From Dehalococcoidia bacterium (lineage in GTDB: Bacteria; Chloroflexota; Dehalococcoidia; UBA2979), in assembly GCA_029941115.1 (NCBI GenBank), contig JAPYRK010000009.1:1-64000 (forward strand): a stretch of DNA of 64,000 bases. The letters run 5' to 3'. The first letter of the stretch is position 1. The number at the start of each line of letters is the position of its first letter. The notes under the pieces are model-generated. The model saw nothing but the letters and a program-made list of their open reading frames with translations. It was not told the DNA's origin and did no database searches. Shown here in pieces: positions 1 through 64,000 of this stretch. Position numbers and translations under genes: made by a program.

Positions 1-46
1 CTTCTAACCCTTCCATAATTTTTTTCTTTCCATTTCCGCATGTAAA

Positions 47-1894
47 TTACTCCACAGTCACTGTCTTGGCTAGATTTCGTGGCTGGTCAACATCTGCACC
101 GCGACGAGTAGCTATTCCATATGAAAATAATTGAAGCGCAACGACTGCTGGGATAGGAGATAAAATCGGGTCAATGTCTGGAACAATTAATGTGTCGGTC
201 GCTATCGCATCCATACTGGAATCGCCTTCGGACACCAGCGCTATTACTGCCCCCCCACGCGCCCGTATTTGCTGAATATTAGAGCGCATTTTGTCATGCA
301 CATCCCCTTGAGTACAGATCGCAAGCGTGGGCATTTGATCGTCAATCAAGGCTATCGGGCCGTGCTTCATCTCTCCCGCCGAATAGCCCTCGGCATGAAT
401 GTATGAAACTTCCTTAAGTTTGAGTGCTCCTTCCAAAGCCACTGGATACCCCAAACCTCTGCCCAAAAAAAGAAAATTATTACTCGCCGAATATTTCTCA
501 GCTAATTTATCAATTTCATCTGTGAAATTAAGTACGTTAGAGACAGCTGCCGGAAGCAAAAGTGCTTGGTGAACCTGTTCCTGTTCGACTTCAGGTTGAA
601 GCAGGCCGCGCTGCTTTCCCAAGAATAATGAAAGTCCGTGTAACGCAATTACTGAGGCAATCATTGTCTTGGTTGATGCAACCGCGATCTCGGGGCCGGC
701 ATGAAGCATGATTGTGGAATCAGCCAAGCGCGTGGTTTGTGACCCGACGGAATTAGATAATGTGATTTGCGGGCACCCAGCTCGCTGGGCCTCCTCCATA
801 GCAGCTAGCGTGTCGACAGTCTCACCTGACTGAGTAACGGAAATGACCAACGTTTTCTCATCCAAAAGTGGTCTTCGGTACCTGAACTCGGCAGAATTAT
901 CGACCTCGGTGGGAATTCGAGCAAACTGTTCTAGATAATGTCTGCCAATCATAGCCGCATGCATTGAAGTACCCATCCCGACAATCAAACACCTATTAAT
1001 TTCTTTCAAATTCTCAATACTAAATCGCTCATGATTAAGCTCCGAAGAAAGATCGATGGTTTCCGATGTACCAGAATATCTGCCTCGCATACCGTTTAAG
1101 AGCGTTTCGGGCTGTTCGTGAATCTCCTTGAGCATGAAATGCTTGTATGTGCCCTTCGCCGCGGTCACTGGATCAAGTGAAAGTCTCTCTGGTGATCTGA
1201 TCTTACGCTCACCGTCTGACGAAAATATCTCCACCACACTGGGCCGAATGTCCACGATCTCGTTGGATTCAAGAAAAATAAACTCCTGGCTATAAGGGAG
1301 AAGTGCAGACACATCAGAGGCAACTATCGATTCATCTTCACTAATGCCAATTACTAGTCCGCCAGCATTCCCCACGCGAGCTCCCACAAGCCGGTCCGGC
1401 TGTTGGCTATCAACCGCAAGAAACGAGTATGCACCCCTCGCTTTAGATAAAATAAGCTGCACTGCCTCCACAAGATCTAATCCTGCGTCTAAGCCACCCA
1501 CAAGCATATGAGCTAAAACTTCCGTATCGGTGTCCGAGCTAAATAACCCCTGCCCATACTGCTGCCTGAGATCTTCCCAATTTTCGATAATGCCATTATG
1601 GACAACCGCAACTCGACCAAACGGATCCAACTGGGGGTGAGCATTCTTCTCGGAAGGCACACCATGGGTGGCCCACCGCGTATGGCCAATTCCTGCTCTC
1701 GCGTCCGTCATCTCACCTTCAAGCTTTTTACTCAGTTCACGCAATTTTCCGCGAGCACGAATGACCTGCATATTAGTTTCGGTAAGCAAGGCAATTCCTG
1801 AAGAGTCATATCCACGATATTCCAAACGACTCAAGCTATCGAGTAATATCCTCGACGCGAATCTTTCCCCAGTGTAGCCAACTATTCCACACAC
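47..1894 (-). CDS. glmS: Glutamine-fructose-6-phosphate aminotransferase (isomerizing)
   Basis: Makes glucosamine-6-phosphate from fructose-6-phosphate and glutamine, the first step of amino-sugar synthesis for the cell wall. The N-terminal part is a class II glutamine amidotransferase (CGIVGY, then the HTRWATHG and HNGIIEN motifs). The C-terminal half holds two SIS sugar-isomerase domains and ends with the family-typical DQPRNLAKTVTVE tail. The open frame extends to a GTG at 1903, but a second GTG at 1894 directly precedes the nucleophile Cys, which must become the N-terminal residue after Met removal, and a GAGGTGG ribosome site lies 5 bases before it. I therefore start at 1894 (615 aa). 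No glmS-ribozyme-like leader is apparent in the short divergent gap to the next gene. Confidence 0.97.
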   Translation of the reverse strand: MCGIVGYTGERFASRILLDSLSRLEYRGYDSSGIALLTETNMQVIRARGKLRELSKKLEGEMTDARAGIGHTRWATHGVPSEKNAHPQLDPFGRVAVVHNGIIENWEDLRQQYGQGLFSSDTDTEVLAHMLVGGLDAGLDLVEAVQLILSKARGAYSFLAVDSQQPDRLVGARVGNAGGLVIGISEDESIVASDVSALLPYSQEFIFLESNEIVDIRPSVVEIFSSDGERKIRSPERLSLDPVTAAKGTYKHFMLKEIHEQPETLLNGMRGRYSGTSETIDLSSELNHERFSIENLKEINRCLIVGMGTSMHAAMIGRHYLEQFARIPTEVDNSAEFRYRRPLLDEKTLVISVTQSGETVDTLAAMEEAQRAGCPQITLSNSVGSQTTRLADSTIMLHAGPEIAVASTKTMIASVIALHGLSLFLGKQRGLLQPEVEQEQVHQALLLPAAVSNVLNFTDEIDKLAEKYSASNNFLFLGRGLGYPVALEGALKLKEVSYIHAEGYSAGEMKHGPIALIDDQMPTLAICTQGDVHDKMRSNIQQIRARGGAVIALVSEGDSSMDAIATDTLIVPDIDPILSPIPAVVALQLFSYGIATRRGADVDQPRNLAKTVTVE

Positions 1895-1990
1895 TTCTGC
1901 CACCTCAAATCAATCAGCTATCATCCCCTGCACTAATTTCCTATCATGTAAATTATATCCACTAACCAAGAATTGGACGGAGTTGCCCCT

Positions 1991-2896
1991 ATGGAACAGA
2001 AAGACCAGATAATCGAAATTCCGGATAGTCTCCTTCATCACATTTATAAGTATGACCAATCGCTTCCACTCCTTGCGACGAGCGAAGAAGAATTAGTGAT
2101 TGATCCCACCACAAGGTCCCAGAGCAACGCTCTAAAATCTGAAAGAGTGACGTTCAGCAGTACTCATGATCAGCGGGTTCTGGCCACCATTACTCGGGCA
2201 AATAGGGACGAAATCTCCCCTGCAATAATTTTCCAACATGGATCCACCCCGCTGGGGAGGTTTTCCTGGTCAAACAGACAAAAACTCATCCACGACTGGG
2301 CACTAAATGGGCTCACTGTGGTCGCAGTAGATGCATATGGGTTCGGATCGCGAGAGCTTCCGGATGACCGCGGCCGATTAAGACCTCAGCGCCCAGATCT
2401 TCTCTTCAGAACTCGGGACCAAAGGATACAAGCAGTTCAAGATTTAATGAGAACAGTAGATTATCTGCAGGAAAGAGATGATATCGACTCGAATTGCATC
2501 GGATACCTCGGGATTTCAATGGGTACCCGAGTCGGGGTGCCATTTATGGGACTTGATACACGAGTGAAAGTTGGCGCTTTTTTCGTCGGAGGCTCGGGCT
2601 CTTATGCAAGATTCGACACCAGTGACAAAGAGTGGGAGCATCTGGCGGCGGACGAAATCATGTCGTTCAATTTGACTGATCCCGCTAGATTTGCTGGACT
2701 GACGGCGGGACGCGAAACTCTTTGCGCAAATGGGAAAGGTGACCTTCTAGTGGGGCCGGCCGCAGCAGAGCGTCTACAAGATGCCTTCTCTGAGCCCCAT
2801 ACGAATATCTGGTTTGATGGAGGACACGGAGAAACGCCAGATCTAGTGTTCCAGCAAGCGCGAGAACTTTTCACTAAAGCGTTCACGTCTAACTAG
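1991..2896 (+). CDS. Alpha/beta hydrolase, dienelactone-hydrolase-like
   Basis: A cytoplasmic alpha/beta-fold hydrolase of about 300 aa with unknown substrate. The nucleophile elbow reads GISMG (Ser in GxSxG), the oxyanion region QHGSTPLGRF lies before it, and the catalytic His is probably in GGHGETPD near the C-terminus. There is no signal peptide. The frame is open from a TTG at 1973, but the ATG at 1991 has GGAG eight bases upstream, so I start there. It is transcribed divergently from glmS and stands alone. Assignment to the dienelactone hydrolase/acyl-peptidase-like group is by overall pattern only. Confidence 0.8.
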   Translation: MEQKDQIIEIPDSLLHHIYKYDQSLPLLATSEEELVIDPTTRSQSNALKSERVTFSSTHDQRVLATITRANRDEISPAIIFQHGSTPLGRFSWSNRQKLIHDWALNGLTVVAVDAYGFGSRELPDDRGRLRPQRPDLLFRTRDQRIQAVQDLMRTVDYLQERDDIDSNCIGYLGISMGTRVGVPFMGLDTRVKVGAFFVGGSGSYARFDTSDKEWEHLAADEIMSFNLTDPARFAGLTAGRETLCANGKGDLLVGPAAAERLQDAFSEPHTNIWFDGGHGETPDLVFQQARELFTKAFTSN

Positions 2897-2916
2897 CTTT
2901 CTACAACTAGAATTAT

Positions 2917-3168
2917 CTAGAAGTCCAATCCGTCAAAGTCATCTAAATCATCGAGACTATAGTCTTCTCCTAAAAAGTCCTCAGGCTCGCCATCGCCCAA
3001 AGCGGCATTTGGTGCAGCGTCTTGCAAAACGGATACGCGCTGCCAGACGACTCGCTGCCCTAAGTTGCTGCATAACGGACAAACTGCGTCAGTATCCCGA
3101 TCAGCAACCTTTCGCATCAAGTCAAACTTCTTTAAACACGTTTCACACTTATATTCGTACATTGCCAT
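2917..3168 (-). CDS. FmdB-type zinc-ribbon protein
   Basis: A small protein of 83 aa. It begins with the FmdB/CxxC_CXXC_SSSS pattern: MYEYKCETC then CPLC, giving two CxxC pairs that should bind one zinc. The C-terminal 35 residues are very acidic (repeated Asp and Glu) and likely disordered. FmdB-family proteins are often annotated as regulators of amidase or formamidase genes, but their role is not established in general. It lies 14 bases after ppdK on the same strand, so it is probably co-transcribed with it. Confidence 0.8.
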   Translation of the reverse strand: MAMYEYKCETCLKKFDLMRKVADRDTDAVCPLCSNLGQRVVWQRVSVLQDAAPNAALGDGEPEDFLGEDYSLDDLDDFDGLDF

Positions 3169-3182
3169 ATCAACACCTCACT

Positions 3183-5897
3183 TCAACTAGCCGCAAACTC
3201 AATTGCAGCTTGGGCTGCTGCCAATCTTGCTATAGGAACACGATATGGAGATGCGGATACGTAATTCAAGCCGATACTATGACAAAAATATATTGAAGAT
3301 GGATCTCCGCCGTGCTCACCACAGATTCCCATCTTGAGATCAGGTTTTCGCTTTCGTCCGGCCTCAACGGCTTGAATAATTAATCCTCCAACACCGTCTC
3401 GGTCAATCTCAACGAATGGGTCATTCGTCAAAATACCTTTCGCCAGATAGTCTGGCAGAAATTTACCGACGTCATCCCGTGAGAAACCAAACGTAGTCTG
3501 TGTTAGATCATTTGTGCCAAACGAAAAAAAGTCGGCATGCTCGGAAATTTCGCCGGCTACTACACAGGCTCTTGGAACCTCGATCATCGTACCAACCAGA
3601 AATTCAATTTCACAGGCTCGTTCTTGCAACACGATCTCAGCAGTCTCGTATATTAAAGTTCGTAGTTGTTGGAGTTCAGACCCGAGTCCCACCAAAGGAA
3701 TCATTATTTCAGGCTCAACATCAACACCTTCTGACATAAGATCACACGCAGCTTCAATAATTGCTCTCGTCTGCATTTGATATATCTCCGGATATGTAAC
3801 GGCTAGACGTACGCCCCTATGTCCAAGCATCGGATTAACTTCTTCCAACGCATGAACTCGACTAGTCAATTCGTCTACCGAAATATTCAAGGCATCAGCA
3901 AGTTCGCTAATGTCCGAGCTAGACTGGGGGAGAAATTCGTGAAGCGGTGGATCCAATAGTCGAATTGTCACTGGAAAACCGGACATTGCGCGCAAAATTC
4001 CCGTAAAATCATCCCGCTGATGGGGAAGTAATTCTTCAAGAGCACTGATTCTTTCCACGTCGCTTCCAGCTAATATCATTTTACGAACCGAGTGAATTCG
4101 ATCTGCCGCAAAAAACATATGCTCTGTCCTGCACAAACCAATTCCCTCAGCTCCAAACTCACGAGCTTTTTTCGCGTCGCCCGGGGTGTCAGCATTTGCT
4201 CGAATACGCAGGGACCGACCAGCATCCACCCAGCTCATAACCTCGTCATACTCAATCGGTGGGACGGCCTCCGTTAGAGTCGCCGATCCGAGAATTACTT
4301 GACCAGTGCCCCCATCAATCGAAATAACATCGCCTTCTTTGACAACGAGTGTCCCGCTTGAGCTCTCAATTGAGAATTGAGACTTTTGATAATCAATTCG
4401 AAGGTCATTACAGCCCGTAACGCAGGGTAAACCCATACCGCGAGCGACCACAGCAGCATGAGAAGTCATACCACCCCTAGCGGTTAAAATTCCTTTCGCT
4501 AGATTCATCCCATCAATATCTTCTGGGCTAGTCTCATCTCGAACGAGAATCACATCCTTGTCTTCGGAAGCCAGTCTGACAACATCTGTTGGGCTAAAAA
4601 CCACCATTCCGACTGCCGCGCCAGGTGCCGCAGCCAGACCGCTAGCAATTACTTCCTGTTCAATGGGTTGCTTAAAAATAGGGTGAAGCATTTCGTTCAG
4701 CTGGTTTGGATCCAACTTCCTAAGTGCATCATTCTCAAGTAATATGCCTTCCTTCACCAAATCAGCACAGATTTTAACCATAGCCGCTCCAGATCTCTTT
4801 CCCGATCTAGCTTGGAGAATCCAGAGTTTACCTTGCTGCATAGTAAACTCAATATCCTGCATATCATGGAATGATTTCTCCAACAGATCACAGGCGCTTG
4901 CCAGTTCAGCAAAGACTTCAGGCATTGTTTCCTCAAGGGAATTTCCATCTAGACTCGTGTCTGGTTCGGCCAAGAGTGGCTGTGGCGTGCGAATGCCTGC
5001 TACAACATCCTCACCCTGTGCGTTAACCAAATATTCACCAAACAACCGATTTTCACCTGTTGAAGGGTTTCGCGTAAATAAAACACCAGTCCCCGAGTCA
5101 TTCCCAAAATTTCCAAATACCATTGCTTGAACGTTCACGGCCGTACCCCAACTGGAGGAGTACCCATTGATAGATCGATAACTCACCGCACGCGGTGTGT
5201 CCCACGACTCGAACACTGCGCCAATCGCCCCCCATAACTGATCTGTAACATTATCCGGAAATGATTGCCCAGATCTCAAAAAAATAAGTTCTTTAAATTC
5301 TGTAACAAGCTCGCGTAAATCTAGTACAGAAAATTCAGTATCCTGCTGGATATTCCGCTCAATTTTTTTTGCATTAAGAATCATTTCGAAGGGATCCTGA
5401 TCGGTTTCTGTTAACTTTCCGACACCCATGACTACATCGCCATACATTTGAACAAATCTTCGATATGAGTCATAGGCAAAGCGCGCATTTTTGGTTGCAG
5501 TAGCCAGGCCTTCAGCCGTTTCGTCGTTAAGTCCAAGGTTTAAAATAGTGTCCATCATGCCAGGCATCGATACTCTGGCTCCCGATCGGACAGAAAGTAA
5601 GAGTGGATTACCTGGATCGCCAAAAATTGCCCCTGAGATTTCTTCAATCCGTGCCAGACCTAGGGAGACTTCAGTCGACAGTTCGCTTGGAAAGGTTCTT
5701 CCATTAGCAAAATATGAGTTACAGACATCCGTGGTGATGGTAAATCCAGGCGGCACAGGTATTCCCAACCTACTCATCTCAGCAAGCCCTGAGCCCTTTC
5801 CACCAAGCAAATTACGATCCACAGAGCTCGCGCGCCCATCGCCAAAACTATGAACTAATGGTTCGCTCACCAGATCAGATACTTTATCAACTACCAT
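3183..5897 (-). CDS. ppdK: Pyruvate, phosphate dikinase
   Basis: Interconverts pyruvate + ATP + Pi and PEP + AMP + PPi. Domains are in the usual order: an N-terminal ATP-grasp nucleotide-binding domain (GGKGSGLAEM at its start), a central swivelling domain with the phospho-accepting His in GGMTSHAAVVAR (about residue 480), and the C-terminal PEP/pyruvate TIM barrel ending with CGEHGGDPSS. The frame opens at 5939, but the ATG at 5897 has a GGGGG ribosome site six bases before it, giving 904 aa, close to the family norm. The fmdB-like gene follows. With a TCA-type aconitase nearby it could serve gluconeogenesis or PPi-linked glycolysis. Confidence 0.96.
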   Translation of the reverse strand: MVVDKVSDLVSEPLVHSFGDGRASSVDRNLLGGKGSGLAEMSRLGIPVPPGFTITTDVCNSYFANGRTFPSELSTEVSLGLARIEEISGAIFGDPGNPLLLSVRSGARVSMPGMMDTILNLGLNDETAEGLATATKNARFAYDSYRRFVQMYGDVVMGVGKLTETDQDPFEMILNAKKIERNIQQDTEFSVLDLRELVTEFKELIFLRSGQSFPDNVTDQLWGAIGAVFESWDTPRAVSYRSINGYSSSWGTAVNVQAMVFGNFGNDSGTGVLFTRNPSTGENRLFGEYLVNAQGEDVVAGIRTPQPLLAEPDTSLDGNSLEETMPEVFAELASACDLLEKSFHDMQDIEFTMQQGKLWILQARSGKRSGAAMVKICADLVKEGILLENDALRKLDPNQLNEMLHPIFKQPIEQEVIASGLAAAPGAAVGMVVFSPTDVVRLASEDKDVILVRDETSPEDIDGMNLAKGILTARGGMTSHAAVVARGMGLPCVTGCNDLRIDYQKSQFSIESSSGTLVVKEGDVISIDGGTGQVILGSATLTEAVPPIEYDEVMSWVDAGRSLRIRANADTPGDAKKAREFGAEGIGLCRTEHMFFAADRIHSVRKMILAGSDVERISALEELLPHQRDDFTGILRAMSGFPVTIRLLDPPLHEFLPQSSSDISELADALNISVDELTSRVHALEEVNPMLGHRGVRLAVTYPEIYQMQTRAIIEAACDLMSEGVDVEPEIMIPLVGLGSELQQLRTLIYETAEIVLQERACEIEFLVGTMIEVPRACVVAGEISEHADFFSFGTNDLTQTTFGFSRDDVGKFLPDYLAKGILTNDPFVEIDRDGVGGLIIQAVEAGRKRKPDLKMGICGEHGGDPSSIYFCHSIGLNYVSASPYRVPIARLAAAQAAIEFAAS

Positions 5898-5981
5898 CCA
5901 AGCCCCCAGATGAAAAAATAGTTTCGTACAAGTCTTCAAGTTTTGTACAACTGGCTCAACTCATTCAAAACGAATGCGTTC

Positions 5982-6009
5982 AGCATAAGTGCTTAACCTT
6001 AACCGTCAA
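5982..6009 (-). promoter_or_regulatory. Possible promoter for ppdK
   Basis: On the minus strand, TTGACG (6009-6004) and TATGCT (5987-5982) are separated by 16 bases, about 85 bases before the ppdK start. The -35 box is good and the -10 box matches four of six consensus positions. Inferred only from sequence similarity to the housekeeping sigma consensus. Confidence 0.3.
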
Positions 6010-6013
6010 TAAA

Positions 6014-6041
6014 TTGACTCGTAAAGCTAGAATCTTATATT
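6014..6041 (+). promoter_or_regulatory. Probable promoter for the 6133 gene and dnaG-rpoD
   Basis: TTGACT (6014-6019) and TATATT (6036-6041) are separated by 16 bases on the plus strand, a close match to the housekeeping sigma consensus. It would give a leader of about 85 bases for the gene at 6133 and may drive dnaG and rpoD downstream. It nearly overlaps the proposed divergent ppdK promoter. Confidence 0.45.
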
Positions 6042-6132
6042 ATCCCCTTGCAAAATATATTAGTCCTATGCGTTAATTGCTAAGTTATAAATATATCTCA
6101 CTGTATTTCTATTCTAATCATAGAGTGGACTT

Positions 6133-6588
6133 ATGAATAATCCTAAAGAGACCGATATGACCGAGCCCGAAAATATTTCTTCCAAGCTGATAAATGATCT
6201 CGAAACGTCTAGAGTGAATCTAATGGCCATACTGAAAACGGTTACCGAACCGGACTTCCTCACCGGCCTGCCTGGGGAATCGGTAGTCGGTGAGCAACCA
6301 GAAGACTCTATCGTTACCCTACTTGTTCGTCTTGCCCATCAAGAGGAAAAAAATGTCCGCCTTAGCGAAGAAAAGATTCCAAATATTACCGAGCCACCCC
6401 AGGCAATTCACTATTTGCTCGGAGTTCGCTGGGACACAAATCGAACTATTAAAAACAACGCTATCTCCCCTAGCCTAGAGATAATCATTCAAAAGATAGT
6501 CGATCGTGAAAATGCTGCAGCAAAAAAAATCGCATCTCGACCGCCGACGGTTAGAGCCGTACAAATACCAATAATCGATACAAACTAG
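6133..6588 (+). CDS. Hypothetical protein, possibly DinB-like
   Basis: A protein of up to 151 aa that I do not firmly recognise. The first 80 residues are helical, and the segment TLLVRLAHQEEKNVR resembles the metal-binding helix of DinB/YfiT-like four-helix bundles. The C-terminal part lacks the second and third histidines that family would need, so the assignment is weak. Start is uncertain between ATG 6133 and ATG 6157; neither has a strong ribosome site. It lies 63 bases before dnaG on the same strand and may be in that operon. Confidence 0.6.
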   Translation: MNNPKETDMTEPENISSKLINDLETSRVNLMAILKTVTEPDFLTGLPGESVVGEQPEDSIVTLLVRLAHQEEKNVRLSEEKIPNITEPPQAIHYLLGVRWDTNRTIKNNAISPSLEIIIQKIVDRENAAAKKIASRPPTVRAVQIPIIDTN

Positions 6589-6651
6589 ATTAATTGGTCA
6601 GAAAAAAAATCAAACCGTAACCTTTATCTGTCTCTGGTGTAGTACTTACTG

Positions 6652-8532
6652 ATGAGTAATAGCGAAGCCTTCGAAATCAAAAGCCGATTGAACATAGTCG
6701 ACGTAGTCAGTCGCTACGTACCCGATCTAAAACAGACTGGGTCTACGTGGAAGGCCTGTTGCCCATTTCACCAGGAAAAGACTCCCTCCTTCGTAGTTAA
6801 TTCAAATAAAGACTTCTGGTACTGCTACGGGGCTTGTTCAACCGGTGGGGATGTGCTCAGTTTTATTCAAAAAATTGAGTCTAGTACTTTCGATGAGACT
6901 CTAAATATAGCTGCTGAGATGGCTGGGGTTGAAAGACGAGTTTATTCGCAAGTCGATCAGAGTCGACGTGATGAATACGAACGACTTTTGGCGATTAATG
7001 AAACTGCGTCAAGCTTCTTTCAAAAATCATTACACACACCAAATGGCTCCATTGCTCTGAAATACCTTGACGAGCGAGGTGTTAGCTCCGACTCCATAAA
7101 ATTATGGGAGTTGGGATACGCGCCAGGGAACCGTAACGAACTGATTGACCTGCTGCACGGCAAAGGATTCTCTGATTCAGATATCGTGGCCGCTGGTCTT
7201 GCCACCGAGCAAGATTATGGGACTCGCATTCTTTTTTCAGACAGACTCATGTTTCCAACCAGAGACGATCGCAACAGACTTATCGGATTTGGAGCGAGAG
7301 CGCTAGGAAATGATTCGCCGAAGTATCTCAATACTCCTAAAACCGTATTGTATGAAAAAAGATCGACTTTGTATGGTGTGAGTCAAGCTGCGGCTAGCCT
7401 GAAAAATATTAATTCCGCTAAGAAGAAACAAGCGATAGTTGTTGAAGGTTATATGGACGTAATCTCTAGCCATGCGGCTGGATTCAAAACGGTAGTCGCA
7501 TCGAACGGTACCGCAATCACTAAAGATCAAATGGACCTACTCAAGCGCAGCTGCAAAACTATAGTTTTCGCTCTCGACGCTGACGAGGCCGGAGCTAAAG
7601 CAGCTCTTAGGGGTGCAAGCTCCGCCGGTGGCTTGAACTATGAGCAGCTCAGTATTCAGCAAGGAAATGAATTTGAAAAAGGCGTAAATGTGCTCATAGC
7701 GACTCTCCCGACAGGTGAAGATCCTGACTCGCTGATTAAGAAAAGTCCAAGTACATTTTCTAGTTGTATCGAAAGTGCAAAGCCACTTTTGGATTTTCTG
7801 ATTGACCAGCTAATGTCTCAACCAACCGGCGATGCATACCAAAGAAAAGAATCTATAGAACAAATTTTGCCCTATATAGCTGCCACACAAGACGAATTAT
7901 TGCGCGCGCCAGCCCTACGTCGACTATCGCGGTATGCCGAGATTGAGCCAAGTCTTCTCCGAAAACGATTAGAAGCTCTGGGCAGTACCCCAAGGGTGGT
8001 TACTAGTGAACCGAATCCACAGAGACCAAAAAACTCTTCTGGAACTGGTCTTAATGGGGAATCTCAGCTACTGGCCATATTAATACAGCGTCAGGGTGCC
8101 CGAGAATGTGGCTTAGGTATCGAAGATAACTTCTTTGAAGAAGCGCTTAATCGGGCGGTATTTCTCGCATGGACAGAAATGGCAGAAATAGGAACTGATC
8201 AAACACCCAGCAACCAAAACTCAGAAATCAACATGGCGAGTATGCTGGTAATATCGGAGAGAGCACAAGAGCTGCGAACCATTATTTTGCCAGATTATGA
8301 CGAGAAAGATTTGCCCGTACTTATTGAAGGTATGAGAAATGGTATTCAACTACGCAGGGAACAATCCAGACTCCGCACGGAAGCACTTAATCTTGCCGAT
8401 GCGAAAACTGCTACGAGACTAAGTGACGGTGAATCGACTAATAACGATATTGATAAACAGTGGAATTCGGTAATGAATCGCATTCGACAAAGTTCAAAAA
8501 CACAGGAGAAATTATCGACAAAAAATAATTAA
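6652..8532 (+). CDS. dnaG: DNA primase
   Basis: Synthesises RNA primers for lagging-strand replication. The N-terminal CHC2 zinc-binding domain is visible (CCPFHQEKTPSF, ligands C37 and H40, then C58 and C62). Note that the last two Cys are spaced CYGAC (CxxxC) rather than the CxxC of E. coli DnaG. The catalytic core and Toprim domain follow (VVEGYMDVI and FALDADEAGAKA). The C-terminal part (about residue 430 on) is a DnaB-interaction-like region. The length of 626 aa is normal. It is followed 39 bases later by rpoD, a common dnaG-rpoD arrangement. Confidence 0.96.
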   Translation: MSNSEAFEIKSRLNIVDVVSRYVPDLKQTGSTWKACCPFHQEKTPSFVVNSNKDFWYCYGACSTGGDVLSFIQKIESSTFDETLNIAAEMAGVERRVYSQVDQSRRDEYERLLAINETASSFFQKSLHTPNGSIALKYLDERGVSSDSIKLWELGYAPGNRNELIDLLHGKGFSDSDIVAAGLATEQDYGTRILFSDRLMFPTRDDRNRLIGFGARALGNDSPKYLNTPKTVLYEKRSTLYGVSQAAASLKNINSAKKKQAIVVEGYMDVISSHAAGFKTVVASNGTAITKDQMDLLKRSCKTIVFALDADEAGAKAALRGASSAGGLNYEQLSIQQGNEFEKGVNVLIATLPTGEDPDSLIKKSPSTFSSCIESAKPLLDFLIDQLMSQPTGDAYQRKESIEQILPYIAATQDELLRAPALRRLSRYAEIEPSLLRKRLEALGSTPRVVTSEPNPQRPKNSSGTGLNGESQLLAILIQRQGARECGLGIEDNFFEEALNRAVFLAWTEMAEIGTDQTPSNQNSEINMASMLVISERAQELRTIILPDYDEKDLPVLIEGMRNGIQLRREQSRLRTEALNLADAKTATRLSDGESTNNDIDKQWNSVMNRIRQSSKTQEKLSTKNN

Positions 8533-8571
8533 CTGGAAACTTTGAATAGCAAACACAAGAGAGGTTAAGGC

Positions 8572-10308
8572 ATGACAACACAAGTATTTACAGGCGATAA
8601 TCCGATTGACACCACCGAAGAAGGACTTGAGGAACTTCTAGCCAGAGGGCGTCGAAATAAGAACAATACGGTCTCGGTTGAAGAAGTGCTACAGGTCATG
8701 CCAGAAACGGACGGGCGTGATGAAAAGTTACGTTCAATCGTGAGCCGACTCCAGGAGAATGGAGTTACCGTACGAGCTGAAACTACTCCGAGCACTGCGG
8801 GAGACGAAGATGCTGAGGCCGCAAGACGGGTCATAGCTGAAGCCACTTCGTTAGAAGATCCTGTTCGACTCTATTTACGTGAAATCGGAAAGGTTGAGTT
8901 GCTCACGGCTGCTGACGAGAAACGCCTCTCCAGATCGGTAGAGCAACGTGAGCTTGTTCGAGAAATTGCGGAATCTTGGGATGACGAGTATGGCGACGAG
9001 CCCACTCCAACCGAAATGTTCTGTGAGCTCATCCATAGATTTGAAAAATCAAGAAAAGTTTATGACACTATCACTGCATATTTAGTGGCACACAGATCTT
9101 TGAAGCCCAAACAAAATGTCTTTACTAGAGTAAATGACTCAATTTTTCGTGAGGCTGTGGACGGCAATCTAGATGAGCAAGTAATTACATCAATCGCAAA
9201 AAATGTGAAAGTCCACAGTGTGCTCGAGCGGCATGCAAAGCGAGAATTCGAGGAAGCAAAACTCAGGCTCGCTCGTGATGGTGCTACAAAGACAAAAATT
9301 AAGAAAGAAATGGAACGTCGCCGAAAGAAATCTCATAAGCCTGGGGCTGAGGCAGAACTCAGACTACTTTCAACTATTAGCGACATCCTAGTGATGGAAA
9401 TGAATGAGGCAAGGGAATTTGATCGAGAAAGCGCATTCGATCTTGGCTGTAATTTTTCGGGCGGTGAGCGAGCTTTTTTCAAGGCTCCTCACGCTGTTGC
9501 TGAAGAGATTGCAAACACAAAAGGTAGTATCGCATCTGTTGACAAAAGCTTGAAGCGACTATTTGCGAAGATTATAGCGGAAGGTAATGCCGCTGAGCGC
9601 GAATTAATGGTCGCAAACCTACGATTAGTTGTTTCGGTGGCGAAAAAATATATTGGCCGAGGTATGGCTCTTCTTGATTTAATTCAAGAAGGAAATATTG
9701 GTCTAATACGAGCTGTCGAAAAATTTGATTATCGAAAGGGTTACAAATTTTCCACCTACGCCACCTGGTGGATTCGTCAGGCCATTACTCGAGCGATAGC
9801 TGACCAGGCACGAACTATTCGAATACCTGTGCACATGGTTGAAACCATTAACAAACTTACTCGTTTCCAAAGACGTTTGGTGCAAGAGTTCGGAAGAGAG
9901 CCTACGGCTGAGGAATTAGGCAAGGAGCTTGAAATAGAGCCAGAACGAGTTCGAGAAATATTTAAAGTCTCTCGTGATCCTGTCTCACTGGAAACGCCTG
10001 TCGGCGAAGAGGATGATTCACACCTCGGTGACTTTATTGAAGACCCGAGTGCGCCAGCCCCACAGGAGGCGGCATCTAATCAATTGCTCAAGGAACAGGT
10101 TATTGAGGTCCTATCAACGCTCACTCCCAGGGAAAGAAAAGTCCTAGAGCTGCGATTTGGAATCGAAGACGGCCGATCTCGCACACTCGAAGAAGTGGGA
10201 AAAGAATTTTCGGTCACAAGGGAACGTATCCGTCAAATTGAGGCTAAGGCCTTGAGAAAACTCAGACATCCTTCGAGGAGTACTCGCCTAAGAGATTATT
10301 TAGATTAA
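8572..10308 (+). CDS. rpoD: Primary RNA polymerase sigma factor (sigma-70)
   Basis: The principal sigma factor, directing RNA polymerase to housekeeping promoters. An N-terminal region 1.1-like segment is followed by region 1.2 ([16 protein letters not shown]). After a charged non-conserved insertion come region 2 ([19 protein letters not shown], then the [12 protein letters not shown] melting motif), region 3, and region 4 with its helix-turn-helix ([19 protein letters not shown]) near the end. The 578 aa length fits a group 1 factor with an insertion. A GAGG ribosome site precedes the ATG. It directly follows dnaG. Confidence 0.96.
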
Positions 10309-10353
10309 TGTATATTTTCAAACAAAGGTCAATCTAAAGTGACAAGGTATCAA

Positions 10354-10578
10354 ATGGGGTTTCTTTCTAAATTGTTCGGACAGGCAGATCAGGGATATTC
10401 GCTAGTAGATGAGCGTCCCGATATTTTGCAGTGCTGCGTAAACGAAACATTGATGCCACGGTGGCGTGGTCCGGAAGTCATGGAAGACGATCAAAACGCC
10501 TTAGGGTTTGTATGCCAAAAATGCGGACGCGAATTTGGACATGACAGAGTGCATGACCGTCGAGTCATAGCTTCATGA
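10354..10578 (+). CDS. Small putative zinc-binding protein
   Basis: A 74 aa protein of no recognised family. It contains an adjacent Cys pair (QCC) around residue 27 and a CQKC pair in the C-terminal half followed by GREFGHDRVHD, so a single zinc site of four Cys is possible. The frame is open from a GTG at 10339, but the ATG at 10354 has AAGG six bases upstream. It follows rpoD by 45 bases on the same strand, so it is probably read through from the dnaG-rpoD operon. Function unknown. Confidence 0.6.
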   Translation: MGFLSKLFGQADQGYSLVDERPDILQCCVNETLMPRWRGPEVMEDDQNALGFVCQKCGREFGHDRVHDRRVIAS

Positions 10579-10666
10579 GCACTGCTATGCAACTAAAGTA
10601 GACCGCTAGACGCCAGGGTAAGAAGAATAAAAAAATCGACTGATGCTTATTTATTAGGGAGTAAGT

Positions 10667-13375
10667 ATGCCTGAAACAACAAAACCCAAAGCTTCACTTG
10701 ATTCTTTGAACACGAAGTCGAGCCTTAAAGTTGGTGATACTGAATACACGATTTTTAGCCTGCCCAAAGCCGCTAAAAATCTGGACATTGACTTAAATAC
10801 ACTCCCATATACGCATCGAATCCTCATCGAGAATCTCCTTCGCGGTGAAGACGGTCAAAATGTCACCCAGGAGCAGATAGAACTGACTGCACGGTGGGAC
10901 TCAAAAGCAGTACCTACTAACGAAATTGCGTTTCGACCGGCTCGAGTCTTATTACAAGATTTTACTGGTGTCCCCGCGGTCGTAGATTTAGCAGCCATGC
11001 GAGACGCGATGGCAGAAATGGGTGGCGATCCGCAGAAAATAAATCCGCTAATACCGGTAGACTTAGTCATAGATCATTCCGTTCAGGTTGACGCTTTCGG
11101 GACAGAAAATTCGCTGCCCTTCAATGTGAAACGCGAGTACGAAAGAAATTCAGAAAGGTACCTGCTTCTCAAGTGGGCACAAAATGCCTTCAAAGGAATG
11201 AGGGTGGTACCCCCAGGCATGGGAATTGTGCACCAAATAAACCTCGAATACCTTGGCCAGACAGTATTTTCTGGTGTCGATTCTGAAGGAAATCCGGCGC
11301 TCTACCCGGATACAGTTGTTGGCACAGATTCTCATACAACAATGATTAACGGTTTGGGAGTTGTTGGATGGGGAGTCGGTGGCATCGAAGCTGAAGCTGC
11401 GATGCTCGGGCAACCGATCGCCATGCTAGTGCCCCAAGTTATGGGAGTTCACCTACACGGCAGACTGCCAGAGGGAACAACAGGAACTGACCTCGTCCTT
11501 CGAGTGACTGAAGCGCTACGTGAAAGAAAAGTTGTTGGCAAGTTCGTGGAATTTTTCGGGCCTGGACTTGATGCACTTTCTTTACCCGCTCGTGCAACAA
11601 TCGCAAATATGTGTCCTGAATATGGCGCTACGGTCGGCTACTTCCCAATCGACGAAGAAACTCTAAGCTACATGAAGTTCACTGGGCGGGATGACGTGGC
11701 AATCGAACAAGTTAGTGCATACGCAAAAGCACAACAATTGTTCCGCACCTCCGACGCAGAAGACCCAGAGTACAGCGAAGTTTTAGATCTTGATCTCTCA
11801 GAAATCGAACCGAGCCTTGCCGGCCCAAAACGTCCCCAAGATCGTGTCCCGTTGTCTGATATGAAAATGGCTGCGAGACAAGATATTGACTCGTATCTTG
11901 CCCAAGGTTCAACGGCGGGCCCACTTGAGGTGACTGATGAATCGACAAAATATGAAATAGAAAACGGTTCGGTCGTTATTGCGGCAATCACATCCTGTAC
12001 TAATACCTCCAACCCTGAAGTAATGATTGGCGCTGGGTTACTCGCACGAAATGCAGTAAAAAAAGGCCTCAGCACCAAGCCGTGGGTCAAAACTAGTCTG
12101 GCCCCAGGTTCGAGGGTAGTTACTGAATACTTGAACGAGGCAAACCTGACCACTTCTCTGAATAAACTTGGCTTTACTCTCGCCGGGTACGGCTGTATGA
12201 CATGTATCGGCAATAGTGGGCCACTCCCACCAGCTATTGAAAAAGTAGTCGATGAGGGACAATTAGCCGTAGCCGCAGTGCTGTCAGGAAATAGAAATTT
12301 TGAGGCCCGAGTACATAACAAAGTACGGTCAAACTATTTAGCATCTCCGCCGCTAGTGATTGCGTATGCCCTTGCCGGCAAAACTGATATAGATCTCACG
12401 ACTGAGCCGATCGGTGACAATGACCATGGAGAGCCCGTCTACTTACGTGATATTTGGCCAAGTCAATCTGAAATAAACGAAGTAATGAATGCCTCAGTGC
12501 AAAAAGAAATGTTTCAAAGTCAGTACAGCACAGTCTTCGATGGTGATGAGAAATGGCAAGACTTGGAAGCACCGACTGGAGAACGATACGACTGGGATGA
12601 ATGGTCTACCTACACCAGAAAACCTCCATTCTTTGAAAATATGAGCCGAAACCCCCAGGGAATTAGTGATATCGAGCAGGCGCGAATTCTTGCGATTTTT
12701 GGGAATTCAGTAACAACCGACCATATCTCCCCTGCTGGAGGAATTGCACCGGGCTCTCCAGCTGCTGAATACTTGGGGGAAAATGAAGTCAACGAGAAAG
12801 ACTTCAACACTTATGGATCTAGACGTGGAAATCACGAAGTTATGATGCGTGGCACGTTTGCAAACGTACGTATTCGAAACTTGTTAGTCAATATTGAAGG
12901 TGGGTGGACTAAACATATTCCAACAAATGAGACCATGACTATCTGGGATGCTGCCGACAGGTACAAAGCAGATAATACTCCCCTAATAATTTTTGCTGGT
13001 CAAGAATATGGCACAGGATCGTCTAGGGATTGGGCAGCAAAAGGACCAGCTCTTCAGGGTGTCAAAGCAGTAGTTGCAGAATCTTTTGAACGGATCCACC
13101 GATCCAACTTAATTGGAATGGGTATCCTACCTCTTGAATTTGTCGATGGTCAAAATGTGGAAGGCTTAGGCTTGGCTGGAGATGAAATAATCAATATCGA
13201 TGGCATATCTGATGGATTAAGTCCGCGGTCACGCCTCGCAGTGTCTATTACGACTAGTGAAGGTGTGACTAGTGATCTAGCGGTGCTCTGCAGAATTGAC
13301 ACCAGTGTTGAACTCGAGTATTACAAAAATGGCGGTATTTTACAGTATGTGCTCAGAGGATTATTAAACAGCTAA
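10667..13375 (+). CDS. acnA: Aconitate hydratase (AcnA/IRP type)
   Basis: Converts citrate to isocitrate in the TCA cycle using a [4Fe-4S] cluster. The 902 aa length and sequence fit the AcnA/IRP1 class. Cluster ligands are visible as C444 in ITSCTNTSN and C510/C513 in GYGCMTCIGNSG. The substrate-binding GTDSHTTMINGLGV motif lies in the N-terminal part, and the C-terminal swivel domain includes YGTGSSRDWAAKGP. The ATG at 10667 has GGGAGTAAG upstream. It appears to be transcribed alone, ending before a convergent gene. Confidence 0.97.
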   Translation: MPETTKPKASLDSLNTKSSLKVGDTEYTIFSLPKAAKNLDIDLNTLPYTHRILIENLLRGEDGQNVTQEQIELTARWDSKAVPTNEIAFRPARVLLQDFTGVPAVVDLAAMRDAMAEMGGDPQKINPLIPVDLVIDHSVQVDAFGTENSLPFNVKREYERNSERYLLLKWAQNAFKGMRVVPPGMGIVHQINLEYLGQTVFSGVDSEGNPALYPDTVVGTDSHTTMINGLGVVGWGVGGIEAEAAMLGQPIAMLVPQVMGVHLHGRLPEGTTGTDLVLRVTEALRERKVVGKFVEFFGPGLDALSLPARATIANMCPEYGATVGYFPIDEETLSYMKFTGRDDVAIEQVSAYAKAQQLFRTSDAEDPEYSEVLDLDLSEIEPSLAGPKRPQDRVPLSDMKMAARQDIDSYLAQGSTAGPLEVTDESTKYEIENGSVVIAAITSCTNTSNPEVMIGAGLLARNAVKKGLSTKPWVKTSLAPGSRVVTEYLNEANLTTSLNKLGFTLAGYGCMTCIGNSGPLPPAIEKVVDEGQLAVAAVLSGNRNFEARVHNKVRSNYLASPPLVIAYALAGKTDIDLTTEPIGDNDHGEPVYLRDIWPSQSEINEVMNASVQKEMFQSQYSTVFDGDEKWQDLEAPTGERYDWDEWSTYTRKPPFFENMSRNPQGISDIEQARILAIFGNSVTTDHISPAGGIAPGSPAAEYLGENEVNEKDFNTYGSRRGNHEVMMRGTFANVRIRNLLVNIEGGWTKHIPTNETMTIWDAADRYKADNTPLIIFAGQEYGTGSSRDWAAKGPALQGVKAVVAESFERIHRSNLIGMGILPLEFVDGQNVEGLGLAGDEIINIDGISDGLSPRSRLAVSITTSEGVTSDLAVLCRIDTSVELEYYKNGGILQYVLRGLLNS

Positions 13376-13411
13376 ACAAGAGCAAACGCTAACTAATCAA
13401 GTTGCTAAATC

Positions 13412-13900
13412 TCAATTCTTACGCTGAGCTTGATATTCACGATCCGCTCGTTTGCCTTGATAAACACTCATATCAATTGCTCGCCACACAGTGGGAACCA
13501 GCTTATATAGTAATCTCGGCTCAGTTTTCATATTTGCAAAAAAAGCCTCTACCGCTTGATCGTTGTTAGGATCTCCGCGACCCACGTATTTTTCTGCCAA
13601 TCGTCGTGACATAGGCCATATATCGAATTCTGGTTCTGTAAATAATTCAACGGTTCCGTCCACACCTACATGCCCCGAAAAGTCGCCACCATTTTCGATA
13701 CATAAAGAGGCTCTCGTATCATTTTTTAATTGCTTACACCAAATTCGACTGTGTGTGCCCGTTATCCAAAATTCACCATCTTCATGTAGCCACCATATTG
13801 GGACGGTATACGGCAATCCATTCTTACGCAAAGTGGCAATTATTCCCGGTATCGGCAGGTCTAAAAATTGAGCTAGCAGTTCAGATGACATTCTGGGCAT
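13412..13900 (-). CDS. Split-barrel flavin/F420-binding family protein (PNPOx-like)
   Basis: A 162 aa protein of the pyridoxamine-5'-phosphate oxidase-like split-barrel superfamily. The pattern IATLRKNGLPYTVPIWWLHEDGEFWITG followed by a basic helix and an ASLCIEN strand is typical of the FMN- or F420-dependent branch that often accompanies F420 users. It probably reduces or binds a small organic substrate with a deazaflavin or flavin; substrate unknown. ATG 13900 is used, and 13891 is also possible. It is convergent with aconitase. Confidence 0.8.
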   Translation of the reverse strand: MPRMSSELLAQFLDLPIPGIIATLRKNGLPYTVPIWWLHEDGEFWITGTHSRIWCKQLKNDTRASLCIENGGDFSGHVGVDGTVELFTEPEFDIWPMSRRLAEKYVGRGDPNNDQAVEAFFANMKTEPRLLYKLVPTVWRAIDMSVYQGKRADREYQAQRKN

Positions 13901-14031
13901 TTCAATACCAATCTATTTAATCTTGCTTAACCGGTATGTTACTCGATCAAAAGACCAGAGCGTGTCAGCGCGTATTGGTGCTTGGTAAGGTTTACTCCTA
14001 CGATGACATTGAGCCCATTGGGAAGAACACC

Positions 14032-15297
14032 ATGTTGAATCTCATATCTGAAGACTCAGCCTTCAGCGTACTTAAAATTCCAAGCTTCCGACGAATCTGG
14101 ATGGCTGGAGGGCTTTCAGCCTTGGTGAGATGGCTTGATATGTTAGCCATAGGCATATTTACCTACCAACTGACCGAGGATGCAGGCGCGGTCGCCTTCA
14201 CATTTGTTATACGAATGCTGCCAAGGCTACTCTTCGGACTATTCGTGGGTGCCCTGAGTGACCGGTTTAATAGAAAGCATCTTTGGGTGGGAGCCCTGCT
14301 TTTCGTCACTGTGTCATATCTGCTACTCGGTCTCACAATTGCATTCACTGAAATTAAATATTGGCAACTCTTGTGTTTCGTGTTTATTCTTGCTATCGGT
14401 TGGTCAATTGAGTTTCCAAATCGAAAGGCTATTATTGCGGACACAGTACCAGATCACTTACTAGGACGAGCGATTGGCATCGAATGGAGTACAGATTCTC
14501 TAGCCAAAATCCCTGGCCCGTTAATCGCAGGAGGATTAATCGCCTTCATTGGTGCTGAATGGGCTTATCTAATTGGGGCTTTGATTATCTTAGTTGCAAC
14601 CTTCATCGCATCGACAGCGGTCCTAGAGCAAATTGTCAGAAACACCGAAGACATTAGCTCACTTAATCAGGTAAAAGAAGGGCTCAGATACGTAAGATTT
14701 AACAGACTGTTGCTGGGGGCGCTTGGAGTTACCTTTGTCTTTAATCTAGCCTTTCCGGCCTACAATTCTCTTCTTCCCGCGATTGGTCGGGACATCTTGA
14801 ACGCAAACCCATTCCAAATCGGAATACTTGGAGCGTTAGAGGGATTAGGAGCAGTATTGGGCTCACTCTGGATTGCCCAATATGCAAGGGAAATCCGATT
14901 TAGTCAAATCTACTATGCCGGAACTGGTTGGTTTCTGCTCTGCGCGGCTGCATTCGCGTTCTCTGAAATATACCTCCTCAGCGCTGCGTGCATATTCTTA
15001 CTAGGTTTTGGATTTGCAGCTTTTGCGACCATGCAGACAACTCTACTAATTCGAGTATCTTCTCCGGAAATGCGTGGCAGAGTACTCGGAGCTCTTTCAT
15101 TTTGTATCGGACTGGGCCCTCTAACTGCGGTTCAAATAGGCCCTTTGGTAAACTACATTGGCTTTCAATACGGATTGTTTGTTGTGCTCTTAGAGGGGGC
15201 AATCTTATTAGCGGCAACAGCCTATTTCTTCCCGACGATCATTCAAAAATTAACAGCTGAACTCATTCGACAGCATGGTCACTCGGTAAAGAACTAA
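14032..15297 (+). CDS. MFS transporter
   Basis: An inner-membrane carrier of about 421 aa with around 12 hydrophobic segments. The loop GALSDRFNRKHL after the second segment is the MFS signature. Its N-terminal FSVLKIPSFRRIWMAGG pattern and overall form resemble the MFS_3 (EntS/tetracycline-like exporter) group. The frame opens at 13936, but the ATG at 14032 has a GGGAAG ribosome site and starts just before the typical N-terminus. A second MFS gene follows 40 bases downstream. Substrate unknown. Confidence 0.88.
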   Translation: MLNLISEDSAFSVLKIPSFRRIWMAGGLSALVRWLDMLAIGIFTYQLTEDAGAVAFTFVIRMLPRLLFGLFVGALSDRFNRKHLWVGALLFVTVSYLLLGLTIAFTEIKYWQLLCFVFILAIGWSIEFPNRKAIIADTVPDHLLGRAIGIEWSTDSLAKIPGPLIAGGLIAFIGAEWAYLIGALIILVATFIASTAVLEQIVRNTEDISSLNQVKEGLRYVRFNRLLLGALGVTFVFNLAFPAYNSLLPAIGRDILNANPFQIGILGALEGLGAVLGSLWIAQYAREIRFSQIYYAGTGWFLLCAAAFAFSEIYLLSAACIFLLGFGFAAFATMQTTLLIRVSSPEMRGRVLGALSFCIGLGPLTAVQIGPLVNYIGFQYGLFVVLLEGAILLAATAYFFPTIIQKLTAELIRQHGHSVKN

Positions 15298-15337
15298 TAA
15301 ATACCGTCAAACTTGAAACCCGCGTACTATTACCCGA

Positions 15338-16624
15338 ATGACTACCGAAACTGTACACAGCCCTCCCCAAAATAAACTCTCATTCAAAGGACTCGTCGCA
15401 GGTTTGTCAGTTGGACACGGGGTAAAGCATTTCGCTCAGAGCGCATTTCTCATGTTAGTTCCTGGACTGAAAGAAACTCTAGATATCTCTGGATTAGGTA
15501 TGGGATCTATCCAATCTATTCAAAGTGTTTCGAGTGCAGTCTCGAATATTCCCGCGGGTGCTCTGACCGATATTTACCCGAACCGCATACGGTGGTTGCT
15601 AATTTTTTCGATGGCCATGCTTGGATTAGGTTACGTCACACTAAGCTCAGTAGATGATTATTGGATGGTTTGTCTTGCCGTTGCATTTGTTGGTTTTGGT
15701 CAAAGTTTTTGGCATGCTCCAGCATTTGGGACTCTGGCCGCGCGTTATCCTGCTCAGCGAGGCTTAGCTATATCACTGCACCTAACAGGTGCACAGGTCG
15801 GAAATACACTTGGCCCCTTCGTAATCGGCATATTTCTTGATGGTATTGCCTTAACTAGCCTGGGAATCTTGTCTTTCGATATGGATGCTTTACTAAGCTG
15901 GCGACAGGTATCGCTATTAACTGGGGGGCTTTGTCTGGTGGCTTGCCCTGTTATTTTTTTATCGATGAAGGATGATGCGAGTTTAAAGTTAAATACAGAA
16001 AATAAATTGCAAGCGTATGTAGCCTCTGGTCGGGAATTACTCAAAAATCGGTATGTAATTGGTTATACCCTGTTGGGCGGCCTTCGTGGTGCAGTCCATG
16101 GTTCATTCACGCTCTTCGTTGTCATATATATGGCTGAAGTGCTTGATTTCTCCCAGTTCAAAATAGGATTCCATATTGCCCTACTTACGGCTGCAGGAGT
16201 CATAAGTACCCCTATCATGGGTCATCTGTCGGACAACATTGGGCGAAAACCAGTCATCATTACGGCCATGTGTATAATGGCAATGCTTATTCCAACTTTT
16301 CTCGTTATTCCAATAGGGATTCCATTCACAATTGGTCTAGCCGTACTTGGGCTTGTCTTTTTTTCAGTTATGCCCATAATCACCGCAGCAGCTCAAGATT
16401 CAGCAGGCAGCGGATCCGAAGGATCTGTGACGGCAATGATGTTCCTCGGCTTGTCACTTGTCTCTTTAAGCTCTCCCCCGATAGCAGGAAAAATTTATGA
16501 CTCTGCTGACTTCGACGGCGTGATAATTTTTTGTACGGTAGTTGCGATTACAGGAGCGTTACTTGCGATAATACTACCTTCACCACCATCACCAAAAGTA
16601 CCAGAAACGGTCACCGAGGTATGA
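15338..16624 (+). CDS. MFS transporter
   Basis: A 428 aa, roughly 12-segment MFS protein. It carries MFS-type loops at PAGALTDIYPNRIR and MGHLSDNIGRKPVI. The N-terminal part (GLSVGHGVKHFAQSAFLML) recalls the fosmidomycin-resistance-like branch, but the substrate cannot be told. It lies 40 bases after another MFS gene and probably shares its transcript. Its last 14 bases overlap the end of the convergent metallo-beta-lactamase-fold gene. It ends with TGA, showing that TGA is used as a normal stop here. Confidence 0.88.
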   Translation: MTTETVHSPPQNKLSFKGLVAGLSVGHGVKHFAQSAFLMLVPGLKETLDISGLGMGSIQSIQSVSSAVSNIPAGALTDIYPNRIRWLLIFSMAMLGLGYVTLSSVDDYWMVCLAVAFVGFGQSFWHAPAFGTLAARYPAQRGLAISLHLTGAQVGNTLGPFVIGIFLDGIALTSLGILSFDMDALLSWRQVSLLTGGLCLVACPVIFLSMKDDASLKLNTENKLQAYVASGRELLKNRYVIGYTLLGGLRGAVHGSFTLFVVIYMAEVLDFSQFKIGFHIALLTAAGVISTPIMGHLSDNIGRKPVIITAMCIMAMLIPTFLVIPIGIPFTIGLAVLGLVFFSVMPIITAAAQDSAGSGSEGSVTAMMFLGLSLVSLSSPPIAGKIYDSADFDGVIIFCTVVAITGALLAIILPSPPSPKVPETVTEV

Positions 16625-17450
16625 ATTTAAGTTTGTCCTCTTGATTCTCGACCGAACCGACTCCTGGCTCTGAAAAATGTGCGGAGGCTAACAAACTTTG
16701 ATCTGCTACTGCTTGTGCTAGTAAAGTCTGGCGCGTTTGTATGCCCAACACGGGATCTTTATCGGACTGAAAGGCTCGGCCTGATTCAGAAACATAGAAA
16801 GGATTAACAAGCACATCTCCCACAACAAGGAGAGATTCTTTCTTTGAATGAATTCTTGCTGACATATGCCCGGGTGTATGACCCGGTGTTTCAAAAATCT
16901 CTACTCCGGAGGTAATTTCGTAGTCACCCTCAACAAGTCTCATTACTCCTAATTCCCTTAGAGGTTCAATAAATCTGCCAAAAAACGGGGGGACTGGATC
17001 GCGATTAGTAAACTCCTCCCAATCGTTCTTATGCAGAATATATTCGGCATTCGCAAATCGGGGTGAGCCATCTGAATTTAAATTCCACGCTACGTGATCG
17101 GGATGCGCATGGGTCATAAATACGAAATCAATGTCATCATTAGCTATCTCGAATGACTGCAAAGCGTCCTGCAATCCTCCTCTCATATTCTTATATCGTG
17201 GGTATGGGCCTTCTCCAACACCCGTGTCCATGAGAATTAATTTATTAGACGCCTCAACTAAGAAACAATTATTGTGAATCCTCCATTGATGTAGTTCGCC
17301 GTGAAAGTCATTAGGAAATAGTTCGTGATATAGTCCCCAATCTACCCGCTCTCCATCATCGGTTTTCTCCTGATATGGATAACCATCTAGCTCCGCAGAT
17401 CCATCTGGCAAACACGTGACTCTAATATCTCCGACGCGAATTGAGATCAT
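16611..17450 (-). CDS. Metallo-beta-lactamase-fold hydrolase
   Basis: A 279 aa MBL-fold metal hydrolase. The first metal motif is THAHPDHVAW (HxHxDH), and a second conserved His lies in GHTPGHMSAR; later residues GDVLVNP and AHFSEPG supply further ligands. It resembles the lactonase-like/quorum-quenching or glyoxalase II-like branches, and the substrate is unknown. It starts 7 bases after the end of the GGT-like gene, so it is the last gene of a tight minus-strand cluster that begins with the LDI-family gene at 21554. It overlaps the convergent MFS gene by 14 bases. Confidence 0.85.
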   Translation of the reverse strand: MISIRVGDIRVTCLPDGSAELDGYPYQEKTDDGERVDWGLYHELFPNDFHGELHQWRIHNNCFLVEASNKLILMDTGVGEGPYPRYKNMRGGLQDALQSFEIANDDIDFVFMTHAHPDHVAWNLNSDGSPRFANAEYILHKNDWEEFTNRDPVPPFFGRFIEPLRELGVMRLVEGDYEITSGVEIFETPGHTPGHMSARIHSKKESLLVVGDVLVNPFYVSESGRAFQSDKDPVLGIQTRQTLLAQAVADQSLLASAHFSEPGVGSVENQEDKLKFIPR

Positions 17451-17456
17451 AAATGT

Positions 17457-19172
17457 CTAGTCACCCACCCCTAATTTCTCATCTGGCTCAACCAACGCAT
17501 CACCGCCGCCGTAGGCCACTGGGGCTCCATCGGCCCGCCAACAAGCTGCACCTTCCATCGCTCCCGTCACAGGATCTCTATAAATTCCGTTCATACCACC
17601 ACCGACCTTGAATAAACTACTGACAGAGTGTCCCCGCAGAGTAAGTTTCTCTAAAGCGCGCTCAACATCAGGAAAAGATTTTTCAATCTCCAATCCGAGT
17701 CCTTGGTCAAAAAGACGGGGTGCCTCGATTGCCTGTTGTAGACTCATTCTATGAATAATCACATTCGTAATCGCCTGATGCACTGTCCCAAAGATTCGAA
17801 GTCCGCCAACAGATCCAAGTGTGAAATTAGTTTGACCATCCCGCAAAACGATTACAGGTGACATCGAAGAGAGTATCCGCTTCCCGGGTGCTATTGAGTT
17901 CGTTCGATTCGGTCTCGGATCCATCAACTCCATAGTATTGTTGAGAAGCATTCCTGTACCTGGAACAGTGACTTTCGAGCCAAATGCCCCATGCAAAGTA
18001 TTTGTTGAGGCTACAACATTACCCTCCGAATCCATTGCACAGCAGGTGGTAGTCTCGTTATGCTCAGGCGCAGGTTGCAGTCCAAAGTTGTAAACCTGAC
18101 TCGAATTCTGATCGATTTCAGACGCTCGATCCTTTGCATAATCATCTGAGGTTAGCCATTCAATTGGGATCGCAGTAGTCTTTGGATCAGCCATAAACTC
18201 CGTACGATCAGCGAATGCGATCTTGAGCGCCTCCGCGGTTAAGTGAATAGTAACGACCGAACCAAATCCCATACCCGCCATGTCAAACTGGTTCAGTATT
18301 TTCATCATTTGAATGATATGGACGCCGCCAGACGAGGGTGGTGGTGGTGCAAGAATTTCGTACCCCCCACCAATACTCCCACGGACCGGAGGGCGTTCAT
18401 ATATTTTATAGGCGGCAATTTCTTCCTCAGTAATAAGTCCCCCATTTGCAGCCATGTCATCGGCTATCGCCTTACCCAAAGGGCCTCCGTAGAGATAATT
18501 TGCTCCGAGTCGACCTACCATTTCCAGAGTATTTGAATAGTCAGTCCTTTGAATCACATCGTCAATATCTGGAATGACATCGTTAGGTAAAAACACCGAA
18601 CGGCTATCTGGAAATCGCCTAAGACCTTCCTCAGCGTTAATTATTGATTGTCGCAAATATGGACTAACTCGAAAGCCATATCGAGCTAGTCGGATAGCTG
18701 GAGCTACCACGTCAGCCAATGGCAGATTCCCATACTTTTCAATTGCAGTAGCCCATCCCAAACAAGTTCCACCCACTCCAACAGCTAGGTGTCCTGTCCA
18801 ATTTAATTCATCAACTACACCATGTTCCGGATGATTCGGAAGTGGCTCAAATAAATCAGGCGTTGCCGCAAGAGGTACTTCCGAATAATTATCAATCACC
18901 ACATCTCTTCCGTCTGCCATATGAATGTTGGTAAATCCTGCCCCAAAAATCGTTGTCATCATTGGTTCGACTACTGAAAGTGCGAACATTGTCCCAATGG
19001 CCGCATCAACCGCATTGCCACCCGCTAGAAGTAGTTCCGTCCCCGCCATCGACGCTAATGGATGATTAGAAGTTACAACTCCTCGGGATCCTACCGCCGG
19101 TTGTTTTACTGTCGTGAAGTTATAAAACCCTGACGAATCACGCTCTGGTCTCGGCGGCGCTAATGAGGTCAT
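17457..19172 (-). CDS. ggt: Gamma-glutamyltransferase family protein (Ntn hydrolase)
   Basis: A member of the self-processing gamma-glutamyltranspeptidase family, which cleaves gamma-glutamyl bonds such as those of glutathione. The N-terminal VVTSNHPLASMAGTELLLAGGNAVDAA and the later nucleophile region NETTTCCAMDSEGN are diagnostic. The nucleophile should be the first Thr of TTTCCAMD (about residue 374), where E. coli has TTHYSVVD, so the neighbouring His is replaced. There is no signal peptide, unlike classical periplasmic GGT. The frame opens at 19202, but the ATG at 19172 follows GAGGAG by six bases (571 aa). It lies between an alpha/beta hydrolase and an MBL hydrolase in one cluster. The exact substrate may differ from glutathione. 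Confidence 0.88.
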   Translation of the reverse strand: MTSLAPPRPERDSSGFYNFTTVKQPAVGSRGVVTSNHPLASMAGTELLLAGGNAVDAAIGTMFALSVVEPMMTTIFGAGFTNIHMADGRDVVIDNYSEVPLAATPDLFEPLPNHPEHGVVDELNWTGHLAVGVGGTCLGWATAIEKYGNLPLADVVAPAIRLARYGFRVSPYLRQSIINAEEGLRRFPDSRSVFLPNDVIPDIDDVIQRTDYSNTLEMVGRLGANYLYGGPLGKAIADDMAANGGLITEEEIAAYKIYERPPVRGSIGGGYEILAPPPPSSGGVHIIQMMKILNQFDMAGMGFGSVVTIHLTAEALKIAFADRTEFMADPKTTAIPIEWLTSDDYAKDRASEIDQNSSQVYNFGLQPAPEHNETTTCCAMDSEGNVVASTNTLHGAFGSKVTVPGTGMLLNNTMELMDPRPNRTNSIAPGKRILSSMSPVIVLRDGQTNFTLGSVGGLRIFGTVHQAITNVIIHRMSLQQAIEAPRLFDQGLGLEIEKSFPDVERALEKLTLRGHSVSSLFKVGGGMNGIYRDPVTGAMEGAACWRADGAPVAYGGGDALVEPDEKLGVGD

Positions 19173-19198
19173 AATTACTCCTCTAAAATAGACAATAC

Positions 19199-19987
19199 TC
19201 AATTGTTGGAAACAAATCTTCTCATAACACTGGCTAGTCGATCAGGTACCTGTGCATTCGGATAATGACCCACTCCCGAAAATACGTGTAGATGTCTCAA
19301 TGATGCAGGTAATTGTAAGAAATAAGACAAAGGTTCTTCTGGGGGTACTACATCATCCGCATCACCAAGCACAACAAGCGCAGATACCTGCAATCCCATC
19401 GGCACATCGGTAATATCGCTCCAGGGACGCGCCTGTCCGAGTATCCGTTCGCTTGGATTATTATCAATATCACTCCTAAGCTGCTGTCGAACCTCTGAAG
19501 ACAATCCAAGATGTTGGTTCTCCCAATGCGCCAAAGCTTCGGGGCTCAATGCCTCTCCGTATCCGGCCCGCGTGCGCTTGTTCATTGATGACTGGGTCGC
19601 TGTTTTCTCTACTGCCGGTCCAGCAATTTGAATCAATTTATCCACAATCTCAGGAGCGTCACGCAATATATAACTAGCAACAATCGTACCCAGTGAATGG
19701 CCCACTAACACGCATCGATCAATATCGAGCTCAGCGAGTACTGCTAAAACATCAAGTGCGTAATTTGATGGATGATAGTCTGATGAATGAGATGTGTGAT
19801 CAGAACCCCCGGCACCCCGCAAGCTAATCGCGTACGACTCGTGTCCTGAATCGGATAGATCAATCTGTACAGAATCCCAGATGCGCGCTGAGGAACCAGC
19901 GCCATGTACCAGAACAAATGGCGTGGATGACTCTGGGCCTTTGTGAAAGTATTCGAGCGTGACGCCTCGTACATTAATTAACGGCAT
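19199..19987 (-). CDS. Alpha/beta hydrolase
   Basis: A 262 aa alpha/beta-fold hydrolase of the AB_hydrolase_1 type. The oxyanion motif LVHGAGSSARIW and nucleophile elbow GHSLGT are clear. A catalytic Asp is likely in LGDADDVVPPEE, and the His in FSGVGHYPNAQ. The start has a GAGGAA site upstream. It sits 64 bases downstream of the LDI-family gene and 26 bases before the GGT-like gene, so it is probably co-transcribed with both. Substrate unknown; a small ester, lactone or C-C bond in a terpenoid pathway is possible but not shown. Confidence 0.88.
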   Translation of the reverse strand: MPLINVRGVTLEYFHKGPESSTPFVLVHGAGSSARIWDSVQIDLSDSGHESYAISLRGAGGSDHTSHSSDYHPSNYALDVLAVLAELDIDRCVLVGHSLGTIVASYILRDAPEIVDKLIQIAGPAVEKTATQSSMNKRTRAGYGEALSPEALAHWENQHLGLSSEVRQQLRSDIDNNPSERILGQARPWSDITDVPMGLQVSALVVLGDADDVVPPEEPLSYFLQLPASLRHLHVFSGVGHYPNAQVPDRLASVMRRFVSNN

Positions 19988-20051
19988 GGTAATTCCTCTT
20001 CTAATCTCGCTGCACTAGTTCAACACTCGACCGAGCTTCAACCTAGAAAGA

Positions 20052-21554
20052 CTAATGACTGATAAGTATTGTCTGAGCGGTAACATCGATAGTAATTTCA
20101 ATTTCACCCTCTACAATTTTCCAGTCAAGATCCGAATTCGAAGTGATTGCACAAGTGTCTGGACTGATGTTGCTTACTCGAAAGCTCGTGCGCTCGCCCT
20201 GCACACTGGGAATGCCATCATCCGTTGATATGACGAGTATTCGGTTCTCTGAATCATAACTAGCCTGAGATAAAGAAATATTCGGGAAATCAACCCCATG
20301 AACCGTCGGCTCATCAAACTTCTTTAAATTTGGTTGTTCGAAAAGCTTTGCCCATGCGCCAGCTGAACCGGCTTCAGCATAGGCCATGATGGCATTGGGT
20401 TGGCCACGTGGGTAAATCTCATTTAAGCCAAATCCCCAAGTGAATTCACCTGACTCAGGATTCCAAGTGGGTTCATAGTTCGCGTCAGCATACGAAATCA
20501 AATTACTATAGAGTAAATCTTTTCCAAACTCTCTCGCGAGAGCAGCAGTCCTCACCAAAGAACTCACGCCCCGCTCGCCGTTAGGAATAGTGACTGACTC
20601 TGACCAACCAAGCTGGTCCACCATGTTTTCAAATAATATCGCAGTGTCTTCTCGGTGCTGTGCTGCCGTGTGAAAGTAAAGTAGAGATCCACTCGCGCTA
20701 GGACCAACGTGGTGATAATCAATCACTGGGTCATAATATAAGGTCTGAGAATCAGGCGGATTCCCCGCTTCGAAAGGTATGTAGACCCGCTTCGTGTATT
20801 CCCACCAATCGTTGTAGATCGAGTGAGTCGAGCCGTCGAATAAAATATCATACAGTCTCAAACCGAGACCAGCTGCGCCCAGTCACGTGGGCCATATCTT
20901 AGTGTTTTCTCAGTGCGGACCTTCCGGATTTTGCTCCCACTGTTCTTGAAGAAAATGAGCCATTTTCTCATGAGTCCAAGCGAATGTATTCTCCCCGTCA
21001 CGAACAATGTCAAAAGGTTCATTCCACTTAGGATCGCCAGAGACATATCTGTGTAATCCCATCACGACAAGGAACCAACCTCGATAAAATAAATTCCCGT
21101 CCGCACCTACCGGATCCATTTGGAGTCCCCATGGTTCAACACCATTAGCCGTCCAGCCGGGTACATCGTAGTCATTGACCAGGTGTTCGGGAAGTAGTCG
21201 CTGAAAGGCTTCGGGATACTTACCTCTGCGTGGATCTTCTCCGATTTGGTCTAACCAATCCTTGGCAGCCCAATACCCAGAATATCTCTGCACAATCTCA
21301 TCCAGAATCGAGCCATAGACTTCACGCCATGCTGGCGTAGTCTCGGCCATCAAAGCAACTGAATAACTAGACTCAAACAGATCAAATCTATGCCATGAAG
21401 TAGTCGGCTCTCCCGTTCGATTGTCCCAATGATCGTGTGGCTTACCCTCTTTATTCCAGTTGTCCGGAGTGTGGGCTTTTCTATACAAATACCTAAGCCA
21501 GCCTCGTGAACGTTCACTCAGGATAGGGAAATCTTTAGCCAATTCCTGTTGCAT
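20052..21554 (-). CDS. Candidate double-selenocysteine linalool dehydratase/isomerase-family protein
   Basis: Read through two in-frame TGA codons (20912-20910 and 20885-20883) this is one 500-residue protein; read conventionally it is two ORFs (20910-21554 and 20052-20861) in the same frame. The joined sequence resembles the linalool dehydratase/isomerase (LDI) family: DPVGADGNLFYRGWF and HRYVSGDP in the first part, GLRLYDILFDG just after the second TGA, then FGLNEIYPRGQPNA (about residues 374-387) and FDEPTVHGVDFP. In characterised LDI two catalytic Cys lie nine residues apart and the first is followed by Glu. Here the TGAs (residues 215 and 224) are also nine apart and the first is followed by GAA (Glu). 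No other stop interrupts the frame. I infer Sec at both positions. The alternative is a pseudogene with two nonsense changes. LDI-family enzymes dehydrate or isomerise tertiary or allylic alcohols; substrate here unknown. Confidence 0.75.
20853..20871 (-). promoter_or_regulatory. SECIS-like hairpin after the second in-frame TGA
   Basis: On the minus strand TGGTCTC (20871-20865) pairs with GAGACTG (20859-20853) around loop GGTTT. Five pairs are Watson-Crick (GTCTC/GAGAC) and two at the base are G-U wobbles. The loop starts 19 bases after the TGA at 20883 and opens with GG followed by T, matching the G-rich loop start of bacterial SECIS elements. It does not overlap the first hairpin. Not verified by folding software. 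Confidence 0.55.
20877..20892 (-). promoter_or_regulatory. SECIS-like hairpin after the first in-frame TGA
   Basis: On the minus strand GCCCA (20892-20888) pairs with TGGGC (20881-20877) around a six-base loop CGTGAC. The stem is five perfect pairs, four of them G-C. The loop begins 23 bases after the TGA at 20910 and has G as its second base, as expected of bacterial SECIS elements. The second TGA (20885-20883) lies inside this loop. Not verified by folding software. Confidence 0.5.
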
Positions 21555-21582
21555 TATCGGGCTTACCTTACGCGTATTTTTT

Positions 21583-21598
21583 CTACATCAAAGTGTAG
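21583..21598. promoter_or_regulatory. Inverted repeat between divergent genes, possible operator
   Basis: CTACA and TGTAG form a five-base perfect dyad with a six-base spacer, located in the 86-base gap between the minus-strand LDI-family gene and the plus-strand YeiH-like gene. A repressor site controlling both directions is possible. The arms are short, so chance occurrence is also likely. Confidence 0.25.
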
Positions 21599-21640
21599 TA
21601 CATCAGACAGTTCTCTATATTCGTAGTACGCTCTTCTCTC

Positions 21641-22690
21641 ATGAGTGTCACAGAAATCGACAAACAAAACGGTGCGCCGACATGGCTCAAAAAAAACTCT
21701 ACAGGACTGATTACCTGTCTCGTGATTGGAGCAATAGCTTGGACTATCGCAGAAGTTGAGAAATCAATAATCGATCGGGCTGTCATTGATGCCTTAGTTA
21801 TTGCAATTGTCCTTGGGGTCATCGCCAAGAACCTGCTACCTCTACCCTCAGCTGTAGTCCCCGGCAGCAAGTTCGTCTCGAAACAAGTTCTTGAAGCCTC
21901 AGTGCTACTGCTGGGCGCGAGTGTGGCACTACAAGATGTCACCTCGTCTGGGATTTCATTGATACTTCTCATTGTCGTTGCGGTATTTGGTGGACTTTCA
22001 GTTGCCTGGATTGTTGGTCATAAACTTCTAGGATTGAGCTCGCGTCTTGCTGTATTGGTGGGAGTCGGCAATTCAATATGCGGGAATTCAGCAGTTGCAG
22101 CAGTCGCACCAATAATCAAAGCAACGCCAAACGAAGTCGCTGCAGCTATTGGAATAAGTGCCATACTCGGTGTTGGACAGATTTTACTGCTCCCGCTATT
22201 TGCACCTGCGCTAAATCTCACCAATATAGAATATGGAATATTAGCGGGGATATCTGTATACGCGGTTCCACAAGTCGTCGCTGCATCCTTTGCTGTTTCA
22301 CCTCTTTCCGGACAGACAGGAACATTGGTTAAACTCGTCCGAGTCCTATTTCTTGGACCCATGATCATCTTGCTTGGCATTCTTCATCGCGATGCAGAGA
22401 ATTCCTCGTCCCTGAAGGAGAAAATTAAAACCTACGTACCGTGGTTTGTCGCAGGATTTCTTTTACTGACTGTACTTAGAACGACTGACGTTATATCACA
22501 AGATTTGGGATTGCAAGCTCGGGGACTGAGTAAGCTTCTTTTTATAGTCGCGATGGCTGGACTCGGGCTTGGTGTAGATGTCAGAGAGGTTGGAGCTGTG
22601 GGTGCACGAGTCGCATTAACAATACTCGCCACCATGTCTTTCATGATCGCGCTGGCACTAGTCGGAATTCCTATCTTGGATTTAGGTTAA
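21641..22690 (+). CDS. YeiH-family (UPF0324) membrane exporter
   Basis: A 349 aa integral membrane protein with about 10 hydrophobic segments. The sequence GVGNSICGNSAVAAVAPII is the family hallmark, and VLEASVLLLGASV fits too. YeiH-family proteins (PF03601) are annotated as putative sulfate exporters or transporters of sulfonate breakdown products; experimental support is limited. It is divergent from the LDI-family cluster with an 86-base gap, so common regulation is possible. Confidence 0.9.
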   Translation: MSVTEIDKQNGAPTWLKKNSTGLITCLVIGAIAWTIAEVEKSIIDRAVIDALVIAIVLGVIAKNLLPLPSAVVPGSKFVSKQVLEASVLLLGASVALQDVTSSGISLILLIVVAVFGGLSVAWIVGHKLLGLSSRLAVLVGVGNSICGNSAVAAVAPIIKATPNEVAAAIGISAILGVGQILLLPLFAPALNLTNIEYGILAGISVYAVPQVVAASFAVSPLSGQTGTLVKLVRVLFLGPMIILLGILHRDAENSSSLKEKIKTYVPWFVAGFLLLTVLRTTDVISQDLGLQARGLSKLLFIVAMAGLGLGVDVREVGAVGARVALTILATMSFMIALALVGIPILDLG

Positions 22691-23059
22691 TTAACTCACA
22701 GCTCGTGACTTAAATTTCCAGGCACCGTCCTGTTTAACCAAAGTGTCGTTATAAGTCAAACTAGCGAGTACATCACCACCACGCATTAGATTTAGATAGC
22801 AGCAAAGCTGTGCTTCACTTTCATCTCCGTCGATTACAAGATTATTTACCCAGTGCCGGGTTCCCGGCATCTTTTCAGTAAAACCACTTGCAAAATCACT
22901 CAACTCATCTGTGCCGGCCGCTTGCCCACTGGCTGAGTGGAAAGTTCCATCTTGAGTGAATGTCGAGGCCCATACTGGCCCGTTGCCAGAATCAATAGCT
23001 TGGTTATACCGCGACACCAATTCGTTAATTTCAACCCTGTCTGCACTCGTTAATGACAT
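22691..23059 (-). CDS. SnoaL/NTF2-like protein
   Basis: A 122 aa cone-shaped NTF2-like/SnoaL-like domain protein: an N-terminal helix with ELVSRYNQAIDSGN, then WASTFTQDGTFHSASG and the strand-rich C-terminal half ending KQDGAWKFKSRAV. Members act as small hydratases, isomerases or dehydratase-like domains; the substrate is unknown. GAGGAG lies upstream of the ATG. It is 35 bases downstream of an SDR gene on the same strand and may work with it. Confidence 0.8.
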   Translation of the reverse strand: MSLTSADRVEINELVSRYNQAIDSGNGPVWASTFTQDGTFHSASGQAAGTDELSDFASGFTEKMPGTRHWVNNLVIDGDESEAQLCCYLNLMRGGDVLASLTYNDTLVKQDGAWKFKSRAVS

Positions 23060-23094
23060 AATCTTTTACTCCTCATCCCTGTTTATTATAATGA

Positions 23095-23925
23095 TTACTC
23101 AACCGGATATTGATTTTGGATCTCAGCGGCTGTCAGTCCAACCCAGTCGCTAAACACGAGTTCATCATAGAGGATTTGTCCTGTTACTTGGTCTGAGGAT
23201 TGCTCACAAATCCATACCGCTGCATCGCCAATAATCTTGCCACTCATTCTCCAGCCTGTATAGTCCGGATCTCCTCCCTTTGTCCGAAAGAAGTGTCCAC
23301 CCTCTGACCAAATCGGCAAATGGGGGGAAAGGGCGTTTACTGAGATATTCCTGTCGCTTAGCTCCGCGGCGAGACCCTGGGTGAATCGTTCGAGTGCCGC
23401 TTTTGTGGTGCCATATGCTGAACCCTCAGCCCTCGGTGAATCATAAGGGCCTGCCCCGGGGCCAATCGCTGCACGAGAGGAAATGTTAATAATGTGACCT
23501 GATCCTGACTCCTCAAATACCGGAACAATTGCCCTCGCCATAAGGAACGGGCCCAAAACGTTCACTTTAAAAATTAAATCCCAATGCTTAACTTGTAGGT
23601 CAGCTATACCACCGGGTATCAAAATCCCAGCATTATTCACCACGATGTCTATCCGGCCAAATTTTTCTATAGTTCCCTCGATAGTATTCTGAATATCAAC
23701 TTCACTCGTCACATCACAACGCATTGACGAAGCAATTCCACCCTGTGCTTCAATATCAGCAACAGTTGTAGCTAGACTTCCCGGAATATGTGAGTCCGAG
23801 TCGTTTTCAGTTCTTGCAGTCACCATCACAGACGCCCCCGACATAGCCAAGCTCGCGGCTATATCTTTCCCAAGTCCTCTGCTCGCTCCCGTAACTAGCG
23901 CAACTTTTCTCTCAAGTGATCCCAT
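23095..23925 (-). CDS. Short-chain dehydrogenase/reductase
   Basis: A 276 aa NAD(P)-dependent SDR. It carries the Rossmann glycine motif TGASRGLGKDIA, the NNAG motif, the catalytic Ser region INISSRAA and the YxxxK pair in YGTTKAAL. It oxidises or reduces an unknown alcohol/ketone. A GAGGT ribosome site precedes the ATG. It is followed by the NTF2-like gene and is divergent from the acyl-CoA dehydrogenase gene at 24026. Confidence 0.9.
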   Translation of the reverse strand: MGSLERKVALVTGASRGLGKDIAASLAMSGASVMVTARTENDSDSHIPGSLATTVADIEAQGGIASSMRCDVTSEVDIQNTIEGTIEKFGRIDIVVNNAGILIPGGIADLQVKHWDLIFKVNVLGPFLMARAIVPVFEESGSGHIINISSRAAIGPGAGPYDSPRAEGSAYGTTKAALERFTQGLAAELSDRNISVNALSPHLPIWSEGGHFFRTKGGDPDYTGWRMSGKIIGDAAVWICEQSSDQVTGQILYDELVFSDWVGLTAAEIQNQYPVE

Positions 23926-23956
23926 AAAACGTACCTCTGACTTACTAATTTCTCGA

Positions 23957-23986
23957 CACTGTATCAGTCAACAGTCATCTACAGTG
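23957..23986. promoter_or_regulatory. Inverted repeat between SDR and acyl-CoA dehydrogenase genes
   Basis: CACTGTA (23957-23963) and TACAGTG (23980-23986) are perfect inverted arms separated by 16 bases, so their centres are 23 bases (about two helical turns) apart. The element lies in the 100-base gap between two divergent genes, a natural place for an operator of a dimeric regulator. No regulator gene is adjacent. Confidence 0.35.
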
Positions 23987-24025
23987 ATTTTTGTTACACT
24001 CCTCTCATCATCATGGAGGATTTCA

Positions 24026-25204
24026 ATGGACTTTAACTTTACAAGCGAGCAAGAATCATTTAGAAGTGAAGTGCGTAGCTTTATCGCGGAAAACTTGCCT
24101 GTACAAACTACTGACGTGTCCGATGAAGGAATGTACGACCAAAACAAATTTGATGAGCGCCTTCAATTTCAAAAAGCTATGGCGACAAAAAAATGGAACA
24201 CGATGGCTTGGCCTAAAAAGTTTGGCGGCCTTGAAGCGCCTCATTGGCAGCAAATGCTTCTCAACGAAGAAATGGCTTATAACCGCGCTCCAAGTGGAGG
24301 GAATCATGGTATCAATTGGGTAGGTCCTGCTTTGATGCTTGTTGGAAGTGAAGAACAGCAAAAAGAACACCTCAACAAGATTGCGAACGCCGATGATGAT
24401 TCGTGGTGGTGCACATTCTATTCGGAACCAGGCGCCGGAAGTGATCTAGCAGCCCTGCAAACACGTGCAATCCAAGACGGAGACGAATTCGTAGTTAATG
24501 GGCAAAAAATATGGACATCCGGTGCGCATAGATCCAATTGGGGTTGGCTTGCTGCACGAACAGATCCAGATGCACCAAAACACAGAGGGATCTCGATGTT
24601 CCTTCTTGATCTTGAAACACCTGGCATTACGATCCGACCATTAATCAACATGGGCGATGAGCACGGATTCAACGAAGTGTTCTTTGAAGATGTGCGACTA
24701 CCAAAGAAAAATCTCGTGGGAGAACAAGACCGTGGCTGGTACCATCTTGCCGTCGCGCTCGACTTTGAACGATCTAGCATCGCGGGATTCTCCGGAAGTC
24801 GAAAAACTGTTGAAGACCACATTCAATTTGCCGATGATAACCCTCATAAAATTGAGCAGAATCCAGATGTCCGATTGGAATACGCCGACAGGATGATTGA
24901 AATCGAAATTGGGACCAATTTGGCGTATCGAATCGTTCATATGCAAACAAATGGCATCATCGCCAACTACGAAGCATCCGCAGCAAAACTATTTAGTTCC
25001 GAACTAAATCAAAGAATCGCGCGCACTGGATCGAAAATGCTAGGACTTGAGAGCCTTATGCGTCCACAGGAGCCGAGAGCTCCGCTCGGTGGGGCAATCG
25101 GACAATCATATATAACCAGTGTTTCATCAACAATAGGAGGCGGCACCTCTGAAATTCAAAGGAACATCGTAGCAACTCGAGGCCTTGGCTTACCTCGTGG
25201 TTAA
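24026..25204 (+). CDS. Acyl-CoA dehydrogenase family protein
   Basis: A 392 aa flavoenzyme that introduces a double bond into an acyl-CoA. It shows the N-terminal helical domain (MDFNFTSEQESFRSEV), the FAD/substrate signature YSEPGAGSDLAAL, and the C-terminal GGTSEIQRNIVATRGLGLPRG. The frame opens further upstream, but the ATG at 24026 follows GGAGG and begins the canonical N-terminus. It closely resembles the second copy at 41701 in its start and end motifs, so the two are paralogs. Substrate unknown. Confidence 0.93.
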   Translation: MDFNFTSEQESFRSEVRSFIAENLPVQTTDVSDEGMYDQNKFDERLQFQKAMATKKWNTMAWPKKFGGLEAPHWQQMLLNEEMAYNRAPSGGNHGINWVGPALMLVGSEEQQKEHLNKIANADDDSWWCTFYSEPGAGSDLAALQTRAIQDGDEFVVNGQKIWTSGAHRSNWGWLAARTDPDAPKHRGISMFLLDLETPGITIRPLINMGDEHGFNEVFFEDVRLPKKNLVGEQDRGWYHLAVALDFERSSIAGFSGSRKTVEDHIQFADDNPHKIEQNPDVRLEYADRMIEIEIGTNLAYRIVHMQTNGIIANYEASAAKLFSSELNQRIARTGSKMLGLESLMRPQEPRAPLGGAIGQSYITSVSSTIGGGTSEIQRNIVATRGLGLPRG

Positions 25205-25225
25205 CTTATTGAATCTCTGGCCGCT

Positions 25226-25723
25226 GTGAAAACTGTCGGCGAGGCATCTCGTTTGGTTCAAATGACCGATCAACTGTTGAGTGAAATACTTGACAGTCTG
25301 GCGGATATGTCCGAAGAAACTCTGAATATGAACTTGGATATCCCTGAAGCAAATTCACTCTACGTGCTTGCTAGGCATGTTCTAGGAAGCGTCGAGGAGT
25401 GGGGACTTTATTTTGGAACTGGATACCAAGTCCAACGTGATCGAGATTCTGAGTTCGTGGCATCAGGTCAAATCAATGAATTGATTGAATATAAAAATTC
25501 TTGGATGCCTCTGCTTCAGGAACGTGCAGCAATGATTGAAAATGAGCAGTTAAACAATCAAGGCTGGAGACCAGAGCCGGACTACAAAAGTGGCTACCCC
25601 TTTGGGGCCGCATTGTCTATCGGTGACGCACTACTGCATACGGTCGACCATACAGCGGTTCACCTTGGCCATCTTCAGCTCACTAAACAATTAATCGAAC
25701 ATCAGGCTATTCGTAGACTTTAG
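25226..25723 (+). CDS. DinB-like protein
   Basis: A 165 aa putative four-helix-bundle protein of the DinB/YfiT superfamily. The three metal-ligand histidines are recognisable: one in VLARHVLGSVEEW and two in DHTAVHLGHLQLTKQL. Members include mycothiol- or bacillithiol-dependent transferases and metal-dependent hydrolases; the role here is unknown. The start is GTG 25226 or ATG 25262. It follows the acyl-CoA dehydrogenase by 21 bases and overlaps the convergent enolase-superfamily gene by 17 bases. Confidence 0.8.
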   Translation: MKTVGEASRLVQMTDQLLSEILDSLADMSEETLNMNLDIPEANSLYVLARHVLGSVEEWGLYFGTGYQVQRDRDSEFVASGQINELIEYKNSWMPLLQERAAMIENEQLNNQGWRPEPDYKSGYPFGAALSIGDALLHTVDHTAVHLGHLQLTKQLIEHQAIRRL

Positions 25724-26870
25724 ATGCCACTTTATTCTTTGCTATAAAGTCCCAGTCAAGCTTTACGCCCATTCCGTGGCCCGTCGGCACGGTAACGCAG
25801 CCGTCTGAATCAATTGCATCAAGCTCATCCTCATAGTCAATATAGACAGGCGGATTTGCACGCTTAATGCGTGGGTGAATTAATCCCATCTCGTAATAGT
25901 TACAGTTTCGAATAGCAGCCATAACATGTCGACGAGATGGACCGGGTGCATGTGGTTCAGCATCCAATCCAAATCCTTCGGCGGCGTGAGCTATTTTCAT
26001 CACACCTGTAATTCCTCCATCGTAGTCTGGATCAATTCGCAAAAAATCAGTTCCTCCAGCAATTACAAAGTCAACGTGTTGCTCCAAACCCCGAATATGT
26101 TCAGTCTGTAGCAAAGGCGTCCTAATTAGCTCACGAAGTTTCTTATGACCAAACGCCGAAACTCCACCATCTCTGTATGGGTCTTCAAGCCAATAATATC
26201 CGTATTCGTCGCAGGCCTTACCTACTTGCAAAGCATCCCCCCAAGTAAGTAAGCTGCTGGCTGGATCCAGCATGAGATCCATTTTGCCGCCCACTCTGTC
26301 TGCCACAACCTCTAGCAGTTTTATTCTTCGCTTGAGTGAAGATTCACGCCACCAATGAATCTTGTACGCCGGATAACCAAGTTCCAAGCATTGCTCCGCA
26401 AAGTCAGCATAGGCCTCCGGAGAACTTAATCCATCTGGCTGATCGTCTCCTACCATGGTGCTTGCATAAGCAGGTAGCTCCGTTCTGTATTCCCCAAGTA
26501 ACTGGTAAATAGGCGCTTCATGATATTTACCAGCTATGTCCCACAGAGCCATGTCTACCTGAGACATTCCCATTCGAGCCTGCTGCTTCAGTGCTTGCTT
26601 GGCGTCGTTGTAGAAAGCTTCTCTCGCCAGAGCATTTCGACCAAGTAACGCGTTGGCACACTGACCCACACCAGCCAACTCAGAGGCGTTACCACCCATA
26701 TACTCACCAGTTATCCCAATATCGGTAAAAACCTGCAACACACGTCCTACCGCGCTGTGCATTTTTCCTTTTTGATACACAGGAATACGCGTTTTCTCAT
26801 GAGGCGTGATATCAGGAACGTCGTACGTAAACTCAGTGATTTCTATCTTCGTAACTACTGGAACAGCCAT
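25707..26870 (-). CDS. Enolase-superfamily protein (mandelate racemase/muconate lactonizing group)
   Basis: A 387 aa TIM-barrel enzyme that abstracts a proton alpha to a carboxylate. The N-terminal capping domain is followed by the barrel, with a lysine in AYKIHWW, Mg ligands in LMLDPAS, YYWLEDPY and LLQTEHI, and a likely catalytic His in DAEPHAPG. This pattern fits sugar-acid dehydratase-like or mandelate racemase-like members. It is followed 18 bases later by a HpcH/HpaI aldolase gene's stop-to-start neighbourhood on the same strand, so together they may process a sugar acid or aromatic-derived acid. This family is strongly expanded in SAR202. Confidence 0.9.
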   Translation of the reverse strand: MAVPVVTKIEITEFTYDVPDITPHEKTRIPVYQKGKMHSAVGRVLQVFTDIGITGEYMGGNASELAGVGQCANALLGRNALAREAFYNDAKQALKQQARMGMSQVDMALWDIAGKYHEAPIYQLLGEYRTELPAYASTMVGDDQPDGLSSPEAYADFAEQCLELGYPAYKIHWWRESSLKRRIKLLEVVADRVGGKMDLMLDPASSLLTWGDALQVGKACDEYGYYWLEDPYRDGGVSAFGHKKLRELIRTPLLQTEHIRGLEQHVDFVIAGGTDFLRIDPDYDGGITGVMKIAHAAEGFGLDAEPHAPGPSRRHVMAAIRNCNYYEMGLIHPRIKRANPPVYIDYEDELDAIDSDGCVTVPTGHGMGVKLDWDFIAKNKVASKVYE

Positions 26871-26888
26871 GGGTGTCTTCTCTCTGGA

Positions 26889-27713
26889 CTAAACAGTCTC
26901 CAACGTATCGTCTAAATTTTCGTCCGTATTATCTGAACCTGAAACCGCACGAAGTTCCGCAAAATCACGACGCATTGCGGCCTGCATCAATCCGGCGTCA
27001 GTACTATGCATTACAAATCTTGCGCCTAGCTCGATTGCCGTAGTAGATGTCTCCAAAGTTTGCTGATGAATCATTACAGGGACACCGTGACTTTCTGAGG
27101 TCTGTATCACATTTTTAATTACATCAAGATATTTGGGGTTTGTTACCTCATCCGGGATACCAAGGGACGTAGTCATGTCGTTGGGTCCAATAAAGATTCC
27201 ATCAATCAAACCTACGTCAAGAATTTCCTCGAGACGATTATATGCGGGCTCGCTCTCAATACCGATTATGACGATAGTGTCCTCGTGTCGAGCGTCTAAA
27301 TACGACTTGGTTTTGTCGCTTGGGAATTCTCCGGTCGTGATTGCCCGAGTTAAGTACTCACCTTTTAGCGGGTGGTATTTAGCAGTTGCTACACATTCTC
27401 GGACTTCCTCAACTGTTTCACAGTATGGAACTAGAACGCCAGCAGCGCCCGCATCCAATGCCATAGCTACCCAGTGGGACATTGGAATCGGAATACGTAC
27501 GATCGGTGCTATGTCTATATCACGCAACATACGACATAGTTCCTGAATTTCCTTTCGGTCACGCGACCCATGCTCCGAATCAATTACGACAAAGTCCATC
27601 GTCGAACCCGCGAGCGAAGAGCGGAATCTAGTAACACCCATCGCCGAAAGCATGCATCCGAATACGCGACTTCCGCTACCCAAAGTCTTTTTTATATCAA
27701 TACCGTTCACCAC
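26889..27713 (-). CDS. HpcH/HpaI-family aldolase
   Basis: A 274 aa class II pyruvate aldolase or citrate lyase-like TIM barrel. It shows DFVVIDSEHGSRD, the metal region GIESEPAYN and FIGPNDMTTSLG typical of HpcH/HpaI and 2-keto-3-deoxy-acid aldolases. It would cleave a 2-oxo-hydroxy acid to pyruvate and an aldehyde. The start is GTG with GGAGGTG five bases upstream. It is upstream of, and probably co-transcribed with, the enolase-superfamily gene, a pairing typical of sugar-acid catabolism. Confidence 0.9.
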   Translation of the reverse strand: MVNGIDIKKTLGSGSRVFGCMLSAMGVTRFRSSLAGSTMDFVVIDSEHGSRDRKEIQELCRMLRDIDIAPIVRIPIPMSHWVAMALDAGAAGVLVPYCETVEEVRECVATAKYHPLKGEYLTRAITTGEFPSDKTKSYLDARHEDTIVIIGIESEPAYNRLEEILDVGLIDGIFIGPNDMTTSLGIPDEVTNPKYLDVIKNVIQTSESHGVPVMIHQQTLETSTTAIELGARFVMHSTDAGLMQAAMRRDFAELRAVSGSDNTDENLDDTLETV

Positions 27714-27782
27714 GCACCTCCAATAATTAAGTGAAGGGTAGCGTGTCTTTTATGAAGCGTCAGCGTTGCTCGTAGACAATTT

Positions 27783-28427
27783 TTAATTTGACGGAGTCAG
27801 AGCAAAGTCAAAAGGCCCGTACCGACCTATAACTTGTATCAGCGGTCCAATTCCAAAAGCAAACCATAATGTCCCTAATCCAATACTCCCACCCAAAAGA
27901 AATCCGCAGACAAGAACAACTATCTCTATAGATGTTCGTGCGAGAGCGATGGGAACACCTCGTTTTGCTAGTCCAGTCATCAAACCGTCACGTGGTCCCG
28001 ATCCCATATTTGCCCCGATGTAAAGGACTGTACCCAGAGCAACCAAAATTGGTCCGAACAGCATCATCATGAATCTAATGACCAGAAGATCGGGTGTAGG
28101 TAAAAGAAACACACCAAGGTCGATAGTTAATCCAATCACTAACGCATTTAAAACAGTCCCAAGCCCCGGACGTTCTTTGAGAGGCAGCCAAAGAAACATT
28201 ACAAATGCACTCACGACGATGCTGACGATTCCAACACTACTCATGTCGAGCTGGAACTGAAACAGATGCAGAGTAATATCAGTGCGCAGTGATATGCCCT
28301 GATGAAATACTTCCCAGGGACCCAGTCCTAATCTGCCTTCTAGCATCAAAGCGAGACCAAACCCAAATGACACTAGGCCCAGATTCAGTCGACCAAGTCT
28401 GGGAATTAATGCAGTTCGTTGAAACAT
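27783..28427 (-). CDS. YczE/YitT-type membrane protein
   Basis: A 214 aa polytopic membrane protein with about five or six hydrophobic segments. The sequence LEGRLGLGPWEVFHQG and the later GANMGSGPRDGLMTGL match the YczE/YyaS/YitT family. These are uncharacterised membrane proteins; some lie beside transcriptional regulators or biosynthesis genes. The start has AGGCGAG upstream. It is divergent from the metallophosphoesterase gene. Confidence 0.85.
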   Translation of the reverse strand: MFQRTALIPRLGRLNLGLVSFGFGLALMLEGRLGLGPWEVFHQGISLRTDITLHLFQFQLDMSSVGIVSIVVSAFVMFLWLPLKERPGLGTVLNALVIGLTIDLGVFLLPTPDLLVIRFMMMLFGPILVALGTVLYIGANMGSGPRDGLMTGLAKRGVPIALARTSIEIVVLVCGFLLGGSIGLGTLWFAFGIGPLIQVIGRYGPFDFALTPSN

Positions 28428-28534
28428 ACTCGCCTAATTATTCGTTCTCGTAATTATTTTTCGACACTACTAATATATAAAAAGCTAACATCTAACCGAT
28501 TAACGAAACGCATCTGACTTTTAGGAAGATATTA

Positions 28535-29398
28535 ATGGTCGAATTCATGCAATTAGCAGATACTCAACTCGGTATGCAGCGCCACTTGAGCTTGCAAACA
28601 AAGAATAATCCCGCGCTACGTAAGCAGCGACAGCAAAAATGGATCGATAATGGATTTGTCCCTGCTGGCGAAATGCCGAATGACCTCCCTGAAAATGTTA
28701 CAGATATGCTTGAAGAGACAAATAACTTCTCCAACGTCATAGATATTGCCAATAATATAAAGCCAGCCTTTGTGATGATCTGTGGAGATCTGGTTAATAA
28801 CCTGGAACAACGCGATCAGAAAGATGCCTTTCTGAGTGTCACCGAAAGGTTAGACCCGGAAATACCGTTGAAAGTTGTTCCAGGGAACCATGATGTTTGT
28901 CCCGATTTCTACAATGCGTCGCCTGATGCCTTAAGTGAATATCGAACGATATTCGGACACGACTACTATTCCTTTCTCGCAGATGAGACACTTTTCATCG
29001 GATTGAATTCCGAAATATTTGACTCCAGCGATTTACTGGGCAATGAATACGCAATACAAATGGAATTTATTCGGGACACGCTGATTTCAAAAGAGGCGAC
29101 TGATGCTCACACAATATGCGCATTTATGCACAAGCCTTTATTTCTTGAAGATCCGCTTGATGATAGATCACACGGTCAATTAAAGCCGACTCATCGCATT
29201 GAGCTTATGAAGCTTCTTGAAGAGTTCGGTGTCAAACTCATGCTTGCTGGACACCTGCACCACAACCGTGAAGCGACGTATAAAAACATGCAACTCGTCG
29301 CTAGTGGTGCGGTTGGCTACCCTATCTCCGGATCTTGTGGATACCGACTAGTATCAATTTCACCGGAGAACATTGCACACGAATATTACTCACTATGA
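28535..29398 (+). CDS. Calcineurin-like metallophosphoesterase
   Basis: A 287 aa metallophosphoesterase. The metal motifs occur in order: ADTQLG near the N-terminus (DxH replaced by DTQ), CGDLVNN (GDxx), PGNHDV (GNHD), MHKPLF, and AGHLHHN (GHxH). It hydrolyses phosphomonoesters, cyclic nucleotides or other phosphodiesters; the substrate is unknown. A GGAAG site precedes the ATG. It is convergent with the small membrane-protein gene at 29386. Confidence 0.85.
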   Translation: MVEFMQLADTQLGMQRHLSLQTKNNPALRKQRQQKWIDNGFVPAGEMPNDLPENVTDMLEETNNFSNVIDIANNIKPAFVMICGDLVNNLEQRDQKDAFLSVTERLDPEIPLKVVPGNHDVCPDFYNASPDALSEYRTIFGHDYYSFLADETLFIGLNSEIFDSSDLLGNEYAIQMEFIRDTLISKEATDAHTICAFMHKPLFLEDPLDDRSHGQLKPTHRIELMKLLEEFGVKLMLAGHLHHNREATYKNMQLVASGAVGYPISGSCGYRLVSISPENIAHEYYSL

Positions 29399-29595
29399 TT
29401 TTCGTTAATTTGATTTTTTGCTCGCCGTCCCAGGAATATAATTCCAAAGGTAACAATCAAAATCAACAGAGATAAAATAATTACAAAAATTAGTCCCGAT
29501 CCAAAAAACTGATCAAGAATCGACCGAATCCAGCTCAGCAGCGTTGGATCGATCGGGCCCTCGTGATGAAGTCGATAATCAATTAGCGGCGGCAC
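29386..29595 (-). CDS. Small single-span membrane protein
   Basis: A 69 aa protein with one strong hydrophobic segment (GLIFVIILSLLILIVTFGII) in the middle followed by a basic RRAK, predicting an outside-in or tail-anchored topology. No family is recognised. It starts with GTG at 29595 inside the last codons of the MFS gene (17-base overlap), suggesting translational coupling. It overlaps the end of the convergent metallophosphoesterase by 13 bases. It may assist the MFS carrier; this is inference. Confidence 0.5.
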   Translation of the reverse strand: MPPLIDYRLHHEGPIDPTLLSWIRSILDQFFGSGLIFVIILSLLILIVTFGIIFLGRRAKNQINENHSE

Positions 29596-30880
29596 CAGTC
29601 AACTCCGTATCCGCTATTTGATATCGCCCAGAGAATCTTTTCTCTTGCACAGACCACGCAATGAACATCGCTACTACCAACCCAATTACTACGCCCAAAA
29701 ACACATTGTCATAACTGCCTGTCGCATCAAAAACGGTACCTGCAATCCATACACAAGCACCACCCCCTAGCGCATGGGCACAGTTAGTTAGACCTGTTAG
29801 AGTCCCAACCTGCTTCAAGCCGTATATATCTGCAGTCAGGCTGCTTGTCAGTGGCACACTTGAAAGCCACGAACCGCCACCTACAATCGCGAAGGTCCAT
29901 AAACCCCAAGCTGGAGGTAAAATAACCAAACATAAAAATCCAATTGCTCGAATTCCATATACCGTCCCGAGTAACACTCGTCTCTCAATTCGATCAGATA
30001 ACCAACCAACCAGTAAAAGCACAGCGCCATTCACACCCGCCAACACTCCAAACGCTAGAGCTCCTTGAGTCGAAGAAATTCCCTCGGATATCGCCCATCT
30101 AACATAATGAACTGAAATTATTGAAGTACTCACACCGCAAACTACATACGCCATGGATAACTGCCAAAAAGGTAAACTATGTAGCGCACTGCGCCATTTC
30201 TTGACTTCTAAAGGCGGAGGCATTGCCCGACTGACAGTTTCCTCGGAATCTTTGTTTCCAATCCCATCAGGTACTAAGCCTAGAGACGCTGGTGAATTCT
30301 GTACCAAATTCCAAATTATTGGAATAGCTACTAGCCCATAGAGCAAAACAAATCCTACAACTGTGAATCTCCAGCCGACAATGTCAGTTAAATAAGATGA
30401 GAATGGAACCAGTATTAGTCCGCCTAGCGCCGCACCACTTAGTAGCACCGACATTGCTATCCCACGGAATTTATCAAACCACCGAGCAATCGTCACTGTT
30501 ACGACGGTAATTGAAATACCTCCTGCAGTAAGTGAAATAATACAGCCCCATACAAACGCCAAAAAAAAGACGTTAGGAATCATTGATAACAGTAGATAAC
30601 CGAAACCCGTGAGCGCCGCGCCGAACAAAAGAATAACTCGGCTACCAAATCTATCGATAAGTGCTCCGTAGAACGGAGCAGCTAATCCAGCCACAACAAG
30701 GCCTATCGAAGCTGCAATTGAAATACTGCTGACGGATGTCGAGAATTCCAGCTCCCATTCATGTACGAAAACCCCAAATGATTGGCGAGCGCCCATGTCT
30801 AGAAAGGTAACAAAGGCCAAGCCAAAAACTATATACCAGCCATAGAAAATATTAGAAGTTTTTTTAAACAATGAGCCCAT
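29579..30880 (-). CDS. MFS transporter, oxalate/formate-antiporter-like
   Basis: A 433 aa 12-segment MFS carrier. The N-terminus (FYGWYIVFGLAFVTFLDMGARQSFGVF) and PFYGALIDRFGSRVI loop are typical of the OFA/monocarboxylate-porter branch, which moves small organic anions. It lies downstream of the quinone oxidoreductase-type gene region on the opposite side of a short gap and is followed by an overlapping small membrane-protein gene. Substrate unknown, probably a carboxylate. Confidence 0.9.
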   Translation of the reverse strand: MGSLFKKTSNIFYGWYIVFGLAFVTFLDMGARQSFGVFVHEWELEFSTSVSSISIAASIGLVVAGLAAPFYGALIDRFGSRVILLFGAALTGFGYLLLSMIPNVFFLAFVWGCIISLTAGGISITVVTVTIARWFDKFRGIAMSVLLSGAALGGLILVPFSSYLTDIVGWRFTVVGFVLLYGLVAIPIIWNLVQNSPASLGLVPDGIGNKDSEETVSRAMPPPLEVKKWRSALHSLPFWQLSMAYVVCGVSTSIISVHYVRWAISEGISSTQGALAFGVLAGVNGAVLLLVGWLSDRIERRVLLGTVYGIRAIGFLCLVILPPAWGLWTFAIVGGGSWLSSVPLTSSLTADIYGLKQVGTLTGLTNCAHALGGGACVWIAGTVFDATGSYDNVFLGVVIGLVVAMFIAWSVQEKRFSGRYQIADTELTGAAAN

Positions 30881-30924
30881 CTGTTTAAGGTACCGTAATC
30901 ACTGATAACAAACAGTCTCGGCGA

Positions 30925-31902
30925 CTAGTCTTCAGATACAAGCAAAGCGATCTTCCCTCTTGCCTGTCGATCTCTCACAATCTTCAAAGCCGTCTTAGTA
31001 TCCGAAAGAGGAAAAATATTGGATACAAGAGGATTAATTTGATCAGTTCTCCAAAATTCGATGATCTGATTCAGCGCTTCACGCATTAATTCCGGTGATC
31101 TGATTCTCACTTTTCCAAAACTGAAACCTATCGCTGATATATCCTTCACCAACAAGTGATTTGCCGGTATCTTGGGAACGCCGCCACTGGCGAAGCCGAT
31201 TATCAGAATTCTTCCACCCGGCAAAATACAGTGCATTGACTCTTCGAACGCAGTACCCCCAACGGGATCAAAAACAACATCGACACCCTCAACAACTTTG
31301 AGAATCGAACTACTTATCTTTTCTTGGGCATAGTTGATTAATACGTCAGCTCCGTAAGATTTTGCAATCAGTAACTTCTCATGGCTACTTGCCGTTGCGA
31401 TGACAGTTGCGCCCAACGCATGCGAAATTTCTACAGCTGTCAATCCAACTCCACCAGACGCACCGTGCACCAGCACCACCTCACCTTGCTGCAGGCGTGC
31501 CCGTTGAGTCAAAGCCAGATATGACGTTCCATACGCAATTGGAATAGTCGCTGCCGTTTCGTAGCTCATATCATCCGGAATTTCAATTACGTTACAAGTG
31601 TCGGTGACTACTTCTTCAGCAAACCCGCCGTGTGTAATGGCTGCCATCACACGTCTTCCTATTAGAGGTTTTGCCTCATCTCCCCGTCCTTCGAGTACAA
31701 CGCCCGAAATCTCAAGACCTGGAGCAAAAGGATGCTTGGGTTTGTCTTGATACTTTCCTTGGATTAGGAGGAGGTCGGCAAAGTTGACTCCAGCGGCCCG
31801 CACAGCAATTCGCACCTGACCTGATTCAATTGCCGGAGGTTGAAGCTCCTCATATGAAATTGAATCTATGTCCCCTGGTGCGGCTGAAACAATCGCTCTC
31901 AT
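30925..31902 (-). CDS. Quinone oxidoreductase-type MDR protein
   Basis: A 325 aa zinc-less medium-chain dehydrogenase/reductase of the NADPH:quinone oxidoreductase type. It shows the N-terminal GroES-like fold (RAAGVNFADLLLIQG) and the NADPH-binding motif VHGASGGVGLTAVEI. The enzyme reduces quinones, enones or enoyl-CoA; the substrate is unknown. GAGGTGGAG precedes the ATG. It is the last gene of a minus-strand run including SDR, luciferase-like and amidase genes. Confidence 0.9.
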   Translation of the reverse strand: MRAIVSAAPGDIDSISYEELQPPAIESGQVRIAVRAAGVNFADLLLIQGKYQDKPKHPFAPGLEISGVVLEGRGDEAKPLIGRRVMAAITHGGFAEEVVTDTCNVIEIPDDMSYETAATIPIAYGTSYLALTQRARLQQGEVVLVHGASGGVGLTAVEISHALGATVIATASSHEKLLIAKSYGADVLINYAQEKISSSILKVVEGVDVVFDPVGGTAFEESMHCILPGGRILIIGFASGGVPKIPANHLLVKDISAIGFSFGKVRIRSPELMREALNQIIEFWRTDQINPLVSNIFPLSDTKTALKIVRDRQARGKIALLVSED

Positions 31903-31957
31903 CTGACAAACTCCACCTCATAAACAAATGAATCAGCCGGCTGCTGATTAAAATTAA

Positions 31958-32827
31958 CTATGACAAATCAATGCCCATCTGAGACTGAATCTCTGAAAAT
32001 TCCTCTAGCGCCATCTCACGTCCCATTGCGACCCACTCTTCATCTGAGGTTTTTTGTCTCGCCGACATCAGAGTTTCCGCATCAGTACCCACTAGGTAGC
32101 GAAGCTTCGGAGTATCAGTAGTAATTGCGTCCAGAATCACCTGTGCAACATCCTCCGGCATAGCAGGGTTCTGCAACTTGGTCGCAAAATGGTGTCCTAT
32201 TCGCTCAGAAAATTCTCTGTATGGCGACTCCACAGATGATGTCACTCGCTCATCTCGCTTAGTGAATATTGGAGTCAATACCACGCCTGGTTCGATAAGA
32301 GCCACGCGAACGCCAAATCTATAAACTTCAGCCGCGAGTACTTCGGTAATGGAGTCGAGCGCGAATTTACTACCTACGTATGCACCCATGCTTGGTGATG
32401 CAACACGCCCCGCAACAGACGTGACATTGACGATCATCCCATGTTTTCGTTCCCGCATTCCAGGTAACACTAGCTGCATCATCTGGAGAGCACCAAACAC
32501 ATTAGTCTCGAAAAGATCACGAAAGACCTCTATCGGCGTCTCTTCTACGGCACCACCACCACCTATACCAGCATTGTTAACCAATACGTCGATTTGCCCA
32601 GCTCGGGAAATAACTTCACTCACACAGGAGTTACATGAATCAACGTCGTTGACATCCAGTCGCAACACCGTAATTTCAATACCTTCGTCAGACGCAATGG
32701 TGAGTAAATCTTTCCCAGCTTCTGGGTTTCGCATAGTTGCAAACACTTGGAATCCGTTACGTGCTAGATGCAAAGCCACAGATTGTCCGATACCAGTACT
32801 TGACCCTGTTATCAGTGCCGTCTCCAT
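31958..32827 (-). CDS. Short-chain dehydrogenase/reductase
   Basis: A 289 aa classical SDR. Motifs: ALITGSSTGIGQSVA for the dinucleotide, NNAGIGGGG, the Ser region NVTSVAGRV, and YVGSKFAL with the YxxxK pair. The frame opens at 32842, but the ATG at 32827 has GGGAG six bases upstream and begins the conserved strand. It lies between the luciferase-like oxidoreductase and MDR genes on the same strand. It probably oxidises an alcohol produced by its neighbours; substrate unknown. Confidence 0.9.
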   Translation of the reverse strand: METALITGSSTGIGQSVALHLARNGFQVFATMRNPEAGKDLLTIASDEGIEITVLRLDVNDVDSCNSCVSEVISRAGQIDVLVNNAGIGGGGAVEETPIEVFRDLFETNVFGALQMMQLVLPGMRERKHGMIVNVTSVAGRVASPSMGAYVGSKFALDSITEVLAAEVYRFGVRVALIEPGVVLTPIFTKRDERVTSSVESPYREFSERIGHHFATKLQNPAMPEDVAQVILDAITTDTPKLRYLVGTDAETLMSARQKTSDEEWVAMGREMALEEFSEIQSQMGIDLS

Positions 32828-32867
32828 GTATAGCTCCCTCATTCGTGTATTCTGGCGATCACAAAAT

Positions 32868-33791
32868 CTATTTCTGATGCACTGCCGGAATTACTTCATT
32901 AATTAACTTCTCTGTTTGGTTCATAATATCCGCGGAGGATGTGCCAATCGGGCGCAGCACAAATTTAGAAATACCAGCTTCCCTATAGGTAGCTAATGTT
33001 TCCAATATTTCTTCAGCGTTACCAACAGCAAGGTATGACTTAGCAGAATCCAGTTCAGGAAATCGATCTAAACGAGCAACCTGGTCTTGAACTACCGGCT
33101 CGTCCCAGCTGCCAAAACGAAATCCGATTCCCGCTCCGTAGTGATCATCATCGATAGGCCTATTGATTCTTAATCCTTCGGTCTTGATAGCAGCCACCAC
33201 AGGTTTAATTTGAGCTGGACTCTGAATTCCAGCCAACCAACCATTACCAAGACCTACTGTACGTCGAATCGCGGCTTTAGAAGAACCACCAATCCAAAGT
33301 GGAAGAGGTTGTCTAACCGGTACCGGGGCTATTTGCGCATTTGAATATTGATAATAGCTACCGTCGTAGGTCACACGCTCACCCTGCCAAAGCAAGGTCA
33401 TGATCTCAAGCATCTCATCAACTTGCTTACCTCGTCCTTGCGGACTGCGACCTGTCGCTGACCACTCAGGTATCGCAACAGAACCAACACCAAAAGCAGG
33501 AATAAGTCGACCATCGGATAAGAAGTCAATAGTTGCACACTGCTTCGCAAGAATAAGTGGGTCACGAAAGGGTAAAACCACCACATTCATTCCAAATTGC
33601 AATCGATCTGTCGCTCCCGCTAACACTGCCATGAGTGCCAATGGCTCAAGATTCATCGCGTCAGACACAAGTCGGTCGCTTGTCCATATTGAGTCAACAT
33701 CACCCGCCTCGCATAACTCAACCCACTTAAAAAAATCTGAGCTCGTTTCAAAAGGAAAGCCAGCTATTCCAACTCCGATACTCTCACTCAT
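32868..33791 (-). CDS. Luciferase-like (LLM) flavin/F420-dependent oxidoreductase
   Basis: A 307 aa bacterial-luciferase-like TIM barrel. Recognisable parts are the N-terminal IGVGIAGFP, IWTSDRL, the NVVVLPFRDPLILAKQ segment and the LWIGGSS motif that holds the cofactor phosphate. It uses either reduced FMN plus oxygen or F420. The frame opens at 33833, but ATG 33791 has AAGGAA five bases upstream. It is placed between an amidase gene (32 bases upstream) and an SDR gene. Local F420 synthesis genes make F420 plausible, but the sequence alone does not decide. Confidence 0.9.
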   Translation of the reverse strand: MSESIGVGIAGFPFETSSDFFKWVELCEAGDVDSIWTSDRLVSDAMNLEPLALMAVLAGATDRLQFGMNVVVLPFRDPLILAKQCATIDFLSDGRLIPAFGVGSVAIPEWSATGRSPQGRGKQVDEMLEIMTLLWQGERVTYDGSYYQYSNAQIAPVPVRQPLPLWIGGSSKAAIRRTVGLGNGWLAGIQSPAQIKPVVAAIKTEGLRINRPIDDDHYGAGIGFRFGSWDEPVVQDQVARLDRFPELDSAKSYLAVGNAEEILETLATYREAGISKFVLRPIGTSSADIMNQTEKLINEVIPAVHQK

Positions 33792-33822
33792 AAAATTCCT
33801 TACCTGTGTTTTCCGAGGCAGT

Positions 33823-35235
33823 CTAACCGACAATATTCGGATGATTTTTGTTATACGAGGTCAACCCCTCAAAGGCATATGCCAACTGCAGGACTTCGAA
33901 CTCACTTCTTGGCCTGCCTATAATTTGTAATCCAACTGGCAGACCTGCTCCCGTGAATCCCGCAGGTACGGATATTGCCGGCAGCCCGGTCGCAGAAATA
34001 AAGTAACAAACCTTAGCCCAAGCCATGTATGTCTCCATTTCAACACCTTCAATTTCAGATACCCACTCAGTTTCCACCGAGAATGGAGGAACTTGACTCA
34101 CAGGACAAATCAGATATTCATAGTGATCAAAAAAAGCTATGACCCGAGCATAAAGTGCACTCCGTAGCTCGGACGCCTTAGATAAATCTCTCCCTGACTG
34201 AGATAGTCCTTCTTCTATATTCCATATAACTGTGTCTTTCAATTGGTCTCGCTGATCTCGCAAACGATCTTCCATGAATCCAAAGCTCCATCCACGCCAT
34301 GCCATAAAAGCTTCATCTGCACCAGTAAAGTCAGGCACATCCTCCGTCACCTCACAGCCCAAATCAGCAAAAATAGAGGCTCCAGATCGAACAATTTGAC
34401 GAATCTCCTGATCAATAGGAAGTCCCCCCAAATCCTCACTCCAAGCGACTCGTATCCCGGAAAAAGACTTATCAAGCGGGGCCGAAAACATGGATCCTGG
34501 AGTCTCCAGAGCTACGGGTGAATTGATATCTGGACCAGCGATGACGCTTAACATAAGGGCAATATCAGAAACTGTTCGGGCCATTGGGCCCTGAACACTC
34601 AAGTTTTGCCAAGCAGAACTTGAGCCCCGTACAGGTACTCTACCTACTGCCGGTCGTAATCCAACCACGTTGCAAAAATTAGCAGGATTTCTGAGCGAGC
34701 CGCCTAAGTCACTGCCATCAGCCAAGGCCACCATTCCAGTAGCCAAAGCGACGGCCGCGCCGCCACTACTGCCACCACATGTTTTAGTTACATCGTACGG
34801 ATTAAGTGTTCTACCAAATACCTTATTGAAAGTCTGAGACCCCGCGCCGAATTCAGGCGTATTTGTTTTACCAACTGAAATTGCCCCTGCGTCTTTCAGG
34901 CGCTCAACTATCAACGCATCTTTCTCAGGAACATGGTCCGCGTATATAGGAGATCCGTATGTGGTCCGCATACCAGCAGTGTCAACCAAATCTTTATGTG
35001 CCACGGGAACGCCGTGCAGTAAGCCAAGATAATTGCCTTTAGTGATTTCCTGATCGGCTCTATCAGCGTCCGCAAGAGCCCGTTCGGCATCCATCGTGAC
35101 GATCGCGTTCACCTGTGGATTCACATCATCTATTCGAGTCAGGTGAGTCTCTAATACCTCTCGGGCACTCAATTTTTTGGATCGGATAAGGCTAGCAAGT
35201 TCAGCGGCATCATAAAAACAAATATCGTTTTCCAT
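33823..35235 (-). CDS. Amidase-signature family hydrolase
   Basis: A 470 aa amidase-signature enzyme that hydrolyses an amide bond to ammonia or an amine and a carboxylate. The Ser-cisSer-Lys triad is visible as K81 (VAHKDLVD), S156 (CGGSSGGAA) and S180 (LGGSLRNPA). The frame extends to a TTG at 35247, but ATG 35235 is the better start, with GGAA upstream. No GatB or GatC homologue is nearby and the region is catabolic, so a GatA role in Gln-tRNA synthesis is unlikely. It is flanked by an MFS gene and a luciferase-like gene on the same strand. Confidence 0.92.
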   Translation of the reverse strand: MENDICFYDAAELASLIRSKKLSAREVLETHLTRIDDVNPQVNAIVTMDAERALADADRADQEITKGNYLGLLHGVPVAHKDLVDTAGMRTTYGSPIYADHVPEKDALIVERLKDAGAISVGKTNTPEFGAGSQTFNKVFGRTLNPYDVTKTCGGSSGGAAVALATGMVALADGSDLGGSLRNPANFCNVVGLRPAVGRVPVRGSSSAWQNLSVQGPMARTVSDIALMLSVIAGPDINSPVALETPGSMFSAPLDKSFSGIRVAWSEDLGGLPIDQEIRQIVRSGASIFADLGCEVTEDVPDFTGADEAFMAWRGWSFGFMEDRLRDQRDQLKDTVIWNIEEGLSQSGRDLSKASELRSALYARVIAFFDHYEYLICPVSQVPPFSVETEWVSEIEGVEMETYMAWAKVCYFISATGLPAISVPAGFTGAGLPVGLQIIGRPRSEFEVLQLAYAFEGLTSYNKNHPNIVG

Positions 35236-35265
35236 GAGAAATTCCAAAACTAAATCATCGTTGAT

Positions 35266-36546
35266 TTACGATGATACGGGTTCTCTTAGCTCCGTGGCTG
35301 GTTCAATCCTGAATGATCCCGTCCTTAGTAGGTGCCTGAGTGCCGGGCTGAATATACCACCAAGCACAAATATTACCAACCAAAGCACACTAGGCAATAT
35401 GAATAATATTCGCTCGCCTGTGAAGTCTGCCACGAGTCCAAATCCTAAGTTCATAAAAGCCATAAAGCCAGCTGCAATCATTATATAGACCGCCATCATA
35501 CGACCTCGATATTTATCGGGAACAACTTGCTGAATCAAAGTTGCTGAAACTGCCATATAGGGAGCCTCCGTTGCTCCGGACAAAAACCCACCAAATATGG
35601 CGACGAGTGGGTTGGTGGCAAATCCTATAACAAGAAGCGAAATTCCACTTCCCAAGCCAGAAACAATCAAAATGCGACCACGTGCCGATTCATCAGAAAT
35701 CGTTGAAACAGCGAGAGTCGTAATCAATGCTCCAAAACCCACACCGACCGAAATCGCGGCAAATGTTGAACTGCCTGATCCAATCTCATCCGATAATCCC
35801 GGTAAAAGAGCATCGTAAGCCATAGTGAATCCACAATGCACTCCTATCAGAGAAAGCACCATTAACATTCGCTTATCGGCATAGGCATATTTAGCTGCTG
35901 CTGCCATCGGGCTAATTACGTTGAATATACTCTCAGTGGACGGAAGCAGCGTTGATGACGGTCTCCACTGAATTCTATAAAGCTGAAAAGTTGCCATAAG
36001 AAAAAAGACTGCTGTCAAGACAAACACCCAACCAGTCCCGTCATCTCGAAGTGCCATAAGGACTCCTCCAATGAAGGGTCCCAATACCTTAGAGCCATGT
36101 CTCGCAATACCCCTGAATGAAACAGCGCTCAATAGATGCTCAGGAGGCACAAGGCTCGGAATAATAGCTTCCGAAGCAGGAGTGACCGCGGCCATCGCTG
36201 TGCCTTGCAGGATTGCTAAAACTACCACATGCCACATAACTATAGAGCCGGTCAATGTCAAAAAACCTAACAAAAATGAGACAAGAGCTCCAAATAATGC
36301 AGCCACCATTGCCATCTTCCGCCTATCAAATCGGTCAGCAAAGGTACCCGCGACGGGACCTAAAAACAGCATCGGCGCCATACCACCGAACGTGACAAGA
36401 CCAACAGCACTAGACGAGCCGGTTAATTCAAAAATCAACCAGCCACGCCCGAGCAATGAGGCCCAAGCTGCGGCTGACGTAAGTACATAGTTATAAAATA
36501 GCTTCCGGAAATCTGGTGACTGTAAACAGGGAAACTTAGAGAGCAT
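35266..36546 (-). CDS. MFS transporter
   Basis: A roughly 427 aa, 12-segment carrier of the MFS_3 type. The first loop GTFADRFDRRKMAM and the N-terminal CLQSPDFRKLFYNYV are characteristic. The start could be ATG 36552 or 36546; AAAGG upstream fits 36546 best. It lies 57 bases after the crotonase gene and 30 bases before the amidase gene on the same strand. It may import the amide or export a product; this is inference from position. Confidence 0.88.
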   Translation of the reverse strand: MLSKFPCLQSPDFRKLFYNYVLTSAAAWASLLGRGWLIFELTGSSSAVGLVTFGGMAPMLFLGPVAGTFADRFDRRKMAMVAALFGALVSFLLGFLTLTGSIVMWHVVVLAILQGTAMAAVTPASEAIIPSLVPPEHLLSAVSFRGIARHGSKVLGPFIGGVLMALRDDGTGWVFVLTAVFFLMATFQLYRIQWRPSSTLLPSTESIFNVISPMAAAAKYAYADKRMLMVLSLIGVHCGFTMAYDALLPGLSDEIGSGSSTFAAISVGVGFGALITTLAVSTISDESARGRILIVSGLGSGISLLVIGFATNPLVAIFGGFLSGATEAPYMAVSATLIQQVVPDKYRGRMMAVYIMIAAGFMAFMNLGFGLVADFTGERILFILPSVLWLVIFVLGGIFSPALRHLLRTGSFRIEPATELREPVSS

Positions 36547-36603
36547 CGGCATACCTTTCACACGTGCCCAGGCATGTGGGTTGAAAATCTAAAAACAGAT
36601 AAG

Positions 36604-37446
36604 TTAGCTCGTACCTGAAGCCATACGGTCAGCTAGATCCGACATATGGGAATCATCATGAAATCGTGAATCTCGTTTCTCTTTCATTGCCAACAGCGCC
36701 TCGCGATGCTGAACCGTCTTCCTTGCTGCAGCAAACCTCTCGCTTGATCTGCGCCAGACAGAAGCAACATCTGTTGAGGCCAAATCATCCCAGATCATTC
36801 TCTTGATGCTTGCCAAAGTATCTATGGGATTTGCTGCGATTTCTTGTGCTAGCTTAATCGCCTCTGGAACAAGCTCTTCAGGCTCATAGACTTTCCGAAC
36901 AAGTCCGAGTTCAAGTGCCTCTTGCGCACTGTATATTCGACCAGTCAGCATCATTTCTCGAGCTCGGTGGAGCCCTATGATATGAGGCAGCGTCCATGCG
37001 CTTCCTACCTCTGGCGTGAGCCCGATTGCCGCAAATCGCATAGAAAAACGGGCGGTAGTCGAAGCTAGAAGCGTGTCGAAGAGTAATGGGCCAGTTAAGC
37101 CAATCCCGACAGAAACGCCATTAATCGCTCCGATTATCGGCTTAGATTCCATTATAAATGTCGGATCAAACGGTGTTCTTCGCTCCTCATGATCGCCAGA
37201 TGAAGATGACTTTCCTTGCTCAAATGTTGCGTTAAAGCCACCTATATCGGCGCCCGCACTGTACGCCCTGCCATTTCCTGTACTTACGATTGCGCCTATT
37301 GACGGATCGTCATTCGCGTTTTCAATAGCCTGCCTAAACTCAGAGTACATGGTTGGATTAAACGCGTTAAGTGAGTCAGGTCGATTCAATCGAACAAGTA
37401 GCACTCGTTCATGCTGTTCAACCTCTATCGTTTTCCAATCGGTCAT
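36604..37446 (-). CDS. Enoyl-CoA hydratase/isomerase family protein
   Basis: A 280 aa crotonase-fold protein that hydrates or isomerises an enoyl-CoA. The oxyanion-hole segments are [12 protein letters not shown] and the [16 protein letters not shown] region, and [17 protein letters not shown] follows in the usual place. The region corresponding to the catalytic Glu reads [23 protein letters not shown] lies before the ATG. It heads a minus-strand run ending with the MDR gene at 30925, fitting a beta-oxidation-like route. Confidence 0.92.
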
Positions 37447-37537
37447 AATATCTCCCTCAGCGATGTATTATGCTTTTATTAATAGCAATAGTGTAGCTGG
37501 GAAGCAGGCGCTAACACACCGCCGTTAGGATAATACG

Positions 37538-37687
37538 ATGAACGACACACTTATCTTGCTTTTACCTGCCCTGCCCGCCACGATCGCGTATAACCTTGCA
37601 CGGGGTCGGTCTGAGCTTGTTCGACAGATCGGTTCTGTGGTCATCTGGGGAACCGGGGTGCTTATACTTCGAGTGATATTCTCTTAG
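37538..37687 (+). CDS. Possible 49-residue membrane protein
   Basis: A short open frame, ATG 37538 to TAG 37687, with AGGA eight bases upstream. The product is largely hydrophobic in two stretches (LILLLPALPATIAYNL and VVIWGTGVLILRVIF) separated by a basic RGRSELVRQ, suggesting a two-span membrane hairpin. No family recognised. It occupies most of the 237-base gap between two minus-strand genes and overlaps the end of the SDR gene by four bases. It could be chance. Confidence 0.35.
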   Translation: MNDTLILLLPALPATIAYNLARGRSELVRQIGSVVIWGTGVLILRVIFS

Positions 37688-38604
37688 AACTTCTCAATAA
37701 AGGCCATTGACCTCTCCCACAAACGTTTGGCCATCTCCATATCGCGTCCCATATCGGAGCTCTCTTTTACATTATTGTCGGAAAAGTATTCTCCGTTGAG
37801 GTTCGAAACTCCAGGATGTACAGCAACGTAGCATTGCGTTGCGGCTCCTTGTTCAACTGACTTGAAAAAGAGGGCGCCGCCGAGGCTCGCGCCTAATCGA
37901 ACCAAAGGATTGAAGTGTCTAACTAATTCAGTTTTGATTACACCAGGATGCACGGCGAAAGCGCTCTGAGATGAGTGAGGCATGCGAGTTGCTAACTCTC
38001 TGGCAAACAACAGATTTGCTAACTTTGATTGTCCGTAAGCGCGCCAACGGCTGTATTCAAGAGTGCCCTCAAGATTATCAAATTGAATGCCTTCAGCGTA
38101 GGGATTCGTGTGTGCTCTGCTGGATACCATCACAACTCGACCTGTCTCAACCAGTAAATCTAGTAGCTTTGTCACCAAATTAAAGTGTCCTAAATGATTC
38201 GTAAGAAATTGCAACTCAATCCCATGTTTCTGATAGCAAATCGGCAAGGCCATTACTCCAGCATTACAGATAATCGCATCAATGGGAGAGTTGAATTCCC
38301 GAAGTAGATCGACCGCATTATTAACCGACGACGGCTCCGAAAGATCGCACAATATCGGATGTACCGACGGCCCAAGTTCCTCTTGCACTTTCAAAGCTTT
38401 TTCGTGGGTCCGTACCGTTCCATATATTTTGGCACCGCGTAAAGCCAAGACCTTTGCAGTCTCGCGTCCTAGACCCGTGTTAACCCCAGTGATCAAAATC
38501 GTCTTACCTGTAAGATTCAATCCTTCAGTCACCTCCAGTGCAGTCGATGCAAAACCGAATCCGCTTGGTCCGACTGGCTTCTTAAAAACTGTGAGCAATG
38601 ACAT
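37684..38604 (-). CDS. Short-chain dehydrogenase, retinol-dehydrogenase-like
   Basis: A 306 aa SDR of the retinol dehydrogenase/WWOX-like group. It has GVNTGLGRETAKVLALRG for NAD(P), CNAGVMALP, the Ser region VVMVSSRAH, and YGQSKLANLLFA with Tyr and Lys. AAGGAT lies six bases before the ATG. It is separated by only 54 bases from the divergent MFS start at 38659. Substrate unknown, probably a hydrophobic alcohol or ketone. Confidence 0.9.
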   Translation of the reverse strand: MSLLTVFKKPVGPSGFGFASTALEVTEGLNLTGKTILITGVNTGLGRETAKVLALRGAKIYGTVRTHEKALKVQEELGPSVHPILCDLSEPSSVNNAVDLLREFNSPIDAIICNAGVMALPICYQKHGIELQFLTNHLGHFNLVTKLLDLLVETGRVVMVSSRAHTNPYAEGIQFDNLEGTLEYSRWRAYGQSKLANLLFARELATRMPHSSQSAFAVHPGVIKTELVRHFNPLVRLGASLGGALFFKSVEQGAATQCYVAVHPGVSNLNGEYFSDNNVKESSDMGRDMEMAKRLWERSMAFIEKF

Positions 38605-38658
38605 ATTTTATCCTTGGATCTACTTCGTAAGTCTAAGCAACGATACCGTCACGGTATC

Positions 38659-39879
38659 ATGCTTACTCGTCCATTCCTCGTCGCGGGTTTATCTATGTTT
38701 CTTGGGACACTGGCCTTGGGTATGGCAACACCTGGATTGACAACTTGGGTAGCAAAACTTGGAGGTGGACCAGCGGCCCAGGGGGCGGCGTTCTCGGCGT
38801 TCGCGATTACCGAGTTGTTTATGACACCATGGATTGGACGGGTGGCCGATAAACATGGACGAAAACCCTTTTATGCTCTTGGCTTGGCATCGTATGTGCT
38901 GGTAGCAATTGGGTGGATACTTTTTCAGAATGTGACAGCCGTTATTGCTTTTAGAGCACTCACAGGTATAGGCTCATCTCTTATTTTCACCATGTCACTC
39001 TCGTATATAGGAGCTCTAGCGCCTAAAGGGCAAGAGGGACGATACATGGGCTCATTCGCGCCATTCGTGTTTCTTGGATTCGGAATAGGTCCGCTTCTTT
39101 ATGGTCTTATCCGTACTATTGGAAGCTTCGAACTACTATTCGCTCTCATGGGTCTCCTATGTCTCCTCTCCACTCTAATCGTAATTTTCTTTCTCCCAGC
39201 TAAGCCTGAGCTGGAATTAGCGCAAACCACCCAAAATGATCCAGTAAAATTCAACCAATTCGATCAATTTGTACCGGTACCTTGGATAAGAATAGTTAAA
39301 GATTCTGGGATGCAAGGCATTTTTATTGCCCGAGCGAGTTTTGCTTGGTCAATATCAGCATGCTTTGGATTTTTACCAGTATTCCTAGAGACTGAGCTGG
39401 GTTTTGCAGCCATATCAATTGGAGTCTTAATCGGAGCGCAACAATTTGTGGGCGGCGGTGCCCAGCCAATAACTGGGCGGTTATCAGATATATTTCCAAG
39501 AACCGCTTTAGCGATGATAGGAAGTATCGCTGTGGCAATAGCACTGGCAACAGTTGCGATAACAGAATCCTTCCCAATTATGCTCGTGAGTTTCTTAGTC
39601 TTCGGTGGCCTTGGAACCGCGGTAGCTCAGGGCGCGATCCAAGCCGAACAAGTGTCTGTGGGGAGGCGCCTAGGATTATCAACTGTTGCTGGCCTGATGG
39701 AACTCGCCTTTGCTGTGGGAATATTGACAGGTGGATTGGGTGGCGGGCTTCTAATCCGAACTTTTGGGATGGAAGCGATATTTGTTATTTCCGCAATTGT
39801 CACTTTATTTGGTGGCTTTGCCTACGCATGGAAGTCTCGAGAATTTACCAAATCACACGATGGCGTCACTTCTTCTTAA
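38659..39879 (+). CDS. MFS transporter, drug/H+ antiporter-like
   Basis: A 406 aa, 12-segment MFS carrier. The motif GRVADKHGRKPFYALG after segment two is the classical MFS signature, and the pattern resembles 12-span drug:H+ antiporters. The frame opens with a TTG at 38614, but ATG 38659 starts directly before the first hydrophobic segment. The gene is divergent from an SDR gene. Substrate unknown. Confidence 0.88.
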   Translation: MLTRPFLVAGLSMFLGTLALGMATPGLTTWVAKLGGGPAAQGAAFSAFAITELFMTPWIGRVADKHGRKPFYALGLASYVLVAIGWILFQNVTAVIAFRALTGIGSSLIFTMSLSYIGALAPKGQEGRYMGSFAPFVFLGFGIGPLLYGLIRTIGSFELLFALMGLLCLLSTLIVIFFLPAKPELELAQTTQNDPVKFNQFDQFVPVPWIRIVKDSGMQGIFIARASFAWSISACFGFLPVFLETELGFAAISIGVLIGAQQFVGGGAQPITGRLSDIFPRTALAMIGSIAVAIALATVAITESFPIMLVSFLVFGGLGTAVAQGAIQAEQVSVGRRLGLSTVAGLMELAFAVGILTGGLGGGLLIRTFGMEAIFVISAIVTLFGGFAYAWKSREFTKSHDGVTSS

Positions 39880-39917
39880 TTGAGTTATCTGACGCCAGAG
39901 TAGAGAAGCCGTTACCT

Positions 39918-39926
39918 TGTTATAAT
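39918..39926 (+). promoter_or_regulatory. Extended -10 promoter for peroxiredoxin
   Basis: TGTTATAAT (39918-39926) is a perfect TATAAT with the extended TGn element just upstream of it, about 47 bases before the peroxiredoxin ATG. The -35 region at the expected spacing is poor, as is common for extended -10 promoters. Confidence 0.5.
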
Positions 39927-39972
39927 ACATAATATTGTTGATTAATTTAGTTATGATGGAAGGTAAAATACT

Positions 39973-40629
39973 ATGAGTTTACGAATAAATGATGAAGCAC
40001 CGGACTTCAACGCAAATACAACACAGGGTTCAATTAATTTTCATGAATGGATTGGTGACAGCTGGGTAGTACTTTTCTCACATCCAAAAGACTTTACCCC
40101 GGTTTGCACCACCGAACTCGGAACTGTCGCCAGTCTCAAGCCAGAATTCGATACCAGAAATTGCAAACTTATTGGTATCAGTGTGGATGGTGTAAGTGAT
40201 CACGAGCTTTGGTCCAAAGACATAGAGTCTTTTCAAGGCACAGCCGTGAATTATCCGTTAATCGGTGATCCGACCTTGGAAATTGTAAAGCAATTTGACA
40301 TGTTACCTGCTGACGCTGGGAGCTCCGCTGATGGGCGAACTCCGGCAGATAATGCGACAGCTCGATCGATTTTTGTGATCGGCCCAGACAAAAAAATAAA
40401 GGCAACTTTGACCTACCCTATGAGTACTGGAAGAAATTTCGACGAGATCTTACGGCTTATTGACTCACTTCAATTAACTGCGTCCGAACAGGTGGCTACA
40501 CCTGCCAATTGGAATAAGGGGGAAGATGTCATCATATTGCCGGCAGTTTCAGACGAAGATGCGGCCAAGAAGTATACTGATGGCTGGGAGACTCCATTAC
40601 CCTACATTAGGTTGGTGAAGCAGCCGTAA
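39973..40629 (+). CDS. Peroxiredoxin, Prx6 (1-Cys) type
   Basis: A 218 aa thiol peroxidase that reduces hydrogen peroxide and organic hydroperoxides. The active-site segment is HPKDFTPVCTTELG with the peroxidatic Cys. The length, the GDPTLEIVKQFDML stretch and the long C-terminal domain (NWNKGEDVIILPAVSDEDA) mark the Prx6 group. The only other Cys (NCKLIG) is in the core, so no classical resolving Cys is evident. It has its own likely extended -10 promoter. Homocysteine methyltransferase follows 32 bases later. Confidence 0.93.
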   Translation: MSLRINDEAPDFNANTTQGSINFHEWIGDSWVVLFSHPKDFTPVCTTELGTVASLKPEFDTRNCKLIGISVDGVSDHELWSKDIESFQGTAVNYPLIGDPTLEIVKQFDMLPADAGSSADGRTPADNATARSIFVIGPDKKIKATLTYPMSTGRNFDEILRLIDSLQLTASEQVATPANWNKGEDVIILPAVSDEDAAKKYTDGWETPLPYIRLVKQP

Positions 40630-40661
40630 ACCAATGATTAATTTGTAACGAGTGTTGCCTT

Positions 40662-41609
40662 ATGGCTAAAGGCCCGAAATGGATTTCTGACAGGCTCGCC
40701 TCGGGTGGTGAAATTCTCATCGATGGTGCGACTGGTTCAGAACTTGAACGCCGCGGTGTACCTATGGATGACCGTGCATGGTGTGGTCCGTCTGTGACCA
40801 CGCACAGCCACGTGTTAAAAGAGATTCATAAGGACTACATCACCGCAGGTGCCGAAGTGATTATCACGAACACATTCGCCTCGTCCCGCCAAATGCTTGA
40901 ACCAGCAGGCTATGGAGATCAGGTTGCCGAAATGAACCAGAGAGCCGTCGCAATTGCAAAGCAGGCCATAGAAGAAACTGAATCAGAGCACGTGGCCATA
41001 GCCGGTTCTGTTTCTGACGCGCTTGTGCAAGTGGCAGTAGCAGGCTCGATATCTGACGCACGATCTGACGCACGTGGGCTTGATGACAAGTGGCTAAAGC
41101 CGGCTGTATTGCACGCCACCTACCGCGAACAGAGTGAGCTACTCGTTGAAGCCGGGGCTGATCTCCTTGTCCTAGAAATGATGCAAGAGCCAGAGATTGC
41201 AATTCCGGCGATCGAGGAAGCATTAAAAACTGGAGTTGAAGTCTGGGTTGGTATAAGTTGCAGGAGCGATAAAAAATCAGGCCAGCTGGCAATGTTTGAT
41301 GATGCTGATCGTCTATTCAGCGAAACGCTTGATGCGGTGACGACGTTTGACGTGCAATCAATCCACATCATGCACAGTCATATCGAGGATACAACCCGAG
41401 GCGTTGAGGAACTTCAAAAAAAATGGGCTGGACCCATTGGGGCATATCCAAACTCCGGATATTTCGAGAGACCAAGTTGGCAATTCGTTGATATCGCGAC
41501 ACCAGAATACTTCGCAAATCATGTCGCCCAGTGGCGAAAAATGGGAGTGCAGATCGTAGGGGGATGCTGCGGCCTCGGAGTAGAGCATATTCGCGCGATC
41601 CATGCCTAA
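40662..41609 (+). CDS. Homocysteine S-methyltransferase family protein
   Basis: A 315 aa zinc-dependent methyltransferase domain that moves a methyl group to homocysteine or a related thiol. The zinc ligands are seen as Cys in GISCRSD and the pair in GGCCGLG near the end; the N-terminal LIDGATGSELERRG and NTFASSRQML are family motifs. Where relatives have a GPYG-type loop there is an expanded, repetitive segment with two AGS(V/I)SDA units (39-base period) and a 12-base tandem repeat (41051-41074) giving SDARSDAR. It follows peroxiredoxin on the same strand. Confidence 0.88.
   Translation: MAKGPKWISDRLASGGEILIDGATGSELERRGVPMDDRAWCGPSVTTHSHVLKEIHKDYITAGAEVIITNTFASSRQMLEPAGYGDQVAEMNQRAVAIAKQAIEETESEHVAIAGSVSDALVQVAVAGSISDARSDARGLDDKWLKPAVLHATYREQSELLVEAGADLLVLEMMQEPEIAIPAIEEALKTGVEVWVGISCRSDKKSGQLAMFDDADRLFSETLDAVTTFDVQSIHIMHSHIEDTTRGVEELQKKWAGPIGAYPNSGYFERPSWQFVDIATPEYFANHVAQWRKMGVQIVGGCCGLGVEHIRAIHA
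41051..41074 (+). repeat. 12-base perfect tandem duplication inside a coding region
   Basis: ATCTGACGCACG occurs twice in direct succession (41051-41062 and 41063-41074), adding Ser-Asp-Ala-Arg in frame to the homocysteine methyltransferase. It is part of a larger diverged repeat of about 39 bases starting at 40992 and 41031. Confidence 0.85.
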
Positions 41610-41700
41610 TTATTTGGCCTATAATTCTGCTGAAATCGAATAGGTCTACGTTAATAAAAATTTAGAAGACTCAGTTCGCCACACAGAAATGGAGTGTCAA

Positions 41701-42885
41701 ATGGATTTCAGGTTCACTGATGAACAAGAAACTTTTCGATCTGACGTAAAAAAATTCATCGAAACCACGCTGACCGAAGATTTCTGGAGATCTCAGGAAG
41801 CGAGTGAAGGCGAGCGCTCCTCTCCGAAATTCAGTCAGATGGCGGCGGAAGCGGGCTGGCTCGCAGTGGCTTGGCCCGAGCAATATGGTGGTGCCGGACT
41901 TAGCTACACTGAACAAATGATTTATATGGAGGAGATGGCAGAAGTAGGTGCCCCGCAAGAACACCACCGTCGTGCGGTTCAGCAAGTAGGTCCCTCAATC
42001 ATCTTATTTGGCAATGAAGATCAAAAAACCGAATACCTGCCGCAAATCGCAAAAGGCGAATTATCATTTGCTATGGGCTTGTCTGAACCAGATGCAGGAT
42101 CTGACCTAGCAGCAGCAAACACCAGAGCCGTGAAAGATGGAGACTTCTATACTGTGAATGGCCAGAAAAAATGGACGAGCGGCGCTCACTACTCCGATTT
42201 TCTCTGGACGGTCGTCAGAACTGATCCCAATGCTCCAAAGCATAGAGGCCTCTCGATGTTGATAATCCCACTTGATGCTGAAGGGGTAACAGTCGAGCCA
42301 ATATTAGATATGCAGGGGGAACACCACTTTAACAAGGTACACTTCGAGGACGTGAAAGTACCCACAAAAAATATCGTCGGTGAGGAAAATCGTGGATGGT
42401 ATGTGAATGCATCAACCATGGATTTCGAACGATCAGGAATTGCTCGCATAGCCTCGTTACGACGAGCACTTAAACAGGCCACAAGCGCGCACCAGAATCC
42501 ACAAAGTGGCCAATCTTCTAATGTAAAACGTACTCAGTTGGCTGAGCTTAGCGTAGCCACGAAGGTGACAGAACTGTTGGCATATCGAGTTGTTTCCCAC
42601 CAAGCCGCAGGATTAATCCCAAACTACGAGGTGTCAATCACAAAACTACTCGCTAGCGAAGTCGATCAGGCTATTCACAATTTACATGTCGGAATTGATG
42701 GGTTGTTCGGCAATCTATCTTTCAGTAAATGGGCTGAATCAGCTGGTCAAACTGCCTCAAAAGGAAGCCTTCGAACGTCTGCAAACGGATATATCTCTGC
42801 AATTCCTGGGACGATCGCTCAAGGGTCCAGTGAAATCCAACGAAACGTTATTGCCACCCGCGGACTTGGGCTACCTCGTGGTTAG
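41701..42885 (+). CDS. Acyl-CoA dehydrogenase family protein
   Basis: A 394 aa FAD-dependent acyl-CoA dehydrogenase. It shows MDFRFTDEQETFRSDV at the start, LSEPDAGSDLAAANT for FAD/substrate, and GSSEIQRNVIATRGLGLPRG at the end, very like the paralog at 24026. The ATG at 41701 has GGAG seven bases upstream; an ATG at 41689 is less likely. The stop overlaps the likely GTG start of the CoA-transferase gene by eight bases, indicating one transcript that continues to the MDR gene at 45371. Substrate unknown. Confidence 0.93.
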   Translation: MDFRFTDEQETFRSDVKKFIETTLTEDFWRSQEASEGERSSPKFSQMAAEAGWLAVAWPEQYGGAGLSYTEQMIYMEEMAEVGAPQEHHRRAVQQVGPSIILFGNEDQKTEYLPQIAKGELSFAMGLSEPDAGSDLAAANTRAVKDGDFYTVNGQKKWTSGAHYSDFLWTVVRTDPNAPKHRGLSMLIIPLDAEGVTVEPILDMQGEHHFNKVHFEDVKVPTKNIVGEENRGWYVNASTMDFERSGIARIASLRRALKQATSAHQNPQSGQSSNVKRTQLAELSVATKVTELLAYRVVSHQAAGLIPNYEVSITKLLASEVDQAIHNLHVGIDGLFGNLSFSKWAESAGQTASKGSLRTSANGYISAIPGTIAQGSSEIQRNVIATRGLGLPRG

Positions 42886-44149
42886 TGAACATCGGGGCGC
42901 TTTCGTCGGACTTAAAGTAATCGAACTCGGACGGTTCATCGCTGTACCGTACTGCGCTCAATTGTTGGCAGATTCAGGTGCTGATGTAATCAAAGTAGAA
43001 CCAGTAGACGGTGATCAAACTAGACTGAACGGCCCAATAATACCGAATGAATCAGTTCAATTCCTGAATAAAAACAGAGGAAAACGCTCAGTCGCAGTGA
43101 ATTTAGGAAATTCAAAAATTAAATCAGCCGTCAAAACACTGTGCGAAAAAGCGGATGTGATCATCGCAAATTTCCGGCCAGGAATAGCGGAAACCCTTGG
43201 CCTGGATTACGAGAGTCTAAGAAAACAAAATACACGCTTGATCTATGCTGAAAATACTGGATACGGAACGGAGGGACCTCTCGCGGGGACTCCGGCGTTG
43301 GATGCGGCCATTCAGTCCTACTCAGGACTCGCACACTTGGGTCCAGAAGGCCCATCCCTGCACCCAAACCCAATCATTGATTACATGGCAGCTATGCTAC
43401 TTTCCTGGGGCATAGCGTCAGCACTGTATCATCGGGAGCGGACCAATACAGGACAACGAATCGATGTAGCACTGCTTCAGGCGGCCCTCGTGCTTCAAAA
43501 CAATCATGCACACCACATCGACGCTGTCGGTGACTGGAGAACACAATATGTGAACTTCCTTGAGGAAGCCTATAAGGAGTCGAACCCCTGGGAAAATATC
43601 ATCGGGCGTAAGGCTGAACTTGTCCCTCATGCGGCCCCACGTGCCTACTACGGCTTTTCACAAACATCTGACGGCGTCATCGCCATCGCAGCTGGAGGAA
43701 ATTCTCTGCAAAAGAAGATGGCCGAACTCCTTAATATTAATGACCCCAGAGTAACCGACCCTGATTGGGAGCCACTCGAAGATATAAAAAGGTATCACGC
43801 GACTGTACGTGATGAGGTTCAATCAGTTCTGATAACAAATACGACTGAACATTGGCTAGAGGTACTCAGTGGGGCCGGCGTGCCCTGCCAACGATACCAA
43901 ACGCTAGAAGAGGTAATTGACAGTCCACAAATCAAAGAAAATAATTTCATGATTCACCTTGAACACGAGTTGCTTGGTGGATTGGATGTTGTAGCTCCCC
44001 CGGTTAAGTTTGGTGAAACACCGTTACAAGCTCAGGGGCCGAGTCCGGTACTTGGGAAACACACACGAGAGGTACTTCTGGAAGCAGGCATGACGAGCGA
44101 CCTTGTTGACGAATTAGTCAATGACGGGGACGCGGTATCATCTGATTGA
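42878..44149 (+). CDS. Family III CoA-transferase
   Basis: A 423 aa CaiB/BaiF-type CoA-transferase that moves CoA between carboxylic acids. Motifs: VGLKVIELGRFIAVPYCAQLLADSGADVIKVEP at the N-terminus, NRGKRSVAVNL, and the catalytic Asp in PALDAAIQ (about residue 142). The open frame runs back to 42686 inside the previous gene, but the family N-terminus begins about ten residues after the GTG at 42878, which overlaps the acyl-CoA dehydrogenase stop. It likely activates the acid that the dehydrogenase oxidises. Confidence 0.92.
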   Translation: MVSEHRGAFVGLKVIELGRFIAVPYCAQLLADSGADVIKVEPVDGDQTRLNGPIIPNESVQFLNKNRGKRSVAVNLGNSKIKSAVKTLCEKADVIIANFRPGIAETLGLDYESLRKQNTRLIYAENTGYGTEGPLAGTPALDAAIQSYSGLAHLGPEGPSLHPNPIIDYMAAMLLSWGIASALYHRERTNTGQRIDVALLQAALVLQNNHAHHIDAVGDWRTQYVNFLEEAYKESNPWENIIGRKAELVPHAAPRAYYGFSQTSDGVIAIAAGGNSLQKKMAELLNINDPRVTDPDWEPLEDIKRYHATVRDEVQSVLITNTTEHWLEVLSGAGVPCQRYQTLEEVIDSPQIKENNFMIHLEHELLGGLDVVAPPVKFGETPLQAQGPSPVLGKHTREVLLEAGMTSDLVDELVNDGDAVSSD

Positions 44150-44167
44150 TGAAATGAAGGAAACACA

Positions 44168-45343
44168 ATGGGTTGGTCTATTAGTCAAAAATTCGGCTTA
44201 ACATTTCATCGGCCTCAGCTTTCAAGCAAGGGGTATACTCTGGTGACTCCACTCGGCGGTGATTCAAGTTACCTCATTGATATCAACGGAAGATATGTTC
44301 ACAGATGGATCTTTGATGGAGTGCGGCCTCACATCTCGCGGCTACTGGATAATGGCAATCTTTTAATGATGGGAGTGGAACGGTCTCTGTTACCTCCCCC
44401 GGCTGATGATTTCACTATCGACCCACCTCCATTCGACAGGCATCTCCGTCGACTTGGTGCCAATAGCTCAGTCCTCCAAGAAATCACTTGGGATGGTGAG
44501 GTAGTTTGGGAGTACCACAACATCGCAATGCACCACGACTTCGTCCGGCTTGATAATGGCAACACCGTCTTCCCCGTCTGGGTCGAAATACCTGACGAGT
44601 ACTCTAAAAAGGTCAAGGGTGGAGTGAGGCGACCCAAGGAAAAACTTCCACCAATGTTGGGAGATGACGTCGTAGAAATAGATCCGAGAGGTGAAGAAGT
44701 TTGGCGGGCAGAAACATGGAAACTGTTTGACCCAGGCAAGGATCCGATATGCCCACTTGAAAACAGGTGGGAATGGACCCATATAAACAGCGTCGACGTC
44801 AATTCGGACGGCGATGTGCTTATTTCTTGCCGGGATAATAGCCGAGTGGCCGTAATTTCTCGTGGTGCCGGCGAGCCGGACATCAAATGGAAATACGGTT
44901 TCCCAGACACTGCCCATCAGCATCACGCAACGTGGGTAGATAATAACCAGGTACAGATTTTTGACAATGGAATGCACCGACAAGCGGGTATGTCAACCTC
45001 ACGGGTGATAGTGGTCGATCCGCAAACAAATACCGTGACATGGAAATATGAGGGCAATCCGCCCCCCCAGTTCTTTAGCGGACATATATCCGGAGCCACT
45101 CGGCTTTCAAATCATAATGTTCTTGTGTGCGAGGGAACATCCGGGCGACTAATCGAAATAACACAAAATGGCGAGATCGCGTGGGAATGGTGGAATCCGG
45201 TTTATAATACGGGAGATAATGGAGTGAGCGCGGGATCGTTATTTCGAGCGTACCGCTATTGCCTTGATCAGCCGGCCCTCTCAGGTAAAGAGCTTCAGTC
45301 TGAAAACCTCTCTGCGCTCAACCGTCAGTATGGCTTGTTATAA
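44168..45343 (+). CDS. Arylsulfotransferase-like beta-propeller protein
   Basis: A 391 aa protein with repeated Trp-rich strands of a beta-propeller (DINGRYVHRW, TWDGEVVWEY, DPRGEEVWRAE, DPQTNTVTWKYEGNP, TQNGEIAWEWWNP), the pattern of the arylsulfotransferase (ASST) family. Conserved His residues occur in HHDFVRL, HINSVDV and HHATWV, which could include the catalytic His of ASST. There is no signal peptide, unlike periplasmic ASST. It lies in the operon between a CoA-transferase and an MDR gene. A sulfotransferase role is plausible but a structural propeller role cannot be excluded. Confidence 0.8.
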   Translation: MGWSISQKFGLTFHRPQLSSKGYTLVTPLGGDSSYLIDINGRYVHRWIFDGVRPHISRLLDNGNLLMMGVERSLLPPPADDFTIDPPPFDRHLRRLGANSSVLQEITWDGEVVWEYHNIAMHHDFVRLDNGNTVFPVWVEIPDEYSKKVKGGVRRPKEKLPPMLGDDVVEIDPRGEEVWRAETWKLFDPGKDPICPLENRWEWTHINSVDVNSDGDVLISCRDNSRVAVISRGAGEPDIKWKYGFPDTAHQHHATWVDNNQVQIFDNGMHRQAGMSTSRVIVVDPQTNTVTWKYEGNPPPQFFSGHISGATRLSNHNVLVCEGTSGRLIEITQNGEIAWEWWNPVYNTGDNGVSAGSLFRAYRYCLDQPALSGKELQSENLSALNRQYGLL

Positions 45344-45370
45344 AATGTTTTTTCAAAGGAGGTAAATCAG

Positions 45371-46513
45371 ATGACCAATAACCCTACCGAAATGAGGCAG
45401 ATACAGTCCACGGTTCGGGAAAACGAAATGTTGGAACTGCGAATTGCTACAACAGATGTTCCGACACCACGAGATTCTGATGTCCTTGTCCGGATTGAGG
45501 CTGCCCCCATCAACCCATCCGATCTTGGGGCCCTCTTCGGTCCGGCTGATATGGATAAGGCCAGTTATTCTGGCAGTGCAGCATCCCCTTCCATTCAAGC
45601 TCCTATTCCCTTACATCTAATGGCAGGAATAGAGGGTCGAATTGGCCAAAGCTTGCCCGTGGGAAATGAAGGAGGAGGAACGGTCGTCGCCGCTGGAAGC
45701 TCGGAGCTGGCTCAGTCGCTCATCGGCAAAGTCGTAGGATTCTCAGGGGGAGGCTCGTACTCAGAATACAAAGCAGTTCGAGCCGAACAGTGTGTCGTGA
45801 TGCCGGATGGGATTCGTCCGGCGGCGGCTGCATCCTGTTTTGTAAACCCCATGACAGTTTTAGGGTTCGTCGGTACCATGAGACGTGAGGGACACTCAGC
45901 AATGGTTCACACTGCCGCCGCTTCAAACCTGGGGCAGATGCTTCAAAAAATAGCCCTAGAGGAAGACTTCAACCTCGTAAATATTGTTCGCACTACTGAA
46001 CAGGAAAAAATCCTACGGAATATCGGAGGTAGGTTCATTTGCAACTCCAGCTTGGAGAGCTTCAAATCGGATCTCACCGATGCCTTAGTTGAAACTGGCG
46101 CCACACTTGGATTCGATGCGACCGGTGGTGGCAAACTCACCAGTGACATCTTGGCCTGCATGGAGAGAGCCGCTGTGAGTCAAGAAGCAGGGTTTAGTCG
46201 TTATGGTTCCACCGTGCACAAGCAGGTGTACATCTACGGTGGCCTTGATCGAAGTGTCACCGTTCTGAACAGAAGTTTTGGGATGGCTTGGGGTATCGGC
46301 GGTTGGTTACTCACGCCGTATCTTCAGATAGTCGGGGCAGAAGAGGCTCAGAACATGAGAGACCGAGTTGCGAGTTCAATCACGACCACGTTTGCTAGTT
46401 CATATGCAAAAGAGGTGTCGCTCACTGAGGCACTCTCGCAAGGCGCGGTAGACGAATATCGGAAACAAGCTACAGGGCAAAAGTTCTTAATTAATCCAAG
46501 TCTGCCAAGCTGA
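45371..46513 (+). CDS. MDR-family oxidoreductase (zinc-less alcohol dehydrogenase-like)
   Basis: A 380 aa medium-chain dehydrogenase/reductase. The GroES-like N-terminal part is visible (RIEAAPINPSDLGALFG, GNEGGGTVVAAG, GKVVGFSGGGSYSEY), with a coenzyme domain (HTAAASNLGQMLQK) in place of the usual glycine motif GxGxxG. It resembles enoyl reductase or quinone reductase-like members. A perfect AAAGGAGGT ribosome site precedes the ATG. It is the last gene of the acyl-CoA dehydrogenase operon and is convergent with the luciferase-like remnant. Confidence 0.85.
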   Translation: MTNNPTEMRQIQSTVRENEMLELRIATTDVPTPRDSDVLVRIEAAPINPSDLGALFGPADMDKASYSGSAASPSIQAPIPLHLMAGIEGRIGQSLPVGNEGGGTVVAAGSSELAQSLIGKVVGFSGGGSYSEYKAVRAEQCVVMPDGIRPAAAASCFVNPMTVLGFVGTMRREGHSAMVHTAAASNLGQMLQKIALEEDFNLVNIVRTTEQEKILRNIGGRFICNSSLESFKSDLTDALVETGATLGFDATGGGKLTSDILACMERAAVSQEAGFSRYGSTVHKQVYIYGGLDRSVTVLNRSFGMAWGIGGWLLTPYLQIVGAEEAQNMRDRVASSITTTFASSYAKEVSLTEALSQGAVDEYRKQATGQKFLINPSLPS

Positions 46514-46523
46514 GCTTTATCGC

Positions 46524-46709
46524 TCAGGCAAACGTAGTGATAACTTCTTCCTCAAAACGCTTGAATTCACTCGCGTCACCGTGATTTGGAGGAAGAAAAT
46601 GATCAGCCAAGTACACGCTATACCACCTGCCTGATTCGATAGTTCCGACGACTGAACGAATTTCATCCCAAGTGGCTGAATAACAGCCTACCTGAGCTCC
46701 AAATTTCAT
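46524..46709 (-). pseudogene. N-terminal remnant of a luciferase-like oxidoreductase gene
   Basis: An ORF with an excellent ribosome site (AAAGGAG six bases before ATG 46709) that encodes only about 61 aa: MKFGAQVGCYSATWDEI and the SGRWYSVYLADHFLPP segment are typical of the first strands and loop of luciferase-like (LLM) proteins, which are normally about 300 aa. It ends with TGA in the short gap before the convergent MDR gene. The rest of the barrel is absent, so it is a truncated relic, though the intact start suggests that it could still be translated. Confidence 0.7.
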
Positions 46710-46801
46710 ACAATGCTCCTTTGCACACCCAATTCTCTTTTGATTATCAGTTAGAGAAGCGTACCCACCTGCGGCCAACTGAGCCAGTGACGCACGGCCG
46801 A

Positions 46802-47437
46802 TCAACCTACCCAACCGAATCGAAACAAAAGAAAAATAGCGTAGAGAAATAGAATTACACCGATTGTTCGTGTGACCATAATCTCGCGCTGTCGGAGTCT
46901 CTCAAGTAGACCGGAAGTAGACAGCACAGTGGCGACAGTTATGTACCACAATCCATCGGTACACATACCCAAAATGCCCATCCCTATGAGCGTTAAGTTG
47001 CTCATCGTCGCCTCGACAAATGGCGAATACATAGTCAGCATCCAGGCCAATATTTTCGGATTAAAGAAAGCAACCGAAAACCCTTGAATAAAGGCAACTC
47101 TTGAATTCGCATCCCGCTTGCCCTGAGGGTGCAGACTAGAATCTTCGGTCTTTGATGCTGAACGAATAAAACTCTGTGCTAAATATAGAAGAATGACGAC
47201 ACCTGTCACGCGTAAAAAATTATCAATTTCAGGGTAACTTTTTAGGGTCACGGCAATACCTGTTGCCGCAAGAAACGCATAAATTCCAAAACCTATACCA
47301 TGGCCGATTCCCGTGGCAACACCGTATCGGCGGCCACCAAACAGGGTATTTCGAACTATCAGAGCCAGTGATGGTCCGGGCATAACTGCCCCCAGTATTA
47401 AAACGGTGGCAAGGGTAATCCAAGTTTCAAAATTAAT
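46802..47437 (-). CDS. LysE/RhtB-family exporter
   Basis: A membrane protein of about 210 aa with five or six hydrophobic segments. The GAVMPGPSLALIVRNTLFGGRRYGVATGIGHGIG pattern is that of LysE/RhtB amino-acid exporters. The open frame continues upstream into the tRNA-Pro gene, which cannot be its real start. Between the tRNA and the first membrane segment there is no in-frame ATG, GTG or TTG. I place the start tentatively at an ATT (47437-47435), a rare start codon; an internal ATG in MPGPS would remove the first segment. Start is therefore unsure. Confidence 0.75.
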   Translation of the reverse strand: MNFETWITLATVLILGAVMPGPSLALIVRNTLFGGRRYGVATGIGHGIGFGIYAFLAATGIAVTLKSYPEIDNFLRVTGVVILLYLAQSFIRSASKTEDSSLHPQGKRDANSRVAFIQGFSVAFFNPKILAWMLTMYSPFVEATMSNLTLIGMGILGMCTDGLWYITVATVLSTSGLLERLRQREIMVTRTIGVILFLYAIFLLFRFGWVG

Positions 47438-47478
47438 AGGATGAGTCCAATCACCTAAAACTTTAGATGTTTCTGTTG

Positions 47479-47555
47479 TGGTCGGGGAGCCGGGATTTGA
47501 ACCCGGGACCTCCAGTCCCCCAGACTGGCGCGCTGCCAGACTGCGCCACACCCCG
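47479..47555 (-). tRNA. tRNA-Pro (GGG anticodon)
   Basis: The 77-base sequence folds as a cloverleaf with the 3' CCA encoded (47481-47479). The anticodon stem CCAGT/ACTGG closes a seven-base loop CTGGGGG with anticodon GGG for proline. The T arm is CCGGG/CCCGG with TTCAAAT. The acceptor begins with C and pairs with G72, as in bacterial tRNA-Pro, and one U-U mismatch is present in it at position 6-67. The LysE-type gene starts immediately downstream on the same strand. Confidence 0.95.
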
Positions 47556-47595
47556 TAAACAGATCTTGAATGCTATCACCTGTAATTCAACAAAA

Positions 47596-48393
47596 CTATA
47601 AGTACAAAAATAAAAAGAAGGCGGAAATAATAAAAACAAGGAGCGGTAGAAACCATTTTATGCTTAGCTCCTGAAGTTTTTTTGCCATGAGAGCGGCGGC
47701 TACAGCACTCAGGTAACTGAAAAAAAGAAAAAGCAAAAAACCGACTTCAATCGAAGAAAGAGACAAATATCTACTAAAAATGGCGACTTCGCTTACCAGT
47801 AAACCAACCAAAAGACTCGCTATTAAGATACTTGTCCGTGCTTTGAATTGAACTTGTAACAATATACCTGTGTAAGAAAAACCCGCGAAGCCCGCGAACA
47901 GTATCTCCTGTGTGCCACTCATCTCTGAGGTTCCCAAAAGAAGAAACACAATCAGGGCACTCAGCGATACTCCCAGAAGATATAAAATTTGCGCACCGGA
48001 GCCGTCGTAGCTTGGGTTCGGAACGACACGGAAAAGTAGCCAAATGAATACAGTCAAAACCAACGCAGAAATTACAATCCATAGAACTGTGAGGTTGTCA
48101 TCAAAAAAATATGTCGATGCCCAGGACAAGTTAACAAGCATCAATACCGGCAAAAAAGAGAGATAAACGGCACTGAAAAGACTTGGCAATGAATCAGGCA
48201 ACAGTCGACTGAGTGTCGAAGATATAGCCACCAGATAAAACACGGCAGTGCTCCCAATTATAAGTCCAGGCGAATACGGCGTATAAACAAAGAAACACAA
48301 GGCAATCAATGAAATAAAGCCTAGAAGCAGACTTGTAAGAACCTGTTCGGTCAAAAATTTACTAGGAAAGTAGTTCTTATCAAATAAACGCAT
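47596..48393 (-). CDS. Polytopic membrane protein, unknown function
   Basis: A 265 aa protein with about eight hydrophobic segments and short loops. No family is recognised. The N-terminus (MRLFDKNYFPSKF) is basic, and the C-terminus ends inside the last segment (FIISAFFLFLYL). It lies just after the amidohydrolase gene (21 bases) and before tRNA-Pro on the minus strand. Its low complexity and poor conservation make functional inference unsafe. Confidence 0.7.
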   Translation of the reverse strand: MRLFDKNYFPSKFLTEQVLTSLLLGFISLIALCFFVYTPYSPGLIIGSTAVFYLVAISSTLSRLLPDSLPSLFSAVYLSFLPVLMLVNLSWASTYFFDDNLTVLWIVISALVLTVFIWLLFRVVPNPSYDGSGAQILYLLGVSLSALIVFLLLGTSEMSGTQEILFAGFAGFSYTGILLQVQFKARTSILIASLLVGLLVSEVAIFSRYLSLSSIEVGFLLFLFFSYLSAVAAALMAKKLQELSIKWFLPLLVFIISAFFLFLYL

Positions 48394-48414
48394 AGGTCCG
48401 TTCCCAGCCGGATA

Positions 48415-49317
48415 CTACTCCCCAGCGAATATCGGACTTTCAAGCCCAAATATCTCGGCGGCATTACCCCATCTGATGCGACTCGATTGATCGTCATTTA
48501 GTCCAACCGCTTTGAAAATTGATTCAAGATTATCTACATGTGACTGAATTTCATCATTGCCACAATCCGAGCCCCATACTAACTTTTCAACCCCAATCTC
48601 TTGACCTACTAAGCCTCTTTCTACGGCGTGGCGTTCTATGGTGTCACCACCAGAGAGATCAAAAAAAACATTGGGACGCCATCTTGCCACGGATGCCGAC
48701 TCGTCATAATTACCGGTGCCGCCCAGGTGCGCACCTATCATACGCAAATCCGGAAAAGTATTAGCAATCGTATCCATGTGAAATGGTTTCATTCTTGTTG
48801 CAGAAGCATTCCTTCCAAAGCTCAATATCTGCTCCTTCACCCGGCGCTCCTGCATATTTTTATATGTTTTAGCTGCATCCGCGTCACGCCTTGGATGAGT
48901 GACTGCGTAATCAATAGCTCCCCCTATGACACCCATATGAAGGAGAATCGGCATACCGAGGCGCTCTGCCATTTCATAGACCGAAAAGTATTTTAAATCG
49001 TCATACGCCCGTCGGACACCAATCATTTTCAAACCCACATAACCCATATCAAACAGTTGCTGAATAGAACGTCCATCTATCTCTTCTGGATCGACCACGG
49101 CAGATGGCATAAACAAATCCTCATGCCGTCGAGCAAAGGTAATCGATTCTTCGTAGCTCATCCCAAATCGACCCCCACACAAAAGGCTCGCCTTCACAAC
49201 CCCGGCGCTCCGCAAGGCATCGGCTCTTTCGTCAATCGACTTCTCATTATCCTGAGAATCTGGATCTTGCCAGTTACGAGGAAAATGACAATGCACGTCG
49301 AAAATAGGCTCTGACAT
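48415..49317 (-). CDS. Amidohydrolase-2 family metal-dependent hydrolase
   Basis: A 300 aa TIM-barrel hydrolase or decarboxylase of the amidohydrolase_2 type. It begins with a metal motif FDVHCHFPR (HxH), later HMGVIGGAI and GAHLGGTGNYD, and ends with the Asp in WGSDCGND. Such enzymes decarboxylate or hydrolyse aromatic and lactone-type substrates. The frame opens at GTG 49326, but ATG 49317 follows AAGGTGAT and is preferred. It is separated by 21 bases from the downstream membrane-protein gene. Confidence 0.88.
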   Translation of the reverse strand: MSEPIFDVHCHFPRNWQDPDSQDNEKSIDERADALRSAGVVKASLLCGGRFGMSYEESITFARRHEDLFMPSAVVDPEEIDGRSIQQLFDMGYVGLKMIGVRRAYDDLKYFSVYEMAERLGMPILLHMGVIGGAIDYAVTHPRRDADAAKTYKNMQERRVKEQILSFGRNASATRMKPFHMDTIANTFPDLRMIGAHLGGTGNYDESASVARWRPNVFFDLSGGDTIERHAVERGLVGQEIGVEKLVWGSDCGNDEIQSHVDNLESIFKAVGLNDDQSSRIRWGNAAEIFGLESPIFAGE

Positions 49318-49371
49318 AGGTATCACCTTTCTACTGAAAAACTTCTATTGAAATCGTACAGCAACTTTTAG

Positions 49372-49851
49372 CTAAAGCCTTCTGGATGTGCCGAAAAACT
49401 CGATATTGAAACCAAGTGATTTCCAGAAAGTCAAAGCGTGTTCATTACTATATAAAACATCTGCTTCTATCACCTCGGCGCCTTTCAAGTGTAAATTTGT
49501 TATTGCAATTGATACGGCCTTTGTTCCGATGCCCCTTCGTCTGCCAAGTACAAAAATATAAAACTCTGAGATTGACCCGATCAGAATCGATTCATCTGGC
49601 CAGTCCGGAAAGCAACGAGTCATAACAAAACCCGCTCGCAAGTCCCCTTCCATTATCCAAAAAAGCTCTCTGTTTGATCCTTCGCCAAGTTCCTCTATGA
49701 CCGCCTCACGATATAACACCATTTCTTTCTGATTACGCCTCGCCTTGTGTGGTTCCAATTCGTCGGAATACTTGGAATATTGAATAAAAAAATCATCGTA
49801 TTCAGTCGGATGAATTGATAGCAAAGAGACTATTCCAGATTTAGTTGACAT
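49372..49851 (-). CDS. GNAT-family N-acetyltransferase
   Basis: A 159 aa GNAT domain protein that transfers an acetyl group from acetyl-CoA. The acetyl-CoA loop is seen in VLGRRRGIGTKAV (R/QxxGxG/A), and the C-terminal NEHALTFWKSLGF is the usual closing motif. The frame opens further upstream, but ATG 49851 overlaps the last 11 bases of the HAD gene and follows GGTGGGG, suggesting translational coupling. The substrate is unknown. Possible partner of the HAD phosphatase. Confidence 0.85.
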   Translation of the reverse strand: MSTKSGIVSLLSIHPTEYDDFFIQYSKYSDELEPHKARRNQKEMVLYREAVIEELGEGSNRELFWIMEGDLRAGFVMTRCFPDWPDESILIGSISEFYIFVLGRRRGIGTKAVSIAITNLHLKGAEVIEADVLYSNEHALTFWKSLGFNIEFFGTSRRL

Positions 49852-50593
49852 AGTCCCCACCGGCATAAATCTCCGAAAGTGTCGAGATACACAAAACGTC
49901 ATTCATCATAATTCTTGAAGTGCGATCAATAAGAACAGCATCTATTCCAGCGGATTTAGCCCCTCCAATATCATCTATCATTGAGTCGCCGATCATGACC
50001 ACCTGTTCCGACTCAAGACTTAAATCACGCAGCGCCATGTCGAAAATTAAGGGATGCGGTTTTCTCACGCCCGTCCGAGCGCTTGTAACTATGACCTTGA
50101 AATATTTTGCAATGCCTAAATGATTCAGTACTTCAGGCAATACCCAATCGTGATTAGATACAATAGCCAAATCGATATTCTGAGCTTCACTGGCTCTTAG
50201 AAATTCAGCCGTATCGGGATAAAGTTCATATAGAGAAAGATCTGATTCAGCTTCGGAAATTTTTTCCGCAGCCAAACGAAGGATGTCTTCCTCAAAAAAA
50301 CCCAGAGATTTCAATGCCTCTTTCAATCTTGAAAATGCAATCTCACGTCTAAGCTCTCTATACGAGGCCTCACTCTTCGATTCATCAAAATGCTCTATTC
50401 CCCGTTTAGTCTGCCACGGTGACCATGTGTCAGTGAGTGGCTTAACCATCATTGCTGCGGTTAATTCAGCCGAGGAGAGATTGATTCCAGTGGAAAATGC
50501 AATTTGACTGTACATCTCTAAGTGCGGAATTCTCATGAATCCAAGGGTCTTATCAAAGTCAACTAAAAGTCCTTTAATCTTTGAACTCAACAT
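49841..50593 (-). CDS. HAD-family hydrolase
   Basis: A 250 aa haloacid-dehalogenase-type phosphatase. The nucleophile motif is LVDFDKTLG (DxDxT), motif II lies in VTSARTGVRKPHP (with the conserved Lys) and motif III in MIGDSMIDDIGGAKSAG. A four-helix cap follows motif I. It dephosphorylates a small metabolite, not identifiable. It overlaps the downstream GNAT gene by 11 bases and lies 27 bases after mfd on the same strand. Confidence 0.9.
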   Translation of the reverse strand: MLSSKIKGLLVDFDKTLGFMRIPHLEMYSQIAFSTGINLSSAELTAAMMVKPLTDTWSPWQTKRGIEHFDESKSEASYRELRREIAFSRLKEALKSLGFFEEDILRLAAEKISEAESDLSLYELYPDTAEFLRASEAQNIDLAIVSNHDWVLPEVLNHLGIAKYFKVIVTSARTGVRKPHPLIFDMALRDLSLESEQVVMIGDSMIDDIGGAKSAGIDAVLIDRTSRIMMNDVLCISTLSEIYAGGDYVN

Positions 50594-50620
50594 CTATTAG
50601 ACACCATTCTCACGTTTAGT

Positions 50621-53600
50621 TTAGATCACAAGAACACGAAGCAAGTTCTCAATATCCTTAAGATCTCCGTCATTCAAATCCTCTGCCTCAATTTCCATTT
50701 GGAGATGCCCGACTTTCGAACTTCTTGGTAAGTCTTTGGATAATTTGCGACCAGAAAAGGGGGCTCGTGGATCTGACTCAAACACTGTCTTGCCTCCACC
50801 ATGGGTGATTGCAGTTAACTTCGCTGCATGTGCCATTAAACGTATCTTAATCAACAGAAAATATGTCAGTAGTCTTTCCGGTAGAACCCCATAACGATCG
50901 CGTATTTCTCGTTCAAGTTCCTCCAATGTGACCAAGGATGTAACCATTGAAATCCTCATATAAAGACTTAGTCTTTCATCAATATCAGGAATGAAAGAGT
51001 CTGGAATATCTCCACTGATGGGAAGACTGACTTTGATCGCGCGCAAAGCCTCTTGTCTCTGACGAATTTCTCGAAGTTCTAACTTACCTCCTTCAAGATC
51101 GGCCTTAAGTCGTTCGACTGCCTCAGCAAGCATATCCATATATAAGTCAAGTCCAATAGCCGAGATATGACCGCTCTGCTGACTTCCCAGTAAGTTACCC
51201 GCTCCCCTAATCTCCAAATCCCGCTGTGCAACGCGCAGGCCAGATCCAAGCTCAGATGACTCAAAAATTGCAGTTAGTCTTTGCTGCTGAATATCCGTCA
51301 TAGATCCGTGATGAAAAAAATATGCATACGCTTGTTGATCTGACCGGCCAACTCGCCCACGAAGCTGGTAGAGTTGAGAAAGCCCCAAGCTTTGGGCCCG
51401 ATCGATAAGGATTGTGTTGACGTTAGGAATATCTAAACCAGACTCGATAATAGTTGTACTAATCAAAACATCAGCGTTCGAATCAATGAATTCTCTCATG
51501 ACCGACTCGAGATGCCATTTCGGCATTTGTCCGTGTCCCACAAGAATACGCGCCTCAGGCACAAGGTTGCGAATTTCATCGGCAAAGGCGTCGATAGTTT
51601 TAACGCGATTATGAACCAAATACACTTGCCCGCCCCGCGCAATTTCTCTCCGAATAGCTGTTTGCAAAATCTCTAGATCCCAGCCCAGCACATATGTTTG
51701 TATAGACTGCCTACCCAGTGGCGCTGATTCCACCCTAGACATATCTCTAATTCCGGCAAGCGCCATATGGAGCGTTCGTGGAATCGGGGTTGCGGACAAT
51801 GTGAGGACGTCAACTTCAAAACGGATTTCCTTTAATCGGTCTTTATGTGTAACTCCAAATCGCTGTTCCTCGTCAATAATAGCCAATCCGAGATTGCCAA
51901 ATTCTACTCCACGTACCCGCTTAGGCATCTCTGCACCCAACTCAGAAATATCAGACTCCAATTTATCTTCTTGTTCACTAACCTCATCAATGACAAGTGG
52001 GCTTACAACTTGGTGGCTGTGCTCCAATATTCGATGGGTGCCAATCAAAATATCAATCTCACCAGCTTTCACCCTCGAAGCAATTTGTTGAGCTTCTTTA
52101 GCAGTTCGGAATCCAGACAGCATCTCGATATGGACTGGGAATCCCGCCATCCTCTCCTTAAATGAATTGAAATGCTGCTGAGCTAGTACTGTGGTTGGGC
52201 ACAAAAGAACGACCTGAAATCCATCCATTACCGCCTTGAACGATGCTCGAATTGCGATCTCCGTCTTACCAAATCCAACATCACCACAAATTAGCCGATC
52301 CATGGGTTTGGGCGTTTCCATATCACTTTTGACTGCATTTATCGCCTCAAGTTGATCAACCGTCTCAACATAAGGAAATGCGTTTTCGAGCTCATGTTGC
52401 CACTCGCCATCAGGTGAGAACGCATAACCGGGCTTTACGGATCGCGCTGCATAAAGGCTTAAATATTGGCCAGCGACAACCTCAACTGCGTTCCTTGCGC
52501 GACCCCTGGTTTTATTCCACTCACCTGTTCCCAAGTGGGTAAGTCGTGGCATTCGGGCTGTCGGACCAATATATTTTGAAATCCGCAATGGGCGGTCTGT
52601 TGGCAAGAACAACTTGCCATCATCCGCAAATCGCATTTCTAAATAATCGCGCTCCACCTGATCAACTGTTCGTTTAATTATTCCTACGAATCGAGCCACA
52701 CCAAACTCAGCAATTACCACATATTCACCTGGTGAAATTCCCTCAAGAGAATAGTGCAATGTGTCCGCTTGCTTAACTGAGACAATAGCGCCATGTCTGA
52801 CCCCCAGAATTTCCCTATCAGTCTGAAAAACTAATTCCCCATCAGTTAATTGTTTGGACCAACCCTCAGACGTAGATCCTTGAATAAGGCGAGCTTCAGA
52901 AATCTCAAGCTTATCCAATAAAGCAGACTCAACCCCAAGCGTAAGATTTTCTAGATCCAATTCCTCTTTCAAACGCTGGGCTTGGGTAGTGAGTGAAACA
53001 ACTCTATCCCCTCGCACTAGGCGCCTGCTGATATTCTTTGCCACTGCCGGAAGTCGTCCATTGAATCGCTCCAAAGACTTAAAATCAAGGTGCAATTGAT
53101 TCTTATCAGAGCCGCTCAACCAAGGGTCAAATTCGACTCTATTTGGATAATTCCAAATAGCAGCCAATAAAGATTCTCTAGCGACATGGGGTAGCGGAAT
53201 TTGACTGTTGAATTCTCCAGAGGCCACCAACGTGCTCCTCCGTTGACTAGCATTATCATCCAATGAAATAAGTTGAGTCTGCAAATCATCACGAAGTTCC
53301 GCAAATATTATTGTGGATGAATCGATATGATCCAGCAGAGTTGAACTCAAAACAAGCGGTCCATATCGGCCCGGACTGGAGAGAATCCCTGATCGTAATA
53401 GAGCTTCATCTTCTTGCGTTTGCGGATCATCCGTGCCTGAAATCTTATCCGCAATCGCTAGCATCGCAGTGGGCGAGGCGAACCACTCTGAGCTCGGCGG
53501 AAGATATACTTCTAGTTTTTCCTCCGTAGATCGCTGATCAACCGACGAGAATTCCCTAATCGACTCTATCGAATCGCCAAAGAATTCTATCCGAATAGGA

Positions 53601-54217
53601 TTGTTTGCATTCGGCGTGTAAACATCCACAATGCCTCCTCGACGCGAGAAATCTCCGGGTTTTTCGACTAGAGAGGTGAGCTGATAGCCCGAAGAAGAGA
53701 GGTCACTGAGTAAGTTCGATAAATTAACTTGGTCATTGCATCTGAGAAGTCCTGGCCCCCTGAGTAAATCCGGAGAGCTAAGGGTTCGTTCAGCTAGGGC
53801 CATAATACTGGTGACTACTATCTTCGGTCGGTCACTGTCTGCAAGAGAAATAAGAGTAGAAATTCGTTCAATTGAAGCGCGAGTGCTCGCACCTTCGCGC
53901 GAATAGGGAATCTGATTGCGCGACGGGAACCTCAACACTCTACTTGGTAAGGTCCATAAGCTCAGCTCTGCTGCAAACTCCTGCGCATCGCGCTCCGTCG
54001 GTGTAATCCATACAGCTGAAGACTGCATTATCCGACCTAAGACCGAAACGATGGCGGGCTTAGCAGACTTCAAGACATTGAGTCGCACAGTTTGACGTTC
54101 CCGAAGATATTGACCCGCTGATTGAATATCTGGTGCATCAGCTAGATGCGCGACTAGCGGATCAAGCACAGCATGCTCGACCGAATGACCTATTTGAGCT
54201 GAACGAGTAGATTTCAT
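50621..54217 (-). CDS. mfd: Transcription-repair coupling factor
   Basis: Removes RNA polymerase stalled at DNA lesions and recruits nucleotide excision repair. Domains run in normal order: N-terminal UvrB-like module (PSREGASTRAS, VEKPGDFSRRGGIVDVY), the RNA polymerase-interacting CarD/Tudor-type domain (GISPGEYVVIAEFGVARFVG), then the RecG-like helicase with Walker A ICGDVGFGKTE (about residue 645), DEEQ box IIDEEQRFG (about 780), LSATPIPRTL, and QLRGRVGRS; a TRCF C-terminal domain follows. The 1198 aa length is typical. It is 55 bases downstream of pth on the same strand. Confidence 0.97.
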   Translation of the reverse strand: MKSTRSAQIGHSVEHAVLDPLVAHLADAPDIQSAGQYLRERQTVRLNVLKSAKPAIVSVLGRIMQSSAVWITPTERDAQEFAAELSLWTLPSRVLRFPSRNQIPYSREGASTRASIERISTLISLADSDRPKIVVTSIMALAERTLSSPDLLRGPGLLRCNDQVNLSNLLSDLSSSGYQLTSLVEKPGDFSRRGGIVDVYTPNANNPIRIEFFGDSIESIREFSSVDQRSTEEKLEVYLPPSSEWFASPTAMLAIADKISGTDDPQTQEDEALLRSGILSSPGRYGPLVLSSTLLDHIDSSTIIFAELRDDLQTQLISLDDNASQRRSTLVASGEFNSQIPLPHVARESLLAAIWNYPNRVEFDPWLSGSDKNQLHLDFKSLERFNGRLPAVAKNISRRLVRGDRVVSLTTQAQRLKEELDLENLTLGVESALLDKLEISEARLIQGSTSEGWSKQLTDGELVFQTDREILGVRHGAIVSVKQADTLHYSLEGISPGEYVVIAEFGVARFVGIIKRTVDQVERDYLEMRFADDGKLFLPTDRPLRISKYIGPTARMPRLTHLGTGEWNKTRGRARNAVEVVAGQYLSLYAARSVKPGYAFSPDGEWQHELENAFPYVETVDQLEAINAVKSDMETPKPMDRLICGDVGFGKTEIAIRASFKAVMDGFQVVLLCPTTVLAQQHFNSFKERMAGFPVHIEMLSGFRTAKEAQQIASRVKAGEIDILIGTHRILEHSHQVVSPLVIDEVSEQEDKLESDISELGAEMPKRVRGVEFGNLGLAIIDEEQRFGVTHKDRLKEIRFEVDVLTLSATPIPRTLHMALAGIRDMSRVESAPLGRQSIQTYVLGWDLEILQTAIRREIARGGQVYLVHNRVKTIDAFADEIRNLVPEARILVGHGQMPKWHLESVMREFIDSNADVLISTTIIESGLDIPNVNTILIDRAQSLGLSQLYQLRGRVGRSDQQAYAYFFHHGSMTDIQQQRLTAIFESSELGSGLRVAQRDLEIRGAGNLLGSQQSGHISAIGLDLYMDMLAEAVERLKADLEGGKLELREIRQRQEALRAIKVSLPISGDIPDSFIPDIDERLSLYMRISMVTSLVTLEELEREIRDRYGVLPERLLTYFLLIKIRLMAHAAKLTAITHGGGKTVFESDPRAPFSGRKLSKDLPRSSKVGHLQMEIEAEDLNDGDLKDIENLLRVLVI

Positions 54218-54272
54218 TTTTACCTAATACAAGAAATTGCACCGCTGAGTGCTTTTTTATTATCACATATTG

Positions 54273-54923
54273 CTACGTGTTTGAATTTAGAAAATTCATT
54301 GCCGATTCATTGCTCTCAGCAACAGAGATTTTTATGGCGGATACTATCTGTGAAGTTGCGTCGGAAAGCTGGCCCAAATCAGATGATTGAGGTCGTGATA
54401 ACACCCAGTTAGCTATTTCGTCCGACCCATAAGCCGGCTTACCATTCTCGTCAATTGGTCGACCAATACCCACACGGATACGCGGAATGTGTTGGGTACC
54501 TAGAACATTAATGATGGACTTGAGGCCACGATTTCCACCGTTGCCCCCGGTTAATCTCATTCTAACTTCGCCAGCTGAGAGGTCGATGTCATCACAAATC
54601 ACAACAATCTCTGATGGCTTAATACCTTGTTTCCTAATTTTCTTAGCGAGTCCGAGCCCGGTTTCATTGTAGAAACTAGTTGGATAAGCCAGCACTATCT
54701 TGTTACCATCGATCTCTATTTCTTTAAAAGTAGATTCAGAGGATTTCTTTGGGCCTGAGGCTAAGCTATACGCGACCAGTAGTTCATCTAGACAACTGAC
54801 TCCAATGTTGTGGCGCGTCCCGACATATTTTGCTCCAGGATTTCCAAGTCCACAAATCAACCGAGGTCGTGCTTCACCCACGGCGTTTACATCATCGTGC
54901 ACGTGAGACGCCTTAGGTGACAT
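54273..54923 (-). CDS. pth: Peptidyl-tRNA hydrolase
   Basis: Releases peptides from peptidyl-tRNAs that drop off ribosomes. The family signatures are present: CGLGNPGAKYVGTRHNIG (with catalytic His), YPTSFYNETG (with the conserved Asn), CDDIDLSAGEVRMR (Asp) and GGNGGNRGLKSI. The usual Lys-Pro-x-Thr-Tyr-Met-Asn reads YPTSFYN here. The frame is open to GTG 54968; I prefer ATG 54923, giving a 216 aa product with a slightly long N-terminus. Its partner mfd follows; cofD is divergent. Confidence 0.95.
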   Translation of the reverse strand: MSPKASHVHDDVNAVGEARPRLICGLGNPGAKYVGTRHNIGVSCLDELLVAYSLASGPKKSSESTFKEIEIDGNKIVLAYPTSFYNETGLGLAKKIRKQGIKPSEIVVICDDIDLSAGEVRMRLTGGNGGNRGLKSIINVLGTQHIPRIRVGIGRPIDENGKPAYGSDEIANWVLSRPQSSDLGQLSDATSQIVSAIKISVAESNESAMNFLNSNT

Positions 54924-55068
54924 AATCTTTTTTCGAAAATTAGCAAATTGATTACGAAATGGAGTCACTGTGCCAAACCTTAATTACTCTCTTATACCTC
55001 AGCCATACAAAGATCCTGCCTCCCCAGCCCGCGTTGTGCAACCCAGTATGCGCGGTAAGATGTTGTCT

Positions 55069-56046
55069 ATGAACTTAAACACGGCAGATTCGTGGAAAAA
55101 CAAAAAGATTACTGTGCTCGCCGGTGGTGTCGGAGCTGCAAGATTCTTGTACGGCCTTCAAAATATTCATCCGCCTGATTTAATCACAACAGTGTGCAAC
55201 GTCGGTGACGATCTGTTATGGAACGGTCTGCATATCTGTCCTGATATAGACACCTTAATTTATACGCTCGCTGAGGTTGAAGGCGATTTTGGATGGGGGA
55301 TTCAAAACGACTCCCAACACACGCTTGACGAATTAGAAGCGCTGGGAGAGGAAAGATGGTTTCAGATCGGCAACAGAGATCTCGCGACGCATTTGATTCG
55401 TAATCGCGTATTACAGACCGGAGGGACGCTTGCTGATGCAACACAGGTGATTGCTGACGCAAGAAATATCAAGTCTCGAATCATTCCTGCAACTGACGAT
55501 CCACACCCTACCTTTGTCGTTACTAATGAAGGCCGACTTTCCTTTCAACAGTACTTCGTTGAGCGTCGTGGGGAACCACAGGTTTATAAATTTGAGTTTC
55601 CCAACCTCGAGAATGTACGCCCGGCGCCCGGAGTGATAGATGCCATCAGAAACACCGATTATCTATTTATTGCGCCCAGCAATCCATTTGTCTCAATTGA
55701 CCCGATTATTCAAATCCCCACAGTGCGCGACTCAATTCTTGAAAGCCGAGCATTACGAGTGGGGGTTTCTCCGATAGTCGGAGGCAAAGCGATTAAGGGG
55801 CCGGCTGGCACGATGCTTGAGTCACTAGGACATGAAGTCTCAGCTTATGGCGTCGCGCGAATTTACGAGGAACTAGTTGATCTATTTATTTACGATGAGA
55901 TTGATAGTAATTTAACTACCAAAATGGAATCTCTCTCAATTAATACCCAATATTGCGACACAATGATGGTTAACCGGAAGGCCCGTACAACGGTCGCTTC
56001 AAATATAAAACAGTTAATAACTAGTCATATAAATGAGAGTGCATGA
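55069..56046 (+). CDS. cofD: 2-phospho-L-lactate transferase (F420 biosynthesis)
   Basis: Transfers the phospholactyl-type (or PEP-derived) moiety from the activated GDP compound to the deazaflavin Fo, giving F420-0 or its dehydro form. The CofD fold begins KITVLAGGVGAARFLYGL, continues with VCNVGDDLLWNGLHICPDIDT, and includes APSNPFVSIDPI and GVSPIVGGKAIKGPAG. The frame opens at 54970 but CofD proteins usually start just before the glycine motif, so I prefer ATG 55069 (ATG 55048 or 55060 possible). It overlaps the CofC-nitroreductase gene by four bases (ATGA). Confidence 0.95.
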   Translation: MNLNTADSWKNKKITVLAGGVGAARFLYGLQNIHPPDLITTVCNVGDDLLWNGLHICPDIDTLIYTLAEVEGDFGWGIQNDSQHTLDELEALGEERWFQIGNRDLATHLIRNRVLQTGGTLADATQVIADARNIKSRIIPATDDPHPTFVVTNEGRLSFQQYFVERRGEPQVYKFEFPNLENVRPAPGVIDAIRNTDYLFIAPSNPFVSIDPIIQIPTVRDSILESRALRVGVSPIVGGKAIKGPAGTMLESLGHEVSAYGVARIYEELVDLFIYDEIDSNLTTKMESLSINTQYCDTMMVNRKARTTVASNIKQLITSHINESA

Positions 56047-57287
56047 GTAATACTAAGAAGTACGACACCGCGGTCGTCGTTGCTGTTCAATCAACAGACA
56101 ACGCTAAGTCTCGACTGAGCTCAGGCCTCAGTCCTTTCCACCGAAGAAACTTAGTCCTCTCAATGCTTGAGGATCTCCTAATTGCTGTTAGAGAGGTTCA
56201 TAATGGGCCTTTAGTGATCGTGACGGAATCCTCTGAATATGCCGAAATTGGAGAGAGATTCGGAGCAGATATCATTTTCGACGATGGAAAAGGTTTCAAG
56301 GAAGCAGCAGAAACCGCAATCCTACATATATCAAATAATGATTTAAGTGATTCAATTATTATATTGCCCGGAGATTTACCACAGGCACAAAGTTCGGATT
56401 TGAACACTATTCTTGAGATTCTCAGTTCGCCTGAGTCAAATGTCCTAGCACTGTCAGCATCTGAAGATGGAGGTACAACTGCGCTGGGAATCAAACCATA
56501 CGCAACATTTTCACCGCAGTTCGGTCCGGATTCAGCCAGCAAGCATCGGGTCGAAGCCAATCGAAACGCGATGAGAATTATTGAACTTTCACTTAACTCC
56601 TTCAAGATTGATGTGGACACAATCGATGATTTGATGCTCATAGAAAACACTGTTGGCCGACAAACAAGAAAGGCTCTATCAACACTAACTTTCGAGAATA
56701 GCATTTCAGCACGACGATCTTTTAGGGGAATTATCGGACCACCGCTTGAGAAGAGCGATATCGAGGAGCTTGTCTCGCTGGCTATGACAGCACCGGCACC
56801 ACACCACACTACGCCCTGGCGATTTGTCGTGATTGATTCAAAAAATAGACTCGACCTTGCCGAAAACATGGGACTGAAGTGGAGGAAAGATCTCCAAGAA
56901 GACGGCACCACCAACGATGTAATCCAAAAAGCTCTAGAAAACTCTAAACAGCGCATCATGACTGCACCAACCCTCTTGCTTGGCTGCCTTGTAGCGGACG
57001 GATTAAATACCTACGCAGATACTGCACGAGCAGAAGCGGAGTGGGGACTCGCACAACATTCGTTCGGAGCAGCATTAGAAAACTTACTGCTTGCCGCACA
57101 CACTAGAGATTATGGTGCGTATTGGATCTCTGCACCTTTGTATGCACAGGAAGCTGTCAGAGATTCTCTGGACTTAGATGATGCCTGGCAACCCCAAGCT
57201 TTCGTTGCAATCGGTCGCAAGACGCTTGATTACAAACCGTTTGAGCGACCACCACCAGATATCTCGAACAATCTTATATGGCGCTAA
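56043..57287 (+). CDS. cofC: CofC fused to a nitroreductase-family domain (F420 biosynthesis)
   Basis: A two-domain 414 aa protein. Residues 1 to about 210 match the guanylyltransferase CofC (VVVAVQSTDNAKSRLSS, ILPGDLPQA, GTTALGIKP, FGPDSASKH), which activates phospholactate or PEP with GTP. Residues about 220-414 form a nitroreductase-fold flavin domain (SISARRSFRGIIG, APAPHHTTPWRFVV, EWGLAQHSFGAALENLLLAAH), like the C-terminal half of actinobacterial FbiB, which reduces dehydro-F420-0. Here that domain is joined to CofC rather than to the ligase CofE. It overlaps cofD by four bases, so both steps are translated together. The function of each half is inferred from family knowledge. Confidence 0.9.
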   Translation: MSNTKKYDTAVVVAVQSTDNAKSRLSSGLSPFHRRNLVLSMLEDLLIAVREVHNGPLVIVTESSEYAEIGERFGADIIFDDGKGFKEAAETAILHISNNDLSDSIIILPGDLPQAQSSDLNTILEILSSPESNVLALSASEDGGTTALGIKPYATFSPQFGPDSASKHRVEANRNAMRIIELSLNSFKIDVDTIDDLMLIENTVGRQTRKALSTLTFENSISARRSFRGIIGPPLEKSDIEELVSLAMTAPAPHHTTPWRFVVIDSKNRLDLAENMGLKWRKDLQEDGTTNDVIQKALENSKQRIMTAPTLLLGCLVADGLNTYADTARAEAEWGLAQHSFGAALENLLLAAHTRDYGAYWISAPLYAQEAVRDSLDLDDAWQPQAFVAIGRKTLDYKPFERPPPDISNNLIWR

Positions 57288-58243
57288 TCAACCCATTTTT
57301 TTATTGTCGAAATCCGATGATCGTTAGCAGTTGCAGCCAGCGCTCCCCCTTGATTATTAAAACCATGTGGACCGCCTGGATAAATAGCTAGGTCAGATTC
57401 GTTACCCGCGGCTACCCATCTCGCATGCATAAACAACGAATCATCTAATAAAGGATCGAGGGTGCCTACAGTGAATAAGGCTGGGGGCATGTCACGCAAA
57501 TCTGCGTAGAGTGGGGAAATATCAGGGTCACGTCTATTTTCATTATTCTGCAGAAACGAGTCATAAAACCAATTCATTGCTTTCTCGTCAATTACTAAAC
57601 TGTTCTTTCCTATACTTGATTGACTCGGACTCCCTCCAGAGAGCTCATATGCGCCGTAGACCAAGTCAGCTCCTTGCCAATTAGTAAAACCATGATTATC
57701 GCGAAGACGCAAAAGTGTTACGGCTGCCAAATGACCGCCAGCAGACCCACCTCCTATGACTAAATTTGATGACCCGAACTCAGAAGATGCATGCTTAATT
57801 AACCAAAGTGCTGCGGCTTCACAATCGTCGGGACCAGAAGGATACGGATGCTCTGGAGCGAGTCTATATTCCACTGAAATTACGGCTACACCAGATCGTT
57901 GTGCGATATTCCAAAGAGTTTGATCTTGCATTTTTGAACTACCGAGTACCCAGCCACCACCATGAATCCAAAGCAGAACACCATTAATCACATCAGGCTG
58001 GAAAATACGTAAACCCACGGGATCAGAATCACCCAAACCGGGGCATGTAGTCTCAACAGCGATATCCGTTAGATATACTGGCATCCCCGCTCGACTGAGA
58101 CCCGACTCTCGGCGACGGCGAGTCTCAGTCGCACCAATTTCGTATGCACGCGGTTCGCCCGCAAGTGTATTCGCAAGTTCGTCGTTCAATGCTTGCTGTG
58201 CAGGAGTGATGCTGGACTCAAAAAATATGTCTGGTTCGAACAT
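57284..58243 (-). CDS. Alpha/beta hydrolase, HSL-type esterase
   Basis: A 319 aa esterase/lipase of the hormone-sensitive lipase type. The oxyanion HGGGWVLG motif and nucleophile GGGSAGGHLAA (GxSxG) are clear, with Asp in VGTLDPLLDDS and His in PGGPHGFN. GAGG lies before the ATG. Its end overlaps the end of the convergent CofC-nitroreductase gene by four bases. Substrate unknown. Confidence 0.9.
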   Translation of the reverse strand: MFEPDIFFESSITPAQQALNDELANTLAGEPRAYEIGATETRRRRESGLSRAGMPVYLTDIAVETTCPGLGDSDPVGLRIFQPDVINGVLLWIHGGGWVLGSSKMQDQTLWNIAQRSGVAVISVEYRLAPEHPYPSGPDDCEAAALWLIKHASSEFGSSNLVIGGGSAGGHLAAVTLLRLRDNHGFTNWQGADLVYGAYELSGGSPSQSSIGKNSLVIDEKAMNWFYDSFLQNNENRRDPDISPLYADLRDMPPALFTVGTLDPLLDDSLFMHARWVAAGNESDLAIYPGGPHGFNNQGGALAATANDHRISTIKKWVD

Positions 58244-58379
58244 AGTTAAAACCTCATTGCTTTAATGATATGCAGTATAGTAGAGCGCAGCAAGACTGCT
58301 ACGACTCTGTTAAGCACGTAATGGCCGAATGAGCGTTAAGGCGGTAAGCTATGGTTCAGATTTACACAAACTCATGAAC

Positions 58380-58402
58380 GAGTGAATACCGTATTTTCAC
58401 TC
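58380..58402. promoter_or_regulatory. Dyad just before the molybdenum hydroxylase operon
   Basis: GAGTGAA (58380-58386) and TTCACTC (58396-58402) are perfect inverted arms around a nine-base centre that is itself nearly symmetric (AATACCGTATT overlapping both arms). It ends one base before the GAGAGGAG ribosome site of the FAD-subunit gene. It could be a repressor operator or a leader hairpin covering the ribosome site. Confidence 0.4.
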
Positions 58403-58417
58403 TGAGAGGAGATATTC

Positions 58418-59281
58418 ATGCAGGCAGTTAACTATGCCCGAGCAACTGACGTGGATGACGCAATCCGACTTCTATCAGAAGGTGGTGAAAATGCGCGCGT
58501 CTTGGCCGGTGGTACTGACTTAATTGTTCAGGCACGAGAGAGAAAACGAAAGGTCGATTTACTAGTAGACGTAAAGCATGTTGAAGAATTTATGGTACTG
58601 GAATTTGATTCAAGCACTGGGCTTAAAGTGGGCGCGGCAACCCCCCTATATCAAGTATATGGAGATAATAATGTCAAGATTAACTATCCTGCCCTCGTAG
58701 ATGCCTCCACTGTTATCGGTGGAAAAGCGATCCAAGGACGAGCAAGCTTAGGGGGAAACCTCGGAAATTCTTCTCCTGCTGGAGATTCGCTTGCCGCCAT
58801 GATTGTATTGGGTGGTGTAGCTACGATAGCCGGACCCAATGGAAGGCGGGAGGTGCCAGTTGGCGAATTCTGCACGGGGCCAGGCCAAAACGTCTTGGAG
58901 TCTGGGGAATTAATCGTGTACATCAGCTTCCCTCCCGTAGGTGATGGTGAAGGTGCAGCCTGGGAACGATTTATACCTAGAAACGAAATGGATATCGCAG
59001 TCGCGAGCGCTGGGGCTTGGGTAAAAATCGAGGATGGTAGTGTCACCGACGCAAGAATTGCCTTGGGAGCCGTGGCAGCTACTCCTCTAGTCGCGAGTGA
59101 TGCAGCTGAAGCTCTCATTGGACGGCCTTTGACTGACGAGACTATTTCATCAGCTGGTGACGCCGCGAGTGCGATCGCCCGCCCAATCACCGACATGCGC
59201 GGGAGCATAAAACAACGAAAGCACCTCGCTAAAATACTCACGGAACGGACAATCCGTACGGCAGTGGAACGTATTAGATAG
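58418..59281 (+). CDS. Molybdenum hydroxylase FAD-binding subunit (CoxM/XdhB type)
   Basis: A 287 aa middle subunit that passes electrons to FAD. The FAD motifs VLAGGTDLIVQ and the second, GGNLGNSSPAGDSL, are present, followed by the CO-dehydrogenase flavoprotein C-terminal domain. A strong GAGAGGAG site precedes the ATG. It is the first gene of an M-S-L gene order (FAD, iron-sulfur, molybdenum) also seen in cox operons. Substrate specificity lies in the large subunit. Confidence 0.95.
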   Translation: MQAVNYARATDVDDAIRLLSEGGENARVLAGGTDLIVQARERKRKVDLLVDVKHVEEFMVLEFDSSTGLKVGAATPLYQVYGDNNVKINYPALVDASTVIGGKAIQGRASLGGNLGNSSPAGDSLAAMIVLGGVATIAGPNGRREVPVGEFCTGPGQNVLESGELIVYISFPPVGDGEGAAWERFIPRNEMDIAVASAGAWVKIEDGSVTDARIALGAVAATPLVASDAAEALIGRPLTDETISSAGDAASAIARPITDMRGSIKQRKHLAKILTERTIRTAVERIR

Positions 59282-59343
59282 ATTCACTAAAACCTTTAGA
59301 CTTGGAATTTATTTACAAAGAATTCAATTAGGAGATAAACAAA

Positions 59344-59814
59344 ATGATTCCTGAACCCAAAGTGGTAAACACAATAATAAACGGTGACTCAAAGCAGATT
59401 CTGGTCTCTGAGAGAGATTCATTGCTTGAGGCGCTTCGAGATCGCATCGGAATGACCGGCGCAAAAGAAGGATGCAATAACGGAAATTGTGGGGCCTGTG
59501 CAGTCATAATGGATGGGCGACTCGTAAACTCATGTTGTGTGATGGCAGCAGAAGTGGAAGGCTCTGAAATCATGACTGTTGAGGGACTTGCGTCAAGAGA
59601 CGAACTGCATCCACTACAGACTGAATTCCTCGATAACGCTGCCCTTCAATGCGGTATCTGCACTCCTGGTTTTCTAATGTCTTCATACGCGTTATTACAG
59701 GAAAATCCAAATCCTACAGAGGAAGAAACTCGCTTCTGGCTCGCCGGAAATCTATGTAGATGCACTGGTTACGACAAAATTATCGAATCAGTACTTACGG
59801 TAGCCAAAGGCTAA
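59344..59814 (+). CDS. Molybdenum hydroxylase [2Fe-2S] subunit (CoxS/XdhC type)
   Basis: A 156 aa ferredoxin-like subunit with two [2Fe-2S] clusters. Cluster 1 ligands are in GCNNGNCGACAV with the fourth Cys in NSCC; cluster 2 ligands are in QCGICTPG and LCRCTGY. It carries electrons from the molybdenum centre to FAD. AGGAGATA lies before the ATG, and the gene is 62 bases after the FAD subunit and 36 before the large subunit. Confidence 0.96.
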   Translation: MIPEPKVVNTIINGDSKQILVSERDSLLEALRDRIGMTGAKEGCNNGNCGACAVIMDGRLVNSCCVMAAEVEGSEIMTVEGLASRDELHPLQTEFLDNAALQCGICTPGFLMSSYALLQENPNPTEEETRFWLAGNLCRCTGYDKIIESVLTVAKG

Positions 59815-59850
59815 ACAAAAAAAGCACAGTTAATTGGAGAATTAAGCATT

Positions 59851-62145
59851 ATGGTAGCTACAGGAAAACCTCAATACAAAATTATTGGAACCCGGCCTCG
59901 TCGACCGGATGGTGTCGATAAAGTAACTGGACGTGCACAATACGGTGCAGATATCAAACTAGAAGGACTGCTCTACGGAGCTGTTCTCCGAAGTCCACAT
60001 GCACATGCTCTGATTAAAAGTATCGATACATCAAAGGCAGAAGCCCTAGACGGTGTACATGCGGTAATCACGAACGCAGATCTCGTCGGCTCTGGTCAGA
60101 CCGTTCAACCTGCCACAGCGGAAGCACTCGAACCAGGTAAAGCAAGTCCAAGATGGGCGGCCGAAAGCATTCTAGCGGGACCAAAAGTACTCTACCACGG
60201 TCATGCCGTTGCGGCTGTGGCAGCCGATGACGTCCATATTGCGCAAGACGCGTTAGAACTAATTGATGTTGAATATGAAATACTCCCGCACGTAGTGGAT
60301 GTTCAGGACGCGATGCTAGACGGCGCCCCCATATTGCACCCGCAATTGCGTACAGGAGTTAGAGCCGCTGGAGTCGACACCCGATCTGACATTGAAACTA
60401 ATCTTGCTAGTCACATGCGTTTAGAAAGTGGCGATATCGAAAAAGGTTTTGCTGCTGCTGATTTAACGATCGAACGTGAATTCACGAGTTCACAATTCCA
60501 TCAAGGATATATAGAACCTCAAAACGCCACAGCGTTTTGGAGTCACGATGGCAGAATCAATATCTGGACATCAACACAGGGATCTTTCATGGCAAGAGAT
60601 GCTACTGCTGACGTGCTTGGCGTACCCGTTGCCCAAGTTAAGGTCATTCCAATGGAAATCGGTGGTGGATTCGGTGGTAAGATTCCCATCTACCTTGAGC
60701 CAATGGCCGCTGTGCTATCGAAGAAAAGCTCACGCCCAGTAAAGATGTGGATGGACCGAGAAGCTGTGTTTCAGGCAACCGGACCTACTGCCTCCTCTTA
60801 CAGCAAAGTCAAAATTGGGGTAACGAATGACGGCACAATTACGGCTGCTGAATGCCTCTTTGCCATGGGTGCTGGTGGGTACCCTGGTTCCCCGGTAGGT
60901 GCCGGAGTTATGTGTGCATTAGCACCGTACAAAATCGATAATCAAGTCATCGACGGACTTGACGTAGTACTGAATACCCCAAAAACTTCTGCATACAGAG
61001 CTCCAGGTGCACCTGCTACCGAGTATGCTGTGGAATCTGTTATGGATGAAATAGCAGAGCAATTAGACATGGACCCGATTGACCTAAGACTGGTGAACGT
61101 AGCTGAAGAAGGTGTAAAAAATTCTTCGGGTACTCCTTGGCCAAAAATAGGTGCTAAGGACGTACTAGAGGCGATGAAAAGTCACCCACATTATCTCTCT
61201 GAGATTCAAGGAGAAGATGTTGGTCGAGGTATCGCAATCGGATTCTGGTTTAATGGCGGCATGGAATCATCTTCATCCGCTCGAGTGAATAAAGACGGAT
61301 CAATCGCACTGATTCTTGGTTCGGTTGACATCGGAGGAAGCCGAGCTTCAATTTCGATGCAACTCGCTGAGACACTGGGTGTTACTTATGAGCAGATTGC
61401 ACCTCAAGTTACCGATACTGACTCAGTGGGATATACCGCGGTTACGGGTGGTTCACGAACTACTTTCGCTGGTGGATGGGTCGTCTATGAACTCGGTCAA
61501 ATGATTAAAGCCGAAATGATTAGTAGAGCGTCCAAAATCTGGGATATCAGTGGGGACGAGATAACCTACAGTGATGAGGGAACTGTTGTTGGACCGGACG
61601 ATGCAGAGGGAAATAAACGGGCATTTTCGTTTAACGAACTTGCTAGCAAACTTCAGGCAACCGGCGGGCTAATAGCCGTTTCTGCGTCTTCCTCGCACAC
61701 GACTCAGGGAGCGGCCTACGGCGGTCACATTGTTGACCTGAAAGTAGATCGCGACACTGGTAAAACTGAGATCCTGAGATACACGGCCATACAAGATGTG
61801 GGAACAGCAATTCATCCTGACTATGTCGAAGGTCAGATTCAAGGTGGAATTGCTCAAGGGGTTGGAATGGCACTCAATGAGGAGTATTACTACGACAGTG
61901 ATGGACACCTTATGAACGGGTCATTCTTGGATTACCGGGTCCCGGTCGCCAATGACCTCCCGATGCTTGACGTCGAGATGGTTGAAGTGCCCAATCCAGG
62001 CCATCCGTTCGGTGTAAGAGGAGTAGGAGAAGTGCCCATCGTGCCACCTCAACCTACCATCAGAAATGCTATCTATGACGCCATCGGCGTGCGTTTTTAT
62101 CACACACCGATGTCACCACGGCGTGTGCTAGACGAACTCCTCTAG
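59851..62145 (+). CDS. Molybdenum hydroxylase large (catalytic) subunit
   Basis: A 764 aa xanthine-oxidase-family subunit binding molybdopterin cytosine dinucleotide or related cofactor. Motifs: RRPDGVDKVTGRAQYGAD at the start, FHQGYIEPQNATAFW, GGGFGGKIP for the cofactor, SAYRAPGAPATEYAVE near the active site, and the catalytic Glu in GVRGVGEVPIVPPQ. The loop lacks the AYRCSFR sequence of form I CO dehydrogenase, so it hydroxylates an aldehyde, purine or heteroaromatic rather than CO. It is followed by a MoaD/ThiS-like gene. Confidence 0.94.
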   Translation: MVATGKPQYKIIGTRPRRPDGVDKVTGRAQYGADIKLEGLLYGAVLRSPHAHALIKSIDTSKAEALDGVHAVITNADLVGSGQTVQPATAEALEPGKASPRWAAESILAGPKVLYHGHAVAAVAADDVHIAQDALELIDVEYEILPHVVDVQDAMLDGAPILHPQLRTGVRAAGVDTRSDIETNLASHMRLESGDIEKGFAAADLTIEREFTSSQFHQGYIEPQNATAFWSHDGRINIWTSTQGSFMARDATADVLGVPVAQVKVIPMEIGGGFGGKIPIYLEPMAAVLSKKSSRPVKMWMDREAVFQATGPTASSYSKVKIGVTNDGTITAAECLFAMGAGGYPGSPVGAGVMCALAPYKIDNQVIDGLDVVLNTPKTSAYRAPGAPATEYAVESVMDEIAEQLDMDPIDLRLVNVAEEGVKNSSGTPWPKIGAKDVLEAMKSHPHYLSEIQGEDVGRGIAIGFWFNGGMESSSSARVNKDGSIALILGSVDIGGSRASISMQLAETLGVTYEQIAPQVTDTDSVGYTAVTGGSRTTFAGGWVVYELGQMIKAEMISRASKIWDISGDEITYSDEGTVVGPDDAEGNKRAFSFNELASKLQATGGLIAVSASSSHTTQGAAYGGHIVDLKVDRDTGKTEILRYTAIQDVGTAIHPDYVEGQIQGGIAQGVGMALNEEYYYDSDGHLMNGSFLDYRVPVANDLPMLDVEMVEVPNPGHPFGVRGVGEVPIVPPQPTIRNAIYDAIGVRFYHTPMSPRRVLDELL

Positions 62146-62149
62146 TCCG

Positions 62150-62165
62150 TTGGTACTAATACCAA
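62150..62165 (+). promoter_or_regulatory. Perfect hairpin directly before the MoaD-like start codon
   Basis: TTGGTA (62150-62155) and TACCAA (62160-62165) form a six-base perfect stem with loop CTAA that ends one base before the ATG at 62167, in the position where a ribosome site would be expected. No conventional ribosome site is visible. Confidence 0.5.
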
Positions 62166-62166
62166 A

Positions 62167-62454
62167 ATGAGTGCCGATGCTGAAAAATCAGTGACAGTAT
62201 TTTTGCCTGCTCACATGCGTGAGCAGGCAAAAAATACAGCTGAAGTCGTCACAGCACCCGGCAGTCTAATAGATGTGATTATGGAAGTCGCAAATCAATT
62301 CCCTGACTTGAAAGAAGACCTCTTAAGGGGAATTCAAGAACGAGAAATTGCAATAGCAATTAACGAAATGATTACTGAGAATGATCCGACGACTAGAGTC
62401 GACGCAGGATCTGAGATTCGTCTTCTGCCTGCAATTGCCGGAGGCAATAAGTAG
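62167..62454 (+). CDS. MoaD/ThiS-like ubiquitin-fold protein
   Basis: A 95 aa beta-grasp protein of the MoaD/ThiS group (VTVFLPAHMRE, GSLIDVIMEVANQFPDLKEDLL, EIRLLPAIAGGNK). In active sulfur carriers the C-terminal Gly-Gly is free, whereas here it is followed by Asn-Lys, so either the tail is removed or it is not a sulfur carrier. It lies 21 bases after the molybdenum hydroxylase large subunit, so a role in cofactor sulfuration or maturation is plausible. A 14-base perfect inverted repeat (62200-62233) lies inside its coding sequence. Confidence 0.85.
   Translation: MSADAEKSVTVFLPAHMREQAKNTAEVVTAPGSLIDVIMEVANQFPDLKEDLLRGIQEREIAIAINEMITENDPTTRVDAGSEIRLLPAIAGGNK
62200..62233. repeat. 14-base perfect inverted repeat inside the MoaD-like gene
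   Basis: TTTTTGCCTGCTCA (62200-62213) and TGAGCAGGCAAAAA (62220-62233) are exactly complementary around the loop CATGCG. It encodes residues about 12-23 and would be a very stable mRNA hairpin close to the start codon. A T-run after the stem, needed for an intrinsic terminator, is missing. Confidence 0.85.
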
Positions 62455-62457
62455 GAC

Positions 62458-63393
62458 CTAATCTTTTTTGATCTCGGGTATCACTTCTTTTGCAAAAGCA
62501 TGCAATGCATCCCAGTCAACCGGCGGTCGAATAGCGATAGAGACACGCTGGGCGCCAGCCTCTTGAAAATACTTTATCCGTTCAATCGCCTGCTGAGGCC
62601 CACCTGAAATAGTTCCACCTCGCTGTTCAGGCCTTGAGCCAAACAATGCGGTCCGTTCCTTCTCAATCCGAGTTCCGTCCGCTTCTGTAACACCCATATG
62701 CATGTGTAGATTGATAGATCGCTCAATTTCGTCAGGATCTCGCTGCTCACGTTCGCACCACATATCAAGCACACCCGAAAGGCGCTCGAATTCTTCCAAA
62801 TGAATATAGGGCACGTTCCAGCCTTGGGCATACTTCGCAGCTATACGCAAAGTACGTTTCTCTCCTCGACCACCAACAACGAGAGGAATCGGGTTTTGGT
62901 AAGGTGGCGGACGCAACGTCACGTTGTCAACCTTGTAGTATTCTCCCGAAAAAGTAGTTCGCTCTTGAGTAAACATCCCTTGTATAATCTTAATTCCTTC
63001 TTCAAGTCGATCTAATCGTTCCTTCACAGGCGGGAATTTATAGCCAAACGCCTCATGTTCCTGTGCATGCCAGCCTGCGCCTAGACCTAATTCGATACGG
63101 CCATGGCTGAGGTGATCAATCGTAGCAATTGATTTTGCAAGAAGAGCTGGATTCCTATAATTCATGCAGAATACATGCGTACCCAAACGCACATTCTTAG
63201 TCTCCACTGCCATAGCCCCAAGCAGGGCGACAGCTTCGTAGGTATCACTCATCCCATCTATTGGAGGAGCTTCATATAAGTGATCCCAACAAGAAAGAAA
63301 ATCAAATCCGTTGTCATCAGCAAATTTCCATAATTTTCTCAAATCATCTGCCGAAATATCTTGTTGCCCAGCGTGCAGGCCAATTTTTAGCAT
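62458..63393 (-). CDS. Luciferase-like (LLM) flavin/F420-dependent oxidoreductase
   Basis: A 311 aa luciferase-like TIM barrel. N-terminal MLKIGLHAGQQD, LSCWDHLYEAPP, LGTHVFCMNYRNPALLAK, HGRIELGLGAGWHAQEHEAFG and PIPLVVGGRGEKRTLRIAAK are typical of the F420-dependent LLM group (TIGR03560-like). It probably uses F420, which matches the local cofD and cofC genes, but this is inferred. AGAGGTT precedes the ATG. It is convergent with the MoaD-like gene and follows the CoA-transferase gene on the same strand. Confidence 0.92.
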   Translation of the reverse strand: MLKIGLHAGQQDISADDLRKLWKFADDNGFDFLSCWDHLYEAPPIDGMSDTYEAVALLGAMAVETKNVRLGTHVFCMNYRNPALLAKSIATIDHLSHGRIELGLGAGWHAQEHEAFGYKFPPVKERLDRLEEGIKIIQGMFTQERTTFSGEYYKVDNVTLRPPPYQNPIPLVVGGRGEKRTLRIAAKYAQGWNVPYIHLEEFERLSGVLDMWCEREQRDPDEIERSINLHMHMGVTEADGTRIEKERTALFGSRPEQRGGTISGGPQQAIERIKYFQEAGAQRVSIAIRPPVDWDALHAFAKEVIPEIKKD

Positions 63394-63424
63394 GTAAACC
63401 TCTTTTTTTAAGCCGATGTGCTTC

Positions 63425-64000
63425 TCAGGAGACGGCCAATTCAGACATCATTTGTGCAACTTCCTCGTGGGTGTACCCAAGTAGTTCAGTCAATACGGTC
63501 ATTGTATCTTCCCCTAATAGTGGTGCACCACGATCCATCCTCCAACGAGCCGCAGAAAATGACACGGGATATCCTTCATATTTATGTACACCGATTTCCG
63601 AGTGCGGCGCCTCGCGATAAAATTCTCTCTCAGCTAACTGTTCGTCTCGCACCATCTTATCGTCAGTTCGCTGGCACACTCCAGCTGGAACACCCTGCTC
63701 TTGCAACGAATACATCAGCTCGAAACAGTCTCGGCTCCGCGTATATCCGCCAATAAGTGACTCGAGCTCGTCTTCATACTTCACTCGTAGATCATTATCA
63801 GAAAAGCGTCGATCATTCAACAATTTGGGGGCCTCAAGAACACTGCAAAGTGCTTCCCACTGGTCCTGGCCATCTACAGTGATTGCGATCCAACGATCGT
63901 CGTTATGTTCCGGCTGGGAAGCCGGTGCGCGCTTATCAGCCGCACATCTAAAAACTCCATGAGGAGCGATGGCTGGCCACCTCGAGCGATTCCCTACCCT
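63425..64000 (-). CDS. Family III CoA-transferase, C-terminal part (runs off the window)
   Basis: The last 191 codons of a CaiB/BaiF-type CoA-transferase; the frame stays open to the end of the window so the N-terminus lies outside. The visible part begins with GNRSRWPAIAPHGVFRCA and HNDDRWIAITV and continues ECLELMYSLQEQ-type helices (CFELMYSLQEQGVPAGVCQ), GAPLLGEDTMTVLTELLGY, all typical of the C-terminal half of the family. It precedes the luciferase-like gene on the same strand by 32 bases. Confidence 0.9.
   Translation of the reverse strand, partial: RVGNRSRWPAIAPHGVFRCAADKRAPASQPEHNDDRWIAITVDGQDQWEALCSVLEAPKLLNDRRFSDNDLRVKYEDELESLIGGYTRSRDCFELMYSLQEQGVPAGVCQRTDDKMVRDEQLAEREFYREAPHSEIGVHKYEGYPVSFSAARWRMDRGAPLLGEDTMTVLTELLGYTHEEVAQMMSELAVS

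Follow-up and report, generated by a model that had tools for sequence, protein, structure and literature searches.

The window analysed here, a stretch of 64,000 nucleotides of Dehalococcoidia DNA, contains a gene whose reading frame is broken twice by TGA, and the locus thus raises the question of whether these codons are stops or encode selenocysteine (Sec, U) in an enzyme related to linalool dehydratase/isomerase (LDI). Comparison of sequences leads us to conclude that the window gene, like dozens of related genes from several phyla, carries predicted Sec where a terpene-converting enzyme has its two catalytic Cys.

A single reading frame with two internal TGA codons

The ORFs 21554..20910 (214 aa ahead of the stop) and 20861..20052 lie in the same frame. 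The original prediction, that the two are split only by a pair of TGA codons, proved exact: between the ATG and the terminal TAG the 500-codon frame has only two stops, TGA at codons 215 and 224 (Table 1). The sequence around them reads ...NPEGPH-TGA-ENTKIWPT-TGA-LGAAGLGLRLYD. No comparable in-frame TGA was seen in other genes of the window, and TGA terminates 11 of its 47 long ORFs, which indicates that TGA is an ordinary stop in this genome.

Table 1 Features of the locus, in window coordinates
Feature	Position	Strand	Details
Predicted double-Sec LDI-like enzyme gene	21554-20052	minus	500 codons; ATG at 21554, stop TAG 20054-20052
TGA 1, predicted Sec codon 215 (LDI C171 equivalent)	20912-20910	minus	Glu216 next; homologues have Cys here, as does LDI (its first catalytic Cys)
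TGA 2, predicted Sec codon 224 (LDI C180 equivalent)	20885-20883	minus	aligns with LDI Cys and with homologue Cys
Probable SECIS for TGA 1	20892-20877	minus	GCCCA-CGUGAC-UGGGC; loop 22 nt after UGA 1, contains UGA 2
Predicted SECIS for TGA 2	20870-20854	minus	six-pair stem, apical loop GGUUU (GGUCU in relatives), 18 nt after UGA
Alpha/beta hydrolase, next gene downstream	19987-19199	minus	PF00561; conserved genus neighbour
Gamma-glutamyltranspeptidase-family protein, same presumed operon	19202-17457	minus	PF01019, E=1.6e-127
Metallo-beta-lactamase-fold hydrolase, same presumed operon	17450-16611	minus	PF00753

Homology to LDI and position of the TGA codons

Read with TGA as Cys, the product matched the Pfam family PF18566 (Ldi) at E=3.5e-13, with 50.2 bits against a curated cut-off of 26.1. 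When profiles built from relatives were compared with the PDB, LDI structures were the sole matches at E<0.01 (5e-11); a single-sequence phmmer search of the PDB gave nothing useful. In the profile alignment the two TGA codons fall on both C of LDI's ...GIVCEPDNYFVQC..., which PDB titles number C171/C180 and the literature C170/C179. LDI loses activity if either Cys is changed to Ala or Ser, and its activity requires both to be reduced (PMC6600392). Both TGAs therefore lie on the catalytic pair, as had been predicted; the Cys of natural Cys/Cys homologues align there too, and the further expectation of two chalcogen residues spaced nine apart as in LDI, the first of them followed by Glu, is met in the window protein.

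The AlphaFold model (45 sequences; mean pLDDT 92.5, pTM 0.94) showed a predicted (alpha/alpha)6 barrel as in LDI. Its best 27 Foldseek matches in the PDB were all Castellaniella LDI, with E down to 6.4e-11 and TM normalised by target of 0.70-0.75, at an identity of only about 15% in the structural alignment. An LDI-like fold of the window protein is, in our judgement, virtually certain. The model also has a C-terminal beta-rich domain of about 80 residues (window 20055-20306; model strands 417-499) that Castellaniella LDI, a shorter protein, apparently lacks.

The conserved core of the family is H-U/C-E-N-T-K-[IV]-W-P-x-U/C, and D58, D275, E379 and R383 are invariant; as far as alignment can tell, these residues would fit a cofactor-free active site. 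D58 is conserved in 45/45 and Y64 in 40/45; the LDI sequence alignment ends short of both, and their equivalence to the LDI Asp/Tyr is only a guess. Distant LDI-like proteins (L017-L019) carry the pair as C-E-x7-C. In a second set of distant LDI-like proteins, from other Chloroflexota genomes (L133-L137), the simple C-E-x7-C pattern was not found, and these may form a branch with another catalytic arrangement.

Distribution of predicted Sec and Cys among the relatives

Among 393 genomes searched in the class, two of the same genus have both TGAs (G320 and G329; 74% identity), two of another family have Cys then TGA and two have Cys at both positions, all in register. From a scan of GTDB contigs the best 80 of 273 relatives were kept, among which the states at the two positions were UU in 11, CU in 47, CC in 22 and UC in none. 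The scan patterns included CENTKIW, favouring Cys at position 1, and these counts are not unbiased frequencies; two of the loci (L050, L051) probably come from the same genomes as G320 and G329. The UU, CU and CC series meets, at both positions, the criterion for a bacterial selenoprotein of an in-frame UGA where homologues have Cys.

The close relatives G320 and G329, checked for pseudogene-type disruptions, keep the frame and both TGAs. As the same codons recur in these genomes and in-frame TGA is confined to the two catalytic positions in the 80 further loci, the pair cannot be ascribed to chance. The TGA-bearing genes, about 31,000 codons in all, showed no further in-frame stop except in L116 (one TAA/TAG). 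That locus (4893-5924) is a UU copy cut by a contig end, perhaps a decayed copy or an assembly error.

According to the record names, the carriers include Chloroflexota/SAR202, Acidimicrobiia, Alpha- and Gammaproteobacteria, Entotheonella, Binatota and deltaproteobacteria. The states require 4 changes on an 81-sequence tree, compared with 30 by shuffling, with two changes at position 1 and three at position 2. Second-position Sec likely arose first and first-position Sec later, about twice, the root not having been inferred. Paralogues occur within single genomes: two alphaproteobacterial MAGs have three (L052, L068 and L070; OY282368.1) and four (L060, L062, L063 and L066; DEBC01 records), and an Entotheonella MAG (OX639990.1; L061, L064) has one CU and one UU copy.

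Sec machinery

The original prediction called for a search for the sel genes, and all were found in the window genome (1.9 Mb, 93% complete): tRNA-Sec (selC, anticodon UCA), selA, selB and selD. Its SelD (L044, G000 contig 7) is a selenoprotein as well, the TGA lying in ...SCGGUGAKLG... Adjoining tRNA-Sec on G000 contig 17 is a gene (L002, 1690-2170, plus strand) for the catalytic subunit of ferredoxin-thioredoxin reductase. It has an in-frame TGA in ...WKYCHU... and represents a selenoprotein family known before, here in a form with a single Sec.

Of 50 genomes compared, 32 have a TGA-bearing gene and 18 have Cys-Cys genes; selA was detected in 30 of the former and 6 of the latter (p=1e-5, to be taken only as a guide, since the genomes are not independent). 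One of the six selA-positive Cys-Cys genomes (L110) rests on a partial match below the cut-off. The distribution of selB agreed, with no match above the cut-off in the 12 Cys-Cys genomes that lack selA. Neither selA nor selB was detected in two of the 32 TGA genomes (L081 in G412 and L104 in G427), whose CU genes have a conserved SECIS despite this; incomplete assemblies, the completeness of which was unchecked, are possibly the cause of these exceptions. Counts of tRNA-Sec across genomes were left out of the statistics, since ordinary tRNAs of control genomes match the family model too.

Hairpins downstream of the TGA codons

All 59 TGA-bearing genes, the window gene included, have after the second TGA a hairpin with a six-pair stem and a five-base GGUYU loop, which Cys-only genes lack. 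In 53 distinct TGA-bearing sequences, 100% of the hairpin cells were paired. One stem pair varies among them as C-G (35), U-A (10), G-C (7) and U-G (1), and 17 cells have compensatory changes on both sides; the covariation score and percentage paired were reached by none of 500 shuffles. The Leu+6 and Gly+7 codons after the TGA are CTC and GGT in 59/59 TGA-bearing genes each, compared with four codons each in Cys-Cys genes, and nothing at the protein level requires this freezing. By the rules for bacterial SECIS elements, the apical loop lies 16-37 nt past the UGA with G among its first two bases (PMC13188914). With its GGUYU loop at 18 nt and its covariation, the hairpin after UGA 2 meets these rules, and on this pattern it is a textbook bacterial SECIS. 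Since 46-55% of random positions pass a generic scan with the SECIS rules, which thus discriminates poorly, we rely on conservation and covariation for our argument. The lack of a SECIS family match in the window with Rfam at 'gathering' is unsurprising, given the diversity of bacterial SECIS elements.

A stem of at least 5 bp across TGA 2 was present in 12/12 double-TGA genes versus 14/47 Cys-TGA and 3/22 Cys-Cys genes (Fisher p 8.6e-6 versus CU and 7e-7 versus CU and CC together), the double-TGA genes representing only about four independent clades. This first hairpin is weak in energy (mean shuffle z-score -1.1), and in some clades neither of the first two loop bases is a G. We infer that it quite probably serves as the SECIS for UGA 1, holding UGA 2 in its loop, with less certainty than for the second element.

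Gene neighbourhood

Downstream of the LDI-like gene, the order of hydrolase, gamma-glutamyltranspeptidase-family and metallo-beta-lactamase-fold genes (Table 1) is the same in L050 and L051. The CU gene of Acidimicrobiia (L085, L087-L089, L098, L100, L107, L113) is followed at 0-11 nt by a phosphotriesterase-family gene (PF02126, scanned in L089). A recurring gene upstream of it encodes a protein whose N-terminus resembles acyl-CoA dehydrogenase. In a Binatota-like clade (L075, L077, L079, L083), a DUF169 (PF02596) gene lies 10 nt downstream of the UU gene. In L057, a gene of the same cluster as this neighbour lies 139 nt downstream of the CU gene. These neighbours suggest catabolism of small organic molecules without naming a substrate. 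An attempt to read the substrate from the neighbourhood failed because the neighbours change between clades.

Proposed mechanism and alternative explanations

That Sec replaces both Cys, the central claim of the original prediction, is supported by the TGAs aligning with catalytic Cys, the SECIS elements following them as Sec insertion requires, the Sec machinery and the frame kept in relatives, and for these reasons it is favoured over decay. Actual insertion at both positions 215 and 224 is inferred, without proteomic or biochemical evidence, and we consider it almost certain. A decaying pseudogene or sequencing errors would leave in-frame stops, and the L116 fragment with its added TAA/TAG shows such damage, but they do not explain why the same two TGAs stand in independent genomes of several phyla, why more than 31,000 codons of TGA-bearing genes have no other stop, L116 aside, or why the SECIS is conserved and dN is low on either side of the TGAs (0.07 and 0.14; dS is saturated and no dN/dS ratio is given). 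As frame and hairpin are conserved in unrelated genomes, this explanation is refuted for practical purposes. Reassignment of TGA to another amino acid, or readthrough with a standard one, would equally open the frame by making TGA a sense codon; it is likewise refuted in practice by the termination of 11/47 long window ORFs, and of many TGA-bearing genes themselves, with TGA, by the restriction of in-frame TGA to Cys positions and by the presence of SECIS and Sec machinery.

With Sec accepted at both positions, the gene would be expressed as follows. SelB and tRNA-Sec would decode UGA 1, aided by the hairpin that holds UGA 2 in its loop, and UGA 2 would then be decoded with the strongly conserved GGU-loop hairpin 18 nt on. 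The 500-residue product would adopt an (alpha/alpha)6 barrel like that of LDI, extended by a C-terminal beta domain. Judged by analogy to LDI, no cofactor would be needed, and the two selenol(ate)s, with Glu216 and other conserved residues, may act as acid, base or nucleophile in the dehydration, hydration or isomerisation of an unsaturated alcohol or similar compound in a catabolic pathway. A lowered pKa and raised nucleophilicity of the selenols, part of the original prediction, remain an untested chemical inference. Against this explanation stand the low identity to LDI, the lack of Cys for a capping disulfide, the Trp or Phe that mostly replaces the His of the YKGH motif, neighbourhoods that vary with the clade and the two TGA genomes in which selA and selB went undetected. 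We hold this explanation as a whole, a two-Sec selenoenzyme of the LDI superfamily with nested UGA decoding and cofactor-free LDI-like catalysis, to be likely.

What the selenols do is the part for which other accounts must be weighed. The LDI-fold protein could use them as a redox pair (selenol/diselenide), for example as a peroxidase or reductase. A redox function is assumed for most catalogued selenoproteins (PMC13188914), and L050 and L051 have no Cys beyond the two Sec, both of which fit such a role; fold and motif are nevertheless those of a non-redox hydro-lyase/isomerase family, no redox partner gene adjoins in a conserved manner, and both LDI thiols must be reduced (PMC6600392). We regard the redox pair as unlikely, and non-redox LDI-like chemistry, inferred with the substrate unknown, as fairly likely. 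Still less plausible is a role in detoxification, with a metal, metalloid or organometal compound being bound or cleaved by the selenols: links to Hg or As exist for several selenoproteins (PMC13188914), yet no metal-resistance gene occurs among the conserved neighbours scanned, which are mostly catabolic-type enzymes (SDR, phosphotriesterase family, hydrolases), and we give this account very little weight.

If the preferred reading of LDI-like chemistry with Sec is true, a large multi-phylum family with Sec in an LDI-type catalytic pair would widen the known uses of selenium beyond the mostly redox roles assumed so far. The natural Cys/Cys, Cys/Sec and Sec/Sec forms would allow the gain from each selenium atom to be measured directly, and SelB processivity becomes testable on the two recoded UGAs, which lie 27 nt from each other and have overlapping signals. 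Standard gene calling splits such genes into two or three false ORFs, and the family has probably been missed or mis-annotated wherever TGA is read as stop. We see the chances as evenly balanced that these genes represent a widespread selenoenzyme class in which one or two selenols serve non-redox hydration, dehydration or isomerisation and in which the two recoding signals of two-Sec mRNAs are nested at a distance of 27 nt, with the second Sec codon in the first SECIS loop.

Comparison with known systems

Neither PF18566 nor any linalool enzyme is among the 119 prokaryotic selenoprotein families and subfamilies listed in a 2026 review (PMC13188914), and NCBIfam release 20 has no model matching the family. 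Our literature search, which did not cover subscription papers, preprints or current RefSeq/UniProt, found no paper joining linalool dehydratase with selenocysteine or selenoproteins and none naming PF18566. The original prediction had known of no Sec-containing LDI-family protein, and no earlier report emerged from the catalogue or this search; the family is absent from the published catalogues that could be read.

Castellaniella-type LDI (EC 4.2.1.127/5.4.4.4) has a capping disulfide, C48-C101, and a periplasmic signal peptide, and acts on linalool, geraniol and myrcene. The window protein does not meet the structural criteria of this type. It has one Cys outside the Sec positions, and L050/L051 have none, so that the capping disulfide is impossible in the same form. 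No hydrophobic signal sequence was seen by eye at the N-terminus of the window protein, and the residue aligned with the His of the LDI YKGH motif is mostly Trp or Phe in the family. In view of the missing disulfide and the replaced His, we place the window protein in the LDI superfamily, outside the characterised LDI enzyme type. With the Castellaniella defragrans enzyme (PF18566, PDB 5G1U/5HLR/5I3T) it shares the fold, the C-E-x7-C catalytic spacing and homology to the LDI profile; it differs from that enzyme in having predicted Sec at both Cys positions, a TGA-coded gene with SECIS, an unknown substrate and about 130 additional residues, including the C-terminal beta domain. The linalool isomerase (LIS) of Thauera linaloolentis also belongs to the LDI superfamily and is active in the reduced state (PMC4791888), but is membrane-anchored and has not been described as a selenoprotein. 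Catalogued bacterial selenoproteins with two Sec, such as the FmdB family (UxxU), TsoB (UxxxxU) and MbdU, share with the window protein two Sec per polypeptide, encoded by UGA with a bacterial SECIS (PMC13188914). They belong to other families with other motifs, none of them LDI/PF18566, whereas the predicted spacing in the window protein is U-E-x7-U.
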